The notes under the pieces were generated by a model, which worked only from the letters and a program-made list of their open reading frames with translations, was not told where the DNA came from and did not search any database. A DNA stretch of 64,000 nucleotides. Source: Saprospiraceae bacterium (GTDB lineage: Bacteria > Bacteroidota > Bacteroidia > Chitinophagales > Saprospiraceae). A program made the position numbers and the translations under genes. The number at the start of each line of letters is the position of its first letter. The stretch's first letter is position 1. The DNA lies in contig JAHDIE010000009.1 of assembly GCA_020630955.1 (NCBI GenBank), positions 1 through 64,000 on the forward strand. The letters run 5' to 3'. Of this stretch, positions 1 through 64,000 are shown piece after piece.

Positions 1-3000
1 TAGGTGCATTATCATTGGTAAGATCTAGTGGAACATCTAAAGGACCAAGAATTCTGACATCATAAAACGCAATATTATTGTCCATTCCTTCAAGGAAAGC
101 ACCGCTATTTAATTCTCCCAAAGAACAATTTTCATCTAAGCTTAGATAAATTTCATCATTACAACTCATTGGCGTTTGTTCGAATACAAATAAGTTTGCC
201 CATTGGCTCGTTACAGCACAATCCGGGTCTGGTGTGTTATCAGATGTAACTACAACATAGTATGCAGTGGTTGTTTGAGCATTAGAAACTACAAGTGTGT
301 TTGAGGTAGCTCCAGGTATAGCTGTTCCAATCCCTCCAAAACTTTGATACCATTGATAAGTCAAAAGCGGGTCATTAGTGGCAGATGCTACTACACTAAA
401 AATTGCATCCTCTCCAGGGCATACAAAAACATCTGTTGGATGCTCTTCAATAGTTGGTTTAGGGTTTACTATAACATTTACGGAAGTAGATCCAGTACAG
501 CCATTCACGTCTGTCACAGTTAAAAAGTAAGTACCAGAATGTGTATTGACTTCTGTTGGGTTATAGATTATAAATGCATCTGTAGTGGTACTAGCTCCTA
601 ATGGCCCATCCCACATATATGAGTATGGTTCTGTACCATAAGATGAAACAACAAGTGCGTTTAATCTAAGTTGATTTGGTTCACATACATCCTCATGTTC
701 CATCTCAACCTCCATTGGAGGATAAAGATCTATTGAAATTGGAACAGCACAACCATAACAAATGAGACCAGTTACTGGATCAATATTAACAGAAACAGCC
801 CAATATATATCACCTGGAGTAATTAATACATTTGGAATAGTAATCGTAAGACCTGTACCTATCGAACCTGTAGTAACATCAATAGGTGGTGATGAAGAAG
901 GGCCAAACCAATATACATCAGTAGCATCACCTCCAATTGTTACCTCTAACTCCGCATCTCCATCTGGACAAATTAGAACTTGTTCTAATACAGGAACAGC
1001 ATTATTTGGGTTTGCACAAACAACCATTGTTGTTTCTGCATGTAAAACACAACCCTGTTCATCCAAATAATCATAACTAATCACATGAGTACCTGCTCCT
1101 GCAGCAGTTGCATCGAAGTCTGCAGTTCCATCCGCATTGTCAATTACCCCTGGTCCAGAAAATGTCCCAATAGGATCTATTGTCATTGAAGGAGAACCTA
1201 GCGGAATTGGACCAAACAATGAACCATCTCCATTTGGAAAACCTGTTGTTGCTCCACAGCCTGATGGACTTACCCAATCACCGGCAGTATATGTCCATAG
1301 GACTGATCCATCTAAATCAATCACAATTGTTCCAACTGCATCGCCGCAAGACCAACCATCTCCAAAGGAATCCTTAAAAGTTATATCGTAAGTATCTGTT
1401 GTTGGAAGACCCGTTGCCATCTGTCCCAAACCCGCACCTCCTGATGCAACAACAGCTCCTGAACTATTTGTGATACACCAAGATGTTTCTCCTGGAAATC
1501 CATCTGATGGGGCGTCTACAATAAAACCTCCAAGTAGAGGTGTAATCGTTCCTGTTATACATTCTTCAATCGTATTATTTAGTCCACATGAAGTAGCATC
1601 ATTATTTATAAACTCGCAAGCTTTTTCGCAAGTATTTATAGTTATAGTTGGTTGGTTCCAAACGCCAGCTATGGTGTTGCTACACCCATTATCATCTATC
1701 ACTGTAATTTCCCAAGATCCATCTACGATATCTGAAAGAGTAATTGTCCCCCCTTCAGAAACAGAAGTTGTTGCCAAGCTTCCATTTCCACCAGTGTTTG
1801 TTACGGTAAAACTTGAGGCATCATAACTCGGCATTCCTCCTGAAACATCGACTGTTAAAGTTCCTAAGAATGGGTCCGATCCACAAACTAATAGATCGTT
1901 AGCAAACTCAATTGGTGTCATGACAACAAATTCTTGACAAGCACCTATATCAAAACATTCACTTATTCCTGGACCACAATCATAGTCTATCAAACTGGTT
2001 CCTCCTGGTTCATCAAAAAGATATACTGGACATACGTAAAATGAGGTATTATAATTTGCGGCAAAATTACTTCCAACACCCCATCCATTATAGTCAACAT
2101 TTTGTGTTACACAACCTGGACCAAAATTTTCTAAAGGCGCACTTCCAGCAAAAGCACCAACCCAATTTGGTTCTGCTAGTATATTATCTGTACTTGGTAA
2201 GCCTGATAATATTGCAAAAGCAACACCTGGTGTACCAGATAATCCACATGGATCTGCCGGTGACATATTAAAGTTGTTATCAGAGGTAATGATTAATTTA
2301 TCAATGCCCTGTCCAAGGTCACACAAGATTGTTGTATTGGTTGAAATAGAACCAGCATTTGCGTCACAACCTGTAGTGCAATCTGGAGGAGCAACCAATG
2401 CCAACATTGCTGAACATGAAACATCACAATCTAAACTAACTACAATATCATCATTTGATGCATCGGCTGGTAATACTAAAGAAGCATTAAATGTACCAGA
2501 AGAACCTGCTGCCGTAGCAATTGGTCCTTGCTCAACACCTCCTACGGTAATGCTCAAATTTCCTGCACAAACATTGTCCCAATCTACTTGAAAATCTAAG
2601 TTGTATGTATTTGTTCCTGGATCACATGGTGTAGTAACAAGGTTTAATATGTCTACACTACATATCGGTGCACAGGAAGCTGGAGCAGTTACAGCAACTG
2701 TTGAAGTACATGCTGCATCGCAATCAAAAACTACCACGATATCATCGTTTGATGAATCGGAAGGTAGATTTAAAGATAGAGTTATTGTCCCAGAAGAACC
2801 TGCAGTTGCTGCAAATGGACCTTGTTCCACACCACCAACTATTACACTTAAGTTTCCATCACAAGCACCTGAATAATTAACTTCGAAACTAAGTGAGTAA
2901 GTGTCCGTTCCTGGATCACAAGCACCAACTGATAAGTTATCAATACTTACAGAACAAACTAAGCCTGGACTTTCAAACATAATGGTTGTACCGGAAGCTT

Positions 3001-3529
3001 CTGGTATTGGATCACAGTCTGCATTTGTCCAACTACCAGTAGATCCATCACCAGAAACATTCATTGTAGGTGTATATGGTTCAGGGCTTCCATTCGGTGG
3101 ACAGGTTCCAGTAAATGTTGCAGTAAAGCAAGCTGTCCATGGTCCTGTTTCGTCAGATTCACCAAAATTATTGGTTGGATCACCATCGCCATCAGAATCG
3201 ATATAATATCCTGGATCTAATCCACAACAATCAGTAAATATCCAGTCTCCTGTACCTGAAATACTCATACCTGTTACCGTCCAGTTAGGATCAGAGGATG
3301 GAAATATTCCATGAATCCAATTTGTACCCGTTTCAGTAAAGCTGGTAATGGTATAACACCAATCCACACTTAGGTCTAATGTACAGTCATAATTACTAGT
3401 TCCAGAAATTAACGTTCCGGTTATTGTCGGACCAGTTGAAAAACTTGTCCCATTTGCACACCCTTGAGCCTTTAAATCAAAAGACCAAAAAACAAATATA
3501 CTCAGAAAGGCTATTAGAATTTTATTCAT
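1..3529 (-). CDS. Large secreted multidomain adhesin-like protein (Ig/PKD/SprB-like repeats), partial, runs off left edge
   Basis: Reverse-strand reading from ATG at 3529 (MNKILIAFLSIFVFWSFDLKAQGCANG...) is open to position 1; signal peptide; Gly/Thr/Asp-rich repeats, FGDGWS motif, CNDEIYLSLDENC segment. Not in the ORF track, probably because it is truncated by the window edge. Confidence 0.85.
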   Translation of the reverse strand, partial: MNKILIAFLSIFVFWSFDLKAQGCANGTSFSTGPTITGTLISGTSNYDCTLDLSVDWCYTITSFTETGTNWIHGIFPSSDPNWTVTGMSISGTGDWIFTDCCGLDPGYYIDSDGDGDPTNNFGESDETGPWTACFTATFTGTCPPNGSPEPYTPTMNVSGDGSTGSWTNADCDPIPEASGTTIMFESPGLVCSVSIDNLSVGACDPGTDTYSLSFEVNYSGACDGNLSVIVGGVEQGPFAATAGSSGTITLSLNLPSDSSNDDIVVVFDCDAACTSTVAVTAPASCAPICSVDILNLVTTPCDPGTNTYNLDFQVDWDNVCAGNLSITVGGVEQGPIATAAGSSGTFNASLVLPADASNDDIVVSLDCDVSCSAMLALVAPPDCTTGCDANAGSISTNTTILCDLGQGIDKLIITSDNNFNMSPADPCGLSGTPGVAFAILSGLPSTDNILAEPNWVGAFAGSAPLENFGPGCVTQNVDYNGWGVGSNFAANYNTSFYVCPVYLFDEPGGTSLIDYDCGPGISECFDIGACQEFVVMTPIEFANDLLVCGSDPFLGTLTVDVSGGMPSYDASSFTVTNTGGNGSLATTSVSEGGTITLSDIVDGSWEITVIDDNGCSNTIAGVWNQPTITINTCEKACEFINNDATSCGLNNTIEECITGTITPLLGGFIVDAPSDGFPGETSWCITNSSGAVVASGGAGLGQMATGLPTTDTYDITFKDSFGDGWSCGDAVGTIVIDLDGSVLWTYTAGDWVSPSGCGATTGFPNGDGSLFGPIPLGSPSMTIDPIGTFSGPGVIDNADGTADFDATAAGAGTHVISYDYLDEQGCVLHAETTMVVCANPNNAVPVLEQVLICPDGDAELEVTIGGDATDVYWFGPSSSPPIDVTTGSIGTGLTITIPNVLITPGDIYWAVSVNIDPVTGLICYGCAVPISIDLYPPMEVEMEHEDVCEPNQLRLNALVVSSYGTEPYSYMWDGPLGASTTTDAFIIYNPTEVNTHSGTYFLTVTDVNGCTGSTSVNVIVNPKPTIEEHPTDVFVCPGEDAIFSVVASATNDPLLTYQWYQSFGGIGTAIPGATSNTLVVSNAQTTTAYYVVVTSDNTPDPDCAVTSQWANLFVFEQTPMSCNDEIYLSLDENCSLGELNSGAFLEGMDNNIAFYDVRILGPLDVPLDLTNDNAP
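2360..2940 (-). repeat. Two tandem ~98-aa (294-nt) protein repeats inside the adhesin
   Basis: CDPGTDTYSLSFEVNYSGACDGNLSVIVGGVEQGPFAATAGSSGT... and CDPGTNTYNLDFQVDWDNVCAGNLSITVGGVEQGPIATAAGSSGT...; 'gttcctggatcaca' at 2613 and 2907 and 'tttgatg' at 2454 and 2748 are both 294 nt apart. Confidence 0.8.
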
Positions 3530-3560
3530 CATTTAGAATTCAAATTGATTTGAGAAAGTT

Positions 3561-3935
3561 TTATAGTTTAGACTTCATTGACATAAGAATACTTCTTATG
3601 ACCATGGCGGTTTTCGTATCTGGCGAGATCGACTTTCTAATATTATCCCAGACTTCATAATTTTCCTTAGATATGTCTAGCATTTCATCTAATAAAATAT
3701 CATCCATAGGAATGGTGCTATATTCTTCATAGCATTGTTTTAATTTTGCTAGTTGATCTAAGTATAAATCTTGATCATTATCGTCAAGAATCAACATAAT
3801 GTCTGTTAGATTTCCTCCAAAGGAGTCAACTACATTAAAGTTTCCAAAAAGTTCTTTTTGATTCGGATGCTTTGATTGGCTAAATGAAGCATTAGCACAT
3901 AGCATTGCTATGATAAAAATGGCAATTATCCTCAT
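3561..3935 (-). CDS. Hypothetical secreted protein (124 aa)
   Basis: ORF with signal peptide MRIIAIFIIAMLCANASFSQ, same strand as the adhesin. Confidence 0.65.
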   Translation of the reverse strand: MRIIAIFIIAMLCANASFSQSKHPNQKELFGNFNVVDSFGGNLTDIMLILDDNDQDLYLDQLAKLKQCYEEYSTIPMDDILLDEMLDISKENYEVWDNIRKSISPDTKTAMVIRSILMSMKSKL

Positions 3936-4269
3936 TGGTTAAGTTTTGTTTCGTCAATTAATCTTTATAGTATAATTGGGGCTATACTTAATGAGGTTAT
4001 GCCTTTTGGAAATTATCCTTTGCTTAAATTTTATTTGGGGAAGAGTTTATAAATGTATAAATTTTTGACTTTATACAAAGAAATTCTTTATATATAATAT
4101 ATCTCATGTGTTCTAGTGTTGTTTTTTTGTTACAAACGGCTCAGTGTGACCGTTAATTAAGACATATTTAGGATAAAATCTAGATAAAATGTTTATGTAC
4201 TCTTTCGGAAAATTGTTTTCTAATAAAAACAAGGCAATCTCTCCAATGTTAGACTGTCTCCTATTCCTA

Positions 4270-4277
4270 TATTTGTA
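4270..4277 (+). promoter_or_regulatory. Bacteroidetes -7 promoter element (TATATTTG) upstream of prfA
   Basis: Exact TANNTTTG match 16 bp upstream of the prfA ATG. Confidence 0.45.
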
Positions 4278-4292
4278 ACAGAAACCGAACAC

Positions 4293-5366
4293 ATGCTCAA
4301 AAAATTAGAATCCATACATAATAAGTTTCTTCACACACAAGAACTACTTTCAGATCCAGAGGTCGTTTCTAATATGAAGAAGTTTACAAAACTCAACAAA
4401 GAATACAAAGAACTTAAGTCATTCTCTGACGTCTATCAAGAATATAAAACACTTCTCGATAATATCGATAATGCAACAGAAATGCTTGCAGATGATGATA
4501 AAGAAATGAAGGAGATGGCTCAAATGGAGCTTTCTGAACTAAAGCCTAAAGTAGCAGAAATAGAAGAAAAGATTAAAATTATGCTGATTCCTAAAGATCC
4601 AGAAGATAGCAAGGATGTCGTCCTTGAAATTCGTTCAGGAACTGGTGGAGATGAAGCTAGTATTTTTGCTGGTGATCTATACCGCATGTACAACAAATTT
4701 TTCGAGTCGAAAGGTTGGAAAACAGAAGTTGTCGATGTAAATGAAGGCACTGTTGGAGGTTATAACAAGATTGTTATTGAAGTATATGGAACAGACATTT
4801 ATGGAAATTTAAAATTTGAGTCGGGAGCTCACAGAGTTCAAAGGGTTCCAAAAACAGAATCTCAAGGTAGAGTCCATACCTCTGCTGCTACCGTTGCAGT
4901 AATTCCAAAATTTGAAGTAGAAGATATAGATATAAAAAAAGATGATCTAAAGGTGGATACCTTTAGGGCCAGTGGAGCTGGTGGTCAACATGTAAATAAG
5001 ACCGAATCTGGGGTAAGGTTTACACACCTTCCCACTGGTATAGCTGCAGAAAGTACAGATAGTCGATCTCAGCACAAAAACAGGGAAATTGCACTTCAAA
5101 GACTCTATGTAAAGGTAAGAGAGGTCCAAAAAGAAAAAATTTATTCTGAGCAAAAAGAACAAAGAAAGTCTCTTGTAGGCTCTGGTGATAGATCTGACAA
5201 AATTAGAACATACAATTATCCTCAAAATCGAGTTACAGACCATAGAATAGGTTTGACACTTTATAAGTTAGACACTATTATCGAAGGAGATCTTGGTCAG
5301 GTAATAGAGGCATTACAAGTTTATGAAAATGCCGAAAAAATGAAATCTGAAGACAGTCTCAGTTAA
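4293..5366 (+). CDS. prfA: Peptide chain release factor 1
   Basis: GGQ motif in FRASGAGGQHVNKTESGVRFTHLPTGI; HRVQRVPKTESQGRVHTSAATVAV. Confidence 0.96.
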   Translation: MLKKLESIHNKFLHTQELLSDPEVVSNMKKFTKLNKEYKELKSFSDVYQEYKTLLDNIDNATEMLADDDKEMKEMAQMELSELKPKVAEIEEKIKIMLIPKDPEDSKDVVLEIRSGTGGDEASIFAGDLYRMYNKFFESKGWKTEVVDVNEGTVGGYNKIVIEVYGTDIYGNLKFESGAHRVQRVPKTESQGRVHTSAATVAVIPKFEVEDIDIKKDDLKVDTFRASGAGGQHVNKTESGVRFTHLPTGIAAESTDSRSQHKNREIALQRLYVKVREVQKEKIYSEQKEQRKSLVGSGDRSDKIRTYNYPQNRVTDHRIGLTLYKLDTIIEGDLGQVIEALQVYENAEKMKSEDSLS

Positions 5367-5375
5367 TAACTAATT

Positions 5376-5867
5376 ATGAAACATTTTTATAGATTTATTT
5401 TTGTTCTACTAATTGGCTCTTTCTTTCTATCATGTAAGACAGAAGGTAGCGAGATCTTAGGAACATGGTATACAAACGGGACTTTGGGTCCAATGAAAAT
5501 CGAAATCCAATCAAGTAAAGGGAAGTTTATTGGATTTTTGGTAGAACAGCAAGTCAATGGAAGTTTTATTCAAGGAGGTACTGAGCTAAAGGATCTTATT
5601 TTTCGTGATTTAGAATATAAAGATGGGAAATACCTAAACGGATTGTTTTTACAAAATCCAAAAGGTTCCAATCCCTGCGACTTTAAAATGACTTTTTACA
5701 CACAAGATAAAAGATCGATGCGTGCAGCCCATCAATGTAATACAATCAATAGATTAGAGTTCTTCGAAAGAGACGGATACCCAGAAAAACCATATATCGA
5801 TTCAAAAGTAAATACAATTTCATTAGATCAATTACTAAAGGCAAATCCAAATAACAAAAAGAAGTAA
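5376..5867 (+). CDS. Hypothetical lipoprotein (possibly DUF2147-like)
   Basis: 163-aa ORF, lipobox-like FFLSC; GTWYTNGTLGPMKIEIQ... weakly resembles DUF2147. Confidence 0.6.
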   Translation: MKHFYRFIFVLLIGSFFLSCKTEGSEILGTWYTNGTLGPMKIEIQSSKGKFIGFLVEQQVNGSFIQGGTELKDLIFRDLEYKDGKYLNGLFLQNPKGSNPCDFKMTFYTQDKRSMRAAHQCNTINRLEFFERDGYPEKPYIDSKVNTISLDQLLKANPNNKKK

Positions 5868-5902
5868 TTGTCCTAAGCATTGTTTCCCAACTTTAATTGA
5901 AA

Positions 5903-5910
5903 TATCTTTG
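5903..5910 (+). promoter_or_regulatory. Bacteroidetes promoter: TTG (5880-5882) N20 TATCTTTG (5903-5910)
   Basis: Exact TANNTTTG with upstream TTG at 20-bp spacing, 5 bp before the GTG start at 5916. Confidence 0.55.
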
Positions 5911-5915
5911 TCCCC

Positions 5916-6446
5916 GTGGAAAAAATCAAGGACATAACATTTTCTGAATTTTTAAAGATTTTCCCAGACACTTCTTTCCCTGCAGTTATTTCCAAGGATA
6001 GCATTTTAGAATTTTCTAGAAACAATATCGCATTACCGGCTGTTGCTATCTCGAAGTATATTCTAACTTGGGATCCTGACACAAGTGAGTATGTTGAATA
6101 TATTCCCTGTTTTAAGTTTCAATTAGAAAAAGACTTTGTTGCAATAGTGTATCACAAAGCAGAGCTTTTAAAATATGAATACTTTTTAGCCGTTCTAGAT
6201 AAAAAAGGAAATCTAATTTCAAGAAAAGTAATTGCCGGATTGATTTCCGATGGAAAACAAACCATACAATCTGCAGCAACCATTACCAATGACTTTAGCA
6301 TTCATATTGCTGGAGCTAACTCAACTGACACTCACCTCTTTGATGGTAATGATTCAAAACAAATTTATATGGAGATTCTTGCCAATGGGCAGATTGTCTC
6401 CATAAATGATGAAGAAAAAAATGACAAAACACAAGAAAAAAAGTAA
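5916..6446 (+). CDS. Hypothetical protein (176 aa), GTG start
   Basis: ORF between prfA/lipoprotein and rnr; overlaps the rnr start. Confidence 0.65.
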   Translation: MEKIKDITFSEFLKIFPDTSFPAVISKDSILEFSRNNIALPAVAISKYILTWDPDTSEYVEYIPCFKFQLEKDFVAIVYHKAELLKYEYFLAVLDKKGNLISRKVIAGLISDGKQTIQSAATITNDFSIHIAGANSTDTHLFDGNDSKQIYMEILANGQIVSINDEEKNDKTQEKK

Positions 6447-8586
6447 AAAAGCTAACAGTAATTATCTAAAGAAAAAAATTGTTTCTGTACTCTTAGCAAA
6501 TCCCAAAAAAAGATACTCTCCAAAATCAATTAAAAAGAAACTAAAGTTTTCAAACTCTACTGATCAAGTACGTGCCGTTATGGATGAACTTGTCGCCAGT
6601 AAAAAAATCCTCAAAATAAAACCTGAAGTCTATAAAGCAAACAAAAACTTTATCAAAAAAGTTATTGAAAATTCTTTAAACACCTACAAGGGTATCGTTG
6701 ATATGACCAAAAGGGGTGCTGGGTTTATTTTAGTAGAAGGCCTAGAGGAAGATGTATTTGTTCCCTCTAAGTTTTTAATGGGAGCAATGAATAAAGACGA
6801 AGTTTTGGTCTCTGTATCTGAAAATTCAAGAGGCAAACGTCCATCAGGTAAAGTAATCGAAATTTTAAAAAGAAACATCACACAGGTTGTTGGTAAATTC
6901 CGAAAACTTAACCGCTTTGCTGTTGTCGAATATAAAGGCAAGCATGGTATCATTGACGTAAATGTTAACCCTGAAGACTTCAATGGTGCAGTAAATGGTG
7001 ATTCAGTTTTAGTGGAAATTACCTCATGGGGTAAAAATCAAAATAAATCCCTTTGGGGAAAAGTTGATGAAGTTCTTACAGAAACGGATGCACATAATTT
7101 TGCAATGCAACAAATTATTATTGAAAATGGCTTTGAATTAAGTTTTCCTGATGAAGTGATTACTGCAACCAAAAAACTGTCTCAAAACATTTCAGAACAA
7201 GAAATTGCATTGAGAAAAGACCTCAGAGAAATTACAACAATTACTATTGATCCGTTAACTGCTCAAGATTTTGATGACGCGCTATCTATTAGAACCCTTG
7301 AGAATGGAAATACAGAAGTGGGTGTGCATATTGCTGATGTAAGCCATTATGTAAAACCAGATTCCGTTATTGATAAAGAAGCATTTAGACGAAGTACGTC
7401 TGTCTATTTAGTTGACAGATGTGTTCCCATGCTTCCAGAATTATTATCAAACAAACTTTGTTCTTTAAGACCTAATGAGAATAGTTTGTGCTTCTCAGCA
7501 ATTTTTGAGTTTAATGATAAAAATAAAATAATTTCTGAATGGTTTGGTAAGACCGTCATTCATTCAGATAGAAGATTTACTTATGAAGAAGCTCAAGAAA
7601 TTATTGAAAATGGGGAAGGTGAATATTCAGACGAACTTTTGAGATTAAACAAGATTGCCAAAAAGCTAAGAAAACAGCGATATAAAAATGGAGCGATATC
7701 TTTTGAAACAGAAGAAGTTCAATTTAAATTGGATGAAAACAATCGTCCTGTTGACATCTATGTCAAAGAAAGAAAAGATGCGCACCTTTTAGTAGAAGAT
7801 TTTATGTTGCTAGCTAATAAATCTGTGGCCATTTTTGTTTCCAATAAAGGAAAAGAAAAACAAATTGTTCCTTTTGTCTATCGAGTTCATGATCTTCCCA
7901 ATATGGAAAGACTTACAGACTTTAGTCTTTTTGCCAAAGAACTTGGATTTAATATGAATTTGGACACACCTAAAAATATTGCTAAATCCTTCAACTCAAT
8001 GGCAAAGGCAGCACAAGAAGATGAGCTCGTAGCTTTATTACAACCTCTTGCGATTAGGACTATGTCTAAAGCTATTTATACAACAGAGAACATTGGTCAT
8101 TATGGTTTAGCATTTGAGCACTATACTCATTTTACCTCTCCTATACGAAGATACTCAGATTTACTTGTACACAGAATATTAGAAAAGAATATTGATAGCA
8201 CCTTAAGAGTCAAAAAAGAAGAACTCGAAGCTAAATGTGGCCATATTTCAAAAATGGAAAGATCTGCTATGGATGCAGAAAGGGAATCTGTTAAATATAA
8301 ACAAGTCGAATATCTCTTGGATAAAATAGGCCAAGAATTTGAAGGCTTTATATCAGGCATGATAGATTCTGGAATTTTTGTACAATTAAAAGAATCTAAA
8401 GCAGAAGGTCTTATTCGATTTGATCAACTTGATGAACCATATGAACTACACGAAAGTAGGTTATATGCAATAGGAATTCGATCAAAAAGTAGAATCACAA
8501 TGGGAATGAAGGTTATGGTAAAAGTAGTGGACGCAGATATGGAATTAAGACAAGTAGATTTAGATCTTATTGACATAATAAAATAA
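6406..8586 (+). CDS. rnr: Ribonuclease R
   Basis: RNB signature TIDPLTAQDFDDALSIR; HYGLAFEHYTHFTSPIRRYSDLLVHR; C-terminal S1 domain. Start may be 6406 or slightly downstream. Confidence 0.95.
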   Translation: MMKKKMTKHKKKSKKANSNYLKKKIVSVLLANPKKRYSPKSIKKKLKFSNSTDQVRAVMDELVASKKILKIKPEVYKANKNFIKKVIENSLNTYKGIVDMTKRGAGFILVEGLEEDVFVPSKFLMGAMNKDEVLVSVSENSRGKRPSGKVIEILKRNITQVVGKFRKLNRFAVVEYKGKHGIIDVNVNPEDFNGAVNGDSVLVEITSWGKNQNKSLWGKVDEVLTETDAHNFAMQQIIIENGFELSFPDEVITATKKLSQNISEQEIALRKDLREITTITIDPLTAQDFDDALSIRTLENGNTEVGVHIADVSHYVKPDSVIDKEAFRRSTSVYLVDRCVPMLPELLSNKLCSLRPNENSLCFSAIFEFNDKNKIISEWFGKTVIHSDRRFTYEEAQEIIENGEGEYSDELLRLNKIAKKLRKQRYKNGAISFETEEVQFKLDENNRPVDIYVKERKDAHLLVEDFMLLANKSVAIFVSNKGKEKQIVPFVYRVHDLPNMERLTDFSLFAKELGFNMNLDTPKNIAKSFNSMAKAAQEDELVALLQPLAIRTMSKAIYTTENIGHYGLAFEHYTHFTSPIRRYSDLLVHRILEKNIDSTLRVKKEELEAKCGHISKMERSAMDAERESVKYKQVEYLLDKIGQEFEGFISGMIDSGIFVQLKESKAEGLIRFDQLDEPYELHESRLYAIGIRSKSRITMGMKVMVKVVDADMELRQVDLDLIDIIK

Positions 8587-9309
8587 ATGAAAAATATTTG
8601 GACACTAGTGTTAATAACATTTTTACTTTCATGCAAAGAAAATCATTCTTCAAAGTTTAGAATTTCTGAGTCAAATATCATTATTCATCCAGACAGATAT
8701 AATGTAGGGTTCTTAATCATGGATGGTGTATATAATACTGAATTAACGGCACCTTTCGATATTTTTCAACACACTATTTTTAGAGACAGTATAAAAGCAA
8801 TGAACACCTTTCTTATTGCAAAGACAAAAGATATTGTAACAAGCTTCGAAGGTATTCGTATTATTCCCGATTTTAGTTATCGGGAGTCATTTCCAAAAAT
8901 TGATATTCTTGTTGTCCCCAGTGCGGAACATCATTTAGATACAGACCTTGAAGACAATGAACTTATTTCATTTATTCAGTCTGTTGACAAGGATGCCCAG
9001 TACGTTACCTCTCATTGTGATGGCGCTTTTTTGTTAGCAAAAGCTGGTCTCTTAAATAAGGTTACGAGCACAACATTCCCATCAGACATTGAGAAATACA
9101 AAGAGATGTTTCCAAGTCTATCTGTACAAGATTCTGTACTATTTGTTCATGATGGAAAATACATTACTTCTGCAGGTGGAGCAAAATCATTTGAAGCATC
9201 ATTATATTTAACGGAAGTTCTATATGGTTCTGAAATTGCAAAACGCTTAGCAAAGGGTTTGGTTATAGATTGGGATCTCTCGACAGTTAATCACCTTGTA
9301 ATCGAATAG
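8587..9309 (+). CDS. DJ-1/PfpI family putative lipoprotein
   Basis: Lipobox LLSC; YNVGFLIMDGVYNTELTAPFDIF; nucleophile-elbow region VTSHCDGAFLLAKAGLL. Confidence 0.8.
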   Translation: MKNIWTLVLITFLLSCKENHSSKFRISESNIIIHPDRYNVGFLIMDGVYNTELTAPFDIFQHTIFRDSIKAMNTFLIAKTKDIVTSFEGIRIIPDFSYRESFPKIDILVVPSAEHHLDTDLEDNELISFIQSVDKDAQYVTSHCDGAFLLAKAGLLNKVTSTTFPSDIEKYKEMFPSLSVQDSVLFVHDGKYITSAGGAKSFEASLYLTEVLYGSEIAKRLAKGLVIDWDLSTVNHLVIE

Positions 9310-9384
9310 TAAAGCTCTTTAAGGCACAATTACTATTTGCGCTTGACGCAGAATTGACTATTTTGCAGTACAAGCCAACAAATT

Positions 9385-10794
9385 ATGATGTCTATTTTTA
9401 TTAAGCCTTACTTTACCAATGATGCCGTTGTCTTTGGTATACTAATGATTATTCTAGCCTTAATTTTTCATACCTCTCATCTAGAATCAAAGGGGTGGAA
9501 AAAGTTTTACACATTTGTTCCCTCCTTACTCTTATGTTATTTTATTCCTGCATTATTCAATTGGCCTCTTAATCTAATTTCGCCTCATTGGTTTGATGGA
9601 CCTAGTCTGATGGCTCTTCTTGAGGCCAATAATTTAGTTCTACCCAATGGTCTTTCATATGATCAAACCATAAGTTGGATGACAGAAAATGGAATTACAA
9701 AAGAAATGTATAGTCCTGTTACTAGACATTCGAGTCTTTATTATATGGCTTCACGATACTTACTTCCAGCTAGTTTAATTCTTTTGTGTTTGGGTATAAA
9801 TCTTAAAGCTGTATTTAATTTGGGGTCTAAGGCCTTGATTATGTTTTTTGCTGCTTCGTTAGGAATTATTATTGGAGGTCCTATCGCATTGTTATTAATC
9901 TCTAATTTCTTTCCAGATCTTATTGGAGGAGTTACGCCTGATCAATTATGGAGAGGCTTAAGTACTGTTGCTGGTAGCTGGATAGGTGGAGGAGCGAACC
10001 AAACAGCGATGAAAGAAATTTATGAAGTCGCAGATAATCTATTTGGAACAATGATCGTAGTTGATGTTGTCGTTGCAAATATTTGGATGGGTTTCTTACT
10101 CTATGGAGCTAGTATTTCCGATAAAATTGATGTAAAATTAAAAGCGGATAACTCCTCTATTTCTGCGTTAAAAGAATCGGTTTCAAATTACCGAGCTAGT
10201 GTTTCCGAAATGCCTACTGTAACTAAAATGTTCGTTTTAGGTGCTATTGCATTTGGTGGTGTAGCATTATCTCATTGGGGTAGTGATGTCATTGTGCCAT
10301 TTATGAAAAGTTTTAAAGAGACCTTAAGTAGCTGGAGGCTAGACAGCCTAATGTCTGGGTTCTTTTGGTTAATTGTAATATCCACAACTATTGGTGTTGT
10401 GGGGTCTTTCACAAAAGCAAGAAAGCTTGAAGGAATTGGTGCATCACGTTGGGGAAGTATATTTATTTACATACTCGTTGCTACGATTGGGATGAAAATG
10501 AATTTAGGTGATGTTTTTGACAATCTTGGCCTTTTTGCTGTGGGAATAACTTGGATGTTAGTCCATGTCATGATTTTACTTTTTGTAGCTTGGTTGATAA
10601 AGGCACCTTTCTTTTTTGTAGCTGTAGGAAGCCAAGCTAATGTTGGGGGAGCTGCGTCAGCACCAATTGTAGCATCAGCTTTTGACTCTTCTTTGGCTCC
10701 TGTTGGGGTGTTAATGGCTGTTTTGGGCTACGCCTTGGGTACCTATGGAGCTATCGTGTGTGCTACCTTAATGCAAGTAGTTGCTACAGGTTAA
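9385..10794 (+). CDS. DUF819 family integral membrane protein
   Basis: Multiple TM segments; GLSTVAGSWIGGGANQTAMKEI and GSQANVGGAASAPIVASAF typical of DUF819. Confidence 0.85.
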   Translation: MMSIFIKPYFTNDAVVFGILMIILALIFHTSHLESKGWKKFYTFVPSLLLCYFIPALFNWPLNLISPHWFDGPSLMALLEANNLVLPNGLSYDQTISWMTENGITKEMYSPVTRHSSLYYMASRYLLPASLILLCLGINLKAVFNLGSKALIMFFAASLGIIIGGPIALLLISNFFPDLIGGVTPDQLWRGLSTVAGSWIGGGANQTAMKEIYEVADNLFGTMIVVDVVVANIWMGFLLYGASISDKIDVKLKADNSSISALKESVSNYRASVSEMPTVTKMFVLGAIAFGGVALSHWGSDVIVPFMKSFKETLSSWRLDSLMSGFFWLIVISTTIGVVGSFTKARKLEGIGASRWGSIFIYILVATIGMKMNLGDVFDNLGLFAVGITWMLVHVMILLFVAWLIKAPFFFVAVGSQANVGGAASAPIVASAFDSSLAPVGVLMAVLGYALGTYGAIVCATLMQVVATG

Positions 10795-10887
10795 CTAGAA
10801 ATTGAGACATTATAGCTTTATTTAATGTTTTTGATTTAATAGGCCTTTCAGACGGAACTTATTGATACTCATAGGGTTTATATGCAC

Positions 10888-10916
10888 TAATAAGCGATTT
10901 TCGCTTATTATTTTTT
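10888..10916 (+). terminator. Rho-independent terminator downstream of the DUF819 gene
   Basis: Perfect 10-bp stem TAATAAGCGA-TTT-TCGCTTATTA followed by TTTTTT. Confidence 0.8.
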
Positions 10917-10923
10917 ATCTTTG
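10916..10923 (+). promoter_or_regulatory. Bacteroidetes -7 element TATCTTTG upstream of the glgA-like gene
   Basis: Exact TANNTTTG match, ~31 bp upstream of the ATG at 10955; starts in the terminator T-tract. Confidence 0.5.
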
Positions 10924-10954
10924 CAGTCCTTTTGGGACAGATTAAACCATATAT

Positions 10955-11761
10955 ATGAGTAAAAAGAGAATTCTCTTTATCACACAAGAAATGAATCCAT
11001 ACACGGTAGTGTCGGAAATTTCTGAAAAGGTTAGAGCTCTTGCTCCCCACGTTCAAGGTGGAGAAATTGAGATTAGGGTATTAATGCCAAAATATGGAGT
11101 TATCAACGAAAGAAGACATAGACTCCATGAAGTTGTAAGACTTTCTGGAATGAATATCATTGTTGATGATGACGATTTTCCATTAATAATTAAAGTTGCT
11201 TCCTTACCTGGAGCTAGATTACAAGTATACTTCTTAGATAATGAAGAGTTCTTTAAGCGGAAATTTGTTTTTAATGATAAAGAAGAAAAACCTTTTGATG
11301 ACAATCAAGATAGAATGGTTTTCTTTTGCAAAGGAGTAATAGAAACAGTCAAAAAATTTGGATGGTCTCCTGATATTGTACATTGTAACGGTTGGTTTAC
11401 AGCTCTTGTCCCCTTATTCCTCAAAAAAGTGTACACTCACGATCCTGTCTTCGAAAATTCGAAGATCATATTCTCGATGTTCCAAGATGAATATTCACAA
11501 TATTTTACGAATCGATTCTTTGATATTGCTAGAATTAACGAATTAGAAGAAGTCGATTTACAAGATTTTAGAGATGGTGATAAGGTTTTATTAAACCAAG
11601 GAGCCATTGCTTTTTCTGATGCAATTATCAAAGACAGTGAAAATCTATCTGATCAAGAAGTAAAAGCTTGGGAAGACTCTGAATTACCAAAATTAGATTT
11701 CTTTGCTGATGATGAATACAAAAAAGAAAGTTTAGCTTTCTTTAAAGAACTTTTGGGATAA
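10955..11761 (+). CDS. Glycogen/starch synthase N-terminal (GT5-like) domain protein, short form
   Basis: 268 aa; MSKKRILFITQEMNPYTVVSEISEKVRAL..., PDIVHCNGWFTALVPLFLK; no C-terminal GT-B half. Confidence 0.8.
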   Translation: MSKKRILFITQEMNPYTVVSEISEKVRALAPHVQGGEIEIRVLMPKYGVINERRHRLHEVVRLSGMNIIVDDDDFPLIIKVASLPGARLQVYFLDNEEFFKRKFVFNDKEEKPFDDNQDRMVFFCKGVIETVKKFGWSPDIVHCNGWFTALVPLFLKKVYTHDPVFENSKIIFSMFQDEYSQYFTNRFFDIARINELEEVDLQDFRDGDKVLLNQGAIAFSDAIIKDSENLSDQEVKAWEDSELPKLDFFADDEYKKESLAFFKELLG

Positions 11762-11804
11762 TATTTTTTTATGCCTTCAGTTATATCTGGGCAACAATTT
11801 TTAT

Positions 11805-13139
11805 ATGAGATTACTATTTATAATTGCCGCTACATTATTGTTTTTTTCTGCCTGTGAAGATCCTGGAACTATAGGTTCGGGATTACTAGGAAACGAAGAG
11901 CTTCAAATTACATTTACAGATTCCATATATGTAAAAGGACGGACTGTACCAGGAGATAGTGTTGGAATCGTTTCCACAAATATGTCTATCGGAGTTTTAG
12001 ATGACCCTATTTTTGGAAATACCACAAATCGAGTATTTCTAGGTGCTGAATTAAGTTTAGTTCGCCCTGATTTTGAATTTGGTGTTTTGGACTCTGTCAT
12101 ACTTAGAATTCTTCTCAAAGAAGGCAATAGTTATGGTGACACCATGGCTGTTCATCACACCGAAGTCTATCAACTAGAACAAGAAATGTTCGAATTTCTT
12201 ACTGAATTAGAAACGGGTTTAGATTCATCAACCGAAGTTCCATATTCAAATAAATTAGGCGACACCATGTTTGTTGCTAATTATGTCGACTCGATTTACG
12301 TAAATCGCCACATTCTTGATACAATCATCGGTCTCGCTCCTCATTTAAGAGTAAGACTAGATCGCACAATTGGAGAACAATTTATGGGACTTACTAGTGA
12401 TGAATTAACCGATAGTCTTTTTAGACATACATTAAATGGTTTTCTTATCCAATCCACACCGAGTTTAGATAATATGCTTGCCTTAGATTTTGATCAGCAA
12501 ACAGGAGGTGGCTTTCTTGATTTTTATTATCACAATTCCGGCACTTCGGGTGATACAGCCAAAATATATACAGCAGAAGTTGGACGAGCGAGATTCTTAA
12601 ATGTTCAGCATAATGTTGAAGGTTCTGGATCTGAGCTAGAAGCAGCATTAAATGATATAAGTGATGATCAAGAGTTCTTATACATGGAACCATATGCAGG
12701 AGTAAACATAGAGTTTGATCTTTCCGAATTAAAAAACTATCAAGACAAAGTATTAAATAATGTGATTTTAGAAATGTCCTTAGCTGAAGTTATGGGCTTT
12801 GATTACGATACATATCCTCCAATTGAAAATGTAACACTTAATTATAGAAACGAAGATGGTGAGTTAAGGTTAATTAGTGATATCAGCACCGTTGGTGTTG
12901 TTCTTGATGATATTGAAACGTATTTCGGTGGAAAACTTATCGAAAAAGATGGAGTTATGAAATACTCGATGAATATTACCAATCACGCTATCCAACTCTT
13001 AAATGGTGAGTTTGATGACAACTATAAAGTTATTTTACGATCATATTTTAAATCAAGATTCCCGAAAAGATCCATTGTTCAAGGAAACAATGGCGATAAC
13101 CAAGGACCAATTCTTAAATTAGTTATTACGGAACCATAA
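11805..13139 (+). CDS. DUF4270 family lipoprotein
   Basis: Lipobox FFSAC; DPGTIGSGLLGNEELQITFTDS; location between the glgA-like gene and glmS. Confidence 0.8.
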   Translation: MRLLFIIAATLLFFSACEDPGTIGSGLLGNEELQITFTDSIYVKGRTVPGDSVGIVSTNMSIGVLDDPIFGNTTNRVFLGAELSLVRPDFEFGVLDSVILRILLKEGNSYGDTMAVHHTEVYQLEQEMFEFLTELETGLDSSTEVPYSNKLGDTMFVANYVDSIYVNRHILDTIIGLAPHLRVRLDRTIGEQFMGLTSDELTDSLFRHTLNGFLIQSTPSLDNMLALDFDQQTGGGFLDFYYHNSGTSGDTAKIYTAEVGRARFLNVQHNVEGSGSELEAALNDISDDQEFLYMEPYAGVNIEFDLSELKNYQDKVLNNVILEMSLAEVMGFDYDTYPPIENVTLNYRNEDGELRLISDISTVGVVLDDIETYFGGKLIEKDGVMKYSMNITNHAIQLLNGEFDDNYKVILRSYFKSRFPKRSIVQGNNGDNQGPILKLVITEP

Positions 13140-13148
13140 TCAATTTAT

Positions 13149-14993
13149 ATGTGTGGCATTGTTGCCTATATTGGCAAGCAGCAAGCGTACCCTCTTATTA
13201 TAGATGGGCTTAAAAAATTAGAATACAGGGGATACGACAGCACTGGAGTTGCTATCTTAGAACAAGGTATATCAGTATTCAAGAAAAAAGGGAAAGTTCA
13301 AGATCTTGAAAACTTTATAAATACAGAAACAAAAAATACCAATGGCACTTTGGGAATGGGCCATACAAGATGGGCAACCCATGGAGAGCCAAATGATAAA
13401 AATGCCCACCCACATACTTCAGGTAATCAAGAATTGGCCATTATTCATAATGGAATTATTGAAAATTACACTACCCTAAAAAAAGCATTGATTGAGTTAG
13501 GGCATTCTTTCAAAAGTGATACAGATACAGAAGTTTTAATCCATCTAATAGAAGAAGTACAGCTAAAACATAATTTACACATTGAGGAAGCCGTCAAAAA
13601 GGCATTACAAAAAGTTGTCGGCGCTTATGCAATTGTGGTAATCGATAAGAAGTCCCCTGATATTATTATCGGCGCAAGAAACTCAAGTCCTCTTGTTTTT
13701 GGATTAGGTCAAGATGAATACTTTCTTGGTTCCGATGCAAGTCCAATCATTAAGCACACGAATAAAGTAATCTATCTAAACGATGAAGATGTCATCAGCA
13801 TTAATAGAAATGGAGACTACAATATCAGCAACCTTAAAAATAAAACGGTAAGTCACCAAATTAAAGAATTAGATTTAAAAATTGAAGAGTTAGAAAAAGA
13901 TGGCTTTGATCATTTTATGTTGAAAGAAATATATCAACAACCGGCAACCATTGCACAAAGTATGAAAGGCCGACTTAATGCTTCTGAAGGCTGGGCGGTT
14001 TTGGGTGGTATGAAACAACATATCAATCGTATCTCTAAGTCAAAAAGAATTATCATGATGGCTTGTGGTACTTCTTGGCATTCTGCATTGGTTGGTGAAT
14101 ATCTTTTTGAAGAAATAGCAAGGATTCCTACAGAAGTAGAATATGCCTCCGAATTCAGATATAGAAACCCAATCATAAAAGAGGATGATTTTGTAATTGC
14201 TCTATCGCAATCTGGAGAGACCGCAGATACTCTTGCTGCTATAGAAATTGCAAAAGAAAAAGGAGCTTTTGTCTATGGTATCGTAAATGTTGTAGGTTCA
14301 TCTATTGCAAGAATTACTGATTCTGGATCTTACATTCATGCAGGTCCAGAAATTGGTGTAGCATCTACTAAAGCTTTCACCAGTCAAATAAGTATTATTA
14401 CTTTGATGGCACTATATCTTGGACACGAAAGAGGTATGATTTCTGAAAGTGATTATCGTGAGTTATTAAGCGAGCTAGAAGTAGTTCCAAAAAGAGTAGA
14501 GCAAATTTTAAAGAAAAATGACCATATAAAATATATTGCATCCGAAATTAAAAGTGCAGCAAATGCGCTTTACCTGGGCAGAGGTTATAACTTCCCTGTT
14601 GCACTAGAAGGAGCATTAAAGCTTAAAGAAATTTCATACATTCATGCTGAAGGCTATCCAGCAGCAGAAATGAAACATGGACCAATTGCTTTAATCGACA
14701 TGTATATGCCTGTTATCGTAATTGCTACCAATCAATCTGCTTATGAAAAAATAGTTAGCAATATCCAAGAAGTAAAAGCAAGAAAAGGCATTGTAATTGC
14801 AATCATTAATGAAGATGACACCATTATAAGGGAAATGGCAGACTTTTTTATTGAAATCCCTTCAATTGCAGAACCCTTAACACCATTATTATCAGTAATA
14901 CCTTTACAATTGCTTTCTTATCATATAGCTTTAATGAGAGGATGTAATGTAGATCAACCAAGAAACTTAGCAAAATCTGTAACTGTAGAATAA
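13149..14993 (+). CDS. glmS: Glutamine--fructose-6-phosphate aminotransferase (isomerizing)
   Basis: MCGIVAYIGKQQAYPLIIDGLKKLEYRGYDSTGVA; SIS domains; C-terminal DQPRNLAKSVTVE. Confidence 0.98.
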   Translation: MCGIVAYIGKQQAYPLIIDGLKKLEYRGYDSTGVAILEQGISVFKKKGKVQDLENFINTETKNTNGTLGMGHTRWATHGEPNDKNAHPHTSGNQELAIIHNGIIENYTTLKKALIELGHSFKSDTDTEVLIHLIEEVQLKHNLHIEEAVKKALQKVVGAYAIVVIDKKSPDIIIGARNSSPLVFGLGQDEYFLGSDASPIIKHTNKVIYLNDEDVISINRNGDYNISNLKNKTVSHQIKELDLKIEELEKDGFDHFMLKEIYQQPATIAQSMKGRLNASEGWAVLGGMKQHINRISKSKRIIMMACGTSWHSALVGEYLFEEIARIPTEVEYASEFRYRNPIIKEDDFVIALSQSGETADTLAAIEIAKEKGAFVYGIVNVVGSSIARITDSGSYIHAGPEIGVASTKAFTSQISIITLMALYLGHERGMISESDYRELLSELEVVPKRVEQILKKNDHIKYIASEIKSAANALYLGRGYNFPVALEGALKLKEISYIHAEGYPAAEMKHGPIALIDMYMPVIVIATNQSAYEKIVSNIQEVKARKGIVIAIINEDDTIIREMADFFIEIPSIAEPLTPLLSVIPLQLLSYHIALMRGCNVDQPRNLAKSVTVE

Positions 14994-15014
14994 ATACTAC
15001 CTTTACACAAAATA

Positions 15015-15695
15015 TTGACCATGGAAAACATGACCTATAACACTGAGCAAGAACAACTAATCATTCCTGAATATGGAAGAAATATTCAAAATATGATTGA
15101 GTTTGCAAAGACCATAGAAGAAGACGAAGAAAGACAACGGTTTGCTGAATATGTTGTGGATCTCATGCTACAAATGGCAACAAATTCTCGAAACAATAAT
15201 GAGTTTAGGGATAAAATGTGGCTACACTTTTTCATCATAGCAAAACATGACATCAAGGTTACACCACCAAATGGCGTAATTCCAAAAAGTGAGGAGTCTA
15301 TGCTTCAACCACTAAAAGTGGAATATCCAAAAAATAATTCCTTATATAGACATTATGGTCAATTTGTTCAAAAGCTAATTACCAAAGCAATAAAAATGGA
15401 GGAAGGACCAAAAAAGGAAGAATTTAAAAATATCATTGGTTCTTACATGAAACTCGCTTACAAAAATTGGAGCAGAGAGCATTATGTCAATGATGAAGTG
15501 ATCAAGGAAGAACTGAAGAACATGAGTGATGGCAAATTGCTTATGGATGAAGATATTGTTTTAAATAAAATTAGAGCTGCCAATAAAGCTCCTACTCATA
15601 GTCATAGATCTGGTGGAAGACACTCTGGAGGAAGGAGAAAATCTAACAATAAGTCTGGAGGAAGATCAAACAGAAATTACAAAAAAAGAAGATAA
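15015..15695 (+). CDS. DUF4290 family protein with basic Gly/Ser/Arg-rich tail
   Basis: LIIPEYGRNIQNMIEFAKTIEEDEERQRFAEYVVDLMLQM; tail SGGRHSGGRRKSNNKSGGRSNRNYKKRR. Confidence 0.85.
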   Translation: MTMENMTYNTEQEQLIIPEYGRNIQNMIEFAKTIEEDEERQRFAEYVVDLMLQMATNSRNNNEFRDKMWLHFFIIAKHDIKVTPPNGVIPKSEESMLQPLKVEYPKNNSLYRHYGQFVQKLITKAIKMEEGPKKEEFKNIIGSYMKLAYKNWSREHYVNDEVIKEELKNMSDGKLLMDEDIVLNKIRAANKAPTHSHRSGGRHSGGRRKSNNKSGGRSNRNYKKRR

Positions 15696-15696
15696 C

Positions 15697-16161
15697 TTAC
15701 TTCTTTTGACTTTCAAACAATAAGAGCTCTATTTCGTTTACACCTACCAACTTTTCTTCTCTTGAAAATTGGCCTATGGTAAACTCATGGTCTCCTAATT
15801 GTTTAAATCTGAAGTTGTCTTGAAGAGAAAAAACAGTTTCACAATCTTGTTTATTACACTTTCCAATCCAATTGCCCGACCTGTTTGCCAACTGCAAGGA
15901 TAGAGGTTCCGATTTTTTGTTTCCGTCTGGAAAAAGGGTTTCAATATTTAGATAAATGTTTTGAAAGTAAAAATCTTTTGAGTGATTAACTTTTAATGCC
16001 AAATCATATTTTTGGATGGTATCCTCAACTGTAATTTTACTCTTTAACTGATCTTGGTATAGCCAATCATTGTCAATTTCCAACTTTTCTGAATGAATAG
16101 GATTTGGTTGACATGCAGTAAAAAATAGTCCAAATATTAATATTATGTATAGCTGTTTCAA
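15697..16161 (-). CDS. gldH: Gliding motility lipoprotein GldH-like
   Basis: 154 aa, lipobox FFTAC; size and sequence pattern of GldH. Confidence 0.7.
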
Positions 16162-17318
16162 TTCCCGAAATAGTCTTTCATCCTTTCAAAAAATCCTTTT
16201 TCTCCGACTCCAACTTTCGGTTGAAAGTTCTCCATTTCTCGCATCTTTTCCATCATCACTTTTTCTTCTTTGTTCAACTCTTTTGGTGTCCAAATATTGA
16301 CATTTATTAATTGATCCCCAACACCATACGCTTGAACTGAAGGGAGCCCTTTTCCTTTTAATCGAAAAATTTTACCCGCAGGTGTTCCAGCTGGTATTTT
16401 TATTTTAACAACTCCACCAAGTGTAGGAACCTCTACCTTAGTGCCTAAAGCCGCATCTGCAAAATTTAAAAATAAATCATAAATCACATTTTGTCCATCT
16501 CGTGAAAATGATTCATGCGGTTTTTCTTCAACAACAACAAGCAAGTCTCCTGTTTGGCCTCCCATTTTCCCAGCATTCCCTTTTCCTCTTAGGGATAACT
16601 GCATGCCTTCTTGAACTCCGGCAGGAATTTCAATCTCAACTTCTGATTTATTCAACTGCCTTCCTTCTCCCTTACATTTACCACAAATAGCTGTTACTTG
16701 TTGCCCAGAACCATTACATGATGGACATGCCGTGGTCGTTTGCATTTGACCCAAGAATGTGTTCTTTATTTGACGTACATAACCACCTCCATCACATGTT
16801 GTACAGGTTTTTACAGAAGTACTATCTTTCGCTCCAGAGCCATTACATGTGGAACATGTTTCTTGCTTATTTAACTTAACCTTTTTTGAAACACCACTTT
16901 GAATTTCTTCTAACGTTAAAGCCATTTTGATTCTTATGTTTGAACCCTTTTGGCCTGCACTTCTTCCTCTACTTGATCGACCACCAAAGAAGCTTTCGAA
17001 TGGACTTCCTCCATCTCCAAAAATATCACCAAATTGACTGAAAATGTCTTCCATATTCATACCTCCTCCACCAAATCCACCTGCGCCGCCATTTCCACTT
17101 ACTCCAGCATGTCCATATCGATCATATCTTGCTCGTTTGTTTTCGTCACTCAAAACTTCGTAAGCCTCGGCGGCTTCTTTAAATTTTTCTTCTGCAGCTT
17201 TGTCATCTGGATTTCTATCCGGATGGTATTTCATTGCAACTTTTCTATATGCCTTTTTTATTTCGGTTTTATCTGCTCCTTTGCTGACACCCAAAATTTC
17301 ATAATAGTCTCTGGCCAT
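16158..17318 (-). CDS. dnaJ: Molecular chaperone DnaJ
   Basis: J domain with HPD ([18 protein letters not shown]), G/F region, CxxCxGxG zinc repeats. Confidence 0.97.
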
Positions 17319-17323
17319 AATTA

Positions 17324-17896
17324 TTATTTTCCAACCACTACCTTAGCGTGTCGGATTATCTTGTCGTTTAAATAATATCCTGTAAGCACAGTATCCACAA
17401 TTTTCCCTTTCATTGATTCGTCAGGAACAGCAATTTCTGTCACCGCTTCATGCAGTTCAGGATCAAAGACTTCACCAGTGCTTTCCATTGCAGTCACACC
17501 CATATTCGATAGTGTCGAATGAAGTTTATTATAGACTAATGTTACTCCTTCTGAGAATTTTTCTTCACTACCTTCATCCTCAGCACTAAGTTTAGCCCTA
17601 TCAAAATCATCCATAACAGGAAGTAATTTGGAGATCGTGTCTTGGGCTGCATTTCTCATAAGCTCCAATTTTTCCTTTACAGTACGCTTTTTGAAATTCT
17701 CAAACTCAGCATACAATCTAAGATGTTTGTCTTTAGCCTCGTTCAACTCATTAGTCAATTGATCGAGTTCAGAGATTTCCTCTTCAACTTGATCATTTAC
17801 TTCTTGATCCTTCCTTTCCTTTTCTTCGATATCCACATTTTCTTCCTGGTTATTCATTTTCTTCTTTGCCATTTTTTTCAACTTGTTTATCATCAT
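17324..17896 (-). CDS. grpE: Nucleotide exchange factor GrpE
   Basis: [35 protein letters not shown]; just upstream of dnaJ. Confidence 0.95.
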
Positions 17897-17966
17897 ATTT
17901 ATTTATCTCAAACCCTTTGCCAATCCGGAAATAAGGCCAATTTGGCACTTATTTAAAGGTAAACTG

Positions 17967-18488
17967 TCACTTTAACTTATTGGCAAGTAGTTTTTGCAGG
18001 TTTTCGTAGCTTTCATTAACACTTAACACCTCTCCATTTGGCGAAAGTAGATATTTTGTAGGGATCTCTCTAACACCAAATGCTTTAGCAATCTCTGAAC
18101 GAAACCTATCTGTCAGTATAATGTGATATGGCCATCGAAGACCATCTTTTTTTATCGCAGCTATAGCACTTTCTTTTTTTGTTTCTATAGCAACAGAAAC
18201 TAGTTCAAATCCCTCAGAGTCTGTAAAAGCTTTCCCGTTAAACTGATTATAAAGCTTTACAAGGTTTGGATTATCTTGACGACATGGTGCACACCAAGAC
18301 CCCCAAAAATCTAGCAATACATAATTGCCTCGCATTTCTTTTAACTCGAATGAATTACCGTTTACAAGCTTTGCTCTGAAGTTTGGTAACTCTTCTCCAT
18401 CTGAGTACTTCGGAGCTTGCCATATGTATTTGTAGCCCAAAATGCCCAAAATACCAATCATCAAAACAACATTAATTATTTTTTTCAT
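17967..18488 (-). CDS. TlpA-like thioredoxin-fold protein
   Basis: N-terminal membrane anchor; LLDFWGSWCAPCRQDNPNLVKLY. Confidence 0.88.
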   Translation of the reverse strand: MKKIINVVLMIGILGILGYKYIWQAPKYSDGEELPNFRAKLVNGNSFELKEMRGNYVLLDFWGSWCAPCRQDNPNLVKLYNQFNGKAFTDSEGFELVSVAIETKKESAIAAIKKDGLRWPYHIILTDRFRSEIAKAFGVREIPTKYLLSPNGEVLSVNESYENLQKLLANKLK

Positions 18489-18580
18489 ATATGTGCGCTC
18501 ATTGTTTTATAAACATTAACCAATACTACTTAGCTTTAGGTTTCTATTTTGCATTATGTCATCAAATAAAAGCCTTAGTT

Positions 18581-18955
18581 GTGTCTGTTAATCTAGTTAA
18601 TTGGTTTGAAATCCCAGTCATTGATATTAATAGAGCTTGCGATTTTTATTCTTCTGTTTTCGATCTCAAGCTTACGCAAATGTCTTTCGGTTCCTTAAAA
18701 ATGGCAAGCTTTCCTTCAAAAGGTGGCCAAGGAGCAACCGGAGCCTTGGTAGAACATAAAGACTACTATACTCCTTCTTTAAATGGAGTTGTAATTTACT
18801 TCAGTACTGATGACATCAATAAAAATCTTTCTTTAGTCAAAAGACACGGAGGTAAAATAATTCAAGAGAAAAAAGAAATAGCACCCAACCAAGGCTTCAA
18901 TGCCGTTTTTGAAGACTCTGAAGGAAATAGGATTGCCTTACACGCCAAAGATTAA
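18581..18955 (+). CDS. VOC (glyoxalase/bleomycin resistance) family protein
   Basis: NWFEIPVIDINRACDFYSSVFDL...GGKIIQEKKEIAPNQGFNAVFEDSEGNRIALHA; likely GTG start at 18581, the upstream part of the listed ORF (18491) is probably not coding. Confidence 0.8.
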   Translation: MSVNLVNWFEIPVIDINRACDFYSSVFDLKLTQMSFGSLKMASFPSKGGQGATGALVEHKDYYTPSLNGVVIYFSTDDINKNLSLVKRHGGKIIQEKKEIAPNQGFNAVFEDSEGNRIALHAKD

Positions 18956-19863
18956 AACTGAAAACCTATAGATAATTGAAAACCAAATTTTCGATCGTAA
19001 TCTTCTCGATAAATAAAACTTGCATCATCATTGACTTCTTGAAGGGAGTGGTCAAATTCTGTATTAGTAGAGTCTCGCAAACCCAAACTCACTATACCCC
19101 TCAAGTACAATCCAGAGTTAATATAATAGGAGGCCCCTCCTGATAATGCAACATCAAATGCCTTAAAGGCTTTATAAGATCTTTCATTATCAAATTCGTA
19201 ATAATAATATGCCGGCAATGTACTAGGAATCACAACCTTGTCTAGTTCTCCGTCATTATTCAAATCATAATCAATGGTAATGTTCTGAATCTGACTACTG
19301 ACACCAAAAGCATTTCTTGTTTCATCCGAATAATTATAACTCAATGTTTGAGTATACCAGATAGGAACATCCAAGTCATCATTTCTAAAATTAAGAGTTC
19401 CTTCTCCTACAACTCCAGCAATAAAATCAAGCTCAATTCCTCCAAAAACTTCAAACTTTCTAAATGGTTTATAAACTACATGTAAGGGTAAAGTGAATGA
19501 ATTAAATCTTTTTTCTAAATCGAAAGTTTCTCCACCAAATAATGCAGCTGTTTGTCCATTAGAAATTGATGGTTGCAAAAACACATCTGATTTTATAATC
19601 GTCAAAAACCTATCATTATATTGTTGCTTACTGCTTTTCTGAACAAATGAAAGCTCTGTTCTAAAACCAAAGCTCTCGGAGAGGTTATATTGTCCTGTTA
19701 TCGCAAAAACAAATCCCTGAGAAAATTGCTGAGTTTCGTTTGCTTCTAAAGGACCAAGAAGTTTAAAGGAGCTAAGCCCTGTTCTCACTCCAATTTTCAG
19801 ATCCTGGCTATAAATAGATCCAAAAATCATCGATGCACACAATAACAATAAATATTTCTTCAT
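18952..19863 (-). CDS. Outer membrane beta-barrel protein
   Basis: Signal peptide; LKIGVRTGLSSFKLLGP, FGFRTELSFVQKSSKQ, terminal KFGFQLSIGFQF. Confidence 0.75.
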   Translation of the reverse strand: MKKYLLLLCASMIFGSIYSQDLKIGVRTGLSSFKLLGPLEANETQQFSQGFVFAITGQYNLSESFGFRTELSFVQKSSKQQYNDRFLTIIKSDVFLQPSISNGQTAALFGGETFDLEKRFNSFTLPLHVVYKPFRKFEVFGGIELDFIAGVVGEGTLNFRNDDLDVPIWYTQTLSYNYSDETRNAFGVSSQIQNITIDYDLNNDGELDKVVIPSTLPAYYYYEFDNERSYKAFKAFDVALSGGASYYINSGLYLRGIVSLGLRDSTNTEFDHSLQEVNDDASFIYREDYDRKFGFQLSIGFQF

Positions 19864-19981
19864 ATCTACTTTGTTTACTCCCTTAACGTCATTTTTATCA
19901 AAGGATTATTTCACTGGACAAAAATACAATCCTTACTCGTCTTAACTGTATCTTGAGGCATATTTGGCAGTTTTTTAATAC

Positions 19982-20665
19982 ATGGCAAGACTTAACAAAT
20001 TAATGAAATTCGCAGAAATGCGCTCATTCTCGAATGTATTTCAAAATTTTGACCCCAGAGAACCCAAACTTATAGGGGCCAATAACAGGGAGATTGACTT
20101 GAAAGGTAATTGGAATAAACTCCATTTTCACAATAACAACCCTATTGTTTTGGAATTAGCTTGCGGAAGAGGAGAGTATTCTTTAGGGTTGGCCAAGCTT
20201 TATCCAGGAAAAAATTTTATTGGTGTTGACATAAAAGGTGCTAGAATTTGGAGAGGAGCAACCAATGCCAAAGAAGAAAACTTGCACAATGTTGCATTTT
20301 TAAGAACCAGAATTGAGCAAGTTGACCTTTTCTTTGGTCCTGAGGAAGTTTCTGAAATATGGATTACTTTTCCAGACCCTTTTTTAGGGAAAGAGAGTCG
20401 ACGCCTTACGACAAATAAGTTTCTAGATAAATACAAACAATTTGTATCAAAAGGTGCCCTACTCCAGCTTAAAACAGATTCTATCGACTTATACGAGTAT
20501 ACCAGGGAAGTATTAGCTAGTAGAAAAGATGTTCAAATCCTTGTTGACAATGCTGATATCTATAAGGGAGAAGTTAATGAACAGCTTGCTATTAAAACCT
20601 ATTATGAAAGAAAACATCTCGCTGAAGGAAAAAAAATCACCTATATCCAATTTGTATTTATATAA
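19982..20665 (+). CDS. trmB: tRNA (guanine-N7-)-methyltransferase
   Basis: VLELACGRGEYSLGLAKLYPGKNFIGVDIKGARIW; ITFPDPFLGKESRRLT. Confidence 0.93.
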   Translation: MARLNKLMKFAEMRSFSNVFQNFDPREPKLIGANNREIDLKGNWNKLHFHNNNPIVLELACGRGEYSLGLAKLYPGKNFIGVDIKGARIWRGATNAKEENLHNVAFLRTRIEQVDLFFGPEEVSEIWITFPDPFLGKESRRLTTNKFLDKYKQFVSKGALLQLKTDSIDLYEYTREVLASRKDVQILVDNADIYKGEVNEQLAIKTYYERKHLAEGKKITYIQFVFI

Positions 20666-20668
20666 ATA

Positions 20669-20676
20669 TATCTTTG
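20669..20676 (+). promoter_or_regulatory. Bacteroidetes -7 element TATCTTTG upstream of the PfkB-family kinase
   Basis: Exact TANNTTTG, 17 bp before the ATG at 20693. Confidence 0.4.
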
Positions 20677-20692
20677 GGCCAAAATCTACAAA

Positions 20693-21607
20693 ATGGAAAT
20701 GCTTACTGTTGGCACTGTTGCCTTTGATGATATAACTACTCCCTTTGGAAGAGCAGAAAAAGTAATCGGGGGTGCTGGTTTGTACAGTTCTATTGCTGGG
20801 TCCTACTTTACTGGACCTGTTAATTTAGTCTCAATCATTGGCGGGGATTGGCCAAAAGAGGAACTGCATGCTTTGGAAGAAAGAGGCGTAGATACAGATG
20901 GCATTGAAATTAAAGAGGATGGCAAATCTTTTTTCTGGGCAGGAAAGTATCATGATAATATGAATGGCAGAGACACCCTTGCGACAGAACTTAATGTTTT
21001 AGCTGAGTTCGATCCTGTTCTTCCTGAACACTTTAAAGACAGTAAATATATATTGCTAGGAAACTTAACTCCTGAAGTTCAAAGTAAAGTTCTAGATCAG
21101 TTGGACAACAACACAGAGCTTATTGTATTAGACACGATGAACTTCTGGATGGATATTGCTCTTGATGCATTAAAAGCAGTTATTAAAAGAGTTGATGTCC
21201 TTACTATAAATGACGAAGAAGCAAGACAATTATCAGGAGAGTATTCATTGGTTAAGGCTGCGGAAGTAATCCTTACCATGGGACCAAGATATCTAGTCAT
21301 TAAAAAAGGAGAGCATGGTGCTTTACTTTTTGGAAATGGGGAAGTTTTCTTTGCTCCAGCTCTTCCTCTCGCTGAAGTCAAAGACCCAACAGGAGCCGGT
21401 GATTGTTTTGCCGGAGGCTTTTTAGGTTATATCGCTAAAACACAAGATACTTCATTTGAGAATATGAAACGTGCTATAATACATGGATCAGCAATGGCTT
21501 CTTTTTGTGTTGAAGATTTTAGTATAGAAAGAATCAAAGGACTATCAGAATTCGAAATCAAAGAAAGAATTGAGTCTTTTAAGAAGTTATCTCATTTCGA
21601 CCTCTAA
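20693..21607 (+). CDS. PfkB family carbohydrate kinase
   Basis: DPTGAGDCFAGGFLGYIA motif; Rossmann-like kinase fold. Confidence 0.9.
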   Translation: MEMLTVGTVAFDDITTPFGRAEKVIGGAGLYSSIAGSYFTGPVNLVSIIGGDWPKEELHALEERGVDTDGIEIKEDGKSFFWAGKYHDNMNGRDTLATELNVLAEFDPVLPEHFKDSKYILLGNLTPEVQSKVLDQLDNNTELIVLDTMNFWMDIALDALKAVIKRVDVLTINDEEARQLSGEYSLVKAAEVILTMGPRYLVIKKGEHGALLFGNGEVFFAPALPLAEVKDPTGAGDCFAGGFLGYIAKTQDTSFENMKRAIIHGSAMASFCVEDFSIERIKGLSEFEIKERIESFKKLSHFDL

Positions 21608-21776
21608 GAACATTTTCGTCTACTTCACAATATGTAGATTCTAGAATTTCTTCTTCACTTGGGATAATAATATCGATATAAAACCCTCGATTTTCTTCTA
21701 TCGTCATTAACTTCTCTTGTTTTATATAAAACAAGATTACAATATAAATAAACAGGAGTAGTATTTTCTTTTCCAT
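21579..21776 (-). CDS. Small hypothetical protein with N-terminal TM segment (65 aa)
   Basis: 8 bp downstream of and co-oriented with the protease gene; overlaps the 3' end of the PfkB gene by 29 bp. Confidence 0.4.
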   Translation of the reverse strand: MEKKILLLFIYIVILFYIKQEKLMTIEENRGFYIDIIIPSEEEILESTYCEVDENVLRGRNEITS

Positions 21777-21784
21777 ATACTTAC

Positions 21785-24700
21785 TTAGTAGATAATTATC
21801 TTTTTTATAGTATTATCTATGCCTGACTTTATTTGTAAAAAATAAACTCCAGGTATGAGCGCAGCACTTTCAATATGAAGGGTTTCTTCATTTGTGTTCT
21901 GCGAGAGGAGTTTTTGACCAGAAATCGAAAGTAAGTTTATTTCTAGATCTTTTCGATCCTTGTTGCCGTTCAAAATAATAAGTTTATCACTTACATTTTG
22001 GGCTATAAACAAAGTTGGTGTATTCGATTCTTCTATAGAAACTGATTCGTTGATGATAAAATTGTACAAAACTGAAGAATTTGTCCCACATTGATTCATT
22101 GCCTCTATTAGTAAATAATATTCACCTTCATTTAGATCTGGCCCATCAATAATATTCGCGTTCCCTGTAACTGTTGTTGTCCAAACAATATCTGTTAATT
22201 CACTATTTTCTGAAATACTTATGATATAATTATCGGCATACTGTCCATTCCAAGAAATTTCACCCAATTGAGAAATTATTTCACCATTTTGAATACTTGT
22301 TATTTCTGTTATTTCTGGCTCTGAGATTAGCTTGATAACCATTTTTGCTTCTAGACCTGATCCCATTTTAAGGAATAATTCGTTAATTCCATCTGACAAA
22401 AGATCCGTGTTCTCGACCTCAATTTCTAATTGACCATCACCGCTCAAAGGTAAGTTAGTAGCAACAAGACTAAATGGTATTTCGTCTCCAGAAATCGTTT
22501 CTAAACTTAATTCAGTCTCTTCTATTTCTTCTAGATTGTAATAATAACGTAGACGCCCAAAATTGTTTCTGCAAATTTCTTTACCCTGCAAATCTAAAGG
22601 CACCAATGTACTCTCCTCACTTCTTGTAAAGCAAACTTCAACGCTCCAGGCTTGAATCTCTCCTCCATCAAAATTATAGGTGTCCGCAACATTTAGAGAC
22701 CATTGTCCTTGTGCATTTATTTGCGCAATATCCCTAAATGGGGTTTCTGGTTGGTATACCATTCCGTCTGTTAATGGGCAATTAATTTGTGCTAATCCTT
22801 GATCTGAAAATCCAGCGATTATATCATCTTCATTCCCACATTCTAAAGATAAAATTTGAACCAGATGATCGTTTTCAGGATTAGAGAGACTTATAATTAA
22901 ATCCTCAATATAGCTATGTTCAATTGTAATATTAGGAATGCTAATATTGTCAATTACAAGCGGGTAATCAAAAAATAAAAATGATTGTACTTCATTTGTC
23001 CCTTGTTCAGAAATTTCTACAGGAACATCTTCAGAGTTTACCACAATACAATAAACTTGAGAGGTCATAAAACTATTTGATTCAGACCATTCTCCTTCTC
23101 CACAATTATTTATTGCCCTAACTCTCCAATAAAACTCTGTTAAATTGTCCAAGTTAAATACCACATATTCATGATTAGAAATGTTATTTACGGAAGTAAA
23201 CAAATTAATAAATCCTTCATCATAGGAAATCTCTATTTCGTATGAAATAGCGCTATCAAGCTCATCCCAAATAAATTGTTGCGTTGCTGATGCCTCTATT
23301 CCATTTTCAGGGCTTATTGTAGTTATTTTTTCAGGAGCTGATTGGCTTATCGATATATTTATATTATTCTCCCCTTGATTTTCTCCATCCGATGAAACGA
23401 TTTTAATGGTATAGTTTCCAGATAAAACCGTCGATATATTCTCTAAAGTTATACTTGCTGAATTTCCGGGCGTAATATTTTCTGGTAGTGAGGAAACAAC
23501 CATACCTGCTGGAAGATTTTGGACTTCAAGGTTTACAAAATCTGTAAAGCTTTGTTCAACATTAAAATCCACAACCAATTCATCCGTTTCTTCTCCACAA
23601 AGTTGAAAGTTATTATCAGAAAAAGTTAATCCGAAAGATCCATTAAAACCACTGATTTCTGTTAGTCCAACATTATCCGGATCCAACCAAAATTGTAAAG
23701 AGGTTTCTGGGGTTCCTAAGCCAAGCCAGGAGCTACTTATACTTCCATAATCATCTGAAAGATCGTTTGAACAAGCCGCTAGCCCTCCTTGAAGTTGCCC
23801 AATTATCTGTTTATTCTCATTAAATAAAGGAGAACCAGAAGAGCCACCTTCTGTGGTTCCTATATCCCAATCGTTCACAGTAATATAATTTCCACCTGTA
23901 TTTTGTACCTCATCCATCTCAAAACTGATCCTTTTTTCTTCTACTCCTGGATGATGAATTCCAATAACAAAATCGGAAATCATAAAGTTATTATTCCACC
24001 CGGCAAAATATGGTTTGTATTCTGGCTTCACGGGATCATCAAATTCAATCAGACAAAAGTCTGTTATGTTATTGCCTGATCGATAATATGCGCCAGAATT
24101 GAATTGATTAAGATTGCCATCCCCAGTTTGACCACTTTCTGTACTATTAGGTTGTCTACAATAGGAGTTTTCATAATTCCAGTAGCAAACAACCGAGGCT
24201 GCATTGCTTGAATTTACTCCGCAATGAAAGGCAGTAAGATAAAAAGGTCTTCTGTCTTCATTTGCATTATTAATAAGTGCACCACTACAGGTTTCGATTC
24301 CATTAATATGGTAGGCTCCTACAGATGATATTATATCACGATACTCATCGACCATCTCATATCCGTCCTCCATACCACATATCACATCAAGGTTACAGCT
24401 TCCAGAAAAAGATCTTCCAAAACCCATGTAATCGTGATTTACTTTGGTAATCTCTAGTTTTAACTCCTGTTTTTTGTCCGTAGGTATTCTAAGCTCGAAG
24501 AAAACAATGTCATCCTTTATAATAGGTGTCCAAAACTCACCATGGGCATCGTTGTCCTTATCTGTGAATGGACCTAAAACATAGGTTTGATCTTGATTGA
24601 ATATATATAACTCTGAACCTTCAGGTAAATTAAAAGATTCTAAGCCAAAATTTAATGAAAGAGCTTTTTCAGACTCAATCATTAACCTCCAAACTTCCAT

Positions 24701-24955
24701 GTTGTTGTTAACTTTTTCCCAAACGCCACTGTTTAAAGTTGAAAAGTTTGTGGAAAACGGTTCCGCAAAACGTATCGGCCTTCCTGGTGTTTGATTTGTT
24801 AACTCCTTCATTAACAATACTTTATTATTAACTTTCGGCAAGATTCTTGCATAATCAAAAACAGCAGTTTTAATATCTGCAGGAATGTTTAATTGGGCGT
24901 GTATACCCTTACATGACCATACGAATAAAAGGATTAAAGCAAAGAACTTCTTCAT
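21785..24955 (-). CDS. Secreted trypsin-like serine protease with fibronectin-like and P domains and T9SS type A C-terminus
   Basis: TAFHCGV (His), DFCLIEFD (Asp), GTTEGGSSGSPLFN (Ser); P-domain-like IEDLIISLSNP...; C-terminal LFIAQNVSDKLIILNG...PGVYFLQIKSGIDNTIKKIIIY. Confidence 0.88.
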   Translation of the reverse strand: MKKFFALILLFVWSCKGIHAQLNIPADIKTAVFDYARILPKVNNKVLLMKELTNQTPGRPIRFAEPFSTNFSTLNSGVWEKVNNNMEVWRLMIESEKALSLNFGLESFNLPEGSELYIFNQDQTYVLGPFTDKDNDAHGEFWTPIIKDDIVFFELRIPTDKKQELKLEITKVNHDYMGFGRSFSGSCNLDVICGMEDGYEMVDEYRDIISSVGAYHINGIETCSGALINNANEDRRPFYLTAFHCGVNSSNAASVVCYWNYENSYCRQPNSTESGQTGDGNLNQFNSGAYYRSGNNITDFCLIEFDDPVKPEYKPYFAGWNNNFMISDFVIGIHHPGVEEKRISFEMDEVQNTGGNYITVNDWDIGTTEGGSSGSPLFNENKQIIGQLQGGLAACSNDLSDDYGSISSSWLGLGTPETSLQFWLDPDNVGLTEISGFNGSFGLTFSDNNFQLCGEETDELVVDFNVEQSFTDFVNLEVQNLPAGMVVSSLPENITPGNSASITLENISTVLSGNYTIKIVSSDGENQGENNINISISQSAPEKITTISPENGIEASATQQFIWDELDSAISYEIEISYDEGFINLFTSVNNISNHEYVVFNLDNLTEFYWRVRAINNCGEGEWSESNSFMTSQVYCIVVNSEDVPVEISEQGTNEVQSFLFFDYPLVIDNISIPNITIEHSYIEDLIISLSNPENDHLVQILSLECGNEDDIIAGFSDQGLAQINCPLTDGMVYQPETPFRDIAQINAQGQWSLNVADTYNFDGGEIQAWSVEVCFTRSEESTLVPLDLQGKEICRNNFGRLRYYYNLEEIEETELSLETISGDEIPFSLVATNLPLSGDGQLEIEVENTDLLSDGINELFLKMGSGLEAKMVIKLISEPEITEITSIQNGEIISQLGEISWNGQYADNYIISISENSELTDIVWTTTVTGNANIIDGPDLNEGEYYLLIEAMNQCGTNSSVLYNFIINESVSIEESNTPTLFIAQNVSDKLIILNGNKDRKDLEINLLSISGQKLLSQNTNEETLHIESAALIPGVYFLQIKSGIDNTIKKIIIY

Positions 24956-25120
24956 GTTATGTTTTTGACGGAGTTATGAGCTCAAATTTGTTATTTGTAT
25001 GCTATTTTCCAAATTATTTAGCAACAAGCTTCTTATTACTAAGGCTTTTTGTCAAATCAGAACATAGCAAAATTCTCTCTTCCGGTTTTTTACACCCGAA
25101 TGTAAGAACTGAAAACAATC

Positions 25121-27745
25121 ATGAGAATGAAAGCAATATTTACTTGCTTGATGTTAATTGTAACATCTAATTTATTTTGTCAAAACAGTATCTGGAGCAT
25201 AGTTGACAAGAATCAGAGGTCAAATTTACATACTGTAATACAGTCGAAAGAAGCTTATCCTCTTTCATATGCTTTGTACAATATAGACAATCAAACGTTA
25301 TTAGAACTTTTACAATCTGTACCAAAAAGGTCAGATAATACAAATAAGTTCAACTTGCCTATTTTGAATGTTCCTCTTCCAAATGGAAAAAGTATAGATT
25401 TTTATATTGAGGAGGCAAGCATTATGCATCCAAAACTTCAAAGTAAGTTTCCTGATATACAATCTTATGCAGGATACGGCGTTAACCAAAAAGAAGCGTC
25501 CTTACGTTTTGACTATTCACACAAAGGATTTCATTTCCAAATTCTGTCAAGTGAATTTGGAACGATTAAAATTGATCCAGTGGATTCATCGGATCAAGTT
25601 TATTTATGTTACTTCAAAAAAGACCTTTACATAAGTGATAAAGATTATCGATTCGAATGTGATTTCGATCATAATATCCATGTTCCAGAAAATTACATCC
25701 CAAATAAATCCCAACGTTTTGTACAAGGCGATAATAAATTAAGAGAATATAGGCTCGCGGTTGCTTGTACAGGAGAATACGCTAATTATCATGGTGGAAC
25801 TACAGCTGATGCTGCCGCAGCTATAAATACCACAATGAACAGAGTTATAGGAATCTACGAACGCGACTTTTCTATTACTATGACCCTAATTGCCAACAAT
25901 GATGAAGTTATTTACCTAGATGGTGCGACTGACCCATTCACTAATGGTAATGCAGCAATGATGATATCAGAAAACATGACTAACATGGATAATGTTATTG
26001 GTTTTGAGGAATTTGATATCGGTCATCTTTTTGGTACAGCTGGTTCTGGTCTTGCTTATCTCGATGGTCCTTGTCAAACCAATAAAGCTGGTGCAGTAAC
26101 AGCAATCGCAAACCCAATAGGAGATTTTTTCGATGTAGATTATGTCTGTCACGAAATGGGCCACCAATTTGGTGCAAACCACACACAGTATAATTCCTGT
26201 AATAAAAACCCTGGGACAGCAATGGAGCCAGGAAGCGCATCTACCATCATGGGCTATGCTGGTATTTGTTCACCAAATGTTCAATCCAATTCGGATGATT
26301 ATTTTCACGCCATTTCTATTGAAGAAATTGAAGATTATACTACTACAGGAAATGGAAATAACTGTCCTGTAATTTCAGATAATGGAAATGGACTACCATC
26401 TGTTTCTGCGGGTAGTGATTACACTATACCAAAATCCACTCCTTTTGTTCTTACCGCAGATGGAAGTGATCCTGATGAAGATTCTCTTACCTACTGCTGG
26501 GAACAAATGGACAATGAAGGTTCAGAAAATCAACCACCCCAATCAAATAATGAGTTTGGACCTATGTTTAGAAGTATTAAACCTACTGTAAGCAAGGAAA
26601 GGTATTTCCCTTCTTTAGTCCATGTAATTAATAATAATAGCTCTGATTGGGAGGTTTTATCTTCTGTAGAAAGAGTATTAAACTTTAGGGTAACGGTTAG
26701 AGATAATGTTACTGGAAATGGTTTAACAGCAGAAGATGATTGCTTAATTTCTGTTGATGAATCAAGTGGCCCATTTGTCATCACTAACCCAAATACTGGT
26801 GTACAATGGAATACAGGAGAAATGAAAACTGTAACTTGGAATGTCGCAAATACTAATGTTGCGCCTGTTAGTTGCACAACTGTAGATATTCTACTTTCTG
26901 TTGATGGTGGATACACTTATGATTATACCCTAGCAAGTAATGTTTCTAACGACGGTTCAGAATCAATCACTGTTCCAAACATCATGAGTTCTTTTGCTAG
27001 AGTTAGGGTGATGTGTAGTAACAATATCTTCTATGATATTTCAGATGTTGATTTTGGTGTTAATGCACCTCCATTTCCAGATTATTGCATTCCTACATTC
27101 AACAATGCATCTTGTAGTTCTGGGGATTATATTGATGATGTAATTTTTGAAACCATTAATAATACTGCAACCGGTTGTGCGATCAGTGGGGATAACTATA
27201 GTGATTATACAACACTGAAAACAGTCGTGGTAGAGAATAGCACTTATACCCTTACTGTTAAACCCAATGAAAGTTATGCTCAATATTTTGCTGCATATAT
27301 TGATTGGAATTTAGATGGGGACTTCTTAGATTCAAATGAGTTTATTGATATTGGACATGTCCAAGAAGGAGTTTCTGAAAGTGTCGATATTACTATTCCT
27401 TCAGGTACTATAATGGGTGAAAAATTATTCAGAATACTGTGTCGTTATGGAACAAATGCTCTAACAGAAAATGATGGCTGTGCTTCTGGTTTAAACTATG
27501 GAGAAGTTGAAGATTATATGATTGAAGTTATAGACCCTTGTGATACAAATATTACTGTCACACAAAATTATGGAAGTGGAGACACACAATTTGTGAATGC
27601 AAGTAACAATATCACTGCTGCTAATGTAATCAATCCTGGTGCAGATATTATTTATAGTGCAGGTGTTGACATAGATCTGAACCCTGGTTTCGAAGTCATG
27701 GTTGGGGCAAGCTTTGAAGCTTACATTGGCCCTTGTCAGCAATAG
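25121..27745 (+). CDS. Secreted reprolysin-type (M12B-like) metalloprotease with GEVED domain
   Basis: Zinc motif CHEMGHQFGANHTQYNSC; GEVEDYMIEV; C-terminal NPGADIIYSAGVDIDLNPGFEVMVGASFEAYIGPCQQ. Confidence 0.9.
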   Translation: MRMKAIFTCLMLIVTSNLFCQNSIWSIVDKNQRSNLHTVIQSKEAYPLSYALYNIDNQTLLELLQSVPKRSDNTNKFNLPILNVPLPNGKSIDFYIEEASIMHPKLQSKFPDIQSYAGYGVNQKEASLRFDYSHKGFHFQILSSEFGTIKIDPVDSSDQVYLCYFKKDLYISDKDYRFECDFDHNIHVPENYIPNKSQRFVQGDNKLREYRLAVACTGEYANYHGGTTADAAAAINTTMNRVIGIYERDFSITMTLIANNDEVIYLDGATDPFTNGNAAMMISENMTNMDNVIGFEEFDIGHLFGTAGSGLAYLDGPCQTNKAGAVTAIANPIGDFFDVDYVCHEMGHQFGANHTQYNSCNKNPGTAMEPGSASTIMGYAGICSPNVQSNSDDYFHAISIEEIEDYTTTGNGNNCPVISDNGNGLPSVSAGSDYTIPKSTPFVLTADGSDPDEDSLTYCWEQMDNEGSENQPPQSNNEFGPMFRSIKPTVSKERYFPSLVHVINNNSSDWEVLSSVERVLNFRVTVRDNVTGNGLTAEDDCLISVDESSGPFVITNPNTGVQWNTGEMKTVTWNVANTNVAPVSCTTVDILLSVDGGYTYDYTLASNVSNDGSESITVPNIMSSFARVRVMCSNNIFYDISDVDFGVNAPPFPDYCIPTFNNASCSSGDYIDDVIFETINNTATGCAISGDNYSDYTTLKTVVVENSTYTLTVKPNESYAQYFAAYIDWNLDGDFLDSNEFIDIGHVQEGVSESVDITIPSGTIMGEKLFRILCRYGTNALTENDGCASGLNYGEVEDYMIEVIDPCDTNITVTQNYGSGDTQFVNASNNITAANVINPGADIIYSAGVDIDLNPGFEVMVGASFEAYIGPCQQ

Positions 27746-27858
27746 CTTTTTAGTTCAAACGATCATTTAATTAAACAAAACTGTTAATTCAGCTAAATCT
27801 TCGTTTTTCGTTCACTATTAGGTGTATATACATTTATATTTAAACCTAATTTCATTGT

Positions 27859-29250
27859 ATGAAAAACAAAATCACACTTTTATTTGTCTTCTTGTTTGGT
27901 AATTTACTCTTAGCACAATCAAAACCCTTATGTGGAGACTTGGCTTTGAAGTACCAACTTGAAAAATTGTATCCAGGTGCGTCACATGTTGTAAATCAAA
28001 CATTTAAAAATGCGAAAAAATCAACACGAACAAGAGCTGATATTTTACGAATTCCAGTTGTTTTTCATGTAATATATAATAACGATGATCAAAACCTCAG
28101 TGATGATTTAATTAAAAGTCAAATTGATGTTTTGAATGAAGACTTTCGTAGACTAAATTCAAATGCTGTTGATACAAGATCAATATTTGAAGAAATTGCA
28201 GTTGATGCAGAAATTGAGTTTTTCATAGCTGGCATTGACCCAGAAGGTAATCCAACTTCTGGTATTACGAGGACCTTTACCGAAAATTCATCCTTCATCA
28301 ATATTTCTATAATTGACCTTATCGAGGCATTTACTGAATGTGGCACAGACTTTACTGATCCCAATGTATTAAGTTGCATAGAAGAACTTTTAGGTGAAAG
28401 CAATAACATTGATCTTGATGCTATGAAAAGTTCCGCATCTGGCGGAAAGGATCCTTGGGACACCAACAAATACCTTAATATATGGATTGTAAACCTTGGA
28501 CTTGAAACTCAAGGCCAAGATCCTATTCCTTTTGTATTAGGTTTTGCGTATCCACCTATGGAGGCACCAAATTGGCCTGCCGATGTTTTTCCACAAGATT
28601 TAGAAAACAAAGATGGGGTTGTACTTCATTACCAAACCGTTGGTCGAAATAATCCTTTTGCTGGTATACTTGAAGGAACCAATGACCAAGGTAGAACATG
28701 TGTTCACGAAGTTGGACATTATCTTGGTTTGCGTCATATTTGGGGAGATGGTGATTGCAATGACGATGATGGTATAACAGATACACCCCAGGCTGCAAGT
28801 GAATCAACAGCAACAGCTGATGTTGATGTTTGTAGTGATTTACATTCTAAAGATAGTTGTATTGATGACTCATTACCAGACATGATTGAAAACTATATGG
28901 ATTATAGTCTTGAGAGATGTCAAAATATGTTTACTTCCGAACAAGTATCATTAATGCGTGCTATGTTAGAAGGACCTAGAAGTGGTTTATTAGAAAATCA
29001 GATAAGCAGTTACATTTCCATCAATTTGCCCAATTATTTGATCTATCCAAACCCCTCTTTTGGAGATATAAATGTGATTATAGATAATGACCAGTTAAAA
29101 ACGATTCGAGTATTTGATGTCTCAGGAAATCACGTTTTAGAAACTCAAAAAACGAGTTTCCAACTAAATCACCTAAAAGTTGGAATCTATTTTATTGAAA
29201 TTATTGCTAATAATACTTCCTATCTCGAAAAGATAATAATCACAAAATAA
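27859..29250 (+). CDS. Secreted M43 (pappalysin-like) zinc metalloprotease with T9SS sorting domain
   Basis: CVHEVGHYLGLRHIWGDGDC; NYMDYSLERCQNMFTSEQ (Met-turn); C-terminal IYPNPSFGDINVI...YLEKIIITK. Confidence 0.9.
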   Translation: MKNKITLLFVFLFGNLLLAQSKPLCGDLALKYQLEKLYPGASHVVNQTFKNAKKSTRTRADILRIPVVFHVIYNNDDQNLSDDLIKSQIDVLNEDFRRLNSNAVDTRSIFEEIAVDAEIEFFIAGIDPEGNPTSGITRTFTENSSFINISIIDLIEAFTECGTDFTDPNVLSCIEELLGESNNIDLDAMKSSASGGKDPWDTNKYLNIWIVNLGLETQGQDPIPFVLGFAYPPMEAPNWPADVFPQDLENKDGVVLHYQTVGRNNPFAGILEGTNDQGRTCVHEVGHYLGLRHIWGDGDCNDDDGITDTPQAASESTATADVDVCSDLHSKDSCIDDSLPDMIENYMDYSLERCQNMFTSEQVSLMRAMLEGPRSGLLENQISSYISINLPNYLIYPNPSFGDINVIIDNDQLKTIRVFDVSGNHVLETQKTSFQLNHLKVGIYFIEIIANNTSYLEKIIITK

Positions 29251-29257
29251 GCCATTT

Positions 29258-29284
29258 TGTCATTTTTGTATTTTGAAAATGACA
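29258..29284. promoter_or_regulatory. 9-N9-9 perfect inverted repeat (candidate operator) upstream of the hsp20 pair
   Basis: TGTCATTTT (29258-29266) N9 AAAATGACA (29276-29284); flanked by direct repeat CATTTTGTC at 29253-29261 and 29283-29291. Confidence 0.45.
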
Positions 29285-29389
29285 TTTTGTCGTAGTTTTT
29301 GTTGCCTTTCGGTAAATATTTCCTGTTTTTCGGAATGGTACAGCAATTGAGCTGAATACTTCAGTTATTAATCACAAAATATTTGAAGT

Positions 29390-29758
29390 ATGTTATATCA
29401 ATTAATGTCCAATCATCCAATTTCAAAAAGCTCTAGTTGTAACGCAAGCAAAATTGGTTTTACCAATATTATAGAACATGAAAATGAATGGAGCCTTGAG
29501 GTCTTAGCTCCTGGTTATTTAAAGACAGAAATTTCCATGGAAGTCGAAGACAACACCTTAAAGATCAAAGCAGTTAAGAAACAAGAAAAGAAAAACTATT
29601 TCAGAAACGAGTTCCAAATTGAGGATGTAAAAAGATCATTTAAACTTCCAAAAAATATTGATTCAGATAATATCTCTGCGAATCTTGAATCTGGTATTTT
29701 AACCATAAGCATTCCTAAAAGCGAATTGGCAAAACCTAAACAAATTAGCATTAAATAA
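29390..29758 (+). CDS. Hsp20/alpha-crystallin family small heat shock protein
   Basis: LAPGYLKTEISMEVEDNTLKIKA...SFKLPKNIDSDNISANLESGILTISIPK. Confidence 0.92.
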   Translation: MLYQLMSNHPISKSSSCNASKIGFTNIIEHENEWSLEVLAPGYLKTEISMEVEDNTLKIKAVKKQEKKNYFRNEFQIEDVKRSFKLPKNIDSDNISANLESGILTISIPKSELAKPKQISIK

Positions 29759-29770
29759 AAAATACAAATT

Positions 29771-30202
29771 ATGAACCTTTCAAAATTTAATCGTAATACA
29801 TCTTTAAACCAACTATTAGATGGATTTTTTAATTCTACCATCGGAGATTTTGTTGGAAGCGATATAATCTCTACTCACCCTAGAGTAAACATTATTGAAC
29901 ACACCAATAATTATGAAATTGAATTAGCCGCACCTGGCTTAAAGAAAAGTGACTTTACAATTTCTATAGAAGACAATAATTTAAAAATATCTGTCAGTAA
30001 AAAAGAAGAAAACACAAAAGACACTCTAAAAGAATATAAAAGAAGGGAGTATTCTTTCTTCTCATTTGAAAGAAGTTTTTATTTACCAGAAGGAATTGAC
30101 CTAAACAAAATAGACGCAAGTTATGAAGACGGCATTCTAACAATTTGTCTTCCTAAGCTTGAAGAAACAAAGTCTGAAATTAAAACAATTAAAATAGTTT
30201 AA
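29771..30202 (+). CDS. Hsp20/alpha-crystallin family small heat shock protein
   Basis: ELAAPGLKKSDFTISIEDNNLKISVSK...RSFYLPEGIDLNKIDASYEDGILTICLPK. Confidence 0.95.
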   Translation: MNLSKFNRNTSLNQLLDGFFNSTIGDFVGSDIISTHPRVNIIEHTNNYEIELAAPGLKKSDFTISIEDNNLKISVSKKEENTKDTLKEYKRREYSFFSFERSFYLPEGIDLNKIDASYEDGILTICLPKLEETKSEIKTIKIV

Positions 30203-30228
30203 GGCGGGATTGTGGTTTAGTTGGAGTT

Positions 30229-30264
30229 GGGGTGATGTTATTGCATCACCCCTATTTTTATTTT
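30229..30264 (+). terminator. Rho-independent terminator of the hsp20 pair
   Basis: GGGGTGATG-TTATTG-CATCACCCC perfect 9-bp stem followed by TATTTTTATTTT. Confidence 0.85.
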
Positions 30265-31480
30265 ATACTCGCAGGTAACTTTCTCTCGAACGCATTTTTG
30301 TAGGAATTCTATATTTTTTCTTTGCCTGATTAGATTGCAGGGGCCCAAGTATTAAACTAACCAAACTTTGAAGAGATCCAATACTATCGCGTTTAAAATT
30401 TAAAATCTTTGCTTCCTCTTCCTTCTTTCTTTCCAAAAGATTCTTCCTTTCTATCTCCGCTCTTTCCTCCATAATTCTTGCATAAACTGCAGGTTCATAT
30501 TTCTTAAAATATATTTCCCTTGTTCTTGAAGGTATACTAATGGTATACTGAGATTTCCCAGGAACATAACCAGATAAATATTCTGGATTTAATTCTCTTA
30601 ATATTGAGTCATCTTCTAATCCAAGTTCATTTGCTAGTTCTGAAAACTTTATACTTTGATTAACATGTACAATGGTTACATTGGTTAAATCTGTGTTTAT
30701 TTCATTTGGAACTAGCTCGTGGTATTCATAGAAGTTCGTCAAATACATGGCTGCAATAAATCTCGGCAAATACTTCTGAGTTTCCTTTGGAAGATATTTT
30801 CTCATCTTCCAATAGTCCTTACTTCCTGATCTTCTAATTGCTTTAGATACATTTCCAGGACCACAATTATATGCTGCTAAGGCAAGGTTCCAATCCCCAA
30901 ACCGATCATATAAAGACTGTAAGTAGTCTAATGCTGCTTGTGTAGATAATTCTATACTTCTTCTTTGGTCAACTACAGCGTTTATCTCTAGTCCAACCAT
31001 TTTTCCGGTTCCTTTCATAAATTGCCACAAACCAGCGGCACCAGATTTTGAAGTAGCTTTAGGATTTAACATTGATTCTATAACTGCAAGATATTTAAGA
31101 TCATCTGGCATCCCCCTCCTACTTATTTCTCTCTCAAATATCGGAAAGAAAATATTCGATCTACCTAATAGTTTTTCCGCAGATTGGCGATATCTATAAG
31201 TATATTGTTGTATTCTTTCTTGGACCTCATCAGTTACTGCTATTTCAACAACAGAGTTTAATTGACTCAATCTAGCTGATGCATCTGCTTTTGTAACCTT
31301 GTTGGCATAAACAACCTTTCCATCATCTGAACTTAATGCTATGTGAGCATTAGAGGTGATGTTAAAAGATAGCATGAAAAAAGCCATTGCGAGAAATCTC
31401 GCAACAAAGTTTTGTTGAATCATGGAATTACACATTTTTAATCGGTTTTCTTTAAATAAGACAAAACATACAATAAACAA
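30263..31480 (-). CDS. Lytic transglycosylase (MltD-like) with LysM-like C-terminal segment
   Basis: MLNPKATSKSGAAGLWQFMKGTG; LALAAYNCGPGNVSKAI; true start may be an internal Met. Confidence 0.9.
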   Translation of the reverse strand: MFIVCFVLFKENRLKMCNSMIQQNFVARFLAMAFFMLSFNITSNAHIALSSDDGKVVYANKVTKADASARLSQLNSVVEIAVTDEVQERIQQYTYRYRQSAEKLLGRSNIFFPIFEREISRRGMPDDLKYLAVIESMLNPKATSKSGAAGLWQFMKGTGKMVGLEINAVVDQRRSIELSTQAALDYLQSLYDRFGDWNLALAAYNCGPGNVSKAIRRSGSKDYWKMRKYLPKETQKYLPRFIAAMYLTNFYEYHELVPNEINTDLTNVTIVHVNQSIKFSELANELGLEDDSILRELNPEYLSGYVPGKSQYTISIPSRTREIYFKKYEPAVYARIMEERAEIERKNLLERKKEEEAKILNFKRDSIGSLQSLVSLILGPLQSNQAKKKYRIPTKMRSRESYLRV

Positions 31481-31791
31481 ATACTTGATTTACAGTAGTT
31501 TATATATACTTGAATTTTGTCATATATAAATAATGGATTGCAAAGATAGCTTTTGGAGTCAATTTTCCAAACCACACATATTACAAATATTATTAATATG
31601 ATAATTTCAAGAACTATGCCAACTTCCCGACATTTTCTCGAAGAAAACCATTGTCTGGATTAAAGCCATAAACTTGTCCTAAAAGAAAACAGATCTATAT
31701 AACGTTGGTTAAAGGCTAGTGTTTTCAAAAACACCAAATAAAATTTTGTTAAATTAGAATGTGAAGGATTCTCGAGAGGATTTTAATAATT

Positions 31792-33141
31792 TTAACATTT
31801 TTCCGAAAGGAAGCTAATTAGCTCTATTGTTGATAGTTTCTTTTGTTCGCCCGAATCCATATTTTTCAGTTGCCATAAATTCGATTTTATTTCATCTTCA
31901 CCAACAATTACGACAAAAGGTATGCTGTTATTGTTGGCATAATTAAGCTGTTTCTTTATTTTAACTGCCTTAGGGTATATATCACAACTGATAGCATTTG
32001 CCCTAAGAATAGATCCTAGTTTAAATGAATGATGTAATGCTTCCTTGTTAAAACTAGTTATTAGAACCTGTGTTTTATTCCCAATATTTGCAGGAAATAA
32101 AGCTAATTCCTCCATAACGTCATAGATTCTAGCAAAACCAAAAGATACACCTACCCCAGAAATACCTTTTAATCCAAACACGCTTGTTAAATCATCATAT
32201 CTTCCTCCTCCACCAATACTTCCCATTTTAACTCCCTTGGCTTTAACCTCAAAAATACAGCCAGTATAGTAATTTAGTCCTCGGGCCAAAGACGGATCAA
32301 ATGAAATTTTGTTGTGAATTTTTGATATATCTAAAAAACCATGAAATGCTTTTAATTCTTCTATTCCCACCAATCCCGTTGGCGCGTTTTCGAAATTTTC
32401 CTTTAATTCTTCGAGAGATTCTATTCCTATAAGCTCCAAAAGCTTTTGCCCAGTTGATCTATCAATATTGTTTTTTTCCAATTCATCTAGTACCTTATCT
32501 GGTCCAATTTTGTCCAATTTGTCGAGGGAAATAGTCATTTCCATAAATTTTTCCTCGAGACCTAAAGCCTCGGCAAATCCATAAAGTATCTTACGGTTAT
32601 TAACTAAAACCTCAACTTCTAACCCCAACTCTGAAAATACCTTGTCGTAAATTTGAATCAGTTCTGCTTCATACATTAATGAATCAGAACCAATTACATC
32701 AACATCGCACTGGTAAAACTCATGATATCTTCCTCTCTGTGGTCTATCTGCCCTCCATACTGGTTGTATTTGATATCGTTTAAATGGAAGTTGTAATTCG
32801 TTTTGGTGTTGTACAAAATATCTTGCAAATGGAACGGTCAGATCGTATCTAAGCCCTCTTTTAGAAATGCTTGAAACCAATTTTTTTGAGTCCAGCTTTG
32901 AAAGCGCTTCCTTATCTGCCTTTAAAAGAAAATCTCCATTGTTTAGTACTTTAAATAAAAGTCTATCGCCTTCTTCTCCGTATTTACCTGTGAGCGTCTC
33001 AAGATTTTCCATTGTAGGTGTCTCAATAGGAACATATCCAAATGTTTGAAAAACCTCTTTTATCTTGTTAAAGATATATTCTCTCTTGTAGACCTCTGAC
33101 GGTAAAAAATCTCTTGTTCCTTTTGGTATAGATGGTTTCAT
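31792..33141 (-). CDS. hisS: Histidine--tRNA ligase
   Basis: KGTRDFLPSEVYKREYIFNKI; motif 2 PVWRADRPQRGRYHEFYQCDVDVIG; GGGGRYDDLTSVFG. Confidence 0.97.
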   Translation of the reverse strand: MKPSIPKGTRDFLPSEVYKREYIFNKIKEVFQTFGYVPIETPTMENLETLTGKYGEEGDRLLFKVLNNGDFLLKADKEALSKLDSKKLVSSISKRGLRYDLTVPFARYFVQHQNELQLPFKRYQIQPVWRADRPQRGRYHEFYQCDVDVIGSDSLMYEAELIQIYDKVFSELGLEVEVLVNNRKILYGFAEALGLEEKFMEMTISLDKLDKIGPDKVLDELEKNNIDRSTGQKLLELIGIESLEELKENFENAPTGLVGIEELKAFHGFLDISKIHNKISFDPSLARGLNYYTGCIFEVKAKGVKMGSIGGGGRYDDLTSVFGLKGISGVGVSFGFARIYDVMEELALFPANIGNKTQVLITSFNKEALHHSFKLGSILRANAISCDIYPKAVKIKKQLNYANNNSIPFVVIVGEDEIKSNLWQLKNMDSGEQKKLSTIELISFLSEKC

Positions 33142-34175
33142 ATTACAGAACTAAATTGTTTTAAAAACCTCACATCATTTTCAAACAAAAGTCTGATATC
33201 ACTGATATTATACTTTAGCATTGCTTGTCTTTCAATTCCCATTCCAAAAGCAAATCCAGTGTAAATCTCTGGGTCTATATTACAATTTATTAAGACATTT
33301 GGATCTACCATTCCACAGCCTAGTATTTCTAACCAACCTGTTCCTTTGGTAATTCTATAATCAATCTCATCTTTTAATCCCCAGTATACATCCATTTCAG
33401 CACTTGGTTCCGTAAATGGGAAGTAGCTCGGCCGTAATCGAATTTTTGTATCCGGACCGTACATCTCTCGTGCAAAGTATAATAAGGTTTGTTTCATATC
33501 TGCAAAAGAAACATTCTTGTCAATAAATAATCCTTCCACTTGATGAAACTGACAATGAGATCTAGCTGAAATTGTTTCATTTCTATACACTCTGCCGGGG
33601 GCGATGATTCGAATAGGTGGCTCTTGGCTTGTCATCACCCTTGACTGAACAGATGAGGTATGTGTCCTCAACAAATTGGTTACGCTATTTTTTAAATAGA
33701 AGGTATCTTGCATATCTCGTGCAGGATGATCTTCTGGGGTATTCATGGCAGTAAAGTTATGCCAATCATCTTCGATTTCTCTTTCTTCTGACACCACAAA
33801 ACCAATTTTCTCAAATATATCAATGATTCTGTTCATAACTAATGACACTGGATGCCTTGAACCTTGATGGAAAGGAGAAGCAGGTAAACTCATATCCATC
33901 GTCTTTTTTGACCCTTCTCTTTCTGATTTTTTCAGTAAAGACTGAAACTGTTGAAACTTTGTTTCTGCTAAAGACTTAAGGTCATTTAGCTTTTGACCAT
34001 ATTCCTTTTTTCTATCATTCTCTATGTTCCTAATCTCGCTAAATAGTCCTTTTAATATATTTTTAGAACCAAGAAACCTTATTCTAAACTGTTCCAAGGC
34101 TTGCATATCACTACATTCCGTGTTTTCTATTTCATTAATGTAAGCCTCTATTTGGTCCCACGCTTTATCTGACAT
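33138..34175 (-). CDS. pheS: Phenylalanine--tRNA ligase alpha subunit
   Basis: HPARDMQDTFYL; FHQVEGLFIDKNVSFADMK; FAFGMGIERQAMLKYNISDIR. Confidence 0.97.
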   Translation of the reverse strand: MSDKAWDQIEAYINEIENTECSDMQALEQFRIRFLGSKNILKGLFSEIRNIENDRKKEYGQKLNDLKSLAETKFQQFQSLLKKSEREGSKKTMDMSLPASPFHQGSRHPVSLVMNRIIDIFEKIGFVVSEEREIEDDWHNFTAMNTPEDHPARDMQDTFYLKNSVTNLLRTHTSSVQSRVMTSQEPPIRIIAPGRVYRNETISARSHCQFHQVEGLFIDKNVSFADMKQTLLYFAREMYGPDTKIRLRPSYFPFTEPSAEMDVYWGLKDEIDYRITKGTGWLEILGCGMVDPNVLINCNIDPEIYTGFAFGMGIERQAMLKYNISDIRLLFENDVRFLKQFSSVI

Positions 34176-34265
34176 AATTTCAATTTGCTGTAAAGTTAAA
34201 GATATTGTCTGTTAATACAGATGTCTTGCCATATAGTTATTTACTTTTGAAACACAATTTATTCT

Positions 34266-35468
34266 ATGCCTTCAGTTAGACAATTATTTTTATCACATGT
34301 TGCCCAAACCAGTGAGATTTCATTAGGTCTAGAAATTGATCGCGCCGAGGGCATCTATATTTATGACACAAATGGAAAAAAATACTACGACCTTAACTCT
34401 GGTATTTCCGTAAGTTCACTTGGTCATCGCCACCCTTATGTTATAAAAGAGATAAAAAAACAACTTGACAAACATCTTCATACAATGGTTTATGGAGAGC
34501 ATATCCAAAATATTCAAGTAGGACTAGCAAAGTATTTAGTCGATCTGCTTGACCCTAGTTTAAATTCCGTCTATTTCTTTATGAGTGGAACAGAAGTAAT
34601 TGAAGCCGCAATGAAATTGGCAAAAAGAAGCAAGGAAAGATATGAAATAATAGCTTGTAAAAACGCTTATCATGGAAGCACACAAGGTGCAGAAAGCCTA
34701 AGAAGTGATCATAACTATAGTCAAGCATTCTTGCCACTGCTCCCAGGCATTAAACATATTGAATTTAATAAGGTAGAACAACTTGCTTTAATTACAAATA
34801 AAACTGCTGCTGTAATTATAGAGCCAGTGCAAGCAGAAGCTGGTGTCAACGTGCCCTTGGATGGATATTTAAAAAAAGTAAGAGCAAGATGTTCTAAAGT
34901 TGGTGCTTTATTGGTACTTGACGAAATACAAACAGGCTTTGGTAGGACTGGTCATTTGTTTGCTTACCGCAAATATGGTATCATTCCTGATATTCTTTGT
35001 TTAGGCAAAGCAATGGGTGGCGGTATGCCTATAGGCGCCATGATTTGTGACAAACAATTGATGGATGCTTTTACTAAATCTCCAAGTCTTGGTCATATTA
35101 CAACATTTGGTGGACACCCAGTTAGTTGTGCTGCAGCATATGGCAATATTAAAGCAATGATTGAGTTGAATATTGTAGATTCTGTTTTAGAAAAAGAAAA
35201 ACTAATAAAGGAAAAACTTAAACACCCTATAATAAAAGAAATTCGAAGTTCAGGCTTAATGATGGCAGTGGAACTAACCAAAAGAAAATACTTAAAACAT
35301 GTTGTTTCCAAATCTATGGAACTGGGAGCAATAGTCGATTATTTTCTATTTAATAATCGCTCCTTCCGCTTGGCACCCCCCCTTATTTTTCCAAAAGAAG
35401 AATTGATAAAAGCTTGCGCTTTATTAGTTGAAGCATGCTGCTATGCAGAATCAAGGTATTCTAATTAA
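34266..35468 (+). CDS. Class III PLP-dependent aminotransferase (acetylornithine aminotransferase-like)
   Basis: LVLDEIQTGFGRTGHLFAY; DILCLGKAMGGGMPIGAM. Confidence 0.9.
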   Translation: MPSVRQLFLSHVAQTSEISLGLEIDRAEGIYIYDTNGKKYYDLNSGISVSSLGHRHPYVIKEIKKQLDKHLHTMVYGEHIQNIQVGLAKYLVDLLDPSLNSVYFFMSGTEVIEAAMKLAKRSKERYEIIACKNAYHGSTQGAESLRSDHNYSQAFLPLLPGIKHIEFNKVEQLALITNKTAAVIIEPVQAEAGVNVPLDGYLKKVRARCSKVGALLVLDEIQTGFGRTGHLFAYRKYGIIPDILCLGKAMGGGMPIGAMICDKQLMDAFTKSPSLGHITTFGGHPVSCAAAYGNIKAMIELNIVDSVLEKEKLIKEKLKHPIIKEIRSSGLMMAVELTKRKYLKHVVSKSMELGAIVDYFLFNNRSFRLAPPLIFPKEELIKACALLVEACCYAESRYSN

Positions 35469-35625
35469 TGGTAGCGATGATGTAATCTCTAATTGCAATT
35501 CTATTTTTAAAAACCAAGGCAATTAAAGCTATTAATGCAAAAATGATGATTGCTCTTGATCTTTTCTTTATAAGCTCATTCTTTTCTCTTCTCGTTTTGT
35601 ATCTCGTTCTTCCGCTATAAGACAT
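35461..35625 (-). CDS. Small single-TM protein (54 aa), not in the ORF track
   Basis: Translated by hand: MSYSGRTRYKTRREKNELIKKRSRAIIIFALIALIALVFKNRIAIRDYIIATIN*; basic N-terminus then TM; abuts the rhodanese gene. Confidence 0.55.
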   Translation of the reverse strand: MSYSGRTRYKTRREKNELIKKRSRAIIIFALIALIALVFKNRIAIRDYIIATIN

Positions 35626-36137
35626 TAATATATTTTTTCTAATTCTTTATTTTCAACCCATTTAGACCATAGTCTATTATAGGTGTGAATTTTGTTCGTT
35701 TTCATTCCTGAGGCATCCTCAAGTGGATATGATTTATTGCCCCATTCAAAAATACTTCCGTATAGATTTTTGACATTAATAAAACCTTGTTTCTGAAGTT
35801 GTTCAGCCATTTTTTCACTCCGATATCCTATAGAGCAATATAGTACGATTGGTTGATTCTTATCGACAGACTTCAAAACCTCAAGATTTGGCTTATCATA
35901 ACCAATGTATTTAGATCCTGGGATATGGCTAATTTCAAATTCTAAAAGTTCTCTTGCGTCAAGAACCAAATAATTACTTTGGGTTTCAAACAACTCATCT
36001 ACTCCAATCACTTCAATAGAGTGTGAAATATATCTTTCAATTGTTTTTTCAAACTTAGGATTTGAACAATAGCTAGATTCTTGAGCAAAAAGAAAACTTG
36101 AATACAGTAAAATATAAAAAAGGAATATTTGTTTCAT
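35625..36137 (-). CDS. Secreted rhodanese-like domain protein
   Basis: Signal peptide; LVLDARELLEFEISHIPGSKYIGY; active loop CSIGYRS. Confidence 0.88.
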   Translation of the reverse strand: MKQIFLFYILLYSSFLFAQESSYCSNPKFEKTIERYISHSIEVIGVDELFETQSNYLVLDARELLEFEISHIPGSKYIGYDKPNLEVLKSVDKNQPIVLYCSIGYRSEKMAEQLQKQGFINVKNLYGSIFEWGNKSYPLEDASGMKTNKIHTYNRLWSKWVENKELEKIY

Positions 36138-36793
36138 TGCCTTTTTCGAGTTAACAAGTTATAATGTTGATTGGTTCTTATCTTAATAAAAACCTCTATA
36201 CCTAATAAAATTGAAATTCCTATTCCAAATGTTGATAATCTAAATAACTCGATCAACTCACTATATTCAGGATAATAATTAACTACGACTAATAATTCTA
36301 AAGCAATTATTGCTGCAGTTCCTATAAAGAATAAAACGCTAAATGCTTCCAGGTACCTCACAGAAGATTTCAATAATCTATATTTGGCTTTTTTCCACGC
36401 CTTTTTATTAATTGGATCTTTCTCTATTTTACAAAGTTCTCCAAACACATATTCTGCTTCACTATATTGATGGATATTAAATAAAGATGCGCCTTTTCTA
36501 AATAAGAGTGCTTCATAAATAGAAATGCCTCTTACTTCATATACGTTTTCTTCAACAACCAAAGGGATTAATTCGTCGCTTAGTTTTATAAACTCCTGAT
36601 AACGCCCTATTTCGAAAACCGATAATGCATAATCACACCATACATAGATTCTAAAGTCAAAATCCATGTCACTAATTCTTTGTTCATTTCTCTCAAAGAA
36701 TCTTACTTTTTCGTAATGAGAATCCTGTTCAATCTCCAAAAACTGGTAGAATGTAGAGTTCTCTTTAATATTTTCTAATGAATTATAATTCAT
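36134..36793 (-). CDS. Hypothetical membrane protein with TPR-like N-terminus
   Basis: 219 aa with two hydrophobic C-terminal segments; overlaps both neighbours by 4 bp. Confidence 0.65.
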   Translation of the reverse strand: MNYNSLENIKENSTFYQFLEIEQDSHYEKVRFFERNEQRISDMDFDFRIYVWCDYALSVFEIGRYQEFIKLSDELIPLVVEENVYEVRGISIYEALLFRKGASLFNIHQYSEAEYVFGELCKIEKDPINKKAWKKAKYRLLKSSVRYLEAFSVLFFIGTAAIIALELLVVVNYYPEYSELIELFRLSTFGIGISILLGIEVFIKIRTNQHYNLLTRKRQ

Positions 36794-37542
36794 ATCACAC
36801 GATAAAGTATCGGTTTACTCGGACTAACATCAAGGTCATAGTCTCCTATCATTATATTAATAATATAATGTCCATCCAAAACCTTTTCATTTACAAATAT
36901 AAGCTCTGTTATCGTTCTATGTAAAGAAATTTTATCCGGGTAACCCCAAAACATACGATGACTGAGCAGCTTTCCTCCATCCTCCTCCTTATCTACAGAA
37001 GGAAGGTCAGTTAATAAATGATTTACTCCATTAGAGACTAAAAACTCAATTGCCTCTGGATCGAAATAAATCGGATTTGATCCCGAATAGTTTTGTTTTA
37101 GCTTTTCTGCCTTATTAGGTCTAGACCTAATAACCATTGCTTCTGAAAATCCAATATTTGAAAGTCCCTCATTGATACTATCTTTAGTAATCAATTTATC
37201 ACCATTATCTATTTTGTATGGATCTACAGTAATAAGACTACACTTAAATAAATAACGCTGCATGCAGTCTCGCAATTTGTGTTTTTCTTTACTAATATGT
37301 CCTACACATTCTGTATGCGTGCCATTGCCATGAGGATTTATCTTAACATTATAAAAGTTGACAAGGCCTCCTTGGCTTGTGTCACCTATAAATTCTCCTG
37401 CAACAACAGGATTTGTTTCAAATTTTGGTGCAAAAAAACAATTGGGCCCATCAGCACCACTAATCATGAGTATTGAGATATCAATTGGTTCTTCTGTATC
37501 TATAGACCAAGATTGATCATTTTGCAAAAACTGTGCTTTCAT
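36790..37542 (-). CDS. Cyclase family protein (kynurenine formamidase-like)
   Basis: INPHGNGTHTECVGHIS metal-binding motif; LLTDLPSVDKEEDGGKLLSHRMFWG. Confidence 0.85.
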   Translation of the reverse strand: MKAQFLQNDQSWSIDTEEPIDISILMISGADGPNCFFAPKFETNPVVAGEFIGDTSQGGLVNFYNVKINPHGNGTHTECVGHISKEKHKLRDCMQRYLFKCSLITVDPYKIDNGDKLITKDSINEGLSNIGFSEAMVIRSRPNKAEKLKQNYSGSNPIYFDPEAIEFLVSNGVNHLLTDLPSVDKEEDGGKLLSHRMFWGYPDKISLHRTITELIFVNEKVLDGHYIINIMIGDYDLDVSPSKPILYRVI

Positions 37543-38420
37543 CAGATATTTCTTTTATCAAAGCCCCAGGAAAGTTTTTGACGGATTGTGTTCATAAAAT
37601 CTATTTCTGGAAGAAAAACCAATTTTGTTGTTAATGGTGATTTTAATACCTTGATTTCATGTTCCTCCGTGATCCTTTCAAAACGAGAATCCATTGTACA
37701 TAGAAAGTGTTCAGATCTACCTTCGATATTAAAACTAATCTCCGCGTCATCAGGTATTACAATTGGCCTTACATTCAAATTATGCGGTGCGACAGGAGTA
37801 ATTGCAAAATTTCCTGAGGTCGGAAATATTATAGGTCCACCACAACTTAAGGAATAACCTGTTGACCCAGTAGGTGTACATACAATTAATCCATCTGCCC
37901 AATAAGAGTTTAAAAAATCTCCATTGATATATGCATGTACTTTTATCATTGAAGAAGTATCTCTTTTCAACAAGGTAAAATCATTTAGTGCAACATTATT
38001 GTCTTCAAATATTGGAATATTAGAACTAACACTTAGCATTGACCTTTCTTCAATTCTGTAATTGTTTGAGGCCCACGAATCGATTGCAATATTTATCTTG
38101 TTTTTTTCAGTACTTGCAAGAAAACCTAACCTACCTAAATTTATTCCTAAAATTGGCAAGTTAATATCTCTAATTAAACTAGTAACAGCTAGTATCGTAC
38201 CGTCACCTCCTAAAGTTATCATTAAATTTGGCGAAATTGCCTTTAAGCTTTCATAACTATCAAAGTATGGAAAATTATTTTTTGTTTGCTTAGCATAGTC
38301 TTGAAACATGAATATTTCATATTCCATACTTTTCAGCTTGAATAATAAGGTTTCTAAGTATGAACTATGTTCTTCTTTAAACTTTTTTCCGTAGATCGCT
38401 ATTTTCATATTAAAATGCAT
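37542..38420 (-). CDS. nadK: NAD kinase
   Basis: LGGDGTILAVTSLI; NLGRLGFLAS; DGLIVCTPTGSTGYSLSCGGPI. Confidence 0.96.
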   Translation of the reverse strand: MHFNMKIAIYGKKFKEEHSSYLETLLFKLKSMEYEIFMFQDYAKQTKNNFPYFDSYESLKAISPNLMITLGGDGTILAVTSLIRDINLPILGINLGRLGFLASTEKNKINIAIDSWASNNYRIEERSMLSVSSNIPIFEDNNVALNDFTLLKRDTSSMIKVHAYINGDFLNSYWADGLIVCTPTGSTGYSLSCGGPIIFPTSGNFAITPVAPHNLNVRPIVIPDDAEISFNIEGRSEHFLCTMDSRFERITEEHEIKVLKSPLTTKLVFLPEIDFMNTIRQKLSWGFDKRNI

Positions 38421-39834
38421 TGCTTACTTCCAAAAATAATCCTTGTTCTCCTAAATCATTATAGCTGTATTCAAAGCTAAACAAATAACTATTGTAAATA
38501 ATTATATCAAGTGCTGGACCAAATCCATATATCCAGCGATTATTTAAGGTATTGGTTTCAAAATAATATGGTTCATTAATATAAGCAAAATCAAAATTGA
38601 ATCGTAAATGAAGCTTTACATTTATGTTTTTAAATTGATCTGGGACTACCTTAGGCCAAGTAAGTGTATAATTAAAGTCAACCAATTGTTTTTTAATATG
38701 ATTGGTGATTAATAGATGGTCCATACCATCCATTACATATAAATCATATCCACTAACAAGATCCGAACCCCAACCTAATCCTGTATTGTTAGCAAATGCT
38801 TGTTGGTTACGTATTAAATTAGTTTTCGCTATTATCTTAGAACCAAAGCCAAAGTTTCTATTTGGTAAATTATTTATGTCCACTCTCTTGGTAAATGGAA
38901 TGTAGAATTCTAATACTGATTGTAGTAGTAAACTATTTTGTTCCCTTAATATTCCAAGTCCTTCTTTTTTCGCATTCAATCTTAACCTATATCCTCGATA
39001 AGGCATCAAATAATTGAAACGTTTATCATATTGAATATCGTAGTTGATCATAAAAAACTGCAGTGCGTTGTTACCGTGTATAAAATAATCGCTGTTAAGC
39101 TCTTCTATTACAAACTCATCTACGGTATTTTTATGATATTCAAAACTTAGCGAATGATGCGTTTCAACATTTGGTCTCATTCTGACATTTACGGAAGTGC
39201 GAAAACGTCGCAACATTTCTCTCTCATCATTATGTTGATAAAACTGTGGTCGATTAGCAATGGTTTTATAAGGTATTTCTTTATTTGTTGCATAGTAAAT
39301 AGAGAAGGAAAAACCTACATTCTTATTATCAAACACATAAGGAAAACTATACTCTCCTTCAAACTTTTTTGTGTAACCAAATTGAGCAACAACAAGCAAG
39401 GGATCTTTATTTCCTGTCAGATTGTAGTGCCGAGCTCTTAGCCCATAATTAATTCTTTCTAAATCATGATTCTGCTCATGCCACCAAACATTAAAACTTC
39501 TATCACCAAGCTCAAAAATTGGGGATGGATATAGATACCAGTTTTCAACCAATTCTATTTTAACTACAGCACTAGTATCTTGTTGTTCAATGTTGATTTT
39601 TGCTTTATTAAAAAGACCAATACTCTGTAACCTGTTTTCATTCTGGTTGATGATTTTAATAAGATCGGCTGAACTTATAATATCACCTACTGCGATATTC
39701 AGTTCATTAAGAATTATTTTTTCCTTTGTTTTTTTGTTTCCACTAAATAATATCTCAGAAACTTTGAGTTTCTCTTGTGCAAGAGACGAAACAGAGATAA
39801 GAAATAAAGAAAATATCAGTAAGAATTTATACAT
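38410..39834 (-). CDS. Short Omp85/BamA-TamA-like outer membrane protein
   Basis: Signal peptide, one POTRA-like region (VSEILFSGNKKTKEKIILNELNIAVGD...IGLFNKAKINIEQQDTSAVVKIELVE), then beta-barrel sequence. Confidence 0.8.
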   Translation of the reverse strand: MYKFLLIFSLFLISVSSLAQEKLKVSEILFSGNKKTKEKIILNELNIAVGDIISSADLIKIINQNENRLQSIGLFNKAKINIEQQDTSAVVKIELVENWYLYPSPIFELGDRSFNVWWHEQNHDLERINYGLRARHYNLTGNKDPLLVVAQFGYTKKFEGEYSFPYVFDNKNVGFSFSIYYATNKEIPYKTIANRPQFYQHNDEREMLRRFRTSVNVRMRPNVETHHSLSFEYHKNTVDEFVIEELNSDYFIHGNNALQFFMINYDIQYDKRFNYLMPYRGYRLRLNAKKEGLGILREQNSLLLQSVLEFYIPFTKRVDINNLPNRNFGFGSKIIAKTNLIRNQQAFANNTGLGWGSDLVSGYDLYVMDGMDHLLITNHIKKQLVDFNYTLTWPKVVPDQFKNINVKLHLRFNFDFAYINEPYYFETNTLNNRWIYGFGPALDIIIYNSYLFSFEYSYNDLGEQGLFLEVSNAF

Positions 39835-40486
39835 TTAGATAGGACATTAAAGAATCATATCGTTCACGTAAGTTGTCCATTATCTCTTCTTCAGCATAGG
39901 TTGCCTTTATTTTGTAATCATATCGATCAAAGGCTTTCATAATTGATTGTATATCTCCTCTATTAATTTTTAAGGTTACCATTACATTTGCACTATTTGG
40001 TATTTCAGATATGAAACTACATATTATGGCGGCATTTTCTAGCTCCACAATACGAGCCATTTCAGACAAAGTATACGAACGTTTATTAACCTCTAGAACC
40101 AATAAACTACCTGGCTCTCTAATCGAAAAACTATTTGCATAATGTCTAATTAAGTCTTCTTGAGATATTAAACCTAAATATTGTTTATCCACATCGACAA
40201 CAGGTATTGATGTCAATTTATGTTCTACCATTTTTGAAAAAATTTCAAAAATATGTTCATCTCCTTCAGCATGTACTCCTATATCAGATAATTCTAATTG
40301 GTTCAAAGGAGTATTTTCATCAAATCTCAAAAGTTCTTCTTCTGAAGCGATACCTATCAACATTTTCTTTTTCACGACTGGCAAATGCTTAACATAGTTA
40401 ATATGCATAATGGTGAGAGCTTGAGCAACGGTATCATCAGGGTGAAGATGTACTAAAGCGTTTGTTATTATATTGTTAGCTATCAA
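39827..40486 (-). CDS. CBS-pair domain protein (AcuB-like)
   Basis: Two CBS repeats (DDTVAQALTIMHINYVKHLPVV; IFEIFSKMVEHKLTSIPVVD) plus C-terminal ACT-like region. Confidence 0.85.
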   Translation of the reverse strand: MIANNIITNALVHLHPDDTVAQALTIMHINYVKHLPVVKKKMLIGIASEEELLRFDENTPLNQLELSDIGVHAEGDEHIFEIFSKMVEHKLTSIPVVDVDKQYLGLISQEDLIRHYANSFSIREPGSLLVLEVNKRSYTLSEMARIVELENAAIICSFISEIPNSANVMVTLKINRGDIQSIMKAFDRYDYKIKATYAEEEIMDNLRERYDSLMSYLNV

Positions 40487-40529
40487 ATTAAATTCTTTTC
40501 TATAAAGACGAATAAACTTGTCTTTTGGT

Positions 40530-41303
40530 TTATCGACGCATTAATTTATTTTTCTCACGTGAAAATTCTTCTTCAGATAAAAGTCCTTTGTTTCTTAATT
40601 CTGCTAACTTATTTAGTTGAGATAGTAATAAATCATCTTCTAAAAGATTATTTTCTTTAACATTTATCTTTCCATCTATCTTAAAGCCATTGGCTTCAAA
40701 TTTTTCGAATTCTGGTTGGACTCTAAGGAAAGCTAAATCATCATGGCTCTTGATTTTTTTATAATCCTTATATCCGTTTAGTATAGCCTGGTTTAAATGA
40801 TACAAAGATTTTTCTTTCTCTTCTTGCATCGAATATCCACAAGCCAAGTTAAAGTGAAGGGAAACATCATTGGGTTCTATTTTTAACCCTTTCTCAAAGT
40901 CTTGTATAGCACCTTCGATATCATATTCTTTATATTTATTGACTCCAGTATTTTTATATGGGTTTACTCTCTTTACGTTTTTTCTATTCGATTGTCTTTT
41001 TCTTTCTGTGTATAAGTCTTTTTGATTTCGACCAGTTTTCCTTCTTCTTTGTAAACCATCTTCATGTCCAGAATTATATAATCTGTCAAACTGTCGAGGT
41101 GGCATCATGAGTAATCTAAAGGCATCAAAAATTCCTAGCATGGTAGCAATTGGAAACCTAAAACCAACTGTAAATAAATTCAACATGATGTAAAAAATAC
41201 CAGCTCCTGTTTCACCAAGATAGAATCGATGCAAACCAAATGAACCACCAATAGCTGCTAATAAAATTGCAACAAATTTATTTTTAACTCTTCCTCTTGC
41301 CAT
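40530..41303 (-). CDS. TM2 domain protein with TPR-like region and C-terminal SHOCT-like motif
   Basis: FVAILLAAIGGSFGLHRFYLGETGAGIFY (TM2); EGAIQDFEKGLKIEPNDVSLHFNLAC; LAELRNKGLLSEEEFSREKNKLM. Confidence 0.85.
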   Translation of the reverse strand: MARGRVKNKFVAILLAAIGGSFGLHRFYLGETGAGIFYIMLNLFTVGFRFPIATMLGIFDAFRLLMMPPRQFDRLYNSGHEDGLQRRRKTGRNQKDLYTERKRQSNRKNVKRVNPYKNTGVNKYKEYDIEGAIQDFEKGLKIEPNDVSLHFNLACGYSMQEEKEKSLYHLNQAILNGYKDYKKIKSHDDLAFLRVQPEFEKFEANGFKIDGKINVKENNLLEDDLLLSQLNKLAELRNKGLLSEEEFSREKNKLMRR

Positions 41304-42532
41304 TAAATTAATTTTGTAGTTAGTATCGCTATATCATCTACAAATTCCTGTGTTCCTCTAAATTTATTTATTTCCTTCATCAATAGTTCATTCATTTTTT
41401 CTGGTGAGTGTATGTGATTCTTTTTTACAAAATCAATAATTTTGTCTTCTCCAAAATAATTTCCCTCATCATTTTTTAAGTCTACCAATCCATCTGTAAA
41501 GCAAAACAAACTCGCTCCAGAACTTAGTTCCAATGATTCTTCATTAATAAAAGGTAGTTTATCAAATGCACCAATCACAGTAGTACCAGATTTTAATTCC
41601 ATTATCTCTCCATTTTGGTATAAGACCGGTGGAAAGTGACCTGCATTAATATATCGCATTTTCTTTGTTTCAAAGTCTATTTCTGCAATAAAAAATGTAA
41701 TGAATTTATCACTCTTTGTTATCTTATAAACCGACTCATTTAATGCAAAAACAAATGTTTCAAGATCACGAAACTGATAAATTAAACTTTGCAACATGGC
41801 CTGAAAGTTTGCCATTAAAAGTGCTGCGGCCACTCCTTTACCAGATATATCTGCTATACATAAAGCATACTTATTTTCGTCTAATTTTACGTAATCCAAA
41901 TAATCACCTCCCACATTAAAGTTTGGAAGATAGATAGAATGCATTTCAAAGTATTTACTTTTTGGTGTTTCACTAGGAATCAACATTTGTTGTACTTCAC
42001 TAGCAAGTTCCATTTCTCGTTGCAATTTAACTTGATTCATTTGTTGTTTAAACAAACGTTTGTTTTCAATAGCAACAGCTATAATATTGGTTATGGTTGT
42101 TATAAACTGGATCTTATTGTATAAATCTTCCTTATCTCTAATTCCTCCAATTAAGGCATATGCAATTGAAGATTCTTTATGATACACTGGGATAATAACA
42201 TCAAACTTATGTAACTCCTTTGGGTCTTCTTCTTTGATTGTATATAATCTATTATATGGAAGAATAAGGGGTATTAATTTTTTTATTTTCTCTTGTTCAA
42301 CATTTATTGAGGTTGGTGCTTCCCACTTATCTGAATTATTATTCTTTACAAATAATACCATATACTCAATCCCCATTTCCCAACTTAAAAAAGATTTGTA
42401 CATATTAAATAAACCATCAGCTGCTATATTATCATTAATAGCCTGGGTAATCGTTAATAAAGCCTTGATTTGGAGTTGCTTTAAACTTAAATCCTTTTCT
42501 AATTTTTCTAATATGAGTAATTCTCTGCTCAA
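41303..42532 (-). CDS. GAF domain / PP2C-type SpoIIE family phosphatase
   Basis: LASEVQQMLIPSETPKSKYFEMHSIYLPNFNVGGDYLDY; CIADISGKGVAAALLMANFQA; LFCFTDGLVDLKN. Confidence 0.92.
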   Translation of the reverse strand: MSRELLILEKLEKDLSLKQLQIKALLTITQAINDNIAADGLFNMYKSFLSWEMGIEYMVLFVKNNNSDKWEAPTSINVEQEKIKKLIPLILPYNRLYTIKEEDPKELHKFDVIIPVYHKESSIAYALIGGIRDKEDLYNKIQFITTITNIIAVAIENKRLFKQQMNQVKLQREMELASEVQQMLIPSETPKSKYFEMHSIYLPNFNVGGDYLDYVKLDENKYALCIADISGKGVAAALLMANFQAMLQSLIYQFRDLETFVFALNESVYKITKSDKFITFFIAEIDFETKKMRYINAGHFPPVLYQNGEIMELKSGTTVIGAFDKLPFINEESLELSSGASLFCFTDGLVDLKNDEGNYFGEDKIIDFVKKNHIHSPEKMNELLMKEINKFRGTQEFVDDIAILTTKLI

Positions 42533-42535
42533 AGT

Positions 42536-43588
42536 TTAATTTTCTTTTGCTTCAAATATATTACTTAATGTATTGCCAATTAAATTAAAAGACAAAACCA
42601 ACAACATAATCGACAATGCTGGAATAATAGCCATGTACAATTTTCCACTCAATGCATAGCCATAATTTTCATTTAATAAATTACCCAAAGAAGGTGTTGG
42701 TGGTTGTACACCAAAACCCAAGTAACTTAAACCTGCCTCTATTAAGATAGCAATAGCAAAGTTTGCTGCTATTAAAACAGTCACAGGGCCTATGATGTTA
42801 GGTAAAATATGTTTAAATAATATTAATCTTTTTTGCAATCCTAAAGATTCCGCTGCTGTTATATATGTTTTCGCCTTTGTTTGTAAAACCATTCCTCTAA
42901 CTAATCTGGCCACTTCAATCCACATTGTTAGTCCAACCGCAATAAATATAACAGCAATAGACCTTCCAAAACCTATTACTATTGCAAAAACCAATAACAC
43001 AGTTGGAATGGACCACAGACTATTAATTAAGAACATAATGACCTTATCGGGAATACCACCAAAATATCCAGCGATCAATCCAAGCAAAATTCCTAAAATG
43101 ATAGAAATACTTACAGATATTAATCCTACAAAAAAAGAAATTCTAAGGCCTAATATTATTCTACTAAAAAGATCTCGGCCATATTTATCAGTTCCAAAAA
43201 AAAATGTTCTTTGTTTTATTATTTCTTCTATCTTTTCTTTCTTTTTAAGTGGATAGAATGATTCTGAACCAGTAATATTTATAATGGATATCAAACTATC
43301 ATTAAGCTTTTTATATGACTTAATTGCCGTATGTGTTTCGTTACTTCGTTTTCCAAAGAATTTGGTCTTCAATATTGATTCTGTGTTTTCATTCATTAAT
43401 GACCTTGATACTATATAACAAGAAAATCCAGGATCTTTTAAAGCTATTTCAGGAATATGTGCATTTGCATTTTCTGTCTTATCTGGGATAATATAGAATG
43501 CAAAGAGAGCCAAAAAAATATTTAAAGAAAGCCAACAGATTGAAAAAAAGAAACTAGGTTTTAGTAGTATGTTTTTTAGCTTTGACAA
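42536..43588 (-). CDS. ABC transporter permease (DppC/OppC family)
   Basis: FGTDKYGRDLFSRIILGLRISFFVGL; EAA-like loop AAESLGLQKRLILFKHILPNIIGPV. Confidence 0.93.
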   Translation of the reverse strand: MSKLKNILLKPSFFFSICWLSLNIFLALFAFYIIPDKTENANAHIPEIALKDPGFSCYIVSRSLMNENTESILKTKFFGKRSNETHTAIKSYKKLNDSLISIINITGSESFYPLKKKEKIEEIIKQRTFFFGTDKYGRDLFSRIILGLRISFFVGLISVSISIILGILLGLIAGYFGGIPDKVIMFLINSLWSIPTVLLVFAIVIGFGRSIAVIFIAVGLTMWIEVARLVRGMVLQTKAKTYITAAESLGLQKRLILFKHILPNIIGPVTVLIAANFAIAILIEAGLSYLGFGVQPPTPSLGNLLNENYGYALSGKLYMAIIPALSIMLLVLSFNLIGNTLSNIFEAKEN

Positions 43589-43591
43589 TAA

Positions 43592-43930
43592 TTATTTTAG
43601 TTTTTCATTATCGATATGTCTGGTCTTATCTCTCATGGTCTTTTTCTCAATATTATTTTTAATGGCAGACTCTAAATTTATATCCATTTGATTAGCCAGA
43701 CAGAACAATACAAAAATTATGTCCGCCATTTCATCTGATAATTTGTGATTAATTTCCTCTTCAGTAATTTTTTCTTTGAAAGATTGTTCTCCATATCTCC
43801 TAGCTATCAACCTTGATAATTCACCCACCTCTTCTGTTAAGATGGCCATATTTGTCAATTCATTAAAGTATCTAACTCCATACTTTTTTATCCAATCATC
43901 AATTAAGTATTGAGCCTCTTGAATTGTCAT
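43592..43930 (-). CDS. MazG-like nucleotide pyrophosphohydrolase
   Basis: LTEEVGELSRLIARRYGEQ...INHKLSDEMADIIFVLFCLANQ. Confidence 0.9.
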   Translation of the reverse strand: MTIQEAQYLIDDWIKKYGVRYFNELTNMAILTEEVGELSRLIARRYGEQSFKEKITEEEINHKLSDEMADIIFVLFCLANQMDINLESAIKNNIEKKTMRDKTRHIDNEKLK

Positions 43931-44379
43931 TCTTTTACTTTTGAATCAATAATAATTGTCACTGGACCATCATTTAATAATTCCACCTTCATATCAGCAC
44001 CAAAAGATCCAGTTTGTACATTGAGATTAGCAACTTCTTTACAGTAGTTAATAAACTTATCATATAAAGGTATTGCTAAGTCAGGTTTCGCTGCATTTAT
44101 AAAACTGGGTCTATTTCCTTTTCTTGTACTTGCATAGAGTGTAAATTGACTCACAACCAATAAGCTTCCATTGGTATCTAGAATTGAAAAATTCATTTTC
44201 CCTTCAGTATCCCCAAAAATTCTCATATTGAGAATTTTATTAACCATCCATTCTATGTCATTCATGGAGTCATCATCCATAAAACCTAATAAAATAAGTA
44301 AACCATTATCTATTCTTGAGTATACTTGATTTTCTATACTAACACTTGCTCTTTTCACTCTTTGAATAACTGCCTTCAT
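43927..44379 (-). CDS. dtd: D-aminoacyl-tRNA deacylase
   Basis: MKAVIQRVKRASVSIENQVYSRIDNGLLILLGF; SQFTLYASTRKGNRPSF; GSFGADMKVELLNDGPVTIIID. Confidence 0.96.
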   Translation of the reverse strand: MKAVIQRVKRASVSIENQVYSRIDNGLLILLGFMDDDSMNDIEWMVNKILNMRIFGDTEGKMNFSILDTNGSLLVVSQFTLYASTRKGNRPSFINAAKPDLAIPLYDKFINYCKEVANLNVQTGSFGADMKVELLNDGPVTIIIDSKVKE

Positions 44380-44389
44380 ATCATTTTAT

Positions 44390-44767
44390 AAATTGTGGAA
44401 AACTTATACTTATGCACTTGTAAAATTGTTTTCCAACCATAAACATATCATTCGGTGGATAATTATTTTTCTATCAACAAGATATCTTGAAAAATTAACA
44501 ATGATATTTTCAATAATAAAAATTTTAACAATTAATCAACTTATCCACATTAATAAGTTTTATACTTAGTAGAACAGGTAAGTACTTGTGGAAAATCTGT
44601 TACTTATTTCTGAATAATGCAAGTCAAAAGAGTTATTAACAATTCCACATGATTAATGATTATAATAGTTTTTTATTTAAATATTAATTATAATTAATAG
44701 AGTGAAGTGAAAATGTGGAAAGCTTAATTTGAAATTGTCTACTTTCGATCTAGTAAAATTGATCTGA
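44390..44767. other. oriC: Candidate chromosomal replication origin (oriC): DnaA-box cluster in AT-rich intergenic DNA
   Basis: Perfect TTATCCACA at 44541-44549; one-mismatch boxes at 44394-44402 (TGTGGAAAA), 44454-44462 (GGTGGATAA), 44587-44595 (TGTGGAAAA); weaker TCCACA cores at 44641-44649 and 44714-44722; very AT-rich stretch ~44660-44700. Confidence 0.6.
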
Positions 44768-45775
44768 ATGAAATTACGTTTGTTTCATAAATTGGTTTGG
44801 ACAACATTAATTGCAATTTACCTTGTGATTCTTGCTGGTTCAGTTGTAAGAACTACTGGTTCGGGTATGGGTTGTCCAGACTGGCCAAAATGTTTTGGTC
44901 AATGGATCCCTCCTACTGATGTTTCTCAATTACCAGATAATTATAAAGAAATATTTCTTGAAAAGCGGCTTGCCAAATTAGAAAAATATAGCGGTTATTT
45001 ATCAAGATTGGGTTACGATGAAATTGCAGAAAAGATTAATACAGATCCTAAACTTCGTGAAGAAGAACCATTTGTTCCAGTAAAAACTTGGATTGAGTAT
45101 ATAAATCGTCTTTTTGGATTCTTAGCAGGAAATTTTTTAATAATTATGACGATTCTATCTTTATTTCTTTGGAAGGAAAAGAAAGCTTTCTTCTTCCTAA
45201 GTTTTACAACCCTTATTCTTACAGGAATACAAGGTTGGTTTGGATCTGTAGTTGTTGCTAGTAACCTTACACCATGGACAATAACTTTCCATATGTTGAT
45301 GGCTTTACTTATTGTTTTTCTGCTGATCAAAATTATTGCTATATCAAAGTATTCACCTCTGAAAATATCAAAGTCAGATCATGTTATTTTATATCTTGCT
45401 TTTATAATTTCTTTAGTTCAAATATATATAGGAACTCAAGTTAGACAAGAAATAGATGTTGTTGCTAATGAGGTGATAGCAAGAAGTGATTGGATTTCGC
45501 AATTAAGCTCAATTTTTGAGATTCATAGAAGTTTTGCAATTTTGGTTTTAGTAATAAATGGCTATTTATTTTATAAGCTGAGAAGTAGTTTTCCGAAAGT
45601 CTTGAAAGCTTTAATTCTAGTATTATTTATTGAGGTAATCTCAGGAATTATTATGTCATATTTTTCAATGCCAAAAGCAAGTCAACCGGTACATTTGTTA
45701 ATTGCAACTATTATTTTTGGTATTCATGCCTATATTATATGTAGAGTATCAGGCGTCACATTAATAAAAGAATAA
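44768..45775 (+). CDS. ctaA: Heme A synthase (COX15/CtaA family)
   Basis: GSVVRTTGSGMGCPDWPKCFGQWIPP; EYINRLFGFLAGNFL; EIHRSFAILVL. Confidence 0.9.
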   Translation: MKLRLFHKLVWTTLIAIYLVILAGSVVRTTGSGMGCPDWPKCFGQWIPPTDVSQLPDNYKEIFLEKRLAKLEKYSGYLSRLGYDEIAEKINTDPKLREEEPFVPVKTWIEYINRLFGFLAGNFLIIMTILSLFLWKEKKAFFFLSFTTLILTGIQGWFGSVVVASNLTPWTITFHMLMALLIVFLLIKIIAISKYSPLKISKSDHVILYLAFIISLVQIYIGTQVRQEIDVVANEVIARSDWISQLSSIFEIHRSFAILVLVINGYLFYKLRSSFPKVLKALILVLFIEVISGIIMSYFSMPKASQPVHLLIATIIFGIHAYIICRVSGVTLIKE

Positions 45776-45781
45776 GATCAT

Positions 45782-46537
45782 ATGCCAGAGGAAGGTAATT
45801 TTAAATATTTGGAGACTAAAGGAGGAAAACATAATATTGTTTTACTGCATGGACTATTGGGTCAACTAAGCAATTTTCAAGGAATACTGGATGGGTTTAG
45901 TGATCGATATAATGTGGTGTTTCCTCATTTGCCTATTTTGGAAATGCCAGTAAAAGAAGTTGGTATTGGCGCATTGCTTCAATACGTTAGTTCTTTTATA
46001 AAACATAAGGACTATGATAAGGTTAATTTGATTGGAAATTCTTTAGGAGGTCATTTGGCACAGCTTTATACTTTGGATAATCCAGATAAAGTTCAGACAT
46101 TGACATTAACTGGTAGTTCAGGATTATTTGAAAGTGCAATGGGATCAACTTTTCCTAAAAGAGGAAATTACGAGTATATAAAGGAAAAAGTACAAACGAC
46201 TTTTTATGACCCAGCAACAGCATCTGAAGAATTAATAGATGAAATATTTAAAACAGTTAATGATAGAATGAAAGCTATTAGAATTGTTGCAACAGCAAAA
46301 TCAGCTGTTCGTCATAATCTTGGAGACAAGCTACATAATATAAAAGTTCCTAGTTTATTGGTATGGGGAAAACAGGATGGAGTTACCCCTCCATTTGTCG
46401 GAGAAAAGTTTAATGAACTTCTGGTAAATTCTGAATTACATTTTATTGATAAATGTGGACATGCTCCAATGATGGAACATCCTGAAGAATTCAACAAGAT
46501 TCTTGATCAATTTCTTTATAAGAATCTTGTTGAATAA
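45782..46537 (+). CDS. Alpha/beta hydrolase
   Basis: NIVLLHGLLGQLSNF; NLIGNSLGGHLAQLYT; CGHAPMMEHPEEFN. Confidence 0.93.
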   Translation: MPEEGNFKYLETKGGKHNIVLLHGLLGQLSNFQGILDGFSDRYNVVFPHLPILEMPVKEVGIGALLQYVSSFIKHKDYDKVNLIGNSLGGHLAQLYTLDNPDKVQTLTLTGSSGLFESAMGSTFPKRGNYEYIKEKVQTTFYDPATASEELIDEIFKTVNDRMKAIRIVATAKSAVRHNLGDKLHNIKVPSLLVWGKQDGVTPPFVGEKFNELLVNSELHFIDKCGHAPMMEHPEEFNKILDQFLYKNLVE

Positions 46538-46541
46538 TTAT

Positions 46542-48848
46542 TTAAGGTCTAGTAGATTTCTTTTTCTTAGCTTTTTGCATTTCGTTTTCTTGATTGAATT
46601 GTTGTCTTTCAAACATTTCAAATTTACTTTCTTCTTTCTTAGGTGGAAAAGAGTTATTACTTGTATCAGTATCTGCAGTTTCTAAGAAAGGATCTAAAGT
46701 TATACTCACCACTTCTTTTTCTTTTGCAAACACTTTAGATACGTTTGTACTTGATCCCATTTTCCATATTTCTGCTGGAATTCTAATTAACTCATTTGAT
46801 CCATCTGAATAGGTAAATTCTAAAATAACAGGCATTACAAGACCACCTTTATTCGATAAATTAATCTGATAGTAATTGAGATCGTCATTAAGAACAGCTT
46901 TTTCTTTTTCGCTTAGAGAGGTATAGTATTCATCATAATCTTTTTGATCCATTTGGTTTGCTTTAAATGGATCATAAGTAGAGTAGAAATCTTTTAAGCT
47001 TGAATCTTGTTCATCATATGTTTCTTCTATTTCCTCTTTGTTTCTCATATAAGAAATACCTTTTTCTCTATCGGTTATCTTACCTGCATTTGGATCTGGT
47101 TGTTTAGAATTTACTTTAAAGTATTCAACATTGTCTATTGAGATATCTACATGGTCATTGGTATAAAACCATCCTCTCCAAAACCAATCCAAATCTACAC
47201 TTGATGCATCTTCCATGGTTCTAAAGAAGTCAGCTGGAGTGGGATGTTTGAACATCCACCGATTTGCATATTCTTTAAACGCAAAATCAAATAACTCTCT
47301 GCCCATGACAGTCTCTCTTAAAATATTCAAGGCTGTTGCTGGTTTACCGTAGGCATTGTTACCAAATTGATGAATAGATTCTGAGTTAGTCATAATTGGA
47401 GATATCTTTGATTTATCTCCTCCCATGTAGGGAACAATTTTGTGAGCTGGTCCTCTTCTACTTGGATAATTTCTCTCCCATTGAACTTCTGTTAGATATT
47501 GTAGGAAAGTAGTTAGACCTTCATCCATCCAGGTCCATTGTCTTTCATCTGAATTAACAATCATTGGAAAATAATTGTGACCTACTTCATGAATAATGAC
47601 AGAGATCATTCCATACTTTATCCTTTTTGAATAAGTACCATCTTCTTCACATCTTCCATAATTGAAACATATCATAGGATATTCCATTCCAATTCTTGCA
47701 GCATTGATTGACCATGCTACTGGATATGGGTAAGGAAAAGTATAATGAGAAAACCATTTTAATGTGTGAGCTACTGCTTTTGTAGAATATTTTTCCCAAA
47801 GAGGATTTCCTTCTTTAGGGTACATAGACATAGCCATAACTTTTGTTCCATCTATTTGTTTTACTGCCATAGCATCCCAGATAAATTTTCTGGAAGAAGC
47901 AAAAGCAAAGTCCCTTACATTCTCTGCATGGAAAACCCATGTTTTTTTGTTATTTGATCTTTTGGTTTCTCTTTTTTCTGCTTCGGATTGGGTGGCTATA
48001 ATAATTGGTTGTTCATATTCCTCACTTGCTTTTTTTAGTCTTTTCTTTTGCTCAGTACTAAGTACATCATTTTCATTTTGAAGTACACCTGTACTTGCAA
48101 CCAAATGATCTGAGGGTACGGTGATACTAACTTTATAGTCTCCAAAACTAAGTGTAAATTCACCTCTACCTAAGAATTGTTTATTCTGCCAACCATAAAC
48201 ATCGTTATACATGCACATTCGAGGATAGAATTGTGCAATTGTATAAAGGTAGTTATCATCTTTTTCAAAATATTCATATCCTGATCTTCCTCCGATTTGC
48301 ATTCTATCATTAATATTATACCACCATTTTATCTTAAAAGAATAAGATTCTCCAGGATTTAGTGCTGTTGGAATGTCAACCCTCATCATGGTTTTATTGA
48401 TTGTATTGGGTAAATCTTGCCCAGTGGTAGTTTGCACTGATTCTATTTTAAAGCCACCATCAAAATCTGGATTTAGTGACCCTAGTGTTCTAACATTCAT
48501 TTTATCATCAACTTCATTTGTTTTGATAATATGACTATCTGAATCTAATGCTCTAACATTTTGATCAAGTTGTACCCATAGATATCTTAATATATCAGGA
48601 GAGTTATTGTGATAAGTTATTGTTTCTTCACCATGTATGGTCTGGTTCTCATCATCTAATTCTAATGATATTTCATAATCTGCTTTTTGCTGCCAATATT
48701 CATGTCCTGGTGCTCCCGACGCAGTTCTATAACTATTAGGGGTAGGTAAATCTTCGCTAAGTTGTTTGAACTTATTTTGATTGGTATTTACTTGAGCTGA
48801 AAGAGTTGTCCCAGTTATTAATAAACAAAAGAATAATATTTTTTTCAT
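46542..48848 (-). CDS. M1 family aminopeptidase-like metallopeptidase
   Basis: Signal peptide; IIHEVGHNYFPMIVNSDERQWTWMDEGLTTFLQYL (HExxH...E). Confidence 0.92.
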   Translation of the reverse strand: MKKILFFCLLITGTTLSAQVNTNQNKFKQLSEDLPTPNSYRTASGAPGHEYWQQKADYEISLELDDENQTIHGEETITYHNNSPDILRYLWVQLDQNVRALDSDSHIIKTNEVDDKMNVRTLGSLNPDFDGGFKIESVQTTTGQDLPNTINKTMMRVDIPTALNPGESYSFKIKWWYNINDRMQIGGRSGYEYFEKDDNYLYTIAQFYPRMCMYNDVYGWQNKQFLGRGEFTLSFGDYKVSITVPSDHLVASTGVLQNENDVLSTEQKKRLKKASEEYEQPIIIATQSEAEKRETKRSNNKKTWVFHAENVRDFAFASSRKFIWDAMAVKQIDGTKVMAMSMYPKEGNPLWEKYSTKAVAHTLKWFSHYTFPYPYPVAWSINAARIGMEYPMICFNYGRCEEDGTYSKRIKYGMISVIIHEVGHNYFPMIVNSDERQWTWMDEGLTTFLQYLTEVQWERNYPSRRGPAHKIVPYMGGDKSKISPIMTNSESIHQFGNNAYGKPATALNILRETVMGRELFDFAFKEYANRWMFKHPTPADFFRTMEDASSVDLDWFWRGWFYTNDHVDISIDNVEYFKVNSKQPDPNAGKITDREKGISYMRNKEEIEETYDEQDSSLKDFYSTYDPFKANQMDQKDYDEYYTSLSEKEKAVLNDDLNYYQINLSNKGGLVMPVILEFTYSDGSNELIRIPAEIWKMGSSTNVSKVFAKEKEVVSITLDPFLETADTDTSNNSFPPKKEESKFEMFERQQFNQENEMQKAKKKKSTRP

Positions 48849-48938
48849 GTGTATTTTATTTATTCAGTTGAAACAAATATAAATAATGCTATTTAGAATT
48901 TCTGATGTTATATGTATCTCCTGTAAAACGAATTAGTA

Positions 48939-48954
48939 TGTTTCACGTGAAACA
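48939..48954. promoter_or_regulatory. parS: parS centromere site (copy 1)
   Basis: Exact TGTTTCACGTGAAACA palindrome. Confidence 0.9.
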
Positions 48955-48985
48955 ATTTGTCTAGATACATAAATAATAAGAAATA

Positions 48986-49001
48986 TGTTTCACGTGAAAC
49001 A
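48986..49001. promoter_or_regulatory. parS: parS centromere site (copy 2)
   Basis: Exact TGTTTCACGTGAAACA; both copies share the longer TATGTTTCACGTGAAACAAT; start-to-start spacing 47 bp. Confidence 0.9.
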
Positions 49002-49005
49002 ATCC

Positions 49006-50298
49006 TTAATATTTTGATAGCAAAAACGACTTGAAGGATTGAAAGTTGTTGTTTAATTTAATACTTACTTTTTCTTTTTCCAGAAGTTGCTGAATTGAAT
49101 CTGGAAGATTGACTTTAGTTGAGATTGAATTTTCTACATCTTCAATAAATTTGCATGGGTGAGCAGTCTCTAAAAATATTACCTCGGCATTATTGTTTTC
49201 TAGAAAACTTTGAGCTGCCATAAATCCAATAGCACCGTGAGGATCCAATATATAAGAATAATCTTTGAAGACTTTTCTCATACAATCTTTTATAGCATTG
49301 TCATCATACCAATATCCACTAATATTTTCACGCATGGATTCAAGGGTAGAATAGAGTTCTTGCATTCTTACAAAGTTGGATGGATTTCCAACATCCATAG
49401 CATTGGCAATTGTTTCTTTTGAATGTATGGGGAGGTATTCTCCAGTGTCAAGATAATCAGGTACTACTTTGTTTATATTGGTAGCAGCAATATACTTATG
49501 AATTGCTAGGCCCATTTTTTTAGCCAATAGACCAGCTGTTAGATTTCCAAAATTTCCACTTGGGACAGCAAAAACTAAATTATCATCGGTTCTTTTTTGT
49601 TTGTAAGCTTCGAAATAATAAAACGATTGTGGAATCAATCTGGCGATGTTGATTGAATTTGCAGAAGAAAGATTAAATCTTTGATTTAAATCTTGATCCA
49701 AGAATGCTGTTTTAACAATACGCTGGCAATCATCGAAGTTTCCATCAATTTCACAAGCAGTAATATTTTTACCTAGAGTGGTCAATTGCTTTTCTTGAAT
49801 ATCACTCACCTTACCTGAAGGGTAAAGAATAACAACATTAATTCCTTCTGCTTCATAAAAACCAGAAGCAACAGCACCACCGGTATCTCCGCTGGTTGCA
49901 ACTAAAATTGTTATTTCATTATTATTTTCTTTATTGAAATAGGACATCAACTGGGCCATAAATCTTGCACCAAAATCTTTGAAAGCCAAACTGGGCCCAT
50001 GGAATAATTCAAGGGTAGCAATTTTATCTGTGATGTTTACCACAGGTGCAGCAAAGGTCATAGAACGATTAATGATTTCCATCAGATCATTGGCGGGAAT
50101 ATAGTCCTTGAATAAATTAGTACAAATAGTAAAAGCAATTTCTTGAAAACTATATTGAGGTAAATGTGTGAGAAAAGAATCATTAAGCATTGGAATATCC
50201 AGTGGCATGTATAATCCTTTATCCTCTGCCAATGAATTCAAAACTGCTTTTCTTAAGTCAACAATATTATTTTTATTATTTGTGCTATACAGTTTCAT
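49006..50298 (-). CDS. thrC: Threonine synthase
   Basis: HGPSLAFKDFGARFMAQLM; LVATSGDTGGAVASGFYEAEGINVVILYP. Confidence 0.96.
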   Translation of the reverse strand: MKLYSTNNKNNIVDLRKAVLNSLAEDKGLYMPLDIPMLNDSFLTHLPQYSFQEIAFTICTNLFKDYIPANDLMEIINRSMTFAAPVVNITDKIATLELFHGPSLAFKDFGARFMAQLMSYFNKENNNEITILVATSGDTGGAVASGFYEAEGINVVILYPSGKVSDIQEKQLTTLGKNITACEIDGNFDDCQRIVKTAFLDQDLNQRFNLSSANSINIARLIPQSFYYFEAYKQKRTDDNLVFAVPSGNFGNLTAGLLAKKMGLAIHKYIAATNINKVVPDYLDTGEYLPIHSKETIANAMDVGNPSNFVRMQELYSTLESMRENISGYWYDDNAIKDCMRKVFKDYSYILDPHGAIGFMAAQSFLENNNAEVIFLETAHPCKFIEDVENSISTKVNLPDSIQQLLEKEKVSIKLNNNFQSFKSFLLSKY

Positions 50299-50300
50299 GC

Positions 50301-51239
50301 TTAAAGTTTTATTGCTCCCTCTTTATTGATTTCTGAAATATATGATTGGCTTTCTATACCCTTTGATATCAAATGTTCACAAATCTTTGTTGCTACATTC
50401 TCAGCAATCAAACTGTTTTGACACAAGGCAAACAATGAAGGACCAGCACCACTGATTGAAAAACCCAAAGCCTCATTTTTTAATGCAATATCTTTTAGGT
50501 CATAAAAGTGAGGAATAAGTTTTGCTCTCTGTGGTTCAACAATAATATCTTTTAATGACCTCTTCATAAGTTCTAAATCAGAACGATATAAACTTGCAAC
50601 AAAAGCAGCAAGGTTACCTGACTGTTCGATCATCTGATCCATAGTAATGGTATCTGAAAGAATACTTCTCGATTCGGAAGTAAGAACAGAAATCTCAGGA
50701 TGGATAACAACAGCATAAATACCATTTGGAACAGGAAGATTTATTATATCATGTTCCTGATTATTTCTAATTAAAACAATTCCACCCATTAATGATGGTG
50801 CAACATTGTCAGCATGATAAGCACCATCTGCGACTTGTTCTCCTTTGAGTACAAAAGGCAGTAATTCTTTTTTATTTAAAGGACAGCCTAAGAATTCGTT
50901 TACAGCGAAAGCACCAGCTACGGCACTCGCTGCACTTGATCCCATTCCACTTGCGAAAGGCATTTTTTTGTAGATATCCATTTCAATAGGCATCTCCTCT
51001 TTACCCAAATATTTTAGTAGAGCTTGAGCCGCAACTCCAGCTGTATTCTTCTCAATACTTTTTGGTAATTTATTTTTTGCACCATGAATTGCCCTGATCT
51101 TAAGTCCAGGATTTTTACCATATCCAATTTTTATTTCATCACCTGGCCCTTCGATTGCAAACCCGAGTATGTCATAGCCAACAGCTACATTGGCAACAGT
51201 CGCTGGAGCAAATACTTTAAGTCCTACAAAATCACTCAT
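50301..51239 (-). CDS. thrB: Homoserine kinase
   Basis: MPFASGMGSSAASAVAGAFAVNEFLG (GHMP motif); GFSISGAGPSLFAL. Confidence 0.96.
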   Translation of the reverse strand: MSDFVGLKVFAPATVANVAVGYDILGFAIEGPGDEIKIGYGKNPGLKIRAIHGAKNKLPKSIEKNTAGVAAQALLKYLGKEEMPIEMDIYKKMPFASGMGSSAASAVAGAFAVNEFLGCPLNKKELLPFVLKGEQVADGAYHADNVAPSLMGGIVLIRNNQEHDIINLPVPNGIYAVVIHPEISVLTSESRSILSDTITMDQMIEQSGNLAAFVASLYRSDLELMKRSLKDIIVEPQRAKLIPHFYDLKDIALKNEALGFSISGAGPSLFALCQNSLIAENVATKICEHLISKGIESQSYISEINKEGAIKL

Positions 51240-51248
51240 AAAATAAAT

Positions 51249-53717
51249 TTAGAAATTAAAATTTTCATTTGCAATTTGCATAATCTCTGCAAAAACACCC
51301 GCAGCCGTTACGTTAGCTCCAGCGCCAGGACCGCTGATAACTAAAGGTGAGTCAACATAACGCAATGTATGAAATGAAATCATATTGGCACTGTTAGAAA
51401 GATTGTAAAAAGGACTTGAAGCATCAACTGATTTTAATTGAATAAAGGCTTCGTTATTTTCAAAAGTTGCAATGTACCTTAGCCTATAATTGTTATTTTC
51501 AGCTTCTATTATCATTTTGTGAAAATGATCTTCAAATTTAATTAGGGATTCATAAAACAACTCAACGGTTTCAGCTTTCATACATTCATCTGGAAGAATT
51601 GGTGATAGTTTTACATCAGATTGATTAATCATATATCCTGATTCCCTAGCCAGGATGGTAATTTTTCTTTTTACATCGGAACCACTTAAATCATCTCTTG
51701 GGTCAGGTTCAGTATAACCCAAGCTTTGTGCTTCCTTTACAATATCATGAAACTTAGATTCGCTATTGTAATTGTTGAAAATAAATGAAAGAGATCCACT
51801 TAGGACGGCTTCAATTTTTTCAATGGTGTCTCCTGAATTTCTTAAACTTTTAATTGTAGATATCACAGGTAGACCTGCACCAACATTTGTTTCGTTTAGA
51901 AATCTAGTGTTTCGTATTAAAGCAAGTTTTTTTAACTCATGATAGGATTCGATACTAGCGGAACTAGCAACCTTATTTGGTGTGGCAATGGATATGCTTT
52001 TGTTGATAATTTGTTTGTAAAAGTCTGGAATTCTTGCCGATGCAGTATTATCAATAAATATTGAATTAGCTAAATTCAGATCAATCATTTTATCTACAAA
52101 AATTTGAGGATCAGCTGTTTCTTCACTTTGTAAAAGCAGTTCTTCCCAATGATTTAATTCAATACCATTTTCATTAAAAAACATTTTTCTGCTATTAGAA
52201 ATACCAATCAATTTGAGATCGATGCCCTTCGTTTCTAGAACTTTTTGTTTAAACTCTTTTAATTGTTCAATCAATGTACTTCCAATTAAACCAGTACCGA
52301 CTACAAATAAATTTAACGTTTTGATGGTGTTATTGAAGAAGGTATTATGAATAAGGTTTAAGGACTTTTTTTCATCATCCGATTTGACGGCAAAAGAGAT
52401 ATTTAACTCAGAAGAGCCTTGTGCAATGGCTTCAATATTAACACCATTTCTTCCAAGACAAGAAAATAACTTACCTGCTATTCCTGGTTGATCTTTCATG
52501 GCTTCACCAACAGCAGCTATGATACAAATGTCTTTCTCAACATGTATTTCTGCTAGATCTTGATTATTTATTTCATTAGCAAATTCTACTTTCAAAACCT
52601 CTCTTGCAATATCTGCTTTGTCTTCTTTAATAGCTACACAAATTGAATGTTCTGATGATGCTTGCGTTATAAGAATAACATTAATTTGACTATTGGCTAG
52701 ACTGCTAAACATTCTTGAAGCAATCCCAGGTACTCCCTGCATTCCTGTCCCAGATAGTGTTAGTAAAGCTATATTTGATTGTGAGGACAATCCTTTAATG
52801 GTACCCGAATTTTTTTGTAGGGAGTTATTGTCTATTAGTGTTCCTACATAATTTGGATTGAAAGTATTTTTTATATAAGTAGGAATTCCTTTTTCATTTA
52901 CTGGACGGATGGTTGGAGGATATATTACTTTAGCTCCAAAATGTGACATTTCCATAGCTTCGATGTAGCTCATATTTTTTATAGGATATGCTGTACTTAC
53001 AATATTAGGATTGCTTGTTAGCACACCATCAACATCTGTCCAAATTTCTAACTGTTGGGCGTCCAAAGCAGCTGCAAATAGAGCTGCAGTGTAATCAGAA
53101 CCTCCTCTTCCTAGGGTTGTGGTTCTACCGTGTTGGTCTGAGGCGATGAAGCCTGTAATTAGTTTTGTTTTTTTAGAGTATTGATTTACGGTTTTTATAA
53201 TATTTTGATAACTGTCATCCTTATAAACTCTGGCAGAACGAAATTCACTATTGGTTTTAATAATATCTCTTGCATCAAGAAAGACACTGGGTAAGCCATT
53301 CGCGACGAAGTAGTGGGTAATTGAAAGGTTGCTGAGCCTCTCTCCAAAACTCATAACATAATCATAGGATCTATCGGAAGCTTCCTTCAATAGAAAAACG
53401 CCTTTTAATACGTTTTCAAGTTTAAGAAATAATAAATCAATTTGTGTAAGCAAATCAACTCTTGCGTTTCCCTCTAATAAAAACCTAGCTGTTTCATAAT
53501 GACGGTTTTTGCATTGATCAGCAATTTCTGCATATTTTTCATTTCCCAGAGCAGCAATTTCTATCATATTAATCAGCTGGTCTGTTACACCTCCGAAGGC
53601 AGAGCATACAATACATAGGTTTTGTCCTGATTCAACACGAGGCTTTACAATCGACAAAATATTTTTAATTCTATCTGGTTTACCAACAGAACTTCCACCA
53701 AATTTTAAAACGATCAT
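51249..53717 (-). CDS. thrA: Bifunctional aspartokinase/homoserine dehydrogenase
   Basis: MIVLKFGGSSVGKPDRIKNI; ACT domains; NETNVGAGLPVISTIKSLRNSGDTIEKIEAVLSGSLSFIFN. Confidence 0.97.
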   Translation of the reverse strand: MIVLKFGGSSVGKPDRIKNILSIVKPRVESGQNLCIVCSAFGGVTDQLINMIEIAALGNEKYAEIADQCKNRHYETARFLLEGNARVDLLTQIDLLFLKLENVLKGVFLLKEASDRSYDYVMSFGERLSNLSITHYFVANGLPSVFLDARDIIKTNSEFRSARVYKDDSYQNIIKTVNQYSKKTKLITGFIASDQHGRTTTLGRGGSDYTAALFAAALDAQQLEIWTDVDGVLTSNPNIVSTAYPIKNMSYIEAMEMSHFGAKVIYPPTIRPVNEKGIPTYIKNTFNPNYVGTLIDNNSLQKNSGTIKGLSSQSNIALLTLSGTGMQGVPGIASRMFSSLANSQINVILITQASSEHSICVAIKEDKADIAREVLKVEFANEINNQDLAEIHVEKDICIIAAVGEAMKDQPGIAGKLFSCLGRNGVNIEAIAQGSSELNISFAVKSDDEKKSLNLIHNTFFNNTIKTLNLFVVGTGLIGSTLIEQLKEFKQKVLETKGIDLKLIGISNSRKMFFNENGIELNHWEELLLQSEETADPQIFVDKMIDLNLANSIFIDNTASARIPDFYKQIINKSISIATPNKVASSASIESYHELKKLALIRNTRFLNETNVGAGLPVISTIKSLRNSGDTIEKIEAVLSGSLSFIFNNYNSESKFHDIVKEAQSLGYTEPDPRDDLSGSDVKRKITILARESGYMINQSDVKLSPILPDECMKAETVELFYESLIKFEDHFHKMIIEAENNNYRLRYIATFENNEAFIQLKSVDASSPFYNLSNSANMISFHTLRYVDSPLVISGPGAGANVTAAGVFAEIMQIANENFNF

Positions 53718-53811
53718 TCTAAGTTCAAATTAAATTTACGAAAGAAGGATGTTAGAATAATATAATGCATAAACCGAGCCACATATTAAATAATTATAAA
53801 ATGTGTTTTTG

Positions 53812-53848
53812 AGCAAAAAAAAGGCCTTTCGTCCAACGAAAGGCCTTT
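53812..53848 (-). terminator. Rho-independent terminator of the aldehyde dehydrogenase gene
   Basis: Perfect 13-bp stem AAAGGCCTTTCGT-CCA-ACGAAAGGCCTTT (53820-53848) with A-run on the left (U-tract on the minus strand). Confidence 0.88.
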
Positions 53849-53868
53849 AAAGTTTATTTAATTCACTT

Positions 53869-55398
53869 TTAAAAGTTGAACTCAATTCCTTGTGCTAAAG
53901 GAACATCATCACTATAATTAATAGTATTTGTCTGTCTTCTCATATAGGCTTTCCAAGAATCTGAACCGGATTCTCTACCTCCTCCCGTTTCTTTTTCCCC
54001 TCCAAACGCGCCACCTATTTCAGCTCCAGAAGTTCCTATATTTACATTAGCAATTCCACAATCCGAGCCACCAGCGGATAAGAAGATCTCTGCATCTTTT
54101 AAACTGTTTGTCATGATTGCGGAGGAAAGACCTTGAGGGACATCATTTTGGATAGCGATGGCATTTGAAAGGTCGCCTGAATATTTAATAAGGTATAATA
54201 GGGGAGCAAAAGTTTCATGTTGGACTATCGCTAACTCATTGGTTACTTCAGCAATTGAAGGACTTACATAGCACCCACTTTCATAGCCAGGACCTTCAAG
54301 TTGTTTTCCTTCTACAACGACATTTCCGCCTTGATCTTTAACTGATTGTATGGCTTTAAGATAATTTTCAACTGAGTCTTTATCAATTAATGGACCAATA
54401 TGATTATTGGTATCAAGAGGGTTACCAATTTTTAATTGATTATAAGCTGAACTAATATTTTCTTTTACTTTGTCATAGATACTTTCGTGAATAATCAATC
54501 TTCTTGTAGAAGTACATCGTTGTCCACAAGTACCTACCGCACCAAACACTGCACCGGTTAATACGACTTTAAGATCAGCAGTAGGAGTAATAATGATAGC
54601 ATTGTTTCCACCTAACTCCAGTAAAGATCTACCAAGTCTTTCCGCAACGTCGCGGCCGACAGCTCTTCCCATTCTTGTACTTCCTGTGGCAGAAATTAAA
54701 GGAATTCTTTTATCACTTGTCATCCATTGCCCAACCTGTGCATCCCCAGTAATAATTGATGATATACCTTCCGGTAAATTATTTTCTTTAAGTATATCGT
54801 GTAATATTTTTTGACAAGCAATGCTACACATAGGAGTTTTTTCACTTCCTTTCCAAATACAAACATCACCACAGACTAAAGCGATCATTGAGTTCCAGGC
54901 CCAAACAGCAACAGGAAAATTGAATGCTGAAATTATTCCTACGATTCCAATTGGATGCCATTGCTCATACATTCTATGTTCAGGTCTTTCGGAGTGCATA
55001 GAAAGCCCATACAGTTGACGAGAAAGGCCAACAGCAAAGTCGCAGATATCGATCATTTCTTGAACTTCACCCCAACCTTCTTGTAAGCTTTTACCCATTT
55101 CATAAGAAACAAGTCTTCCTAAAGCGTCCTTATGTTTTCTAAGTGCTTCTCCATATTGTCTGACGATTTCACCTCTTTTAGGAGCTGGAATTTTCCTCCA
55201 TTCCGGAAATGCTTTTTGTGCTTGGGAAACAACCAGTTCATACTGTTGTTTAGTGGTTGTACTTACCTCACCAATTACTTTTCCATCTACGGGAGAATAG
55301 GAAGTAATATAGTCTTCAGAGATGTGTGCGTTGATTCCAGTCCAGGTACCATTATTTTTGGCCTCAAGACCAAGTTGTTGTAAAAAGTCTAAATTCAT
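53869..55398 (-). CDS. Aldehyde dehydrogenase, ALDH7-like (alpha-aminoadipic semialdehyde dehydrogenase type)
   Basis: WKGSEKTPMCSIACQKIL; LLELGGNNAIIITPTADL; FGAVGTCGQRCTSTRRL. Confidence 0.92.
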   Translation of the reverse strand: MNLDFLQQLGLEAKNNGTWTGINAHISEDYITSYSPVDGKVIGEVSTTTKQQYELVVSQAQKAFPEWRKIPAPKRGEIVRQYGEALRKHKDALGRLVSYEMGKSLQEGWGEVQEMIDICDFAVGLSRQLYGLSMHSERPEHRMYEQWHPIGIVGIISAFNFPVAVWAWNSMIALVCGDVCIWKGSEKTPMCSIACQKILHDILKENNLPEGISSIITGDAQVGQWMTSDKRIPLISATGSTRMGRAVGRDVAERLGRSLLELGGNNAIIITPTADLKVVLTGAVFGAVGTCGQRCTSTRRLIIHESIYDKVKENISSAYNQLKIGNPLDTNNHIGPLIDKDSVENYLKAIQSVKDQGGNVVVEGKQLEGPGYESGCYVSPSIAEVTNELAIVQHETFAPLLYLIKYSGDLSNAIAIQNDVPQGLSSAIMTNSLKDAEIFLSAGGSDCGIANVNIGTSGAEIGGAFGGEKETGGGRESGSDSWKAYMRRQTNTINYSDDVPLAQGIEFNF

Positions 55399-55427
55399 GA
55401 ATTGTCTAATTTATGGTATAAAAAAAC

Positions 55428-55446
55428 CCTTACTTGAAGGGCTTTA
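55428..55446 (-). terminator. Possible terminator downstream of the 42-aa ORF
   Basis: Imperfect hairpin aaaccctt-acttg-aagggcttt with A-run on the left (U-tract on the minus strand). Confidence 0.45.
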
Positions 55447-55454
55447 AGTATTTC

Positions 55455-55583
55455 TTACATGATTGTACCGTCGCTATGATTATACAAGGCAATCAATAAA
55501 ACTATGAATAGAAACAAAGCGAATAGAAATAAACCTAAGCAGCTTCCCTTTCTTCCCCATTTGATATTGTTTCCTCCTGACAT
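55455..55583 (-). CDS. Small single-TM protein (42 aa), not in the ORF track
   Basis: Translated by hand: MSGGNNIKWGRKGSCLGLFLFALFLFIVLLIALYNHSDGTIM*; followed by a candidate terminator. Confidence 0.5.
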   Translation of the reverse strand: MSGGNNIKWGRKGSCLGLFLFALFLFIVLLIALYNHSDGTIM

Positions 55584-55651
55584 TTTAATGTATTTTATAA
55601 TTTAGTGCAAAGAAAGGCTATTTATCATTTTTATTAAAGCAAAAAATGAAA

Positions 55652-57415
55652 TTAAATGGGTGAACATTGAGGTTTAAGCCAATTCTTGATTTCTTCGTCA
55701 AGTAGTGGACTTAATTTCTTCCAAACCAAAGCATGATAGTCATTTAACCACATAATTTCTTTTACAGAAAGCATAGCAAGATCTATTGCTTTGGTTTGTA
55801 TAGGATATAGCGTTATTGTTTCAAACTGAAGAAAATCCTCATGATCAGAGGGTATGGTAATAACAAGGTTTTCAATTCTAATTCCAAAATCACCAACTTT
55901 ATAGAACCCTGGTTCATTTGATGTTACCATTCCTGCCTTTAAAATATTTTTACCTCGGGCGGAATTTCCTGCATCAAAACCCTGTGGTCCTTCATGTACA
56001 TTTAAAAAATGACCAACACCATGACCAGTACCATGGCCATAGTTCATGTTTTCACTCCAGAGGGGTTGTCGAGCAAGTATGTCCAATTGAACCCCTTTTG
56101 TGCCTTTAGGAAATTTCGCCATTGCTAAACCAATATGCCCTTTAAGAACTAAAGTGTAGGCCTTCTTTTGTTCTTTAGTAGGTGACCCGAAAGCAAATGT
56201 TCTAGTTATATCTGTTGTTCCTTCAAAAAACTGAGCTCCAGAATCACAAAGCAATATTCCTTTTTTAGATATTGTTGATGAACTTTCTTTATTGGGTCTG
56301 TAATGTATTATCGCTCCATTTCCATTGAATCCTACAATAGCAGGAAAGCTTTCACCAAAATAATTGTTTTCCTGAGCTCTATACTCAGCAAGTTTTTCTC
56401 CAAAATGATATTCGCTGACACCATGGTCAATATTTTGGTCTAACCAATAAAATGCTTTGGCTAAAGCTATACCGTCTTTTACCATCGCTATTCTAAAGTT
56501 TTCTAATTCTACCTTATTTTTTATTGATTTTTGTTCAGTAATAAAACTAGGCTTGTTAACTACAGAATTTAAAGGTAGTAGATCATAAAGTGCAGCGTTG
56601 CATATATTTTCATCAATGATAACTTTTCCGCTTAACAACTTTACTTCGTTTTTAATGGCATCATAAGGCCTGATAGTAATGTCTAAATCATTTATGTATT
56701 TAAGAATTTCAAGCACTTTAAATTCATCGATAAAGAGATATATTTTATCAGAACTAATAATAAGATATGCAGATATTACTGGGTTAAATTCAACATCATT
56801 CCCTCTTATATTAAGCACCCATGCTAACTCGGCCAAATCCGAAATGATTATGTGTTTTGCATTATTAACAAAAAGATATTTTCTTATTGATGCTATTTTT
56901 TCTTTTGCTGAATTTCCCGAGTAAGATGAATTGTGAATAAAGGCTTTTGATATGGGTAACGCTGGACGATCATTCCATACTAATTCGATTACATCAGGAT
57001 GGGTAATTAGATTTATTTTAGCCTTATTGAGCTTTTTCCGAATGCGTTTTTCTTGTGCTTTGGATATAGTCCAACCATCGATAGCTACTGTAGAACCTTC
57101 GGCTAGGTTTTCGCAAACCCAATGATCGAAGCCTGGAGAAAGACGATTTTCAATTTTATGTAGTATGAACTCCGAGGAGCTTAACTCTTGTTCTGCTTGG
57201 AGAAAATACCTAGAATCTGTCCACAAACCCGCATGATTTTGTGTAATTAATGCGGTCCCAGCGGACCCAGTAAAACCGGAAACCCATTCTCTTGATTTCC
57301 AATGATCGGAAAGATACTCACTTTGATGAGGATCAGAGCTAGGAATAATAAGAGCATCTATTTTCTTTGTTTCTAGGATTTCCCTAATTGCCGAAATCCG
57401 GGCATTTATAGTCAT
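55652..57415 (-). CDS. Aminopeptidase P family (M24) Xaa-Pro aminopeptidase
   Basis: LLCDSGAQFFEGTTDITRTFAFG; MNYGHGTGHGVGHFLNVHEGPQG; TSNEPGFYKVGDFGIRIEN. Confidence 0.94.
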   Translation of the reverse strand: MTINARISAIREILETKKIDALIIPSSDPHQSEYLSDHWKSREWVSGFTGSAGTALITQNHAGLWTDSRYFLQAEQELSSSEFILHKIENRLSPGFDHWVCENLAEGSTVAIDGWTISKAQEKRIRKKLNKAKINLITHPDVIELVWNDRPALPISKAFIHNSSYSGNSAKEKIASIRKYLFVNNAKHIIISDLAELAWVLNIRGNDVEFNPVISAYLIISSDKIYLFIDEFKVLEILKYINDLDITIRPYDAIKNEVKLLSGKVIIDENICNAALYDLLPLNSVVNKPSFITEQKSIKNKVELENFRIAMVKDGIALAKAFYWLDQNIDHGVSEYHFGEKLAEYRAQENNYFGESFPAIVGFNGNGAIIHYRPNKESSSTISKKGILLCDSGAQFFEGTTDITRTFAFGSPTKEQKKAYTLVLKGHIGLAMAKFPKGTKGVQLDILARQPLWSENMNYGHGTGHGVGHFLNVHEGPQGFDAGNSARGKNILKAGMVTSNEPGFYKVGDFGIRIENLVITIPSDHEDFLQFETITLYPIQTKAIDLAMLSVKEIMWLNDYHALVWKKLSPLLDEEIKNWLKPQCSPI

Positions 57416-57566
57416 ATTAAATATATTTATAATATATAACCAACTAATTTGGAACGAATTTTGTATTATAAAGTTTTATAATGTATGTTTGACCTGAACT
57501 TACCAAATAATAAAACCAAAACATACAGATCAAATATAGTGTTTAATAATAGTTAAATATCATAAG

Positions 57567-59051
57567 ATGTTAAAGCAGAGATTATCGCAGAAAATGTTGC
57601 AAAAGCTGTCGCCACAGCAAATACAACTGATGAAGTTGTTGCAAATTCCCACAGCAACATTAGATCAAAGAATAAAAGAAGAGCTAGAAGCAAATCCGGC
57701 ATTGGATGAAGGGGAAGAAAATGACTTATCAGAAATCTATGATCTCGAAAACGAAAATAAAGAGGAAGGTGATGATGAGTTTGAGTTAGACGACTATCTA
57801 AATGAATATATCGAAGATGACCCTACCTTATATCGATTAACAAGTGAAAAGTTTGTTAGTGAGGAAGAGACAAAGAAAATGCCGATAGCGGTTTCCGATA
57901 CTTTTCATGAATATTTAGAAACTCAGCTGGGGATGCAAGAACTAGAGGATGACAGAAAGTTAATGATAGCAAAACAAATTATTGGAAGTATCGACGCAGA
58001 CGGATATCTTAGAAGAGATTCTTTTTCAATTATCGATGATTTATTATTTTCTCAAAACATTGTAGCTACGGAACAAGAAATTGAAGAGACGATCTCTATG
58101 GTACAAACGTTTGATCCTCCTGGGATTTGTTCAAGAAATCTACAGGAGAGTTTAATAATTCAATTGAACCAAAAAGAAAATGATACAGAAGAATCTATAG
58201 TTAAAAGAGCAAGAATGAATGCTCTAAAGATTTTAATGAATCACTTTAATGAGTTTACAAAAAAGCACTACAAGAAACTCCAGAAAAATTTGTTTTTATC
58301 TGAATTTGAACTTAAAGATGCAATTAATGAGATTCTGAAGTTGAATCCAAAACCGGCTAGTGGTCATGTTCAGAATATTTCAGGTACAAATCAGTATATA
58401 GTTCCAGATTTTATCATCAATAATAGAGATGGTGAAATTGAGTTGGTGTTGAATAGTAAAAATGCTCCAGATTTGATGATTAATGATAATTATCTAGATA
58501 TGCTAAAAAGCTTCAAGGTCAATACATCAGGAAGAAGAGCGTCGACAAAAGAGAAAGAAGCTATAATGTTTATAAAGCAAAAAATAGACTCAGCAAAATG
58601 GTTTATTGATGCAATAAAGCAAAGGCAAGATACCTTGTATAATACCATGTACTCAATCCTGCAATTTCAATATGATTATTTCACTACTGGAGATGAGAGA
58701 AGGCTAAAGCCAATGATACTAAAGGATATTGCAGAAATAACAGGCCTTGATATATCCACAGTTTCTAGAGTAGCAAATAGCAAATTTGTGCAAACAGAAT
58801 TTGGAACAAAAAGATTAAAGGACTTTTTCTCAGAATCTTTACAAACACAAGATGGGCAAGAAGTTTCTACACTAGAGGTAAAAAATATTCTTTCAGACAT
58901 AATATTAAGGGAAGACAAAAGGAAACCCCTTTCAGATGAGAAGTTGAAAGATTATTTACAGCAGAAAGGCTATAATATTGCAAGAAGGACTGTTGCAAAA
59001 TATAGGGAGCAACTAAATATTCCAGTAGCGAGACTTAGAAAAGAACTATAG
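57567..59051 (+). CDS. rpoN: RNA polymerase sigma-54 factor
   Basis: LSPQQIQLMKLLQIPTATLDQRIKEELEANPAL; RpoN box ARRTVAKYRE near the C-terminus. Confidence 0.97.
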   Translation: MLKQRLSQKMLQKLSPQQIQLMKLLQIPTATLDQRIKEELEANPALDEGEENDLSEIYDLENENKEEGDDEFELDDYLNEYIEDDPTLYRLTSEKFVSEEETKKMPIAVSDTFHEYLETQLGMQELEDDRKLMIAKQIIGSIDADGYLRRDSFSIIDDLLFSQNIVATEQEIEETISMVQTFDPPGICSRNLQESLIIQLNQKENDTEESIVKRARMNALKILMNHFNEFTKKHYKKLQKNLFLSEFELKDAINEILKLNPKPASGHVQNISGTNQYIVPDFIINNRDGEIELVLNSKNAPDLMINDNYLDMLKSFKVNTSGRRASTKEKEAIMFIKQKIDSAKWFIDAIKQRQDTLYNTMYSILQFQYDYFTTGDERRLKPMILKDIAEITGLDISTVSRVANSKFVQTEFGTKRLKDFFSESLQTQDGQEVSTLEVKNILSDIILREDKRKPLSDEKLKDYLQQKGYNIARRTVAKYREQLNIPVARLRKEL

Positions 59052-59816
59052 ATACTTTTTAAGTTCTTTTAATAGCTTTTGACCTTCTTCGTTGTATAAG
59101 ATATCGTCAGTCAATGGTTTCTGAAGAAGCTCTACGGCTTCATTGGTCTTTTTTAATCCAACTTTAGCAATAGCTAAATAGAAATTTACTGGATATCCAA
59201 TTTCTGCTAATTCCTGATTTGATAAAATAGATTCTGCTTTTTCCCAATTTTTTACATACAAATAAGAAACAGCTAAATAAAATTTGTATTTAGGGTTATT
59301 GTCACTTTCGATGAGCTTTTGAAAGTCATTGATCGCTTCAGGATAGTTTCTTTTAGAATAATTATAATAAGGATCATTTTTTGTAATGTCATCATTACTT
59401 CTTGATACATTAGGCATGGCGTAAGGAACCATTGTTTTTGATGCTAACAATTGCCCATTATATGTTTTGGAGCTAGACCCGTTAAATGTAATATAACCAA
59501 GAAGTAGTAATATGGAGGCAGCAATAGCAAAGATTAATGATTTTCGTAAAATCCCAGATTCCTTATTTAGATCTTTTGCATACTTATTGTTTTCATGATC
59601 TATTAGAAATTGATACTTGCTTTTCATTACTGAATAAGCAATGCCTTTTTCAATCAAGTTAAATTCCTTCAGATAGATTTGAAAGTCTTGGTCATTATCG
59701 ACAATACCAAGTTCATTTTTTGTTAGACTATTTTGTAGTAGAAGTTTGTCTATAATATCCTGATACATTTGCAACTTATTTTCATTAATCATAGTGAGTT
59801 GTTTAAGATTTATCAA
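59046..59816 (-). CDS. Single-TM protein with C-terminal TPR-like region (candidate sigma-factor partner)
   Basis: Soluble ~90-aa N-terminus, TM (SLIFAIAASILLLLGYITF), then YNYSKRNYPEAINDFQKLIESDNNPKYKFYLAVSYL. Confidence 0.75.
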   Translation of the reverse strand: MINLKQLTMINENKLQMYQDIIDKLLLQNSLTKNELGIVDNDQDFQIYLKEFNLIEKGIAYSVMKSKYQFLIDHENNKYAKDLNKESGILRKSLIFAIAASILLLLGYITFNGSSSKTYNGQLLASKTMVPYAMPNVSRSNDDITKNDPYYNYSKRNYPEAINDFQKLIESDNNPKYKFYLAVSYLYVKNWEKAESILSNQELAEIGYPVNFYLAIAKVGLKKTNEAVELLQKPLTDDILYNEEGQKLLKELKKYL

Positions 59817-60357
59817 CTAAAAACATTTTTCGCAATCGTTGAATGCATTTAAATTTTTTAGTTTTTGCGGTGTCTGTATTTTTGTATTTCATTTTTAATG
59901 CTATTTCTTGTAAAGACAGTTTTTTGAAATAATAAGATTCAAGTAAGATTTTACAAGGGTCACCTAACTTTTGAAGTGCGTTTTCAATACTTAGGAGGAC
60001 ATCTCTTTCTTCGTCAAAATCTAGTTCATCAAGGGTGGCAGCATTAAATAGAGAACTTTCATTAAATGATTCATGATGGCTCTTTTTAATTTTTCTAAAA
60101 TGTTCCATCATTTTGTTTTTTCCAATAGTAAACAAATAAGATTTAACATTATCAAGCATTTTTAATTTTCCACTAATAACATTTTCATATAAAATAATGA
60201 TGGATACTTGGAAGATTTCTAAGGCTTGATCTCTAGAGAAATTACCATTGTTTTGGACCCATGATAGAAATGGTTCTCGATGTTCATCATAAATTTCTGA
60301 CAGTGCACGATTTTCATTTTCTCGTATGTATTCAGTCCAATTAATAGGTGATTTCAT
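59803..60357 (-). CDS. ECF-type (sigma-70 family) RNA polymerase sigma factor
   Basis: DQALEIFQVSIIILYENVISGKLKMLDNVKSYLFTIGKNKMMEHFRK; C-terminal LQEIALKMKYKNTDTAKTKKFKCIQRLRKMF. Confidence 0.9.
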   Translation of the reverse strand: MKSPINWTEYIRENENRALSEIYDEHREPFLSWVQNNGNFSRDQALEIFQVSIIILYENVISGKLKMLDNVKSYLFTIGKNKMMEHFRKIKKSHHESFNESSLFNAATLDELDFDEERDVLLSIENALQKLGDPCKILLESYYFKKLSLQEIALKMKYKNTDTAKTKKFKCIQRLRKMFLVDKS

Positions 60358-60429
60358 TGGTATATGATGAATTGATCAATAAGTAACCCCAAAGCGGTAA
60401 AATAAAGGTAATAATTCAATATAAAATTC

Positions 60430-60442
60430 TGTCATTATGACA
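60430..60442. promoter_or_regulatory. Short palindrome TGTCAT-T-ATGACA in the divergent ECF sigma/secA spacer
   Basis: Perfect 6-bp arms with 1-nt centre. Confidence 0.3.
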
Positions 60443-60484
60443 AATAGAAAGCTATGGTACAATATATGAACGTTTAGTTTTGAT

Positions 60485-60492
60485 TAGCTTTG
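60485..60492 (+). promoter_or_regulatory. Bacteroidetes -7 element TAGCTTTG upstream of secA
   Basis: Exact TANNTTTG, 24 bp before ATG at 60517. Confidence 0.4.
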
Positions 60493-60516
60493 CATAAAAA
60501 TTCAAATCCACATTTC

Positions 60517-63500
60517 ATGTTTAATTTTTTCAAGAAAGTTTTTGGTACCAAATATGATCGAGATGTAAAGGAATATAGTCCTATTGTCGAGACAATCAAC
60601 CAACATTTTGAGTCTTACAATACACTTTCAAATGACCAATTAAGAAATAAATCTCTTGAATTTAAGACAAGAATAGCTGATTTTTTGAAAGAAATCGATG
60701 ACGAAATCGAGGAATTAAATAAAAAAGCTGACGAAACGGCAGATGTCTTTGAGAAAGAGGATATATATAATGAAGTAGATAAGCTTGTAAAGGAGCGCGA
60801 TACGGAATTGGAGAAAGTGTTAAAAGAAATTCTTCCTGAGGCATTTGCTGTGGTAAAAGAAACAGCCAGAAGGTTTTCTCAAAATACGGAAATTCAAGTT
60901 ACAGCAACAGAACATGATAGAGAATTAGCGGCTACAAAAAATTATATTACCATTGAAGGCGATCAGGCAACATGGCAAAACTCATGGGTTGCTGCTGGTG
61001 GTGAAATCACTTGGAACATGCTTCATTATGATGTTCAGTTGATAGGAGGAATGGTTTTGCATGATGGTAAAATTGCTGAAATGCAGACCGGAGAGGGTAA
61101 AACGTTAGTTGCCACATTGCCAGCCTACCTTAATGGTCTAACAGGTCAAGGTGTTCATGTTATTACAGTTAACAATTATTTGGCACGAAGAGATTCAGAA
61201 TGGGTTGGACCTATTTTTGAATTTTTATTTCTTACGGTTGATTGTATTGATAAATACAAGCCGCACTCAGAGCAACGTGTTAAAGCTTACAAATCAGATA
61301 TCGTCTATGGAACGAATAATGAATTTGGGTTTGATTACTTGAGAGACAATATGGTTCGTTCCAAAGAAGAGAAGGTGCAAGGAAAACATCATTTTGCAAT
61401 GATAGATGAGGTTGATTCGGTTTTGATAGATGATGCAAGAACCCCCTTAATAATTTCTGGTCCAGTTACTAAAGGAGCAGATGAGCAAGATTATACAGAT
61501 CTAAATCCGAAAGTGAAAAGATTGGTTGATGAACAAAAAAGTTTAGCAAATAAATATTTAGCGGAAGCGAAAAAATTATACAAGGAAGGACGAACAGGGC
61601 ACGAAGAAGGAGAAGGAGGAATGGCCTTGTTGAGGGCATATAAATCTTTGCCGAAACACAGACCATTGATCAAGTTTTTAAGTGAAGAAGGGATAAAATC
61701 TTCTATGCAAAAAGCGGAAAACCACTATATGCAAGAGCAAAACAAAAATATGCATCTTGTAACGGAACCGCTATTATTTACCATTGATGAAAAAAATCGA
61801 AATGTAGAATTAACAGATAAGGGTAGTGATTTTCTTGCTAAAGGCGAATCTGATTCAAACTTTTTTGTGATGCCCGATATCACCTATGAGATGCAACAAC
61901 TTGAGGAAAGAGAAAAAGAAGAAGGAAAAAAGCTATCAGACGAACGAGATACCTTAATTCAGGACTTTAGTGTCAAATCAAGAAGATTGCACGCAGTAAG
62001 TCAATTATTAAAAGCATATACCTTATTTGAGAATAATGACGAATATGTTGTGATGGATGGCCAAGTAAAAATTGTAGATGAGTCAACAGGAAGAATGATG
62101 GAGGGAAGACGTTACTCAGATGGCCTACATCAAGCGATTGAAGCAAAGGAAAATGTAAAGGTTGGTGATATTACACAAACCTATGCTACAGTTACATTGC
62201 AAAATTATTTCAGAATGTATCATAAGCTTTCTGGGATGACTGGTACTGCAGAAACAGAGGCTGGAGAGTTTTGGGAGATTTATAAATTGGATGTTGTTGT
62301 AATTCCTACAAATAGGCCGATAGTTAGAAAAGATCAAGAAGACTTGGTTTTTAAAACAAATAAAGAAAAATACAATGCTGTTATTGATCATGTAGTAGAT
62401 CAAACAACAGCAGGTAGACCTGTCTTATTAGGAACTACATCCGTTGATATCTCTGAAAAGCTAAGTAGGATGTTAAATATGAGAGGTATCTCTCACAATG
62501 TCCTGAATGCAAAACAACATCAACGAGAAGCAGATATAGTCACTGAGGCCGGTCGTGCAGGCAAAGTGACTATTGCCACAAACATGGCAGGTAGAGGAAC
62601 AGATATTAAAATTTCAGAAGAAGTAAAGCAAGCAGGAGGATTAGCAATTGTTGCCACAGAAAGACATGACTCAAGAAGGGTAGATCGTCAGTTGAGAGGT
62701 AGAGCAGGAAGGCAAGGAGACCCAGGTTCTTCTCAGTTTTTTGTTTCTCTTGAGGATAAATTAATGAGGTTGTTCAACTCAGATAGAATCGCTAACGTTA
62801 TGGATAAAATGGGTCACAAAGAAGGAGAAGTGATCCAACATAGTGCCGTTACAAAGTCTATCGAACGAGCTCAGAAAAAAGTAGAAGAAAATAACTTTGG
62901 AATTAGAAAAAGATTACTTGAGTATGATGATGTAATGAATATTCAGCGTGAAGCAATCTATACAAAAAGAGGCAATGCACTTTCGGGTACAAGGCTTTCA
63001 GTGGATTTGTATAATATGTTTGCAGGATTAACTGAGGTAATTGTTGATGATGCAAAAGCAGCCGGAAATTATGATTACTTAAGAAACGAATCATTAAGAA
63101 CGATGGGAATTGATCCATCGATCGATGAGGCTACATTTATGGAAGCGAGTGTATCAGATATCACTGAACAATTCCAAAGGCAAGTTTTTGATATGTATGA
63201 ACAAAAGATGGATAAAATCCGAGAATTGTTGATGCCTATAATTGTAAAAGTACAAGAGAACGAAGGACATCGATATAAGAAAATATCGATTCCTTTTGTT
63301 GCGGAAGGAGAGAAACAGTTAAATATTGCTGCACATTTAGAAAAAGCCATTAGCACTGAAGGAGAAAGTGTTCAGAAAGATATTGAGATGGCTGTTTCGT
63401 TGGCATTGATAGATGATAACTGGAAAGAACACCTACGGTCAATGGATGAGTTAAAGGATTCTGTTCAGTCCGCATCATTTGAGCAAAAAGATCCTTTGGT

Positions 63501-63819
63501 AATTTACAAAAAAGAGTCTTTTGAATTGTTTCAAGAGTTGGTGTACAAAGTGAATGTTGATGTTTGCTCTTATTTGATGAAAGGAAAACTTCTATTAGCA
63601 GCCCCTGAAGAAGTAAGAGAAGCAAAGCAATCAAAAACTGATTTTAGAAAAATTTCGACGAATCAAGAGTCAAGAGCAAGAAGAGCTGCCGCTGCTGCTG
63701 CAGGAAGACAACAAGCAAAAAAACCAGAAACCTTTAAGAGGCAAGAATCAAAAGTTAAAAGAAATGACCCTTGTCCATGTGGGAGTGGAAAAAAATACAA
63801 GCAATGTCATGGAAAATAA
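60517..63819 (+). CDS. secA: Preprotein translocase subunit SecA
   Basis: MQTGEGKTLVATLPAYLNGL; ATNMAGRGTDIKI; DRQLRGRAGRQGDPGSSQFFVSLEDKLMRLF; C-terminal zinc motif RNDPCPCGSGKKYKQCHG. Start at 60517 preferred over the listed TTG at 60490. Confidence 0.98.
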   Translation: MFNFFKKVFGTKYDRDVKEYSPIVETINQHFESYNTLSNDQLRNKSLEFKTRIADFLKEIDDEIEELNKKADETADVFEKEDIYNEVDKLVKERDTELEKVLKEILPEAFAVVKETARRFSQNTEIQVTATEHDRELAATKNYITIEGDQATWQNSWVAAGGEITWNMLHYDVQLIGGMVLHDGKIAEMQTGEGKTLVATLPAYLNGLTGQGVHVITVNNYLARRDSEWVGPIFEFLFLTVDCIDKYKPHSEQRVKAYKSDIVYGTNNEFGFDYLRDNMVRSKEEKVQGKHHFAMIDEVDSVLIDDARTPLIISGPVTKGADEQDYTDLNPKVKRLVDEQKSLANKYLAEAKKLYKEGRTGHEEGEGGMALLRAYKSLPKHRPLIKFLSEEGIKSSMQKAENHYMQEQNKNMHLVTEPLLFTIDEKNRNVELTDKGSDFLAKGESDSNFFVMPDITYEMQQLEEREKEEGKKLSDERDTLIQDFSVKSRRLHAVSQLLKAYTLFENNDEYVVMDGQVKIVDESTGRMMEGRRYSDGLHQAIEAKENVKVGDITQTYATVTLQNYFRMYHKLSGMTGTAETEAGEFWEIYKLDVVVIPTNRPIVRKDQEDLVFKTNKEKYNAVIDHVVDQTTAGRPVLLGTTSVDISEKLSRMLNMRGISHNVLNAKQHQREADIVTEAGRAGKVTIATNMAGRGTDIKISEEVKQAGGLAIVATERHDSRRVDRQLRGRAGRQGDPGSSQFFVSLEDKLMRLFNSDRIANVMDKMGHKEGEVIQHSAVTKSIERAQKKVEENNFGIRKRLLEYDDVMNIQREAIYTKRGNALSGTRLSVDLYNMFAGLTEVIVDDAKAAGNYDYLRNESLRTMGIDPSIDEATFMEASVSDITEQFQRQVFDMYEQKMDKIRELLMPIIVKVQENEGHRYKKISIPFVAEGEKQLNIAAHLEKAISTEGESVQKDIEMAVSLALIDDNWKEHLRSMDELKDSVQSASFEQKDPLVIYKKESFELFQELVYKVNVDVCSYLMKGKLLLAAPEEVREAKQSKTDFRKISTNQESRARRAAAAAAGRQQAKKPETFKRQESKVKRNDPCPCGSGKKYKQCHGK

Positions 63820-63857
63820 ATGAACATTAAATATGTTTAATTAATAAATAGAACTTT

Positions 63858-64000
63858 ATGAAAATAGTTTTAGCCATTTTATTTAGCCTTTTTGTTGTCT
63901 TTGGACTGAAAGCTCAAGTACAAATACAAGAAGAAGAATCTATCAGACGTTTTATGCTAGATTATGAAAGAGTGAATGCCGAAAACTCAAAACAAAAAGC
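63858..64000 (+). CDS. Partial secreted protein (possibly SPOR-domain family), truncated at right edge
   Basis: MKIVLAILFSLFVVFGLKAQVQIQEEESIRRFMLDYERVNAENSKQK...; open to window end. Confidence 0.6.
   Translation, partial: MKIVLAILFSLFVVFGLKAQVQIQEEESIRRFMLDYERVNAENSKQK

Follow-up and report, generated by a model that had tools for sequence, protein, structure and literature searches.

INTRODUCTION

Bacterial replication origins that occupy a single intergenic region are classified as continuous (PMC4285127). The B. subtilis oriC contains a basal unwinding system that comprises DnaA-box#6 and DnaA-box#7 together with the DnaA-trios and has been reported to be widespread (PMC8287927, PMC10721633). 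Such systems are described by a rule in which a DnaA box is followed, after a spacer of up to 16 bp, by at least three NAN triplets (PMC8287927), and the mode in which the second helicase is loaded has been described as unclear (PMC10201434). Origins unlinked to dnaA include those of the E. coli type (gidA-mioC) and those of other lineages noted by Ori-Finder (PMC10225481). In a literature search that had subscription journals and DoriC outside its scope, we found no paper on a Saprospiraceae origin or on dtd and ctaA as origin indicator genes, and no work on oriC unwinding in the phylum Bacteroidota.

Here, we describe an intergenic region of a Saprospiraceae bacterium that is almost certainly the chromosomal replication origin and that lies far from dnaA. 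The genome under study is a 3.97-Mb draft assembly of 95 contigs, and the window that was analyzed comprises bases 1 to 64000 of contig C71 (106,731 bp). The case for the origin is computational. It consists of the position of a break in strand asymmetry, a cluster of DnaA boxes, a single parS locus, and an element conserved together with its neighboring genes, and these lines of evidence support the original prediction of a candidate oriC unlinked to dnaA.

RESULTS AND DISCUSSION

Genomic context of the dtd-ctaA gap

The features of the region are collected in Table 1. A PADLOC scan of two neighboring proteins gave no matches. A match to the RNA element snoR101 was rejected, as it was at chance level (E value, 0.17) and under its cutoff. 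As predicted, the neighbors are not dnaA and dnaN: dnaA is located on another contig (C74) as a single copy with an intact 455-amino-acid reading frame that has a box-binding motif of the GGKDHSTV type close to its end. ParB and DciA are both encoded in the genome.

The separation from dnaA is on the megabase scale in relatives, the distance between dnaA and the conserved element described below being ~2.05 Mb in genome G085, 0.94 Mb in G070, and, if the contig is circular, 1.2 Mb in G154. Contig C1 of the near-complete genome G085 is numbered from dnaA (617) and has its element at 2052329, almost half a chromosome away.

Transcription was predicted to switch at the gap from a long leftward run to rightward genes. 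The switch was seen locally but not as a lasting rightward run: in the region 44768 to 57415 of the window, two rightward genes (44768 to 46537) are followed by an 11-kb leftward run that extends to 57.4 kb. Since the rightward run from the gap spans only two genes, gene direction is of little help in locating the origin of this genome.

TABLE 1 Coordinates of the features in and around the dtd-ctaA gap (window positions)
Feature	Position	Strand	Description
dtd	43927..44379	-	D-aminoacyl-tRNA deacylase; Pfam PF02580 (2e-60), TIGR00256; divergent from the origin
dtd-ctaA intergenic gap, oriC region	44380..44767		388 bp; 77% AT
DnaA box	44394..44402	-	TTTTCCACA; 1 mismatch
DnaA box	44454..44462	-	TTATCCACC; 1 mismatch
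DnaA box	44541..44549	+	TTATCCACA; perfect
DnaA box	44587..44595	-	TTTTCCACA; 1 mismatch
Putative basal-unwinding DnaA box 1	44633..44641	+	TTATTAACA; 2 mismatches
Putative basal-unwinding DnaA box 2	44641..44649	+	AATTCCACA; 3 mismatches; 8-bp pitch, co-oriented with box 1
DnaA-trio-like run	44653..44673	-	Seven consecutive bottom-strand 3'-NAN-5' triplets, 11 bp after box 1
AT tract, putative duplex-unwinding element	44654..44699		44/46 AT
Mirror DnaA box	44714..44722	-	CTTTCCACA; 2 mismatches; faces the AT tract from the far side
ctaA/COX15	44768..45775	+	Haem A synthase family protein; Pfam PF02628 (8e-41)
parS	48939..48954		TGTTTCACGTGAAACA; exact
parS	48986..49001		TGTTTCACGTGAAACA; exact

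Strand asymmetry changes at the gap

Strand asymmetry was modeled as the use of G versus C at third codon positions on the plus strand, according to coding direction and the side of a single break, and was profiled over 588 kb of the draft assembly (all of C71 and C74 and 180 kb of C18); a second break may exist in the remainder of the draft. Among all gene boundaries of the 106.7-kb contig (85 ORFs), the best break was 44379|44768, i.e., the gap itself, with a gain of 127 lnL. The third-codon skew is -0.144 to the left of the gap, where C exceeds G, and +0.212 to the right, where G exceeds C, and the sign of this change is that of an origin and not of a terminus. The runner-up boundaries were worse by 2.6 (one short gene away), 6.5, and 7.7 lnL and then by more than 12. 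Other blocks of 85 genes gave gains of 3 to 11, except for a shift on C74 at 194 to 199 kb (45 to 67), and the dnaA region on C74 showed no skew flip (gain, 4). At the C74 shift (G000:C74:194500-199140, on the dnaA-bearing contig), the skew rises from about -0.25/-0.31 to near zero (-0.245 to +0.028), and the sign change does not last; this shift could stem from island acquisition, from inversion, or from a faulty join.

The original prediction had placed the minimum of the cumulative GC skew near 44.5 kb. The direction-modeled break indeed falls inside the gap, but the raw cumulative curve of the contig reaches its lowest point at 56.8 kb. This raw minimum is accounted for by the leftward orientation of the genes between 46.5 and 57.4 kb, and the raw curve alone, being misleading, was replaced by the direction-modeled third-codon skew.

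Skew breaks were also sought in relatives. In G154, a near-complete genome from another genus of the family, the break on a 7.3-Mb contig coincided exactly with the element of that genome (skew, -0.132 to +0.146; gain, 140). In the 4.35-Mb contig of G085, the raw cumulative minimum (2,052,643) and the element (2,052,329) are ~300 bp apart, and the third-codon break at the element had a gain of 25, slightly beaten by one of 27.7 near the edge of the stretch. G045 has a break at dtd (gain, 39), G052 has a weak one at its element (gain, 7), and G009 has none at its own element. In G001, the gap was a close second (48.6 versus 52.2), the best break lying 7 kb away.

The raw minimum at 56.8 kb and the displaced break of G001 would both fit a true origin elsewhere within ~12 kb, for instance, close to parS at 48.9 kb or at the position of the raw minimum itself. 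We regard this as very unlikely, since breaks placed at 45.8, 49, 51, and 53.8 kb are worse by 8 to 22 lnL, the leftward genes explain the raw minimum, and the box cluster, the element, and its conservation are all located in the gap.

DnaA boxes in the gap

All DnaA boxes and TCCACA cores of the original prediction were found at the predicted coordinates, the cores being within 44641 to 44649 (plus strand) and 44714 to 44722 (minus strand). The single perfect box is not significant in itself, because perfect boxes show no genome-wide excess (TTATCCACA occurs 53 times versus 48 times for the reversed pattern). The gap holds four boxes with no more than one mismatch in 390 bp, whereas any other 390-bp stretch of the 588 kb holds two at most. 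A DnaA-box cluster above background, which is a criterion of bacterial oriC, is thus present in the gap.

The boxes have counterparts in congeners. A box-like sequence occupies the place of the 44394 box, ~15 bp 5' of dtd, in loci L021 to L024. The aligned GTGGA core of the 44454 box is retained in L021 and L022, which also have TTATCAACA at the place aligned with the 44541 box, and L021 has a perfect box at the place equivalent to that of the 44587 box.

A putative basal unwinding system at the right end of the gap

The sequence of the right end of the gap (44633 to 44699) resembles a basal unwinding system, which was absent from the original prediction. Alignment of the gap with those of five congeners gave a conserved layout in which two tandem DnaA boxes are followed by a spacer of four bases, by TAATAATAG-type repeats, and by an AT tract. 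In the window, the box pair is followed by TGAT and then, from 44653, by the triplets AAT, TAC, TAA, TAT, TAT, CAA, and AAA. The preferred trio is 3'-GAT-5', and a box-proximal CTA (3'-GAT-5') starts the run in many loci of the family. The sequence from 44653 conforms to the trio rule, although this is a weak test, since AT-rich DNA easily provides NAN triplets.

With box 1 allowed up to two mismatches and a co-oriented box 2 up to four, the window pair (two and three mismatches) qualifies as a basal-unwinding pair. Tandem boxes with the same 8-bp pitch are present in many Saprospiraceae loci, and the degeneracy of the pair in this genome counts against the oriC reading. The extremely AT-rich block predicted beside the boxes is real, and its suitability for unwinding is putative; only one other place in the 588 kb is equally AT rich.

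Our first pattern for the element, MACANNNNTAATNATNNTNATA, had one match in the genome, the gap. Because this pattern had been drawn with the window sequence in view, we relied on a matrix built from the five congeners only. The best match of this matrix in the 588 kb was at 44632 (22.0 bits, versus 15.2 for the next), and scores of 9 to 25 were obtained with it upstream of dtd in seven further genera. A reading of the unit as a perfect dyad was rejected; higher 90-bp dyad scores than that of the unit (24) occur at other places on the contig, and no palindrome is therefore claimed.

The element and its neighboring genes are conserved in Saprospiraceae

An element pattern drawn from about six loci was found, with up to three mismatches, in 43 of 199 Saprospiraceae genomes, compared to 2 for a reversed control, and was absent from the other 156 at this mismatch limit. 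Given the few loci used for the design, most of the matches are independent of it. Forty loci were examined, of which four resembled coding sequence and were dropped as nonelements, leaving 36 loci from 30 genera. In 33 of these 36, ctaA follows the element in the same direction, 45 to 585 bp downstream, and in 27 dtd lies divergently upstream; thus, dtd and ctaA represent the origin neighborhood of the family. Conservation in relatives, against which the original prediction could be judged, was therefore observed for the box positions as well as for the gene neighborhood. In G085 and G154, the place of dtd is taken by a SRAP/YedK-like gene and two transketolase-like halves (named by eye from the translations), and ctaA, which stays in both, is thus the more constant neighbor. 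Matching elements, none of which is beside dtd or ctaA, were also seen in other Bacteroidota families (L261, L262, L263, and L265). Sequence comparison suggests that conservation of the element may reach beyond Saprospiraceae.

The two perfect parS sites predicted ~4.4 kb from the gap proved to be real and are the only exact copies in the 3.97-Mb assembly. Of the 61 genomes searched, ten Saprospiraceae genomes have exact parS, which is on the same contig as dtd in eight of the ten. In seven genomes (G000, G001, G004, G005, G007, G009, and G045), parS lies on the oriC side of dtd at a distance of 2.6 to 4.9 kb, and in G044 it is 11.5 kb away on the opposite side. Outside Saprospiraceae, linkage between parS and dtd was absent where it could be judged, the two being ~275 to 290 kb apart in G054 and G056.

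DnaA boxes are present in some promoters, and the gap separates two divergent genes. The region could on these grounds be a divergent dtd/ctaA promoter region where DnaA regulates transcription but does not initiate replication. We consider this extremely unlikely: a promoter alone would leave unexplained both the skew break at the gap (and at the G154 element) and the nearby sole exact parS sites, and the element is conserved where other genes replace dtd (G085 and G154).

A mirror box faces the AT tract

The mirror box beyond the AT tract is also recurrent. In the first 13 loci viewed, a minus-strand box with up to two mismatches was present at +70 to +95 from the element in 8 and a plus-strand box in none. 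Since this range was chosen after these loci had been viewed, 34 out-of-sample loci of the family were examined; 15 had a minus-strand and none a plus-strand box in the range, compared to 2.6 expected from shuffles (P = 5e-9, relatedness ignored). Six elements from outside the family (two mismatches), located beside other genes, had an inward-facing box in four cases, one of them perfect, and a plus-strand box in the range in one. L261, L262, L263, and L265 each have an inward-facing DnaA box ~72 to 82 bp from the element.

The recurrence of the mirror box hints at two-sided helicase loading. It is possible, though we hold it only tentatively and think it rather unlikely, that in the origins of Saprospiraceae and of certain other Bacteroidota a shared AT tract is flanked by two DnaA nucleation sites that face inwards at a fixed distance of about seven to eight helical turns, with one filament per strand and each filament loading one helicase. 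There is about an even chance that the mirror box is instead part of the ctaA promoter and has no role in origin opening. Its location no more than 55 bp from the ctaA start and its lack in about half of the loci are consistent with a promoter role, whereas its fixed offset and strand in the out-of-sample family loci and its presence in the majority of the outside-family loci, which have other neighbors, argue against such a role. If true, the two-sided arrangement would be a symmetric, DnaA-only solution for loading the second helicase; for B. subtilis, by contrast, a route via DnaD has been proposed.

Proposed initiation at the gap and its implications

For the gap as oriC, the sequence allows DnaA binding, strand opening, helicase loading, and ParB binding at the locus to be proposed. 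DnaA produced from its distant gene would bind the four stronger boxes (44394 to 44595) and the tandem pair, from which a DnaA-ATP filament would grow rightwards along a single strand of the trio-like run, opening the AT tract. Helicase loading at this tract, probably involving DciA, would be followed by the departure of two forks, the leftward one passing through dtd and the rightward one through ctaA. The two parS sites would be bound by ParB for segregation of the new origins. More speculatively, the inward-facing box at 44714 may assist in the loading of the second helicase.

The Saprospiraceae are mostly uncultured and known largely from drafts and MAGs, and the dtd-ctaA origin provides a ready marker for them. 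A recognizable origin allows contigs to be oriented and growth rates to be derived from coverage (peak to trough). Its position also corrects genomes that have been rotated to dnaA, such as G085, the numbering of which would mislead origin-based tools. The conserved element is a compact test bed for unwinding, and the inward-facing box makes the question of the second helicase testable.

Comparison with known replication origins

The gap is an ordinary DnaA-type oriC at a location away from dnaA, such locations being known in other lineages. It shares with bacterial chromosomal origins the box cluster, the AT-rich tract, the skew break, the nearby parS, and the confinement to a single intergenic region, and it differs from the usual oriC in being flanked by dtd and ctaA and not by dnaA and dnaN. 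Like other origins unlinked to dnaA, it can be recognized from its skew and from indicator genes specific to the lineage; these are dtd and ctaA here, unlike the gidA-mioC pair of the E. coli type. The right end of the gap resembles the B. subtilis basal unwinding system in its tandem co-oriented boxes, short spacer (often GC rich in Saprospiraceae, e.g., GCCC or CACC), and NAN triplets on one strand followed by AT-rich DNA. In contrast to B. subtilis, the Saprospiraceae repeats are TAATAATAG-like on the top strand, the boxes overlap by one base, and an extra, inward-facing DnaA box is often present on the opposite side.

Follow-up and report, generated by a model that had tools for sequence, protein, structure and literature searches.

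Within the window, a 64,000-nucleotide stretch of DNA from a member of the Saprospiraceae, two identical copies of the palindrome TGTTTCACGTGAAACA lie in the intergenic region between an M1-family metallopeptidase gene and thrC, raising the question of whether they serve the neighboring genes or the chromosome that carries them. We hold with very high confidence that the doublet is the parS centromere of the chromosome, part of a ParABS system, and that the replication origin is a few kilobases away. In the literature that was searched, no paper dealt with parS in Saprospiraceae.

The palindromic doublet and its setting

The locus has the following features.

48939–48954, unstranded: predicted parS site 1, TGTTTCACGTGAAACA, a perfect palindrome and exact match, aligned across four species of the genus
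48986–49001, unstranded: predicted parS site 2, TGTTTCACGTGAAACA, a perfect palindrome and exact match, aligned across four species, with TGTTCCACGTGGAAC variants in two of them
48849–49005, unstranded: intergenic region (157 bp) between thrC and the M1 peptidase gene containing the doublet, poorly conserved in the genus outside the palindromes
46542–48848, minus strand: M1-family metallopeptidase (Pfam PF01433), flanking gene, position marker only
49006–50298, minus strand: thrC, threonine synthase (TIGR00260, PF14821, and PF00291), flanking gene, position marker only

Exact matching agreed with the sequence-only reading that TGTTTCACGTGAAACA occurs exactly twice, in each case within the common 20-mer TATGTTTCACGTGAAACAAT, and annotation using Pfam and TIGR models agreed with its placement of the copies between the two genes. 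The copies are 47 bp apart from start to start with a gap of 31 bp, the doublet spans 63 bp, and site 2 lies 4 bp past the thrC stop codon. Both are the sole matches to TGTTTCACGTGAAACA in the window with up to three mismatches, and in the assembly (3,969,647 bp, 95 contigs) nothing else matches the core GTTYCACGTGRAAC with one mismatch allowed. A search of the assembly for TGTTTCACGTGAAACA with two mismatches produced one extra site, on contig C43, as many as were produced by the reversed-pattern control. The number of copies expected by chance from base composition is 2.4e-5 in the window and about 0.0015 in the genome, bearing out the earlier statement that two copies are highly non-random. 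The closest relatives of the flanking M1 peptidase are also from Saprospiraceae, the first being an uncultured member with 89% identity and the next having 60–70%.

The proximity of site 2 to the end of thrC makes it necessary to consider that the sites are a transcription terminator or 3′ stabilizer of that gene, with the two palindrome copies pairing as a 16-bp stem in the transcript. RNA of the thrC strand does fold into a stem (−31.4 kcal/mol, z −3.9), which starts a few bases past the stop codon; however, such pairing is expected of any two palindrome copies, and in relatives the motif adjoins other genes (e.g., mnmG), with copies as much as about 700 bp apart. As a terminator scan found no terminator-like site (a G+C-rich hairpin plus T run), an intrinsic terminator was rejected, and we judge the explanation as a whole to be very improbable, while a side effect of the stem on the thrC mRNA is conceivable. 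An Rfam search around the sites identified no RNA family.

Partition proteins and the identity of the sites

The genome has one match above the cut-off to the ParB model (TIGR00180, 183.8 bits). This protein has the domains ParB_N, HTH_ParB, and ParB_C, and its gene, in the region C18:42462-42992, adjoins that of a ParA-type ATPase, on a different contig from parS. The same 199-kb contig as parAB also encodes a full-length Smc (910 bits). Consequently, neither of two findings that the sequence-only reading had named as grounds against a centromere was made, as a ParB homolog is encoded, with a ParA gene adjacent, and the palindromes are not scattered round the chromosome, only two being present in the assembly, clustered together. 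Alignment with solved structures identified R166 and G194 of ParB as the equivalents of Caulobacter R173 and G201, which read parS and are reported to be invariant in ParB (PMC7383237). Tyr and Lys occupy the remaining two specificity positions, as is typical of the order. Among well-completed Saprospiraceae genomes, three (G008, G061, and G163) had no match to TIGR00180, and one of these, G008, retains one parS core match.

The ParB also matches the model for Noc (TIGR04285, 231.8 bits), which raises the alternative that the sites belong to a nucleoid-occlusion protein of the Noc type, or to the ParB of a plasmid, and not to a chromosomal ParB. The cut-off for Noc, however, is 315, which that score does not reach, and at the positions where this ParB has Arg and Gly the solved Noc proteins have Gln and Arg, based on a structure-based alignment. 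Furthermore, the site sequence of Noc differs from parS (PMC7383237) and a single ParB was found in the genome. A Noc-binding site was rejected on the basis of the exact parS sequence, the sub-threshold score and the R and G residues, and we give this explanation in either form even less credence than that of a terminator.

The preferred reading, that the doublet is a centromere, draws on several properties together. The sequence TGTTTCACGTGAAACA is the documented ParB consensus of chromosomal parS (PMC10197239), and its occurrence in a genome encoding a ParB with parS-reading residues is consistent with the earlier identification of the copies as canonical ParB/Spo0J sites. There are two exact copies of the 16-bp palindrome, they are few and clustered (two in 3.97 Mb), the cognate ParB has parS-type specificity residues, and in three relatives (G086, G184, and G054) the sites are located near the origin as judged by the switch in GC skew. 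For the window's own fragmented genome the evidence of nearness to the origin is indirect, comprising the skew switch on the contig and a cluster of DnaA boxes.

In ParABS systems parS is where ParB loads, before sliding and clustering with the aid of CTP; ParA moves the clusters apart, and parS is also where Smc is loaded. By analogy with these known systems, ParB from the parAB operon elsewhere on the chromosome would load on each 16-bp palindrome, and then slide and cluster around parS using CTP. ParA would draw the two daughter ParB clusters apart, thereby segregating the chromosomes, and ParB would probably also load the Smc complex at parS. The arrangement resembles the chromosomal parS of the Bacillus, Caulobacter, and Pseudomonas type (PMC10197239) in having the same 16-bp palindrome in few copies, cognate ParB and ParA genes and, as seen here in relatives, a location near the origin. 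It differs from that type in that neither the parAB operon nor dnaA is adjacent and in that the two sites form a 63-bp doublet.

Position relative to the replication origin

Mapping of the sites against GC skew, the check that had been proposed for them, was carried out in relatives, with skew sampled in 20-kb pieces in five genomes (G086, G184, G054, G082, and G182). A clear skew was obtained for three closed or near-closed genomes, G086, G184, and G054, and parS was found to be at the origin in each. In G086 (7.51 Mb, one contig) the sampled skew was negative to 2.35 Mb and then positive to about 5.8 Mb, and at a fine scale its cumulative minimum was at 2.350 Mb, relative to parS at 2.364 Mb. 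The sign of the skew in G184 changes between 355 and 400 kb, with parS at 346 kb, and in G054, which belongs to another family, parS at 1.347 Mb is close to the switch, which occurs near 1.34 Mb. The other two of the five genomes sampled (G082 and G182) showed no clean two-arm skew.

The gene dnaA is 2.4 Mb from parS in G086, 1.2 Mb in G184, and 0.4 Mb in G054. In G086 parB is near the terminus, at a distance of 3.4 Mb from parS; in G184 the distance is about 1.0 Mb. The parAB operon is thus unlinked from parS in the genomes checked. The earlier proposal that the doublet marks the chromosomal partition locus consequently stands in the sense of an origin-proximal centromere, but not in the sense of a par operon, as parAB is elsewhere (on another contig here and 1–3.4 Mb away in two closed relatives). 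These distances are in keeping with a study of gut bacteria, Bacteroidota among them, which mapped parS clusters using GC skew and Hi-C and concluded that dnaA is an unreliable marker of the origin and parS clusters a reliable one (PMC10197239). As in those gut Bacteroidota, parS marks the origin here even where dnaA fails to do so; unlike the two Bacteroidota species of that study, in which no known condensin was found, a clear Smc homolog is present here.

A candidate origin was identified close to the doublet in the window itself.

44380–44767, unstranded: probable oriC (prediction), AT-rich intergenic stretch separating dtd from ctaA; its DnaA-box cluster is the densest on the 107-kb contig

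The candidate has four DnaA boxes within one mismatch of TTATCCACA, between 44394 and 44595, and is 4.2 kb from parS. A box density this high was equalled in one of 100 Markov simulations, making it weak evidence when taken alone. The assignment gains weight from clusters in relatives: the nearest relative (L054) has a similar cluster of three DnaA boxes upstream of ctaA, of the clusters in 340 kb of G086 the densest is at the skew minimum, about 14 kb from parS, and G082 (L187:14953-15362) has two parS sites interleaved among thirteen boxes within about 410 bp. Counting against an oriC at 44.4 kb, the cumulative skew minimum of the window's contig is nearer 55–57 kb than the DnaA-box cluster, and the local skew is firmly positive only from about 57 kb. 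We take the origin to be in the 44–57 kb interval, which in either case puts it no more than about 8 kb from parS. The origin-centromere of G082 is unusually compact, and that genome has a second parS pair 5.4 kb away.

Conservation and variation among relatives

The parS core motif was present in 126 of 149 related genomes, most often as exactly two copies near each other (86 genomes have exactly two); the reversed-pattern control gave zero in most of the genomes listed. The exact site was absent from the other 23, some having one-mismatch variants at the same loci and others none. When four species of the genus were compared, the main long stretches of intergenic sequence to be conserved were the two palindromes (TGTTTCACGTGAAACA or TGTTCCACGTGGAAC-type). 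In many Saprospiraceae genomes parS adjoins the M1 peptidase gene and/or thrC, for instance in the closed genome G086, which shares the gene order M1-parS-thrC-thrB-thrA. In eleven genomes checked from other families in the order, parS or its one-mismatch variants adjoin mnmG/gidA, a gene that is about 84–260 kb from parS in four Saprospiraceae genomes.

This change of neighbors bears on the possibility that the sites are an operator for a transcription factor controlling the M1 peptidase or thr genes. Their palindromic nature and location upstream of the M1 gene are what would be expected of an operator, but there are only two copies genome-wide, and the motif matches the consensus documented for ParB (PMC10197239). 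The motif is retained from one family to another whereas the genes beside it are not, which argues that the sites are not regulatory elements of their neighbors, and we consider an operator, like a Noc-type site, exceedingly improbable. Retention of the motif despite changed flanks is what is expected of a centromere.

The exceptions include three genomes of one family (G038, G134, and G143; ParB loci L307, L314, and L313, respectively) that have no canonical parS. Each carries one or two copies of GTTTCACGGGAAAC, in which one half-site is altered, and in their ParB the residue corresponding to G201, reported as invariant (PMC7383237), is Ala. Based on these sequences, it is possible that ParB and parS have co-evolved in this group. 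Separately, two genomes, G072 (locus L304) and G024 (locus L302), have no exact parS core, and GTTCCACATGGAAC-type variants adjoin the M1 peptidase gene in them; G072 has four such copies and a ParB that is divergent in the recognition region. The genome G145 (locus L301), also without the canonical core, has three variant sites (GTTCTACGTGGAAC and GTTCCATGTGGAAC) upstream of mnmG.

The doublet is almost certainly an ordinary parS centromere, a standard bacterial device that is useful here mainly as a marker of where replication of the chromosome starts. What it adds is an origin-proximal site located away from both parAB and dnaA, a neighborhood in Saprospiraceae that differs from that in other families, and variant sites in a few lineages. 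A broader proposal, to which we assign about an even chance, is that the surroundings of the origin and centromere have been reshuffled in Saprospiraceae, with parS at thrABC/M1 instead of mnmG and parAB and dnaA unlinked, and that coupled changes in parS and ParB may have occurred in a few related lineages. For Saprospiraceae, on which there are little chromosome-biology data, there is now a concrete centromere and a probable origin. The result favors parS over dnaA for locating the origin in the order, and the natural ParB/parS variants are available for testing how centromere recognition evolves.
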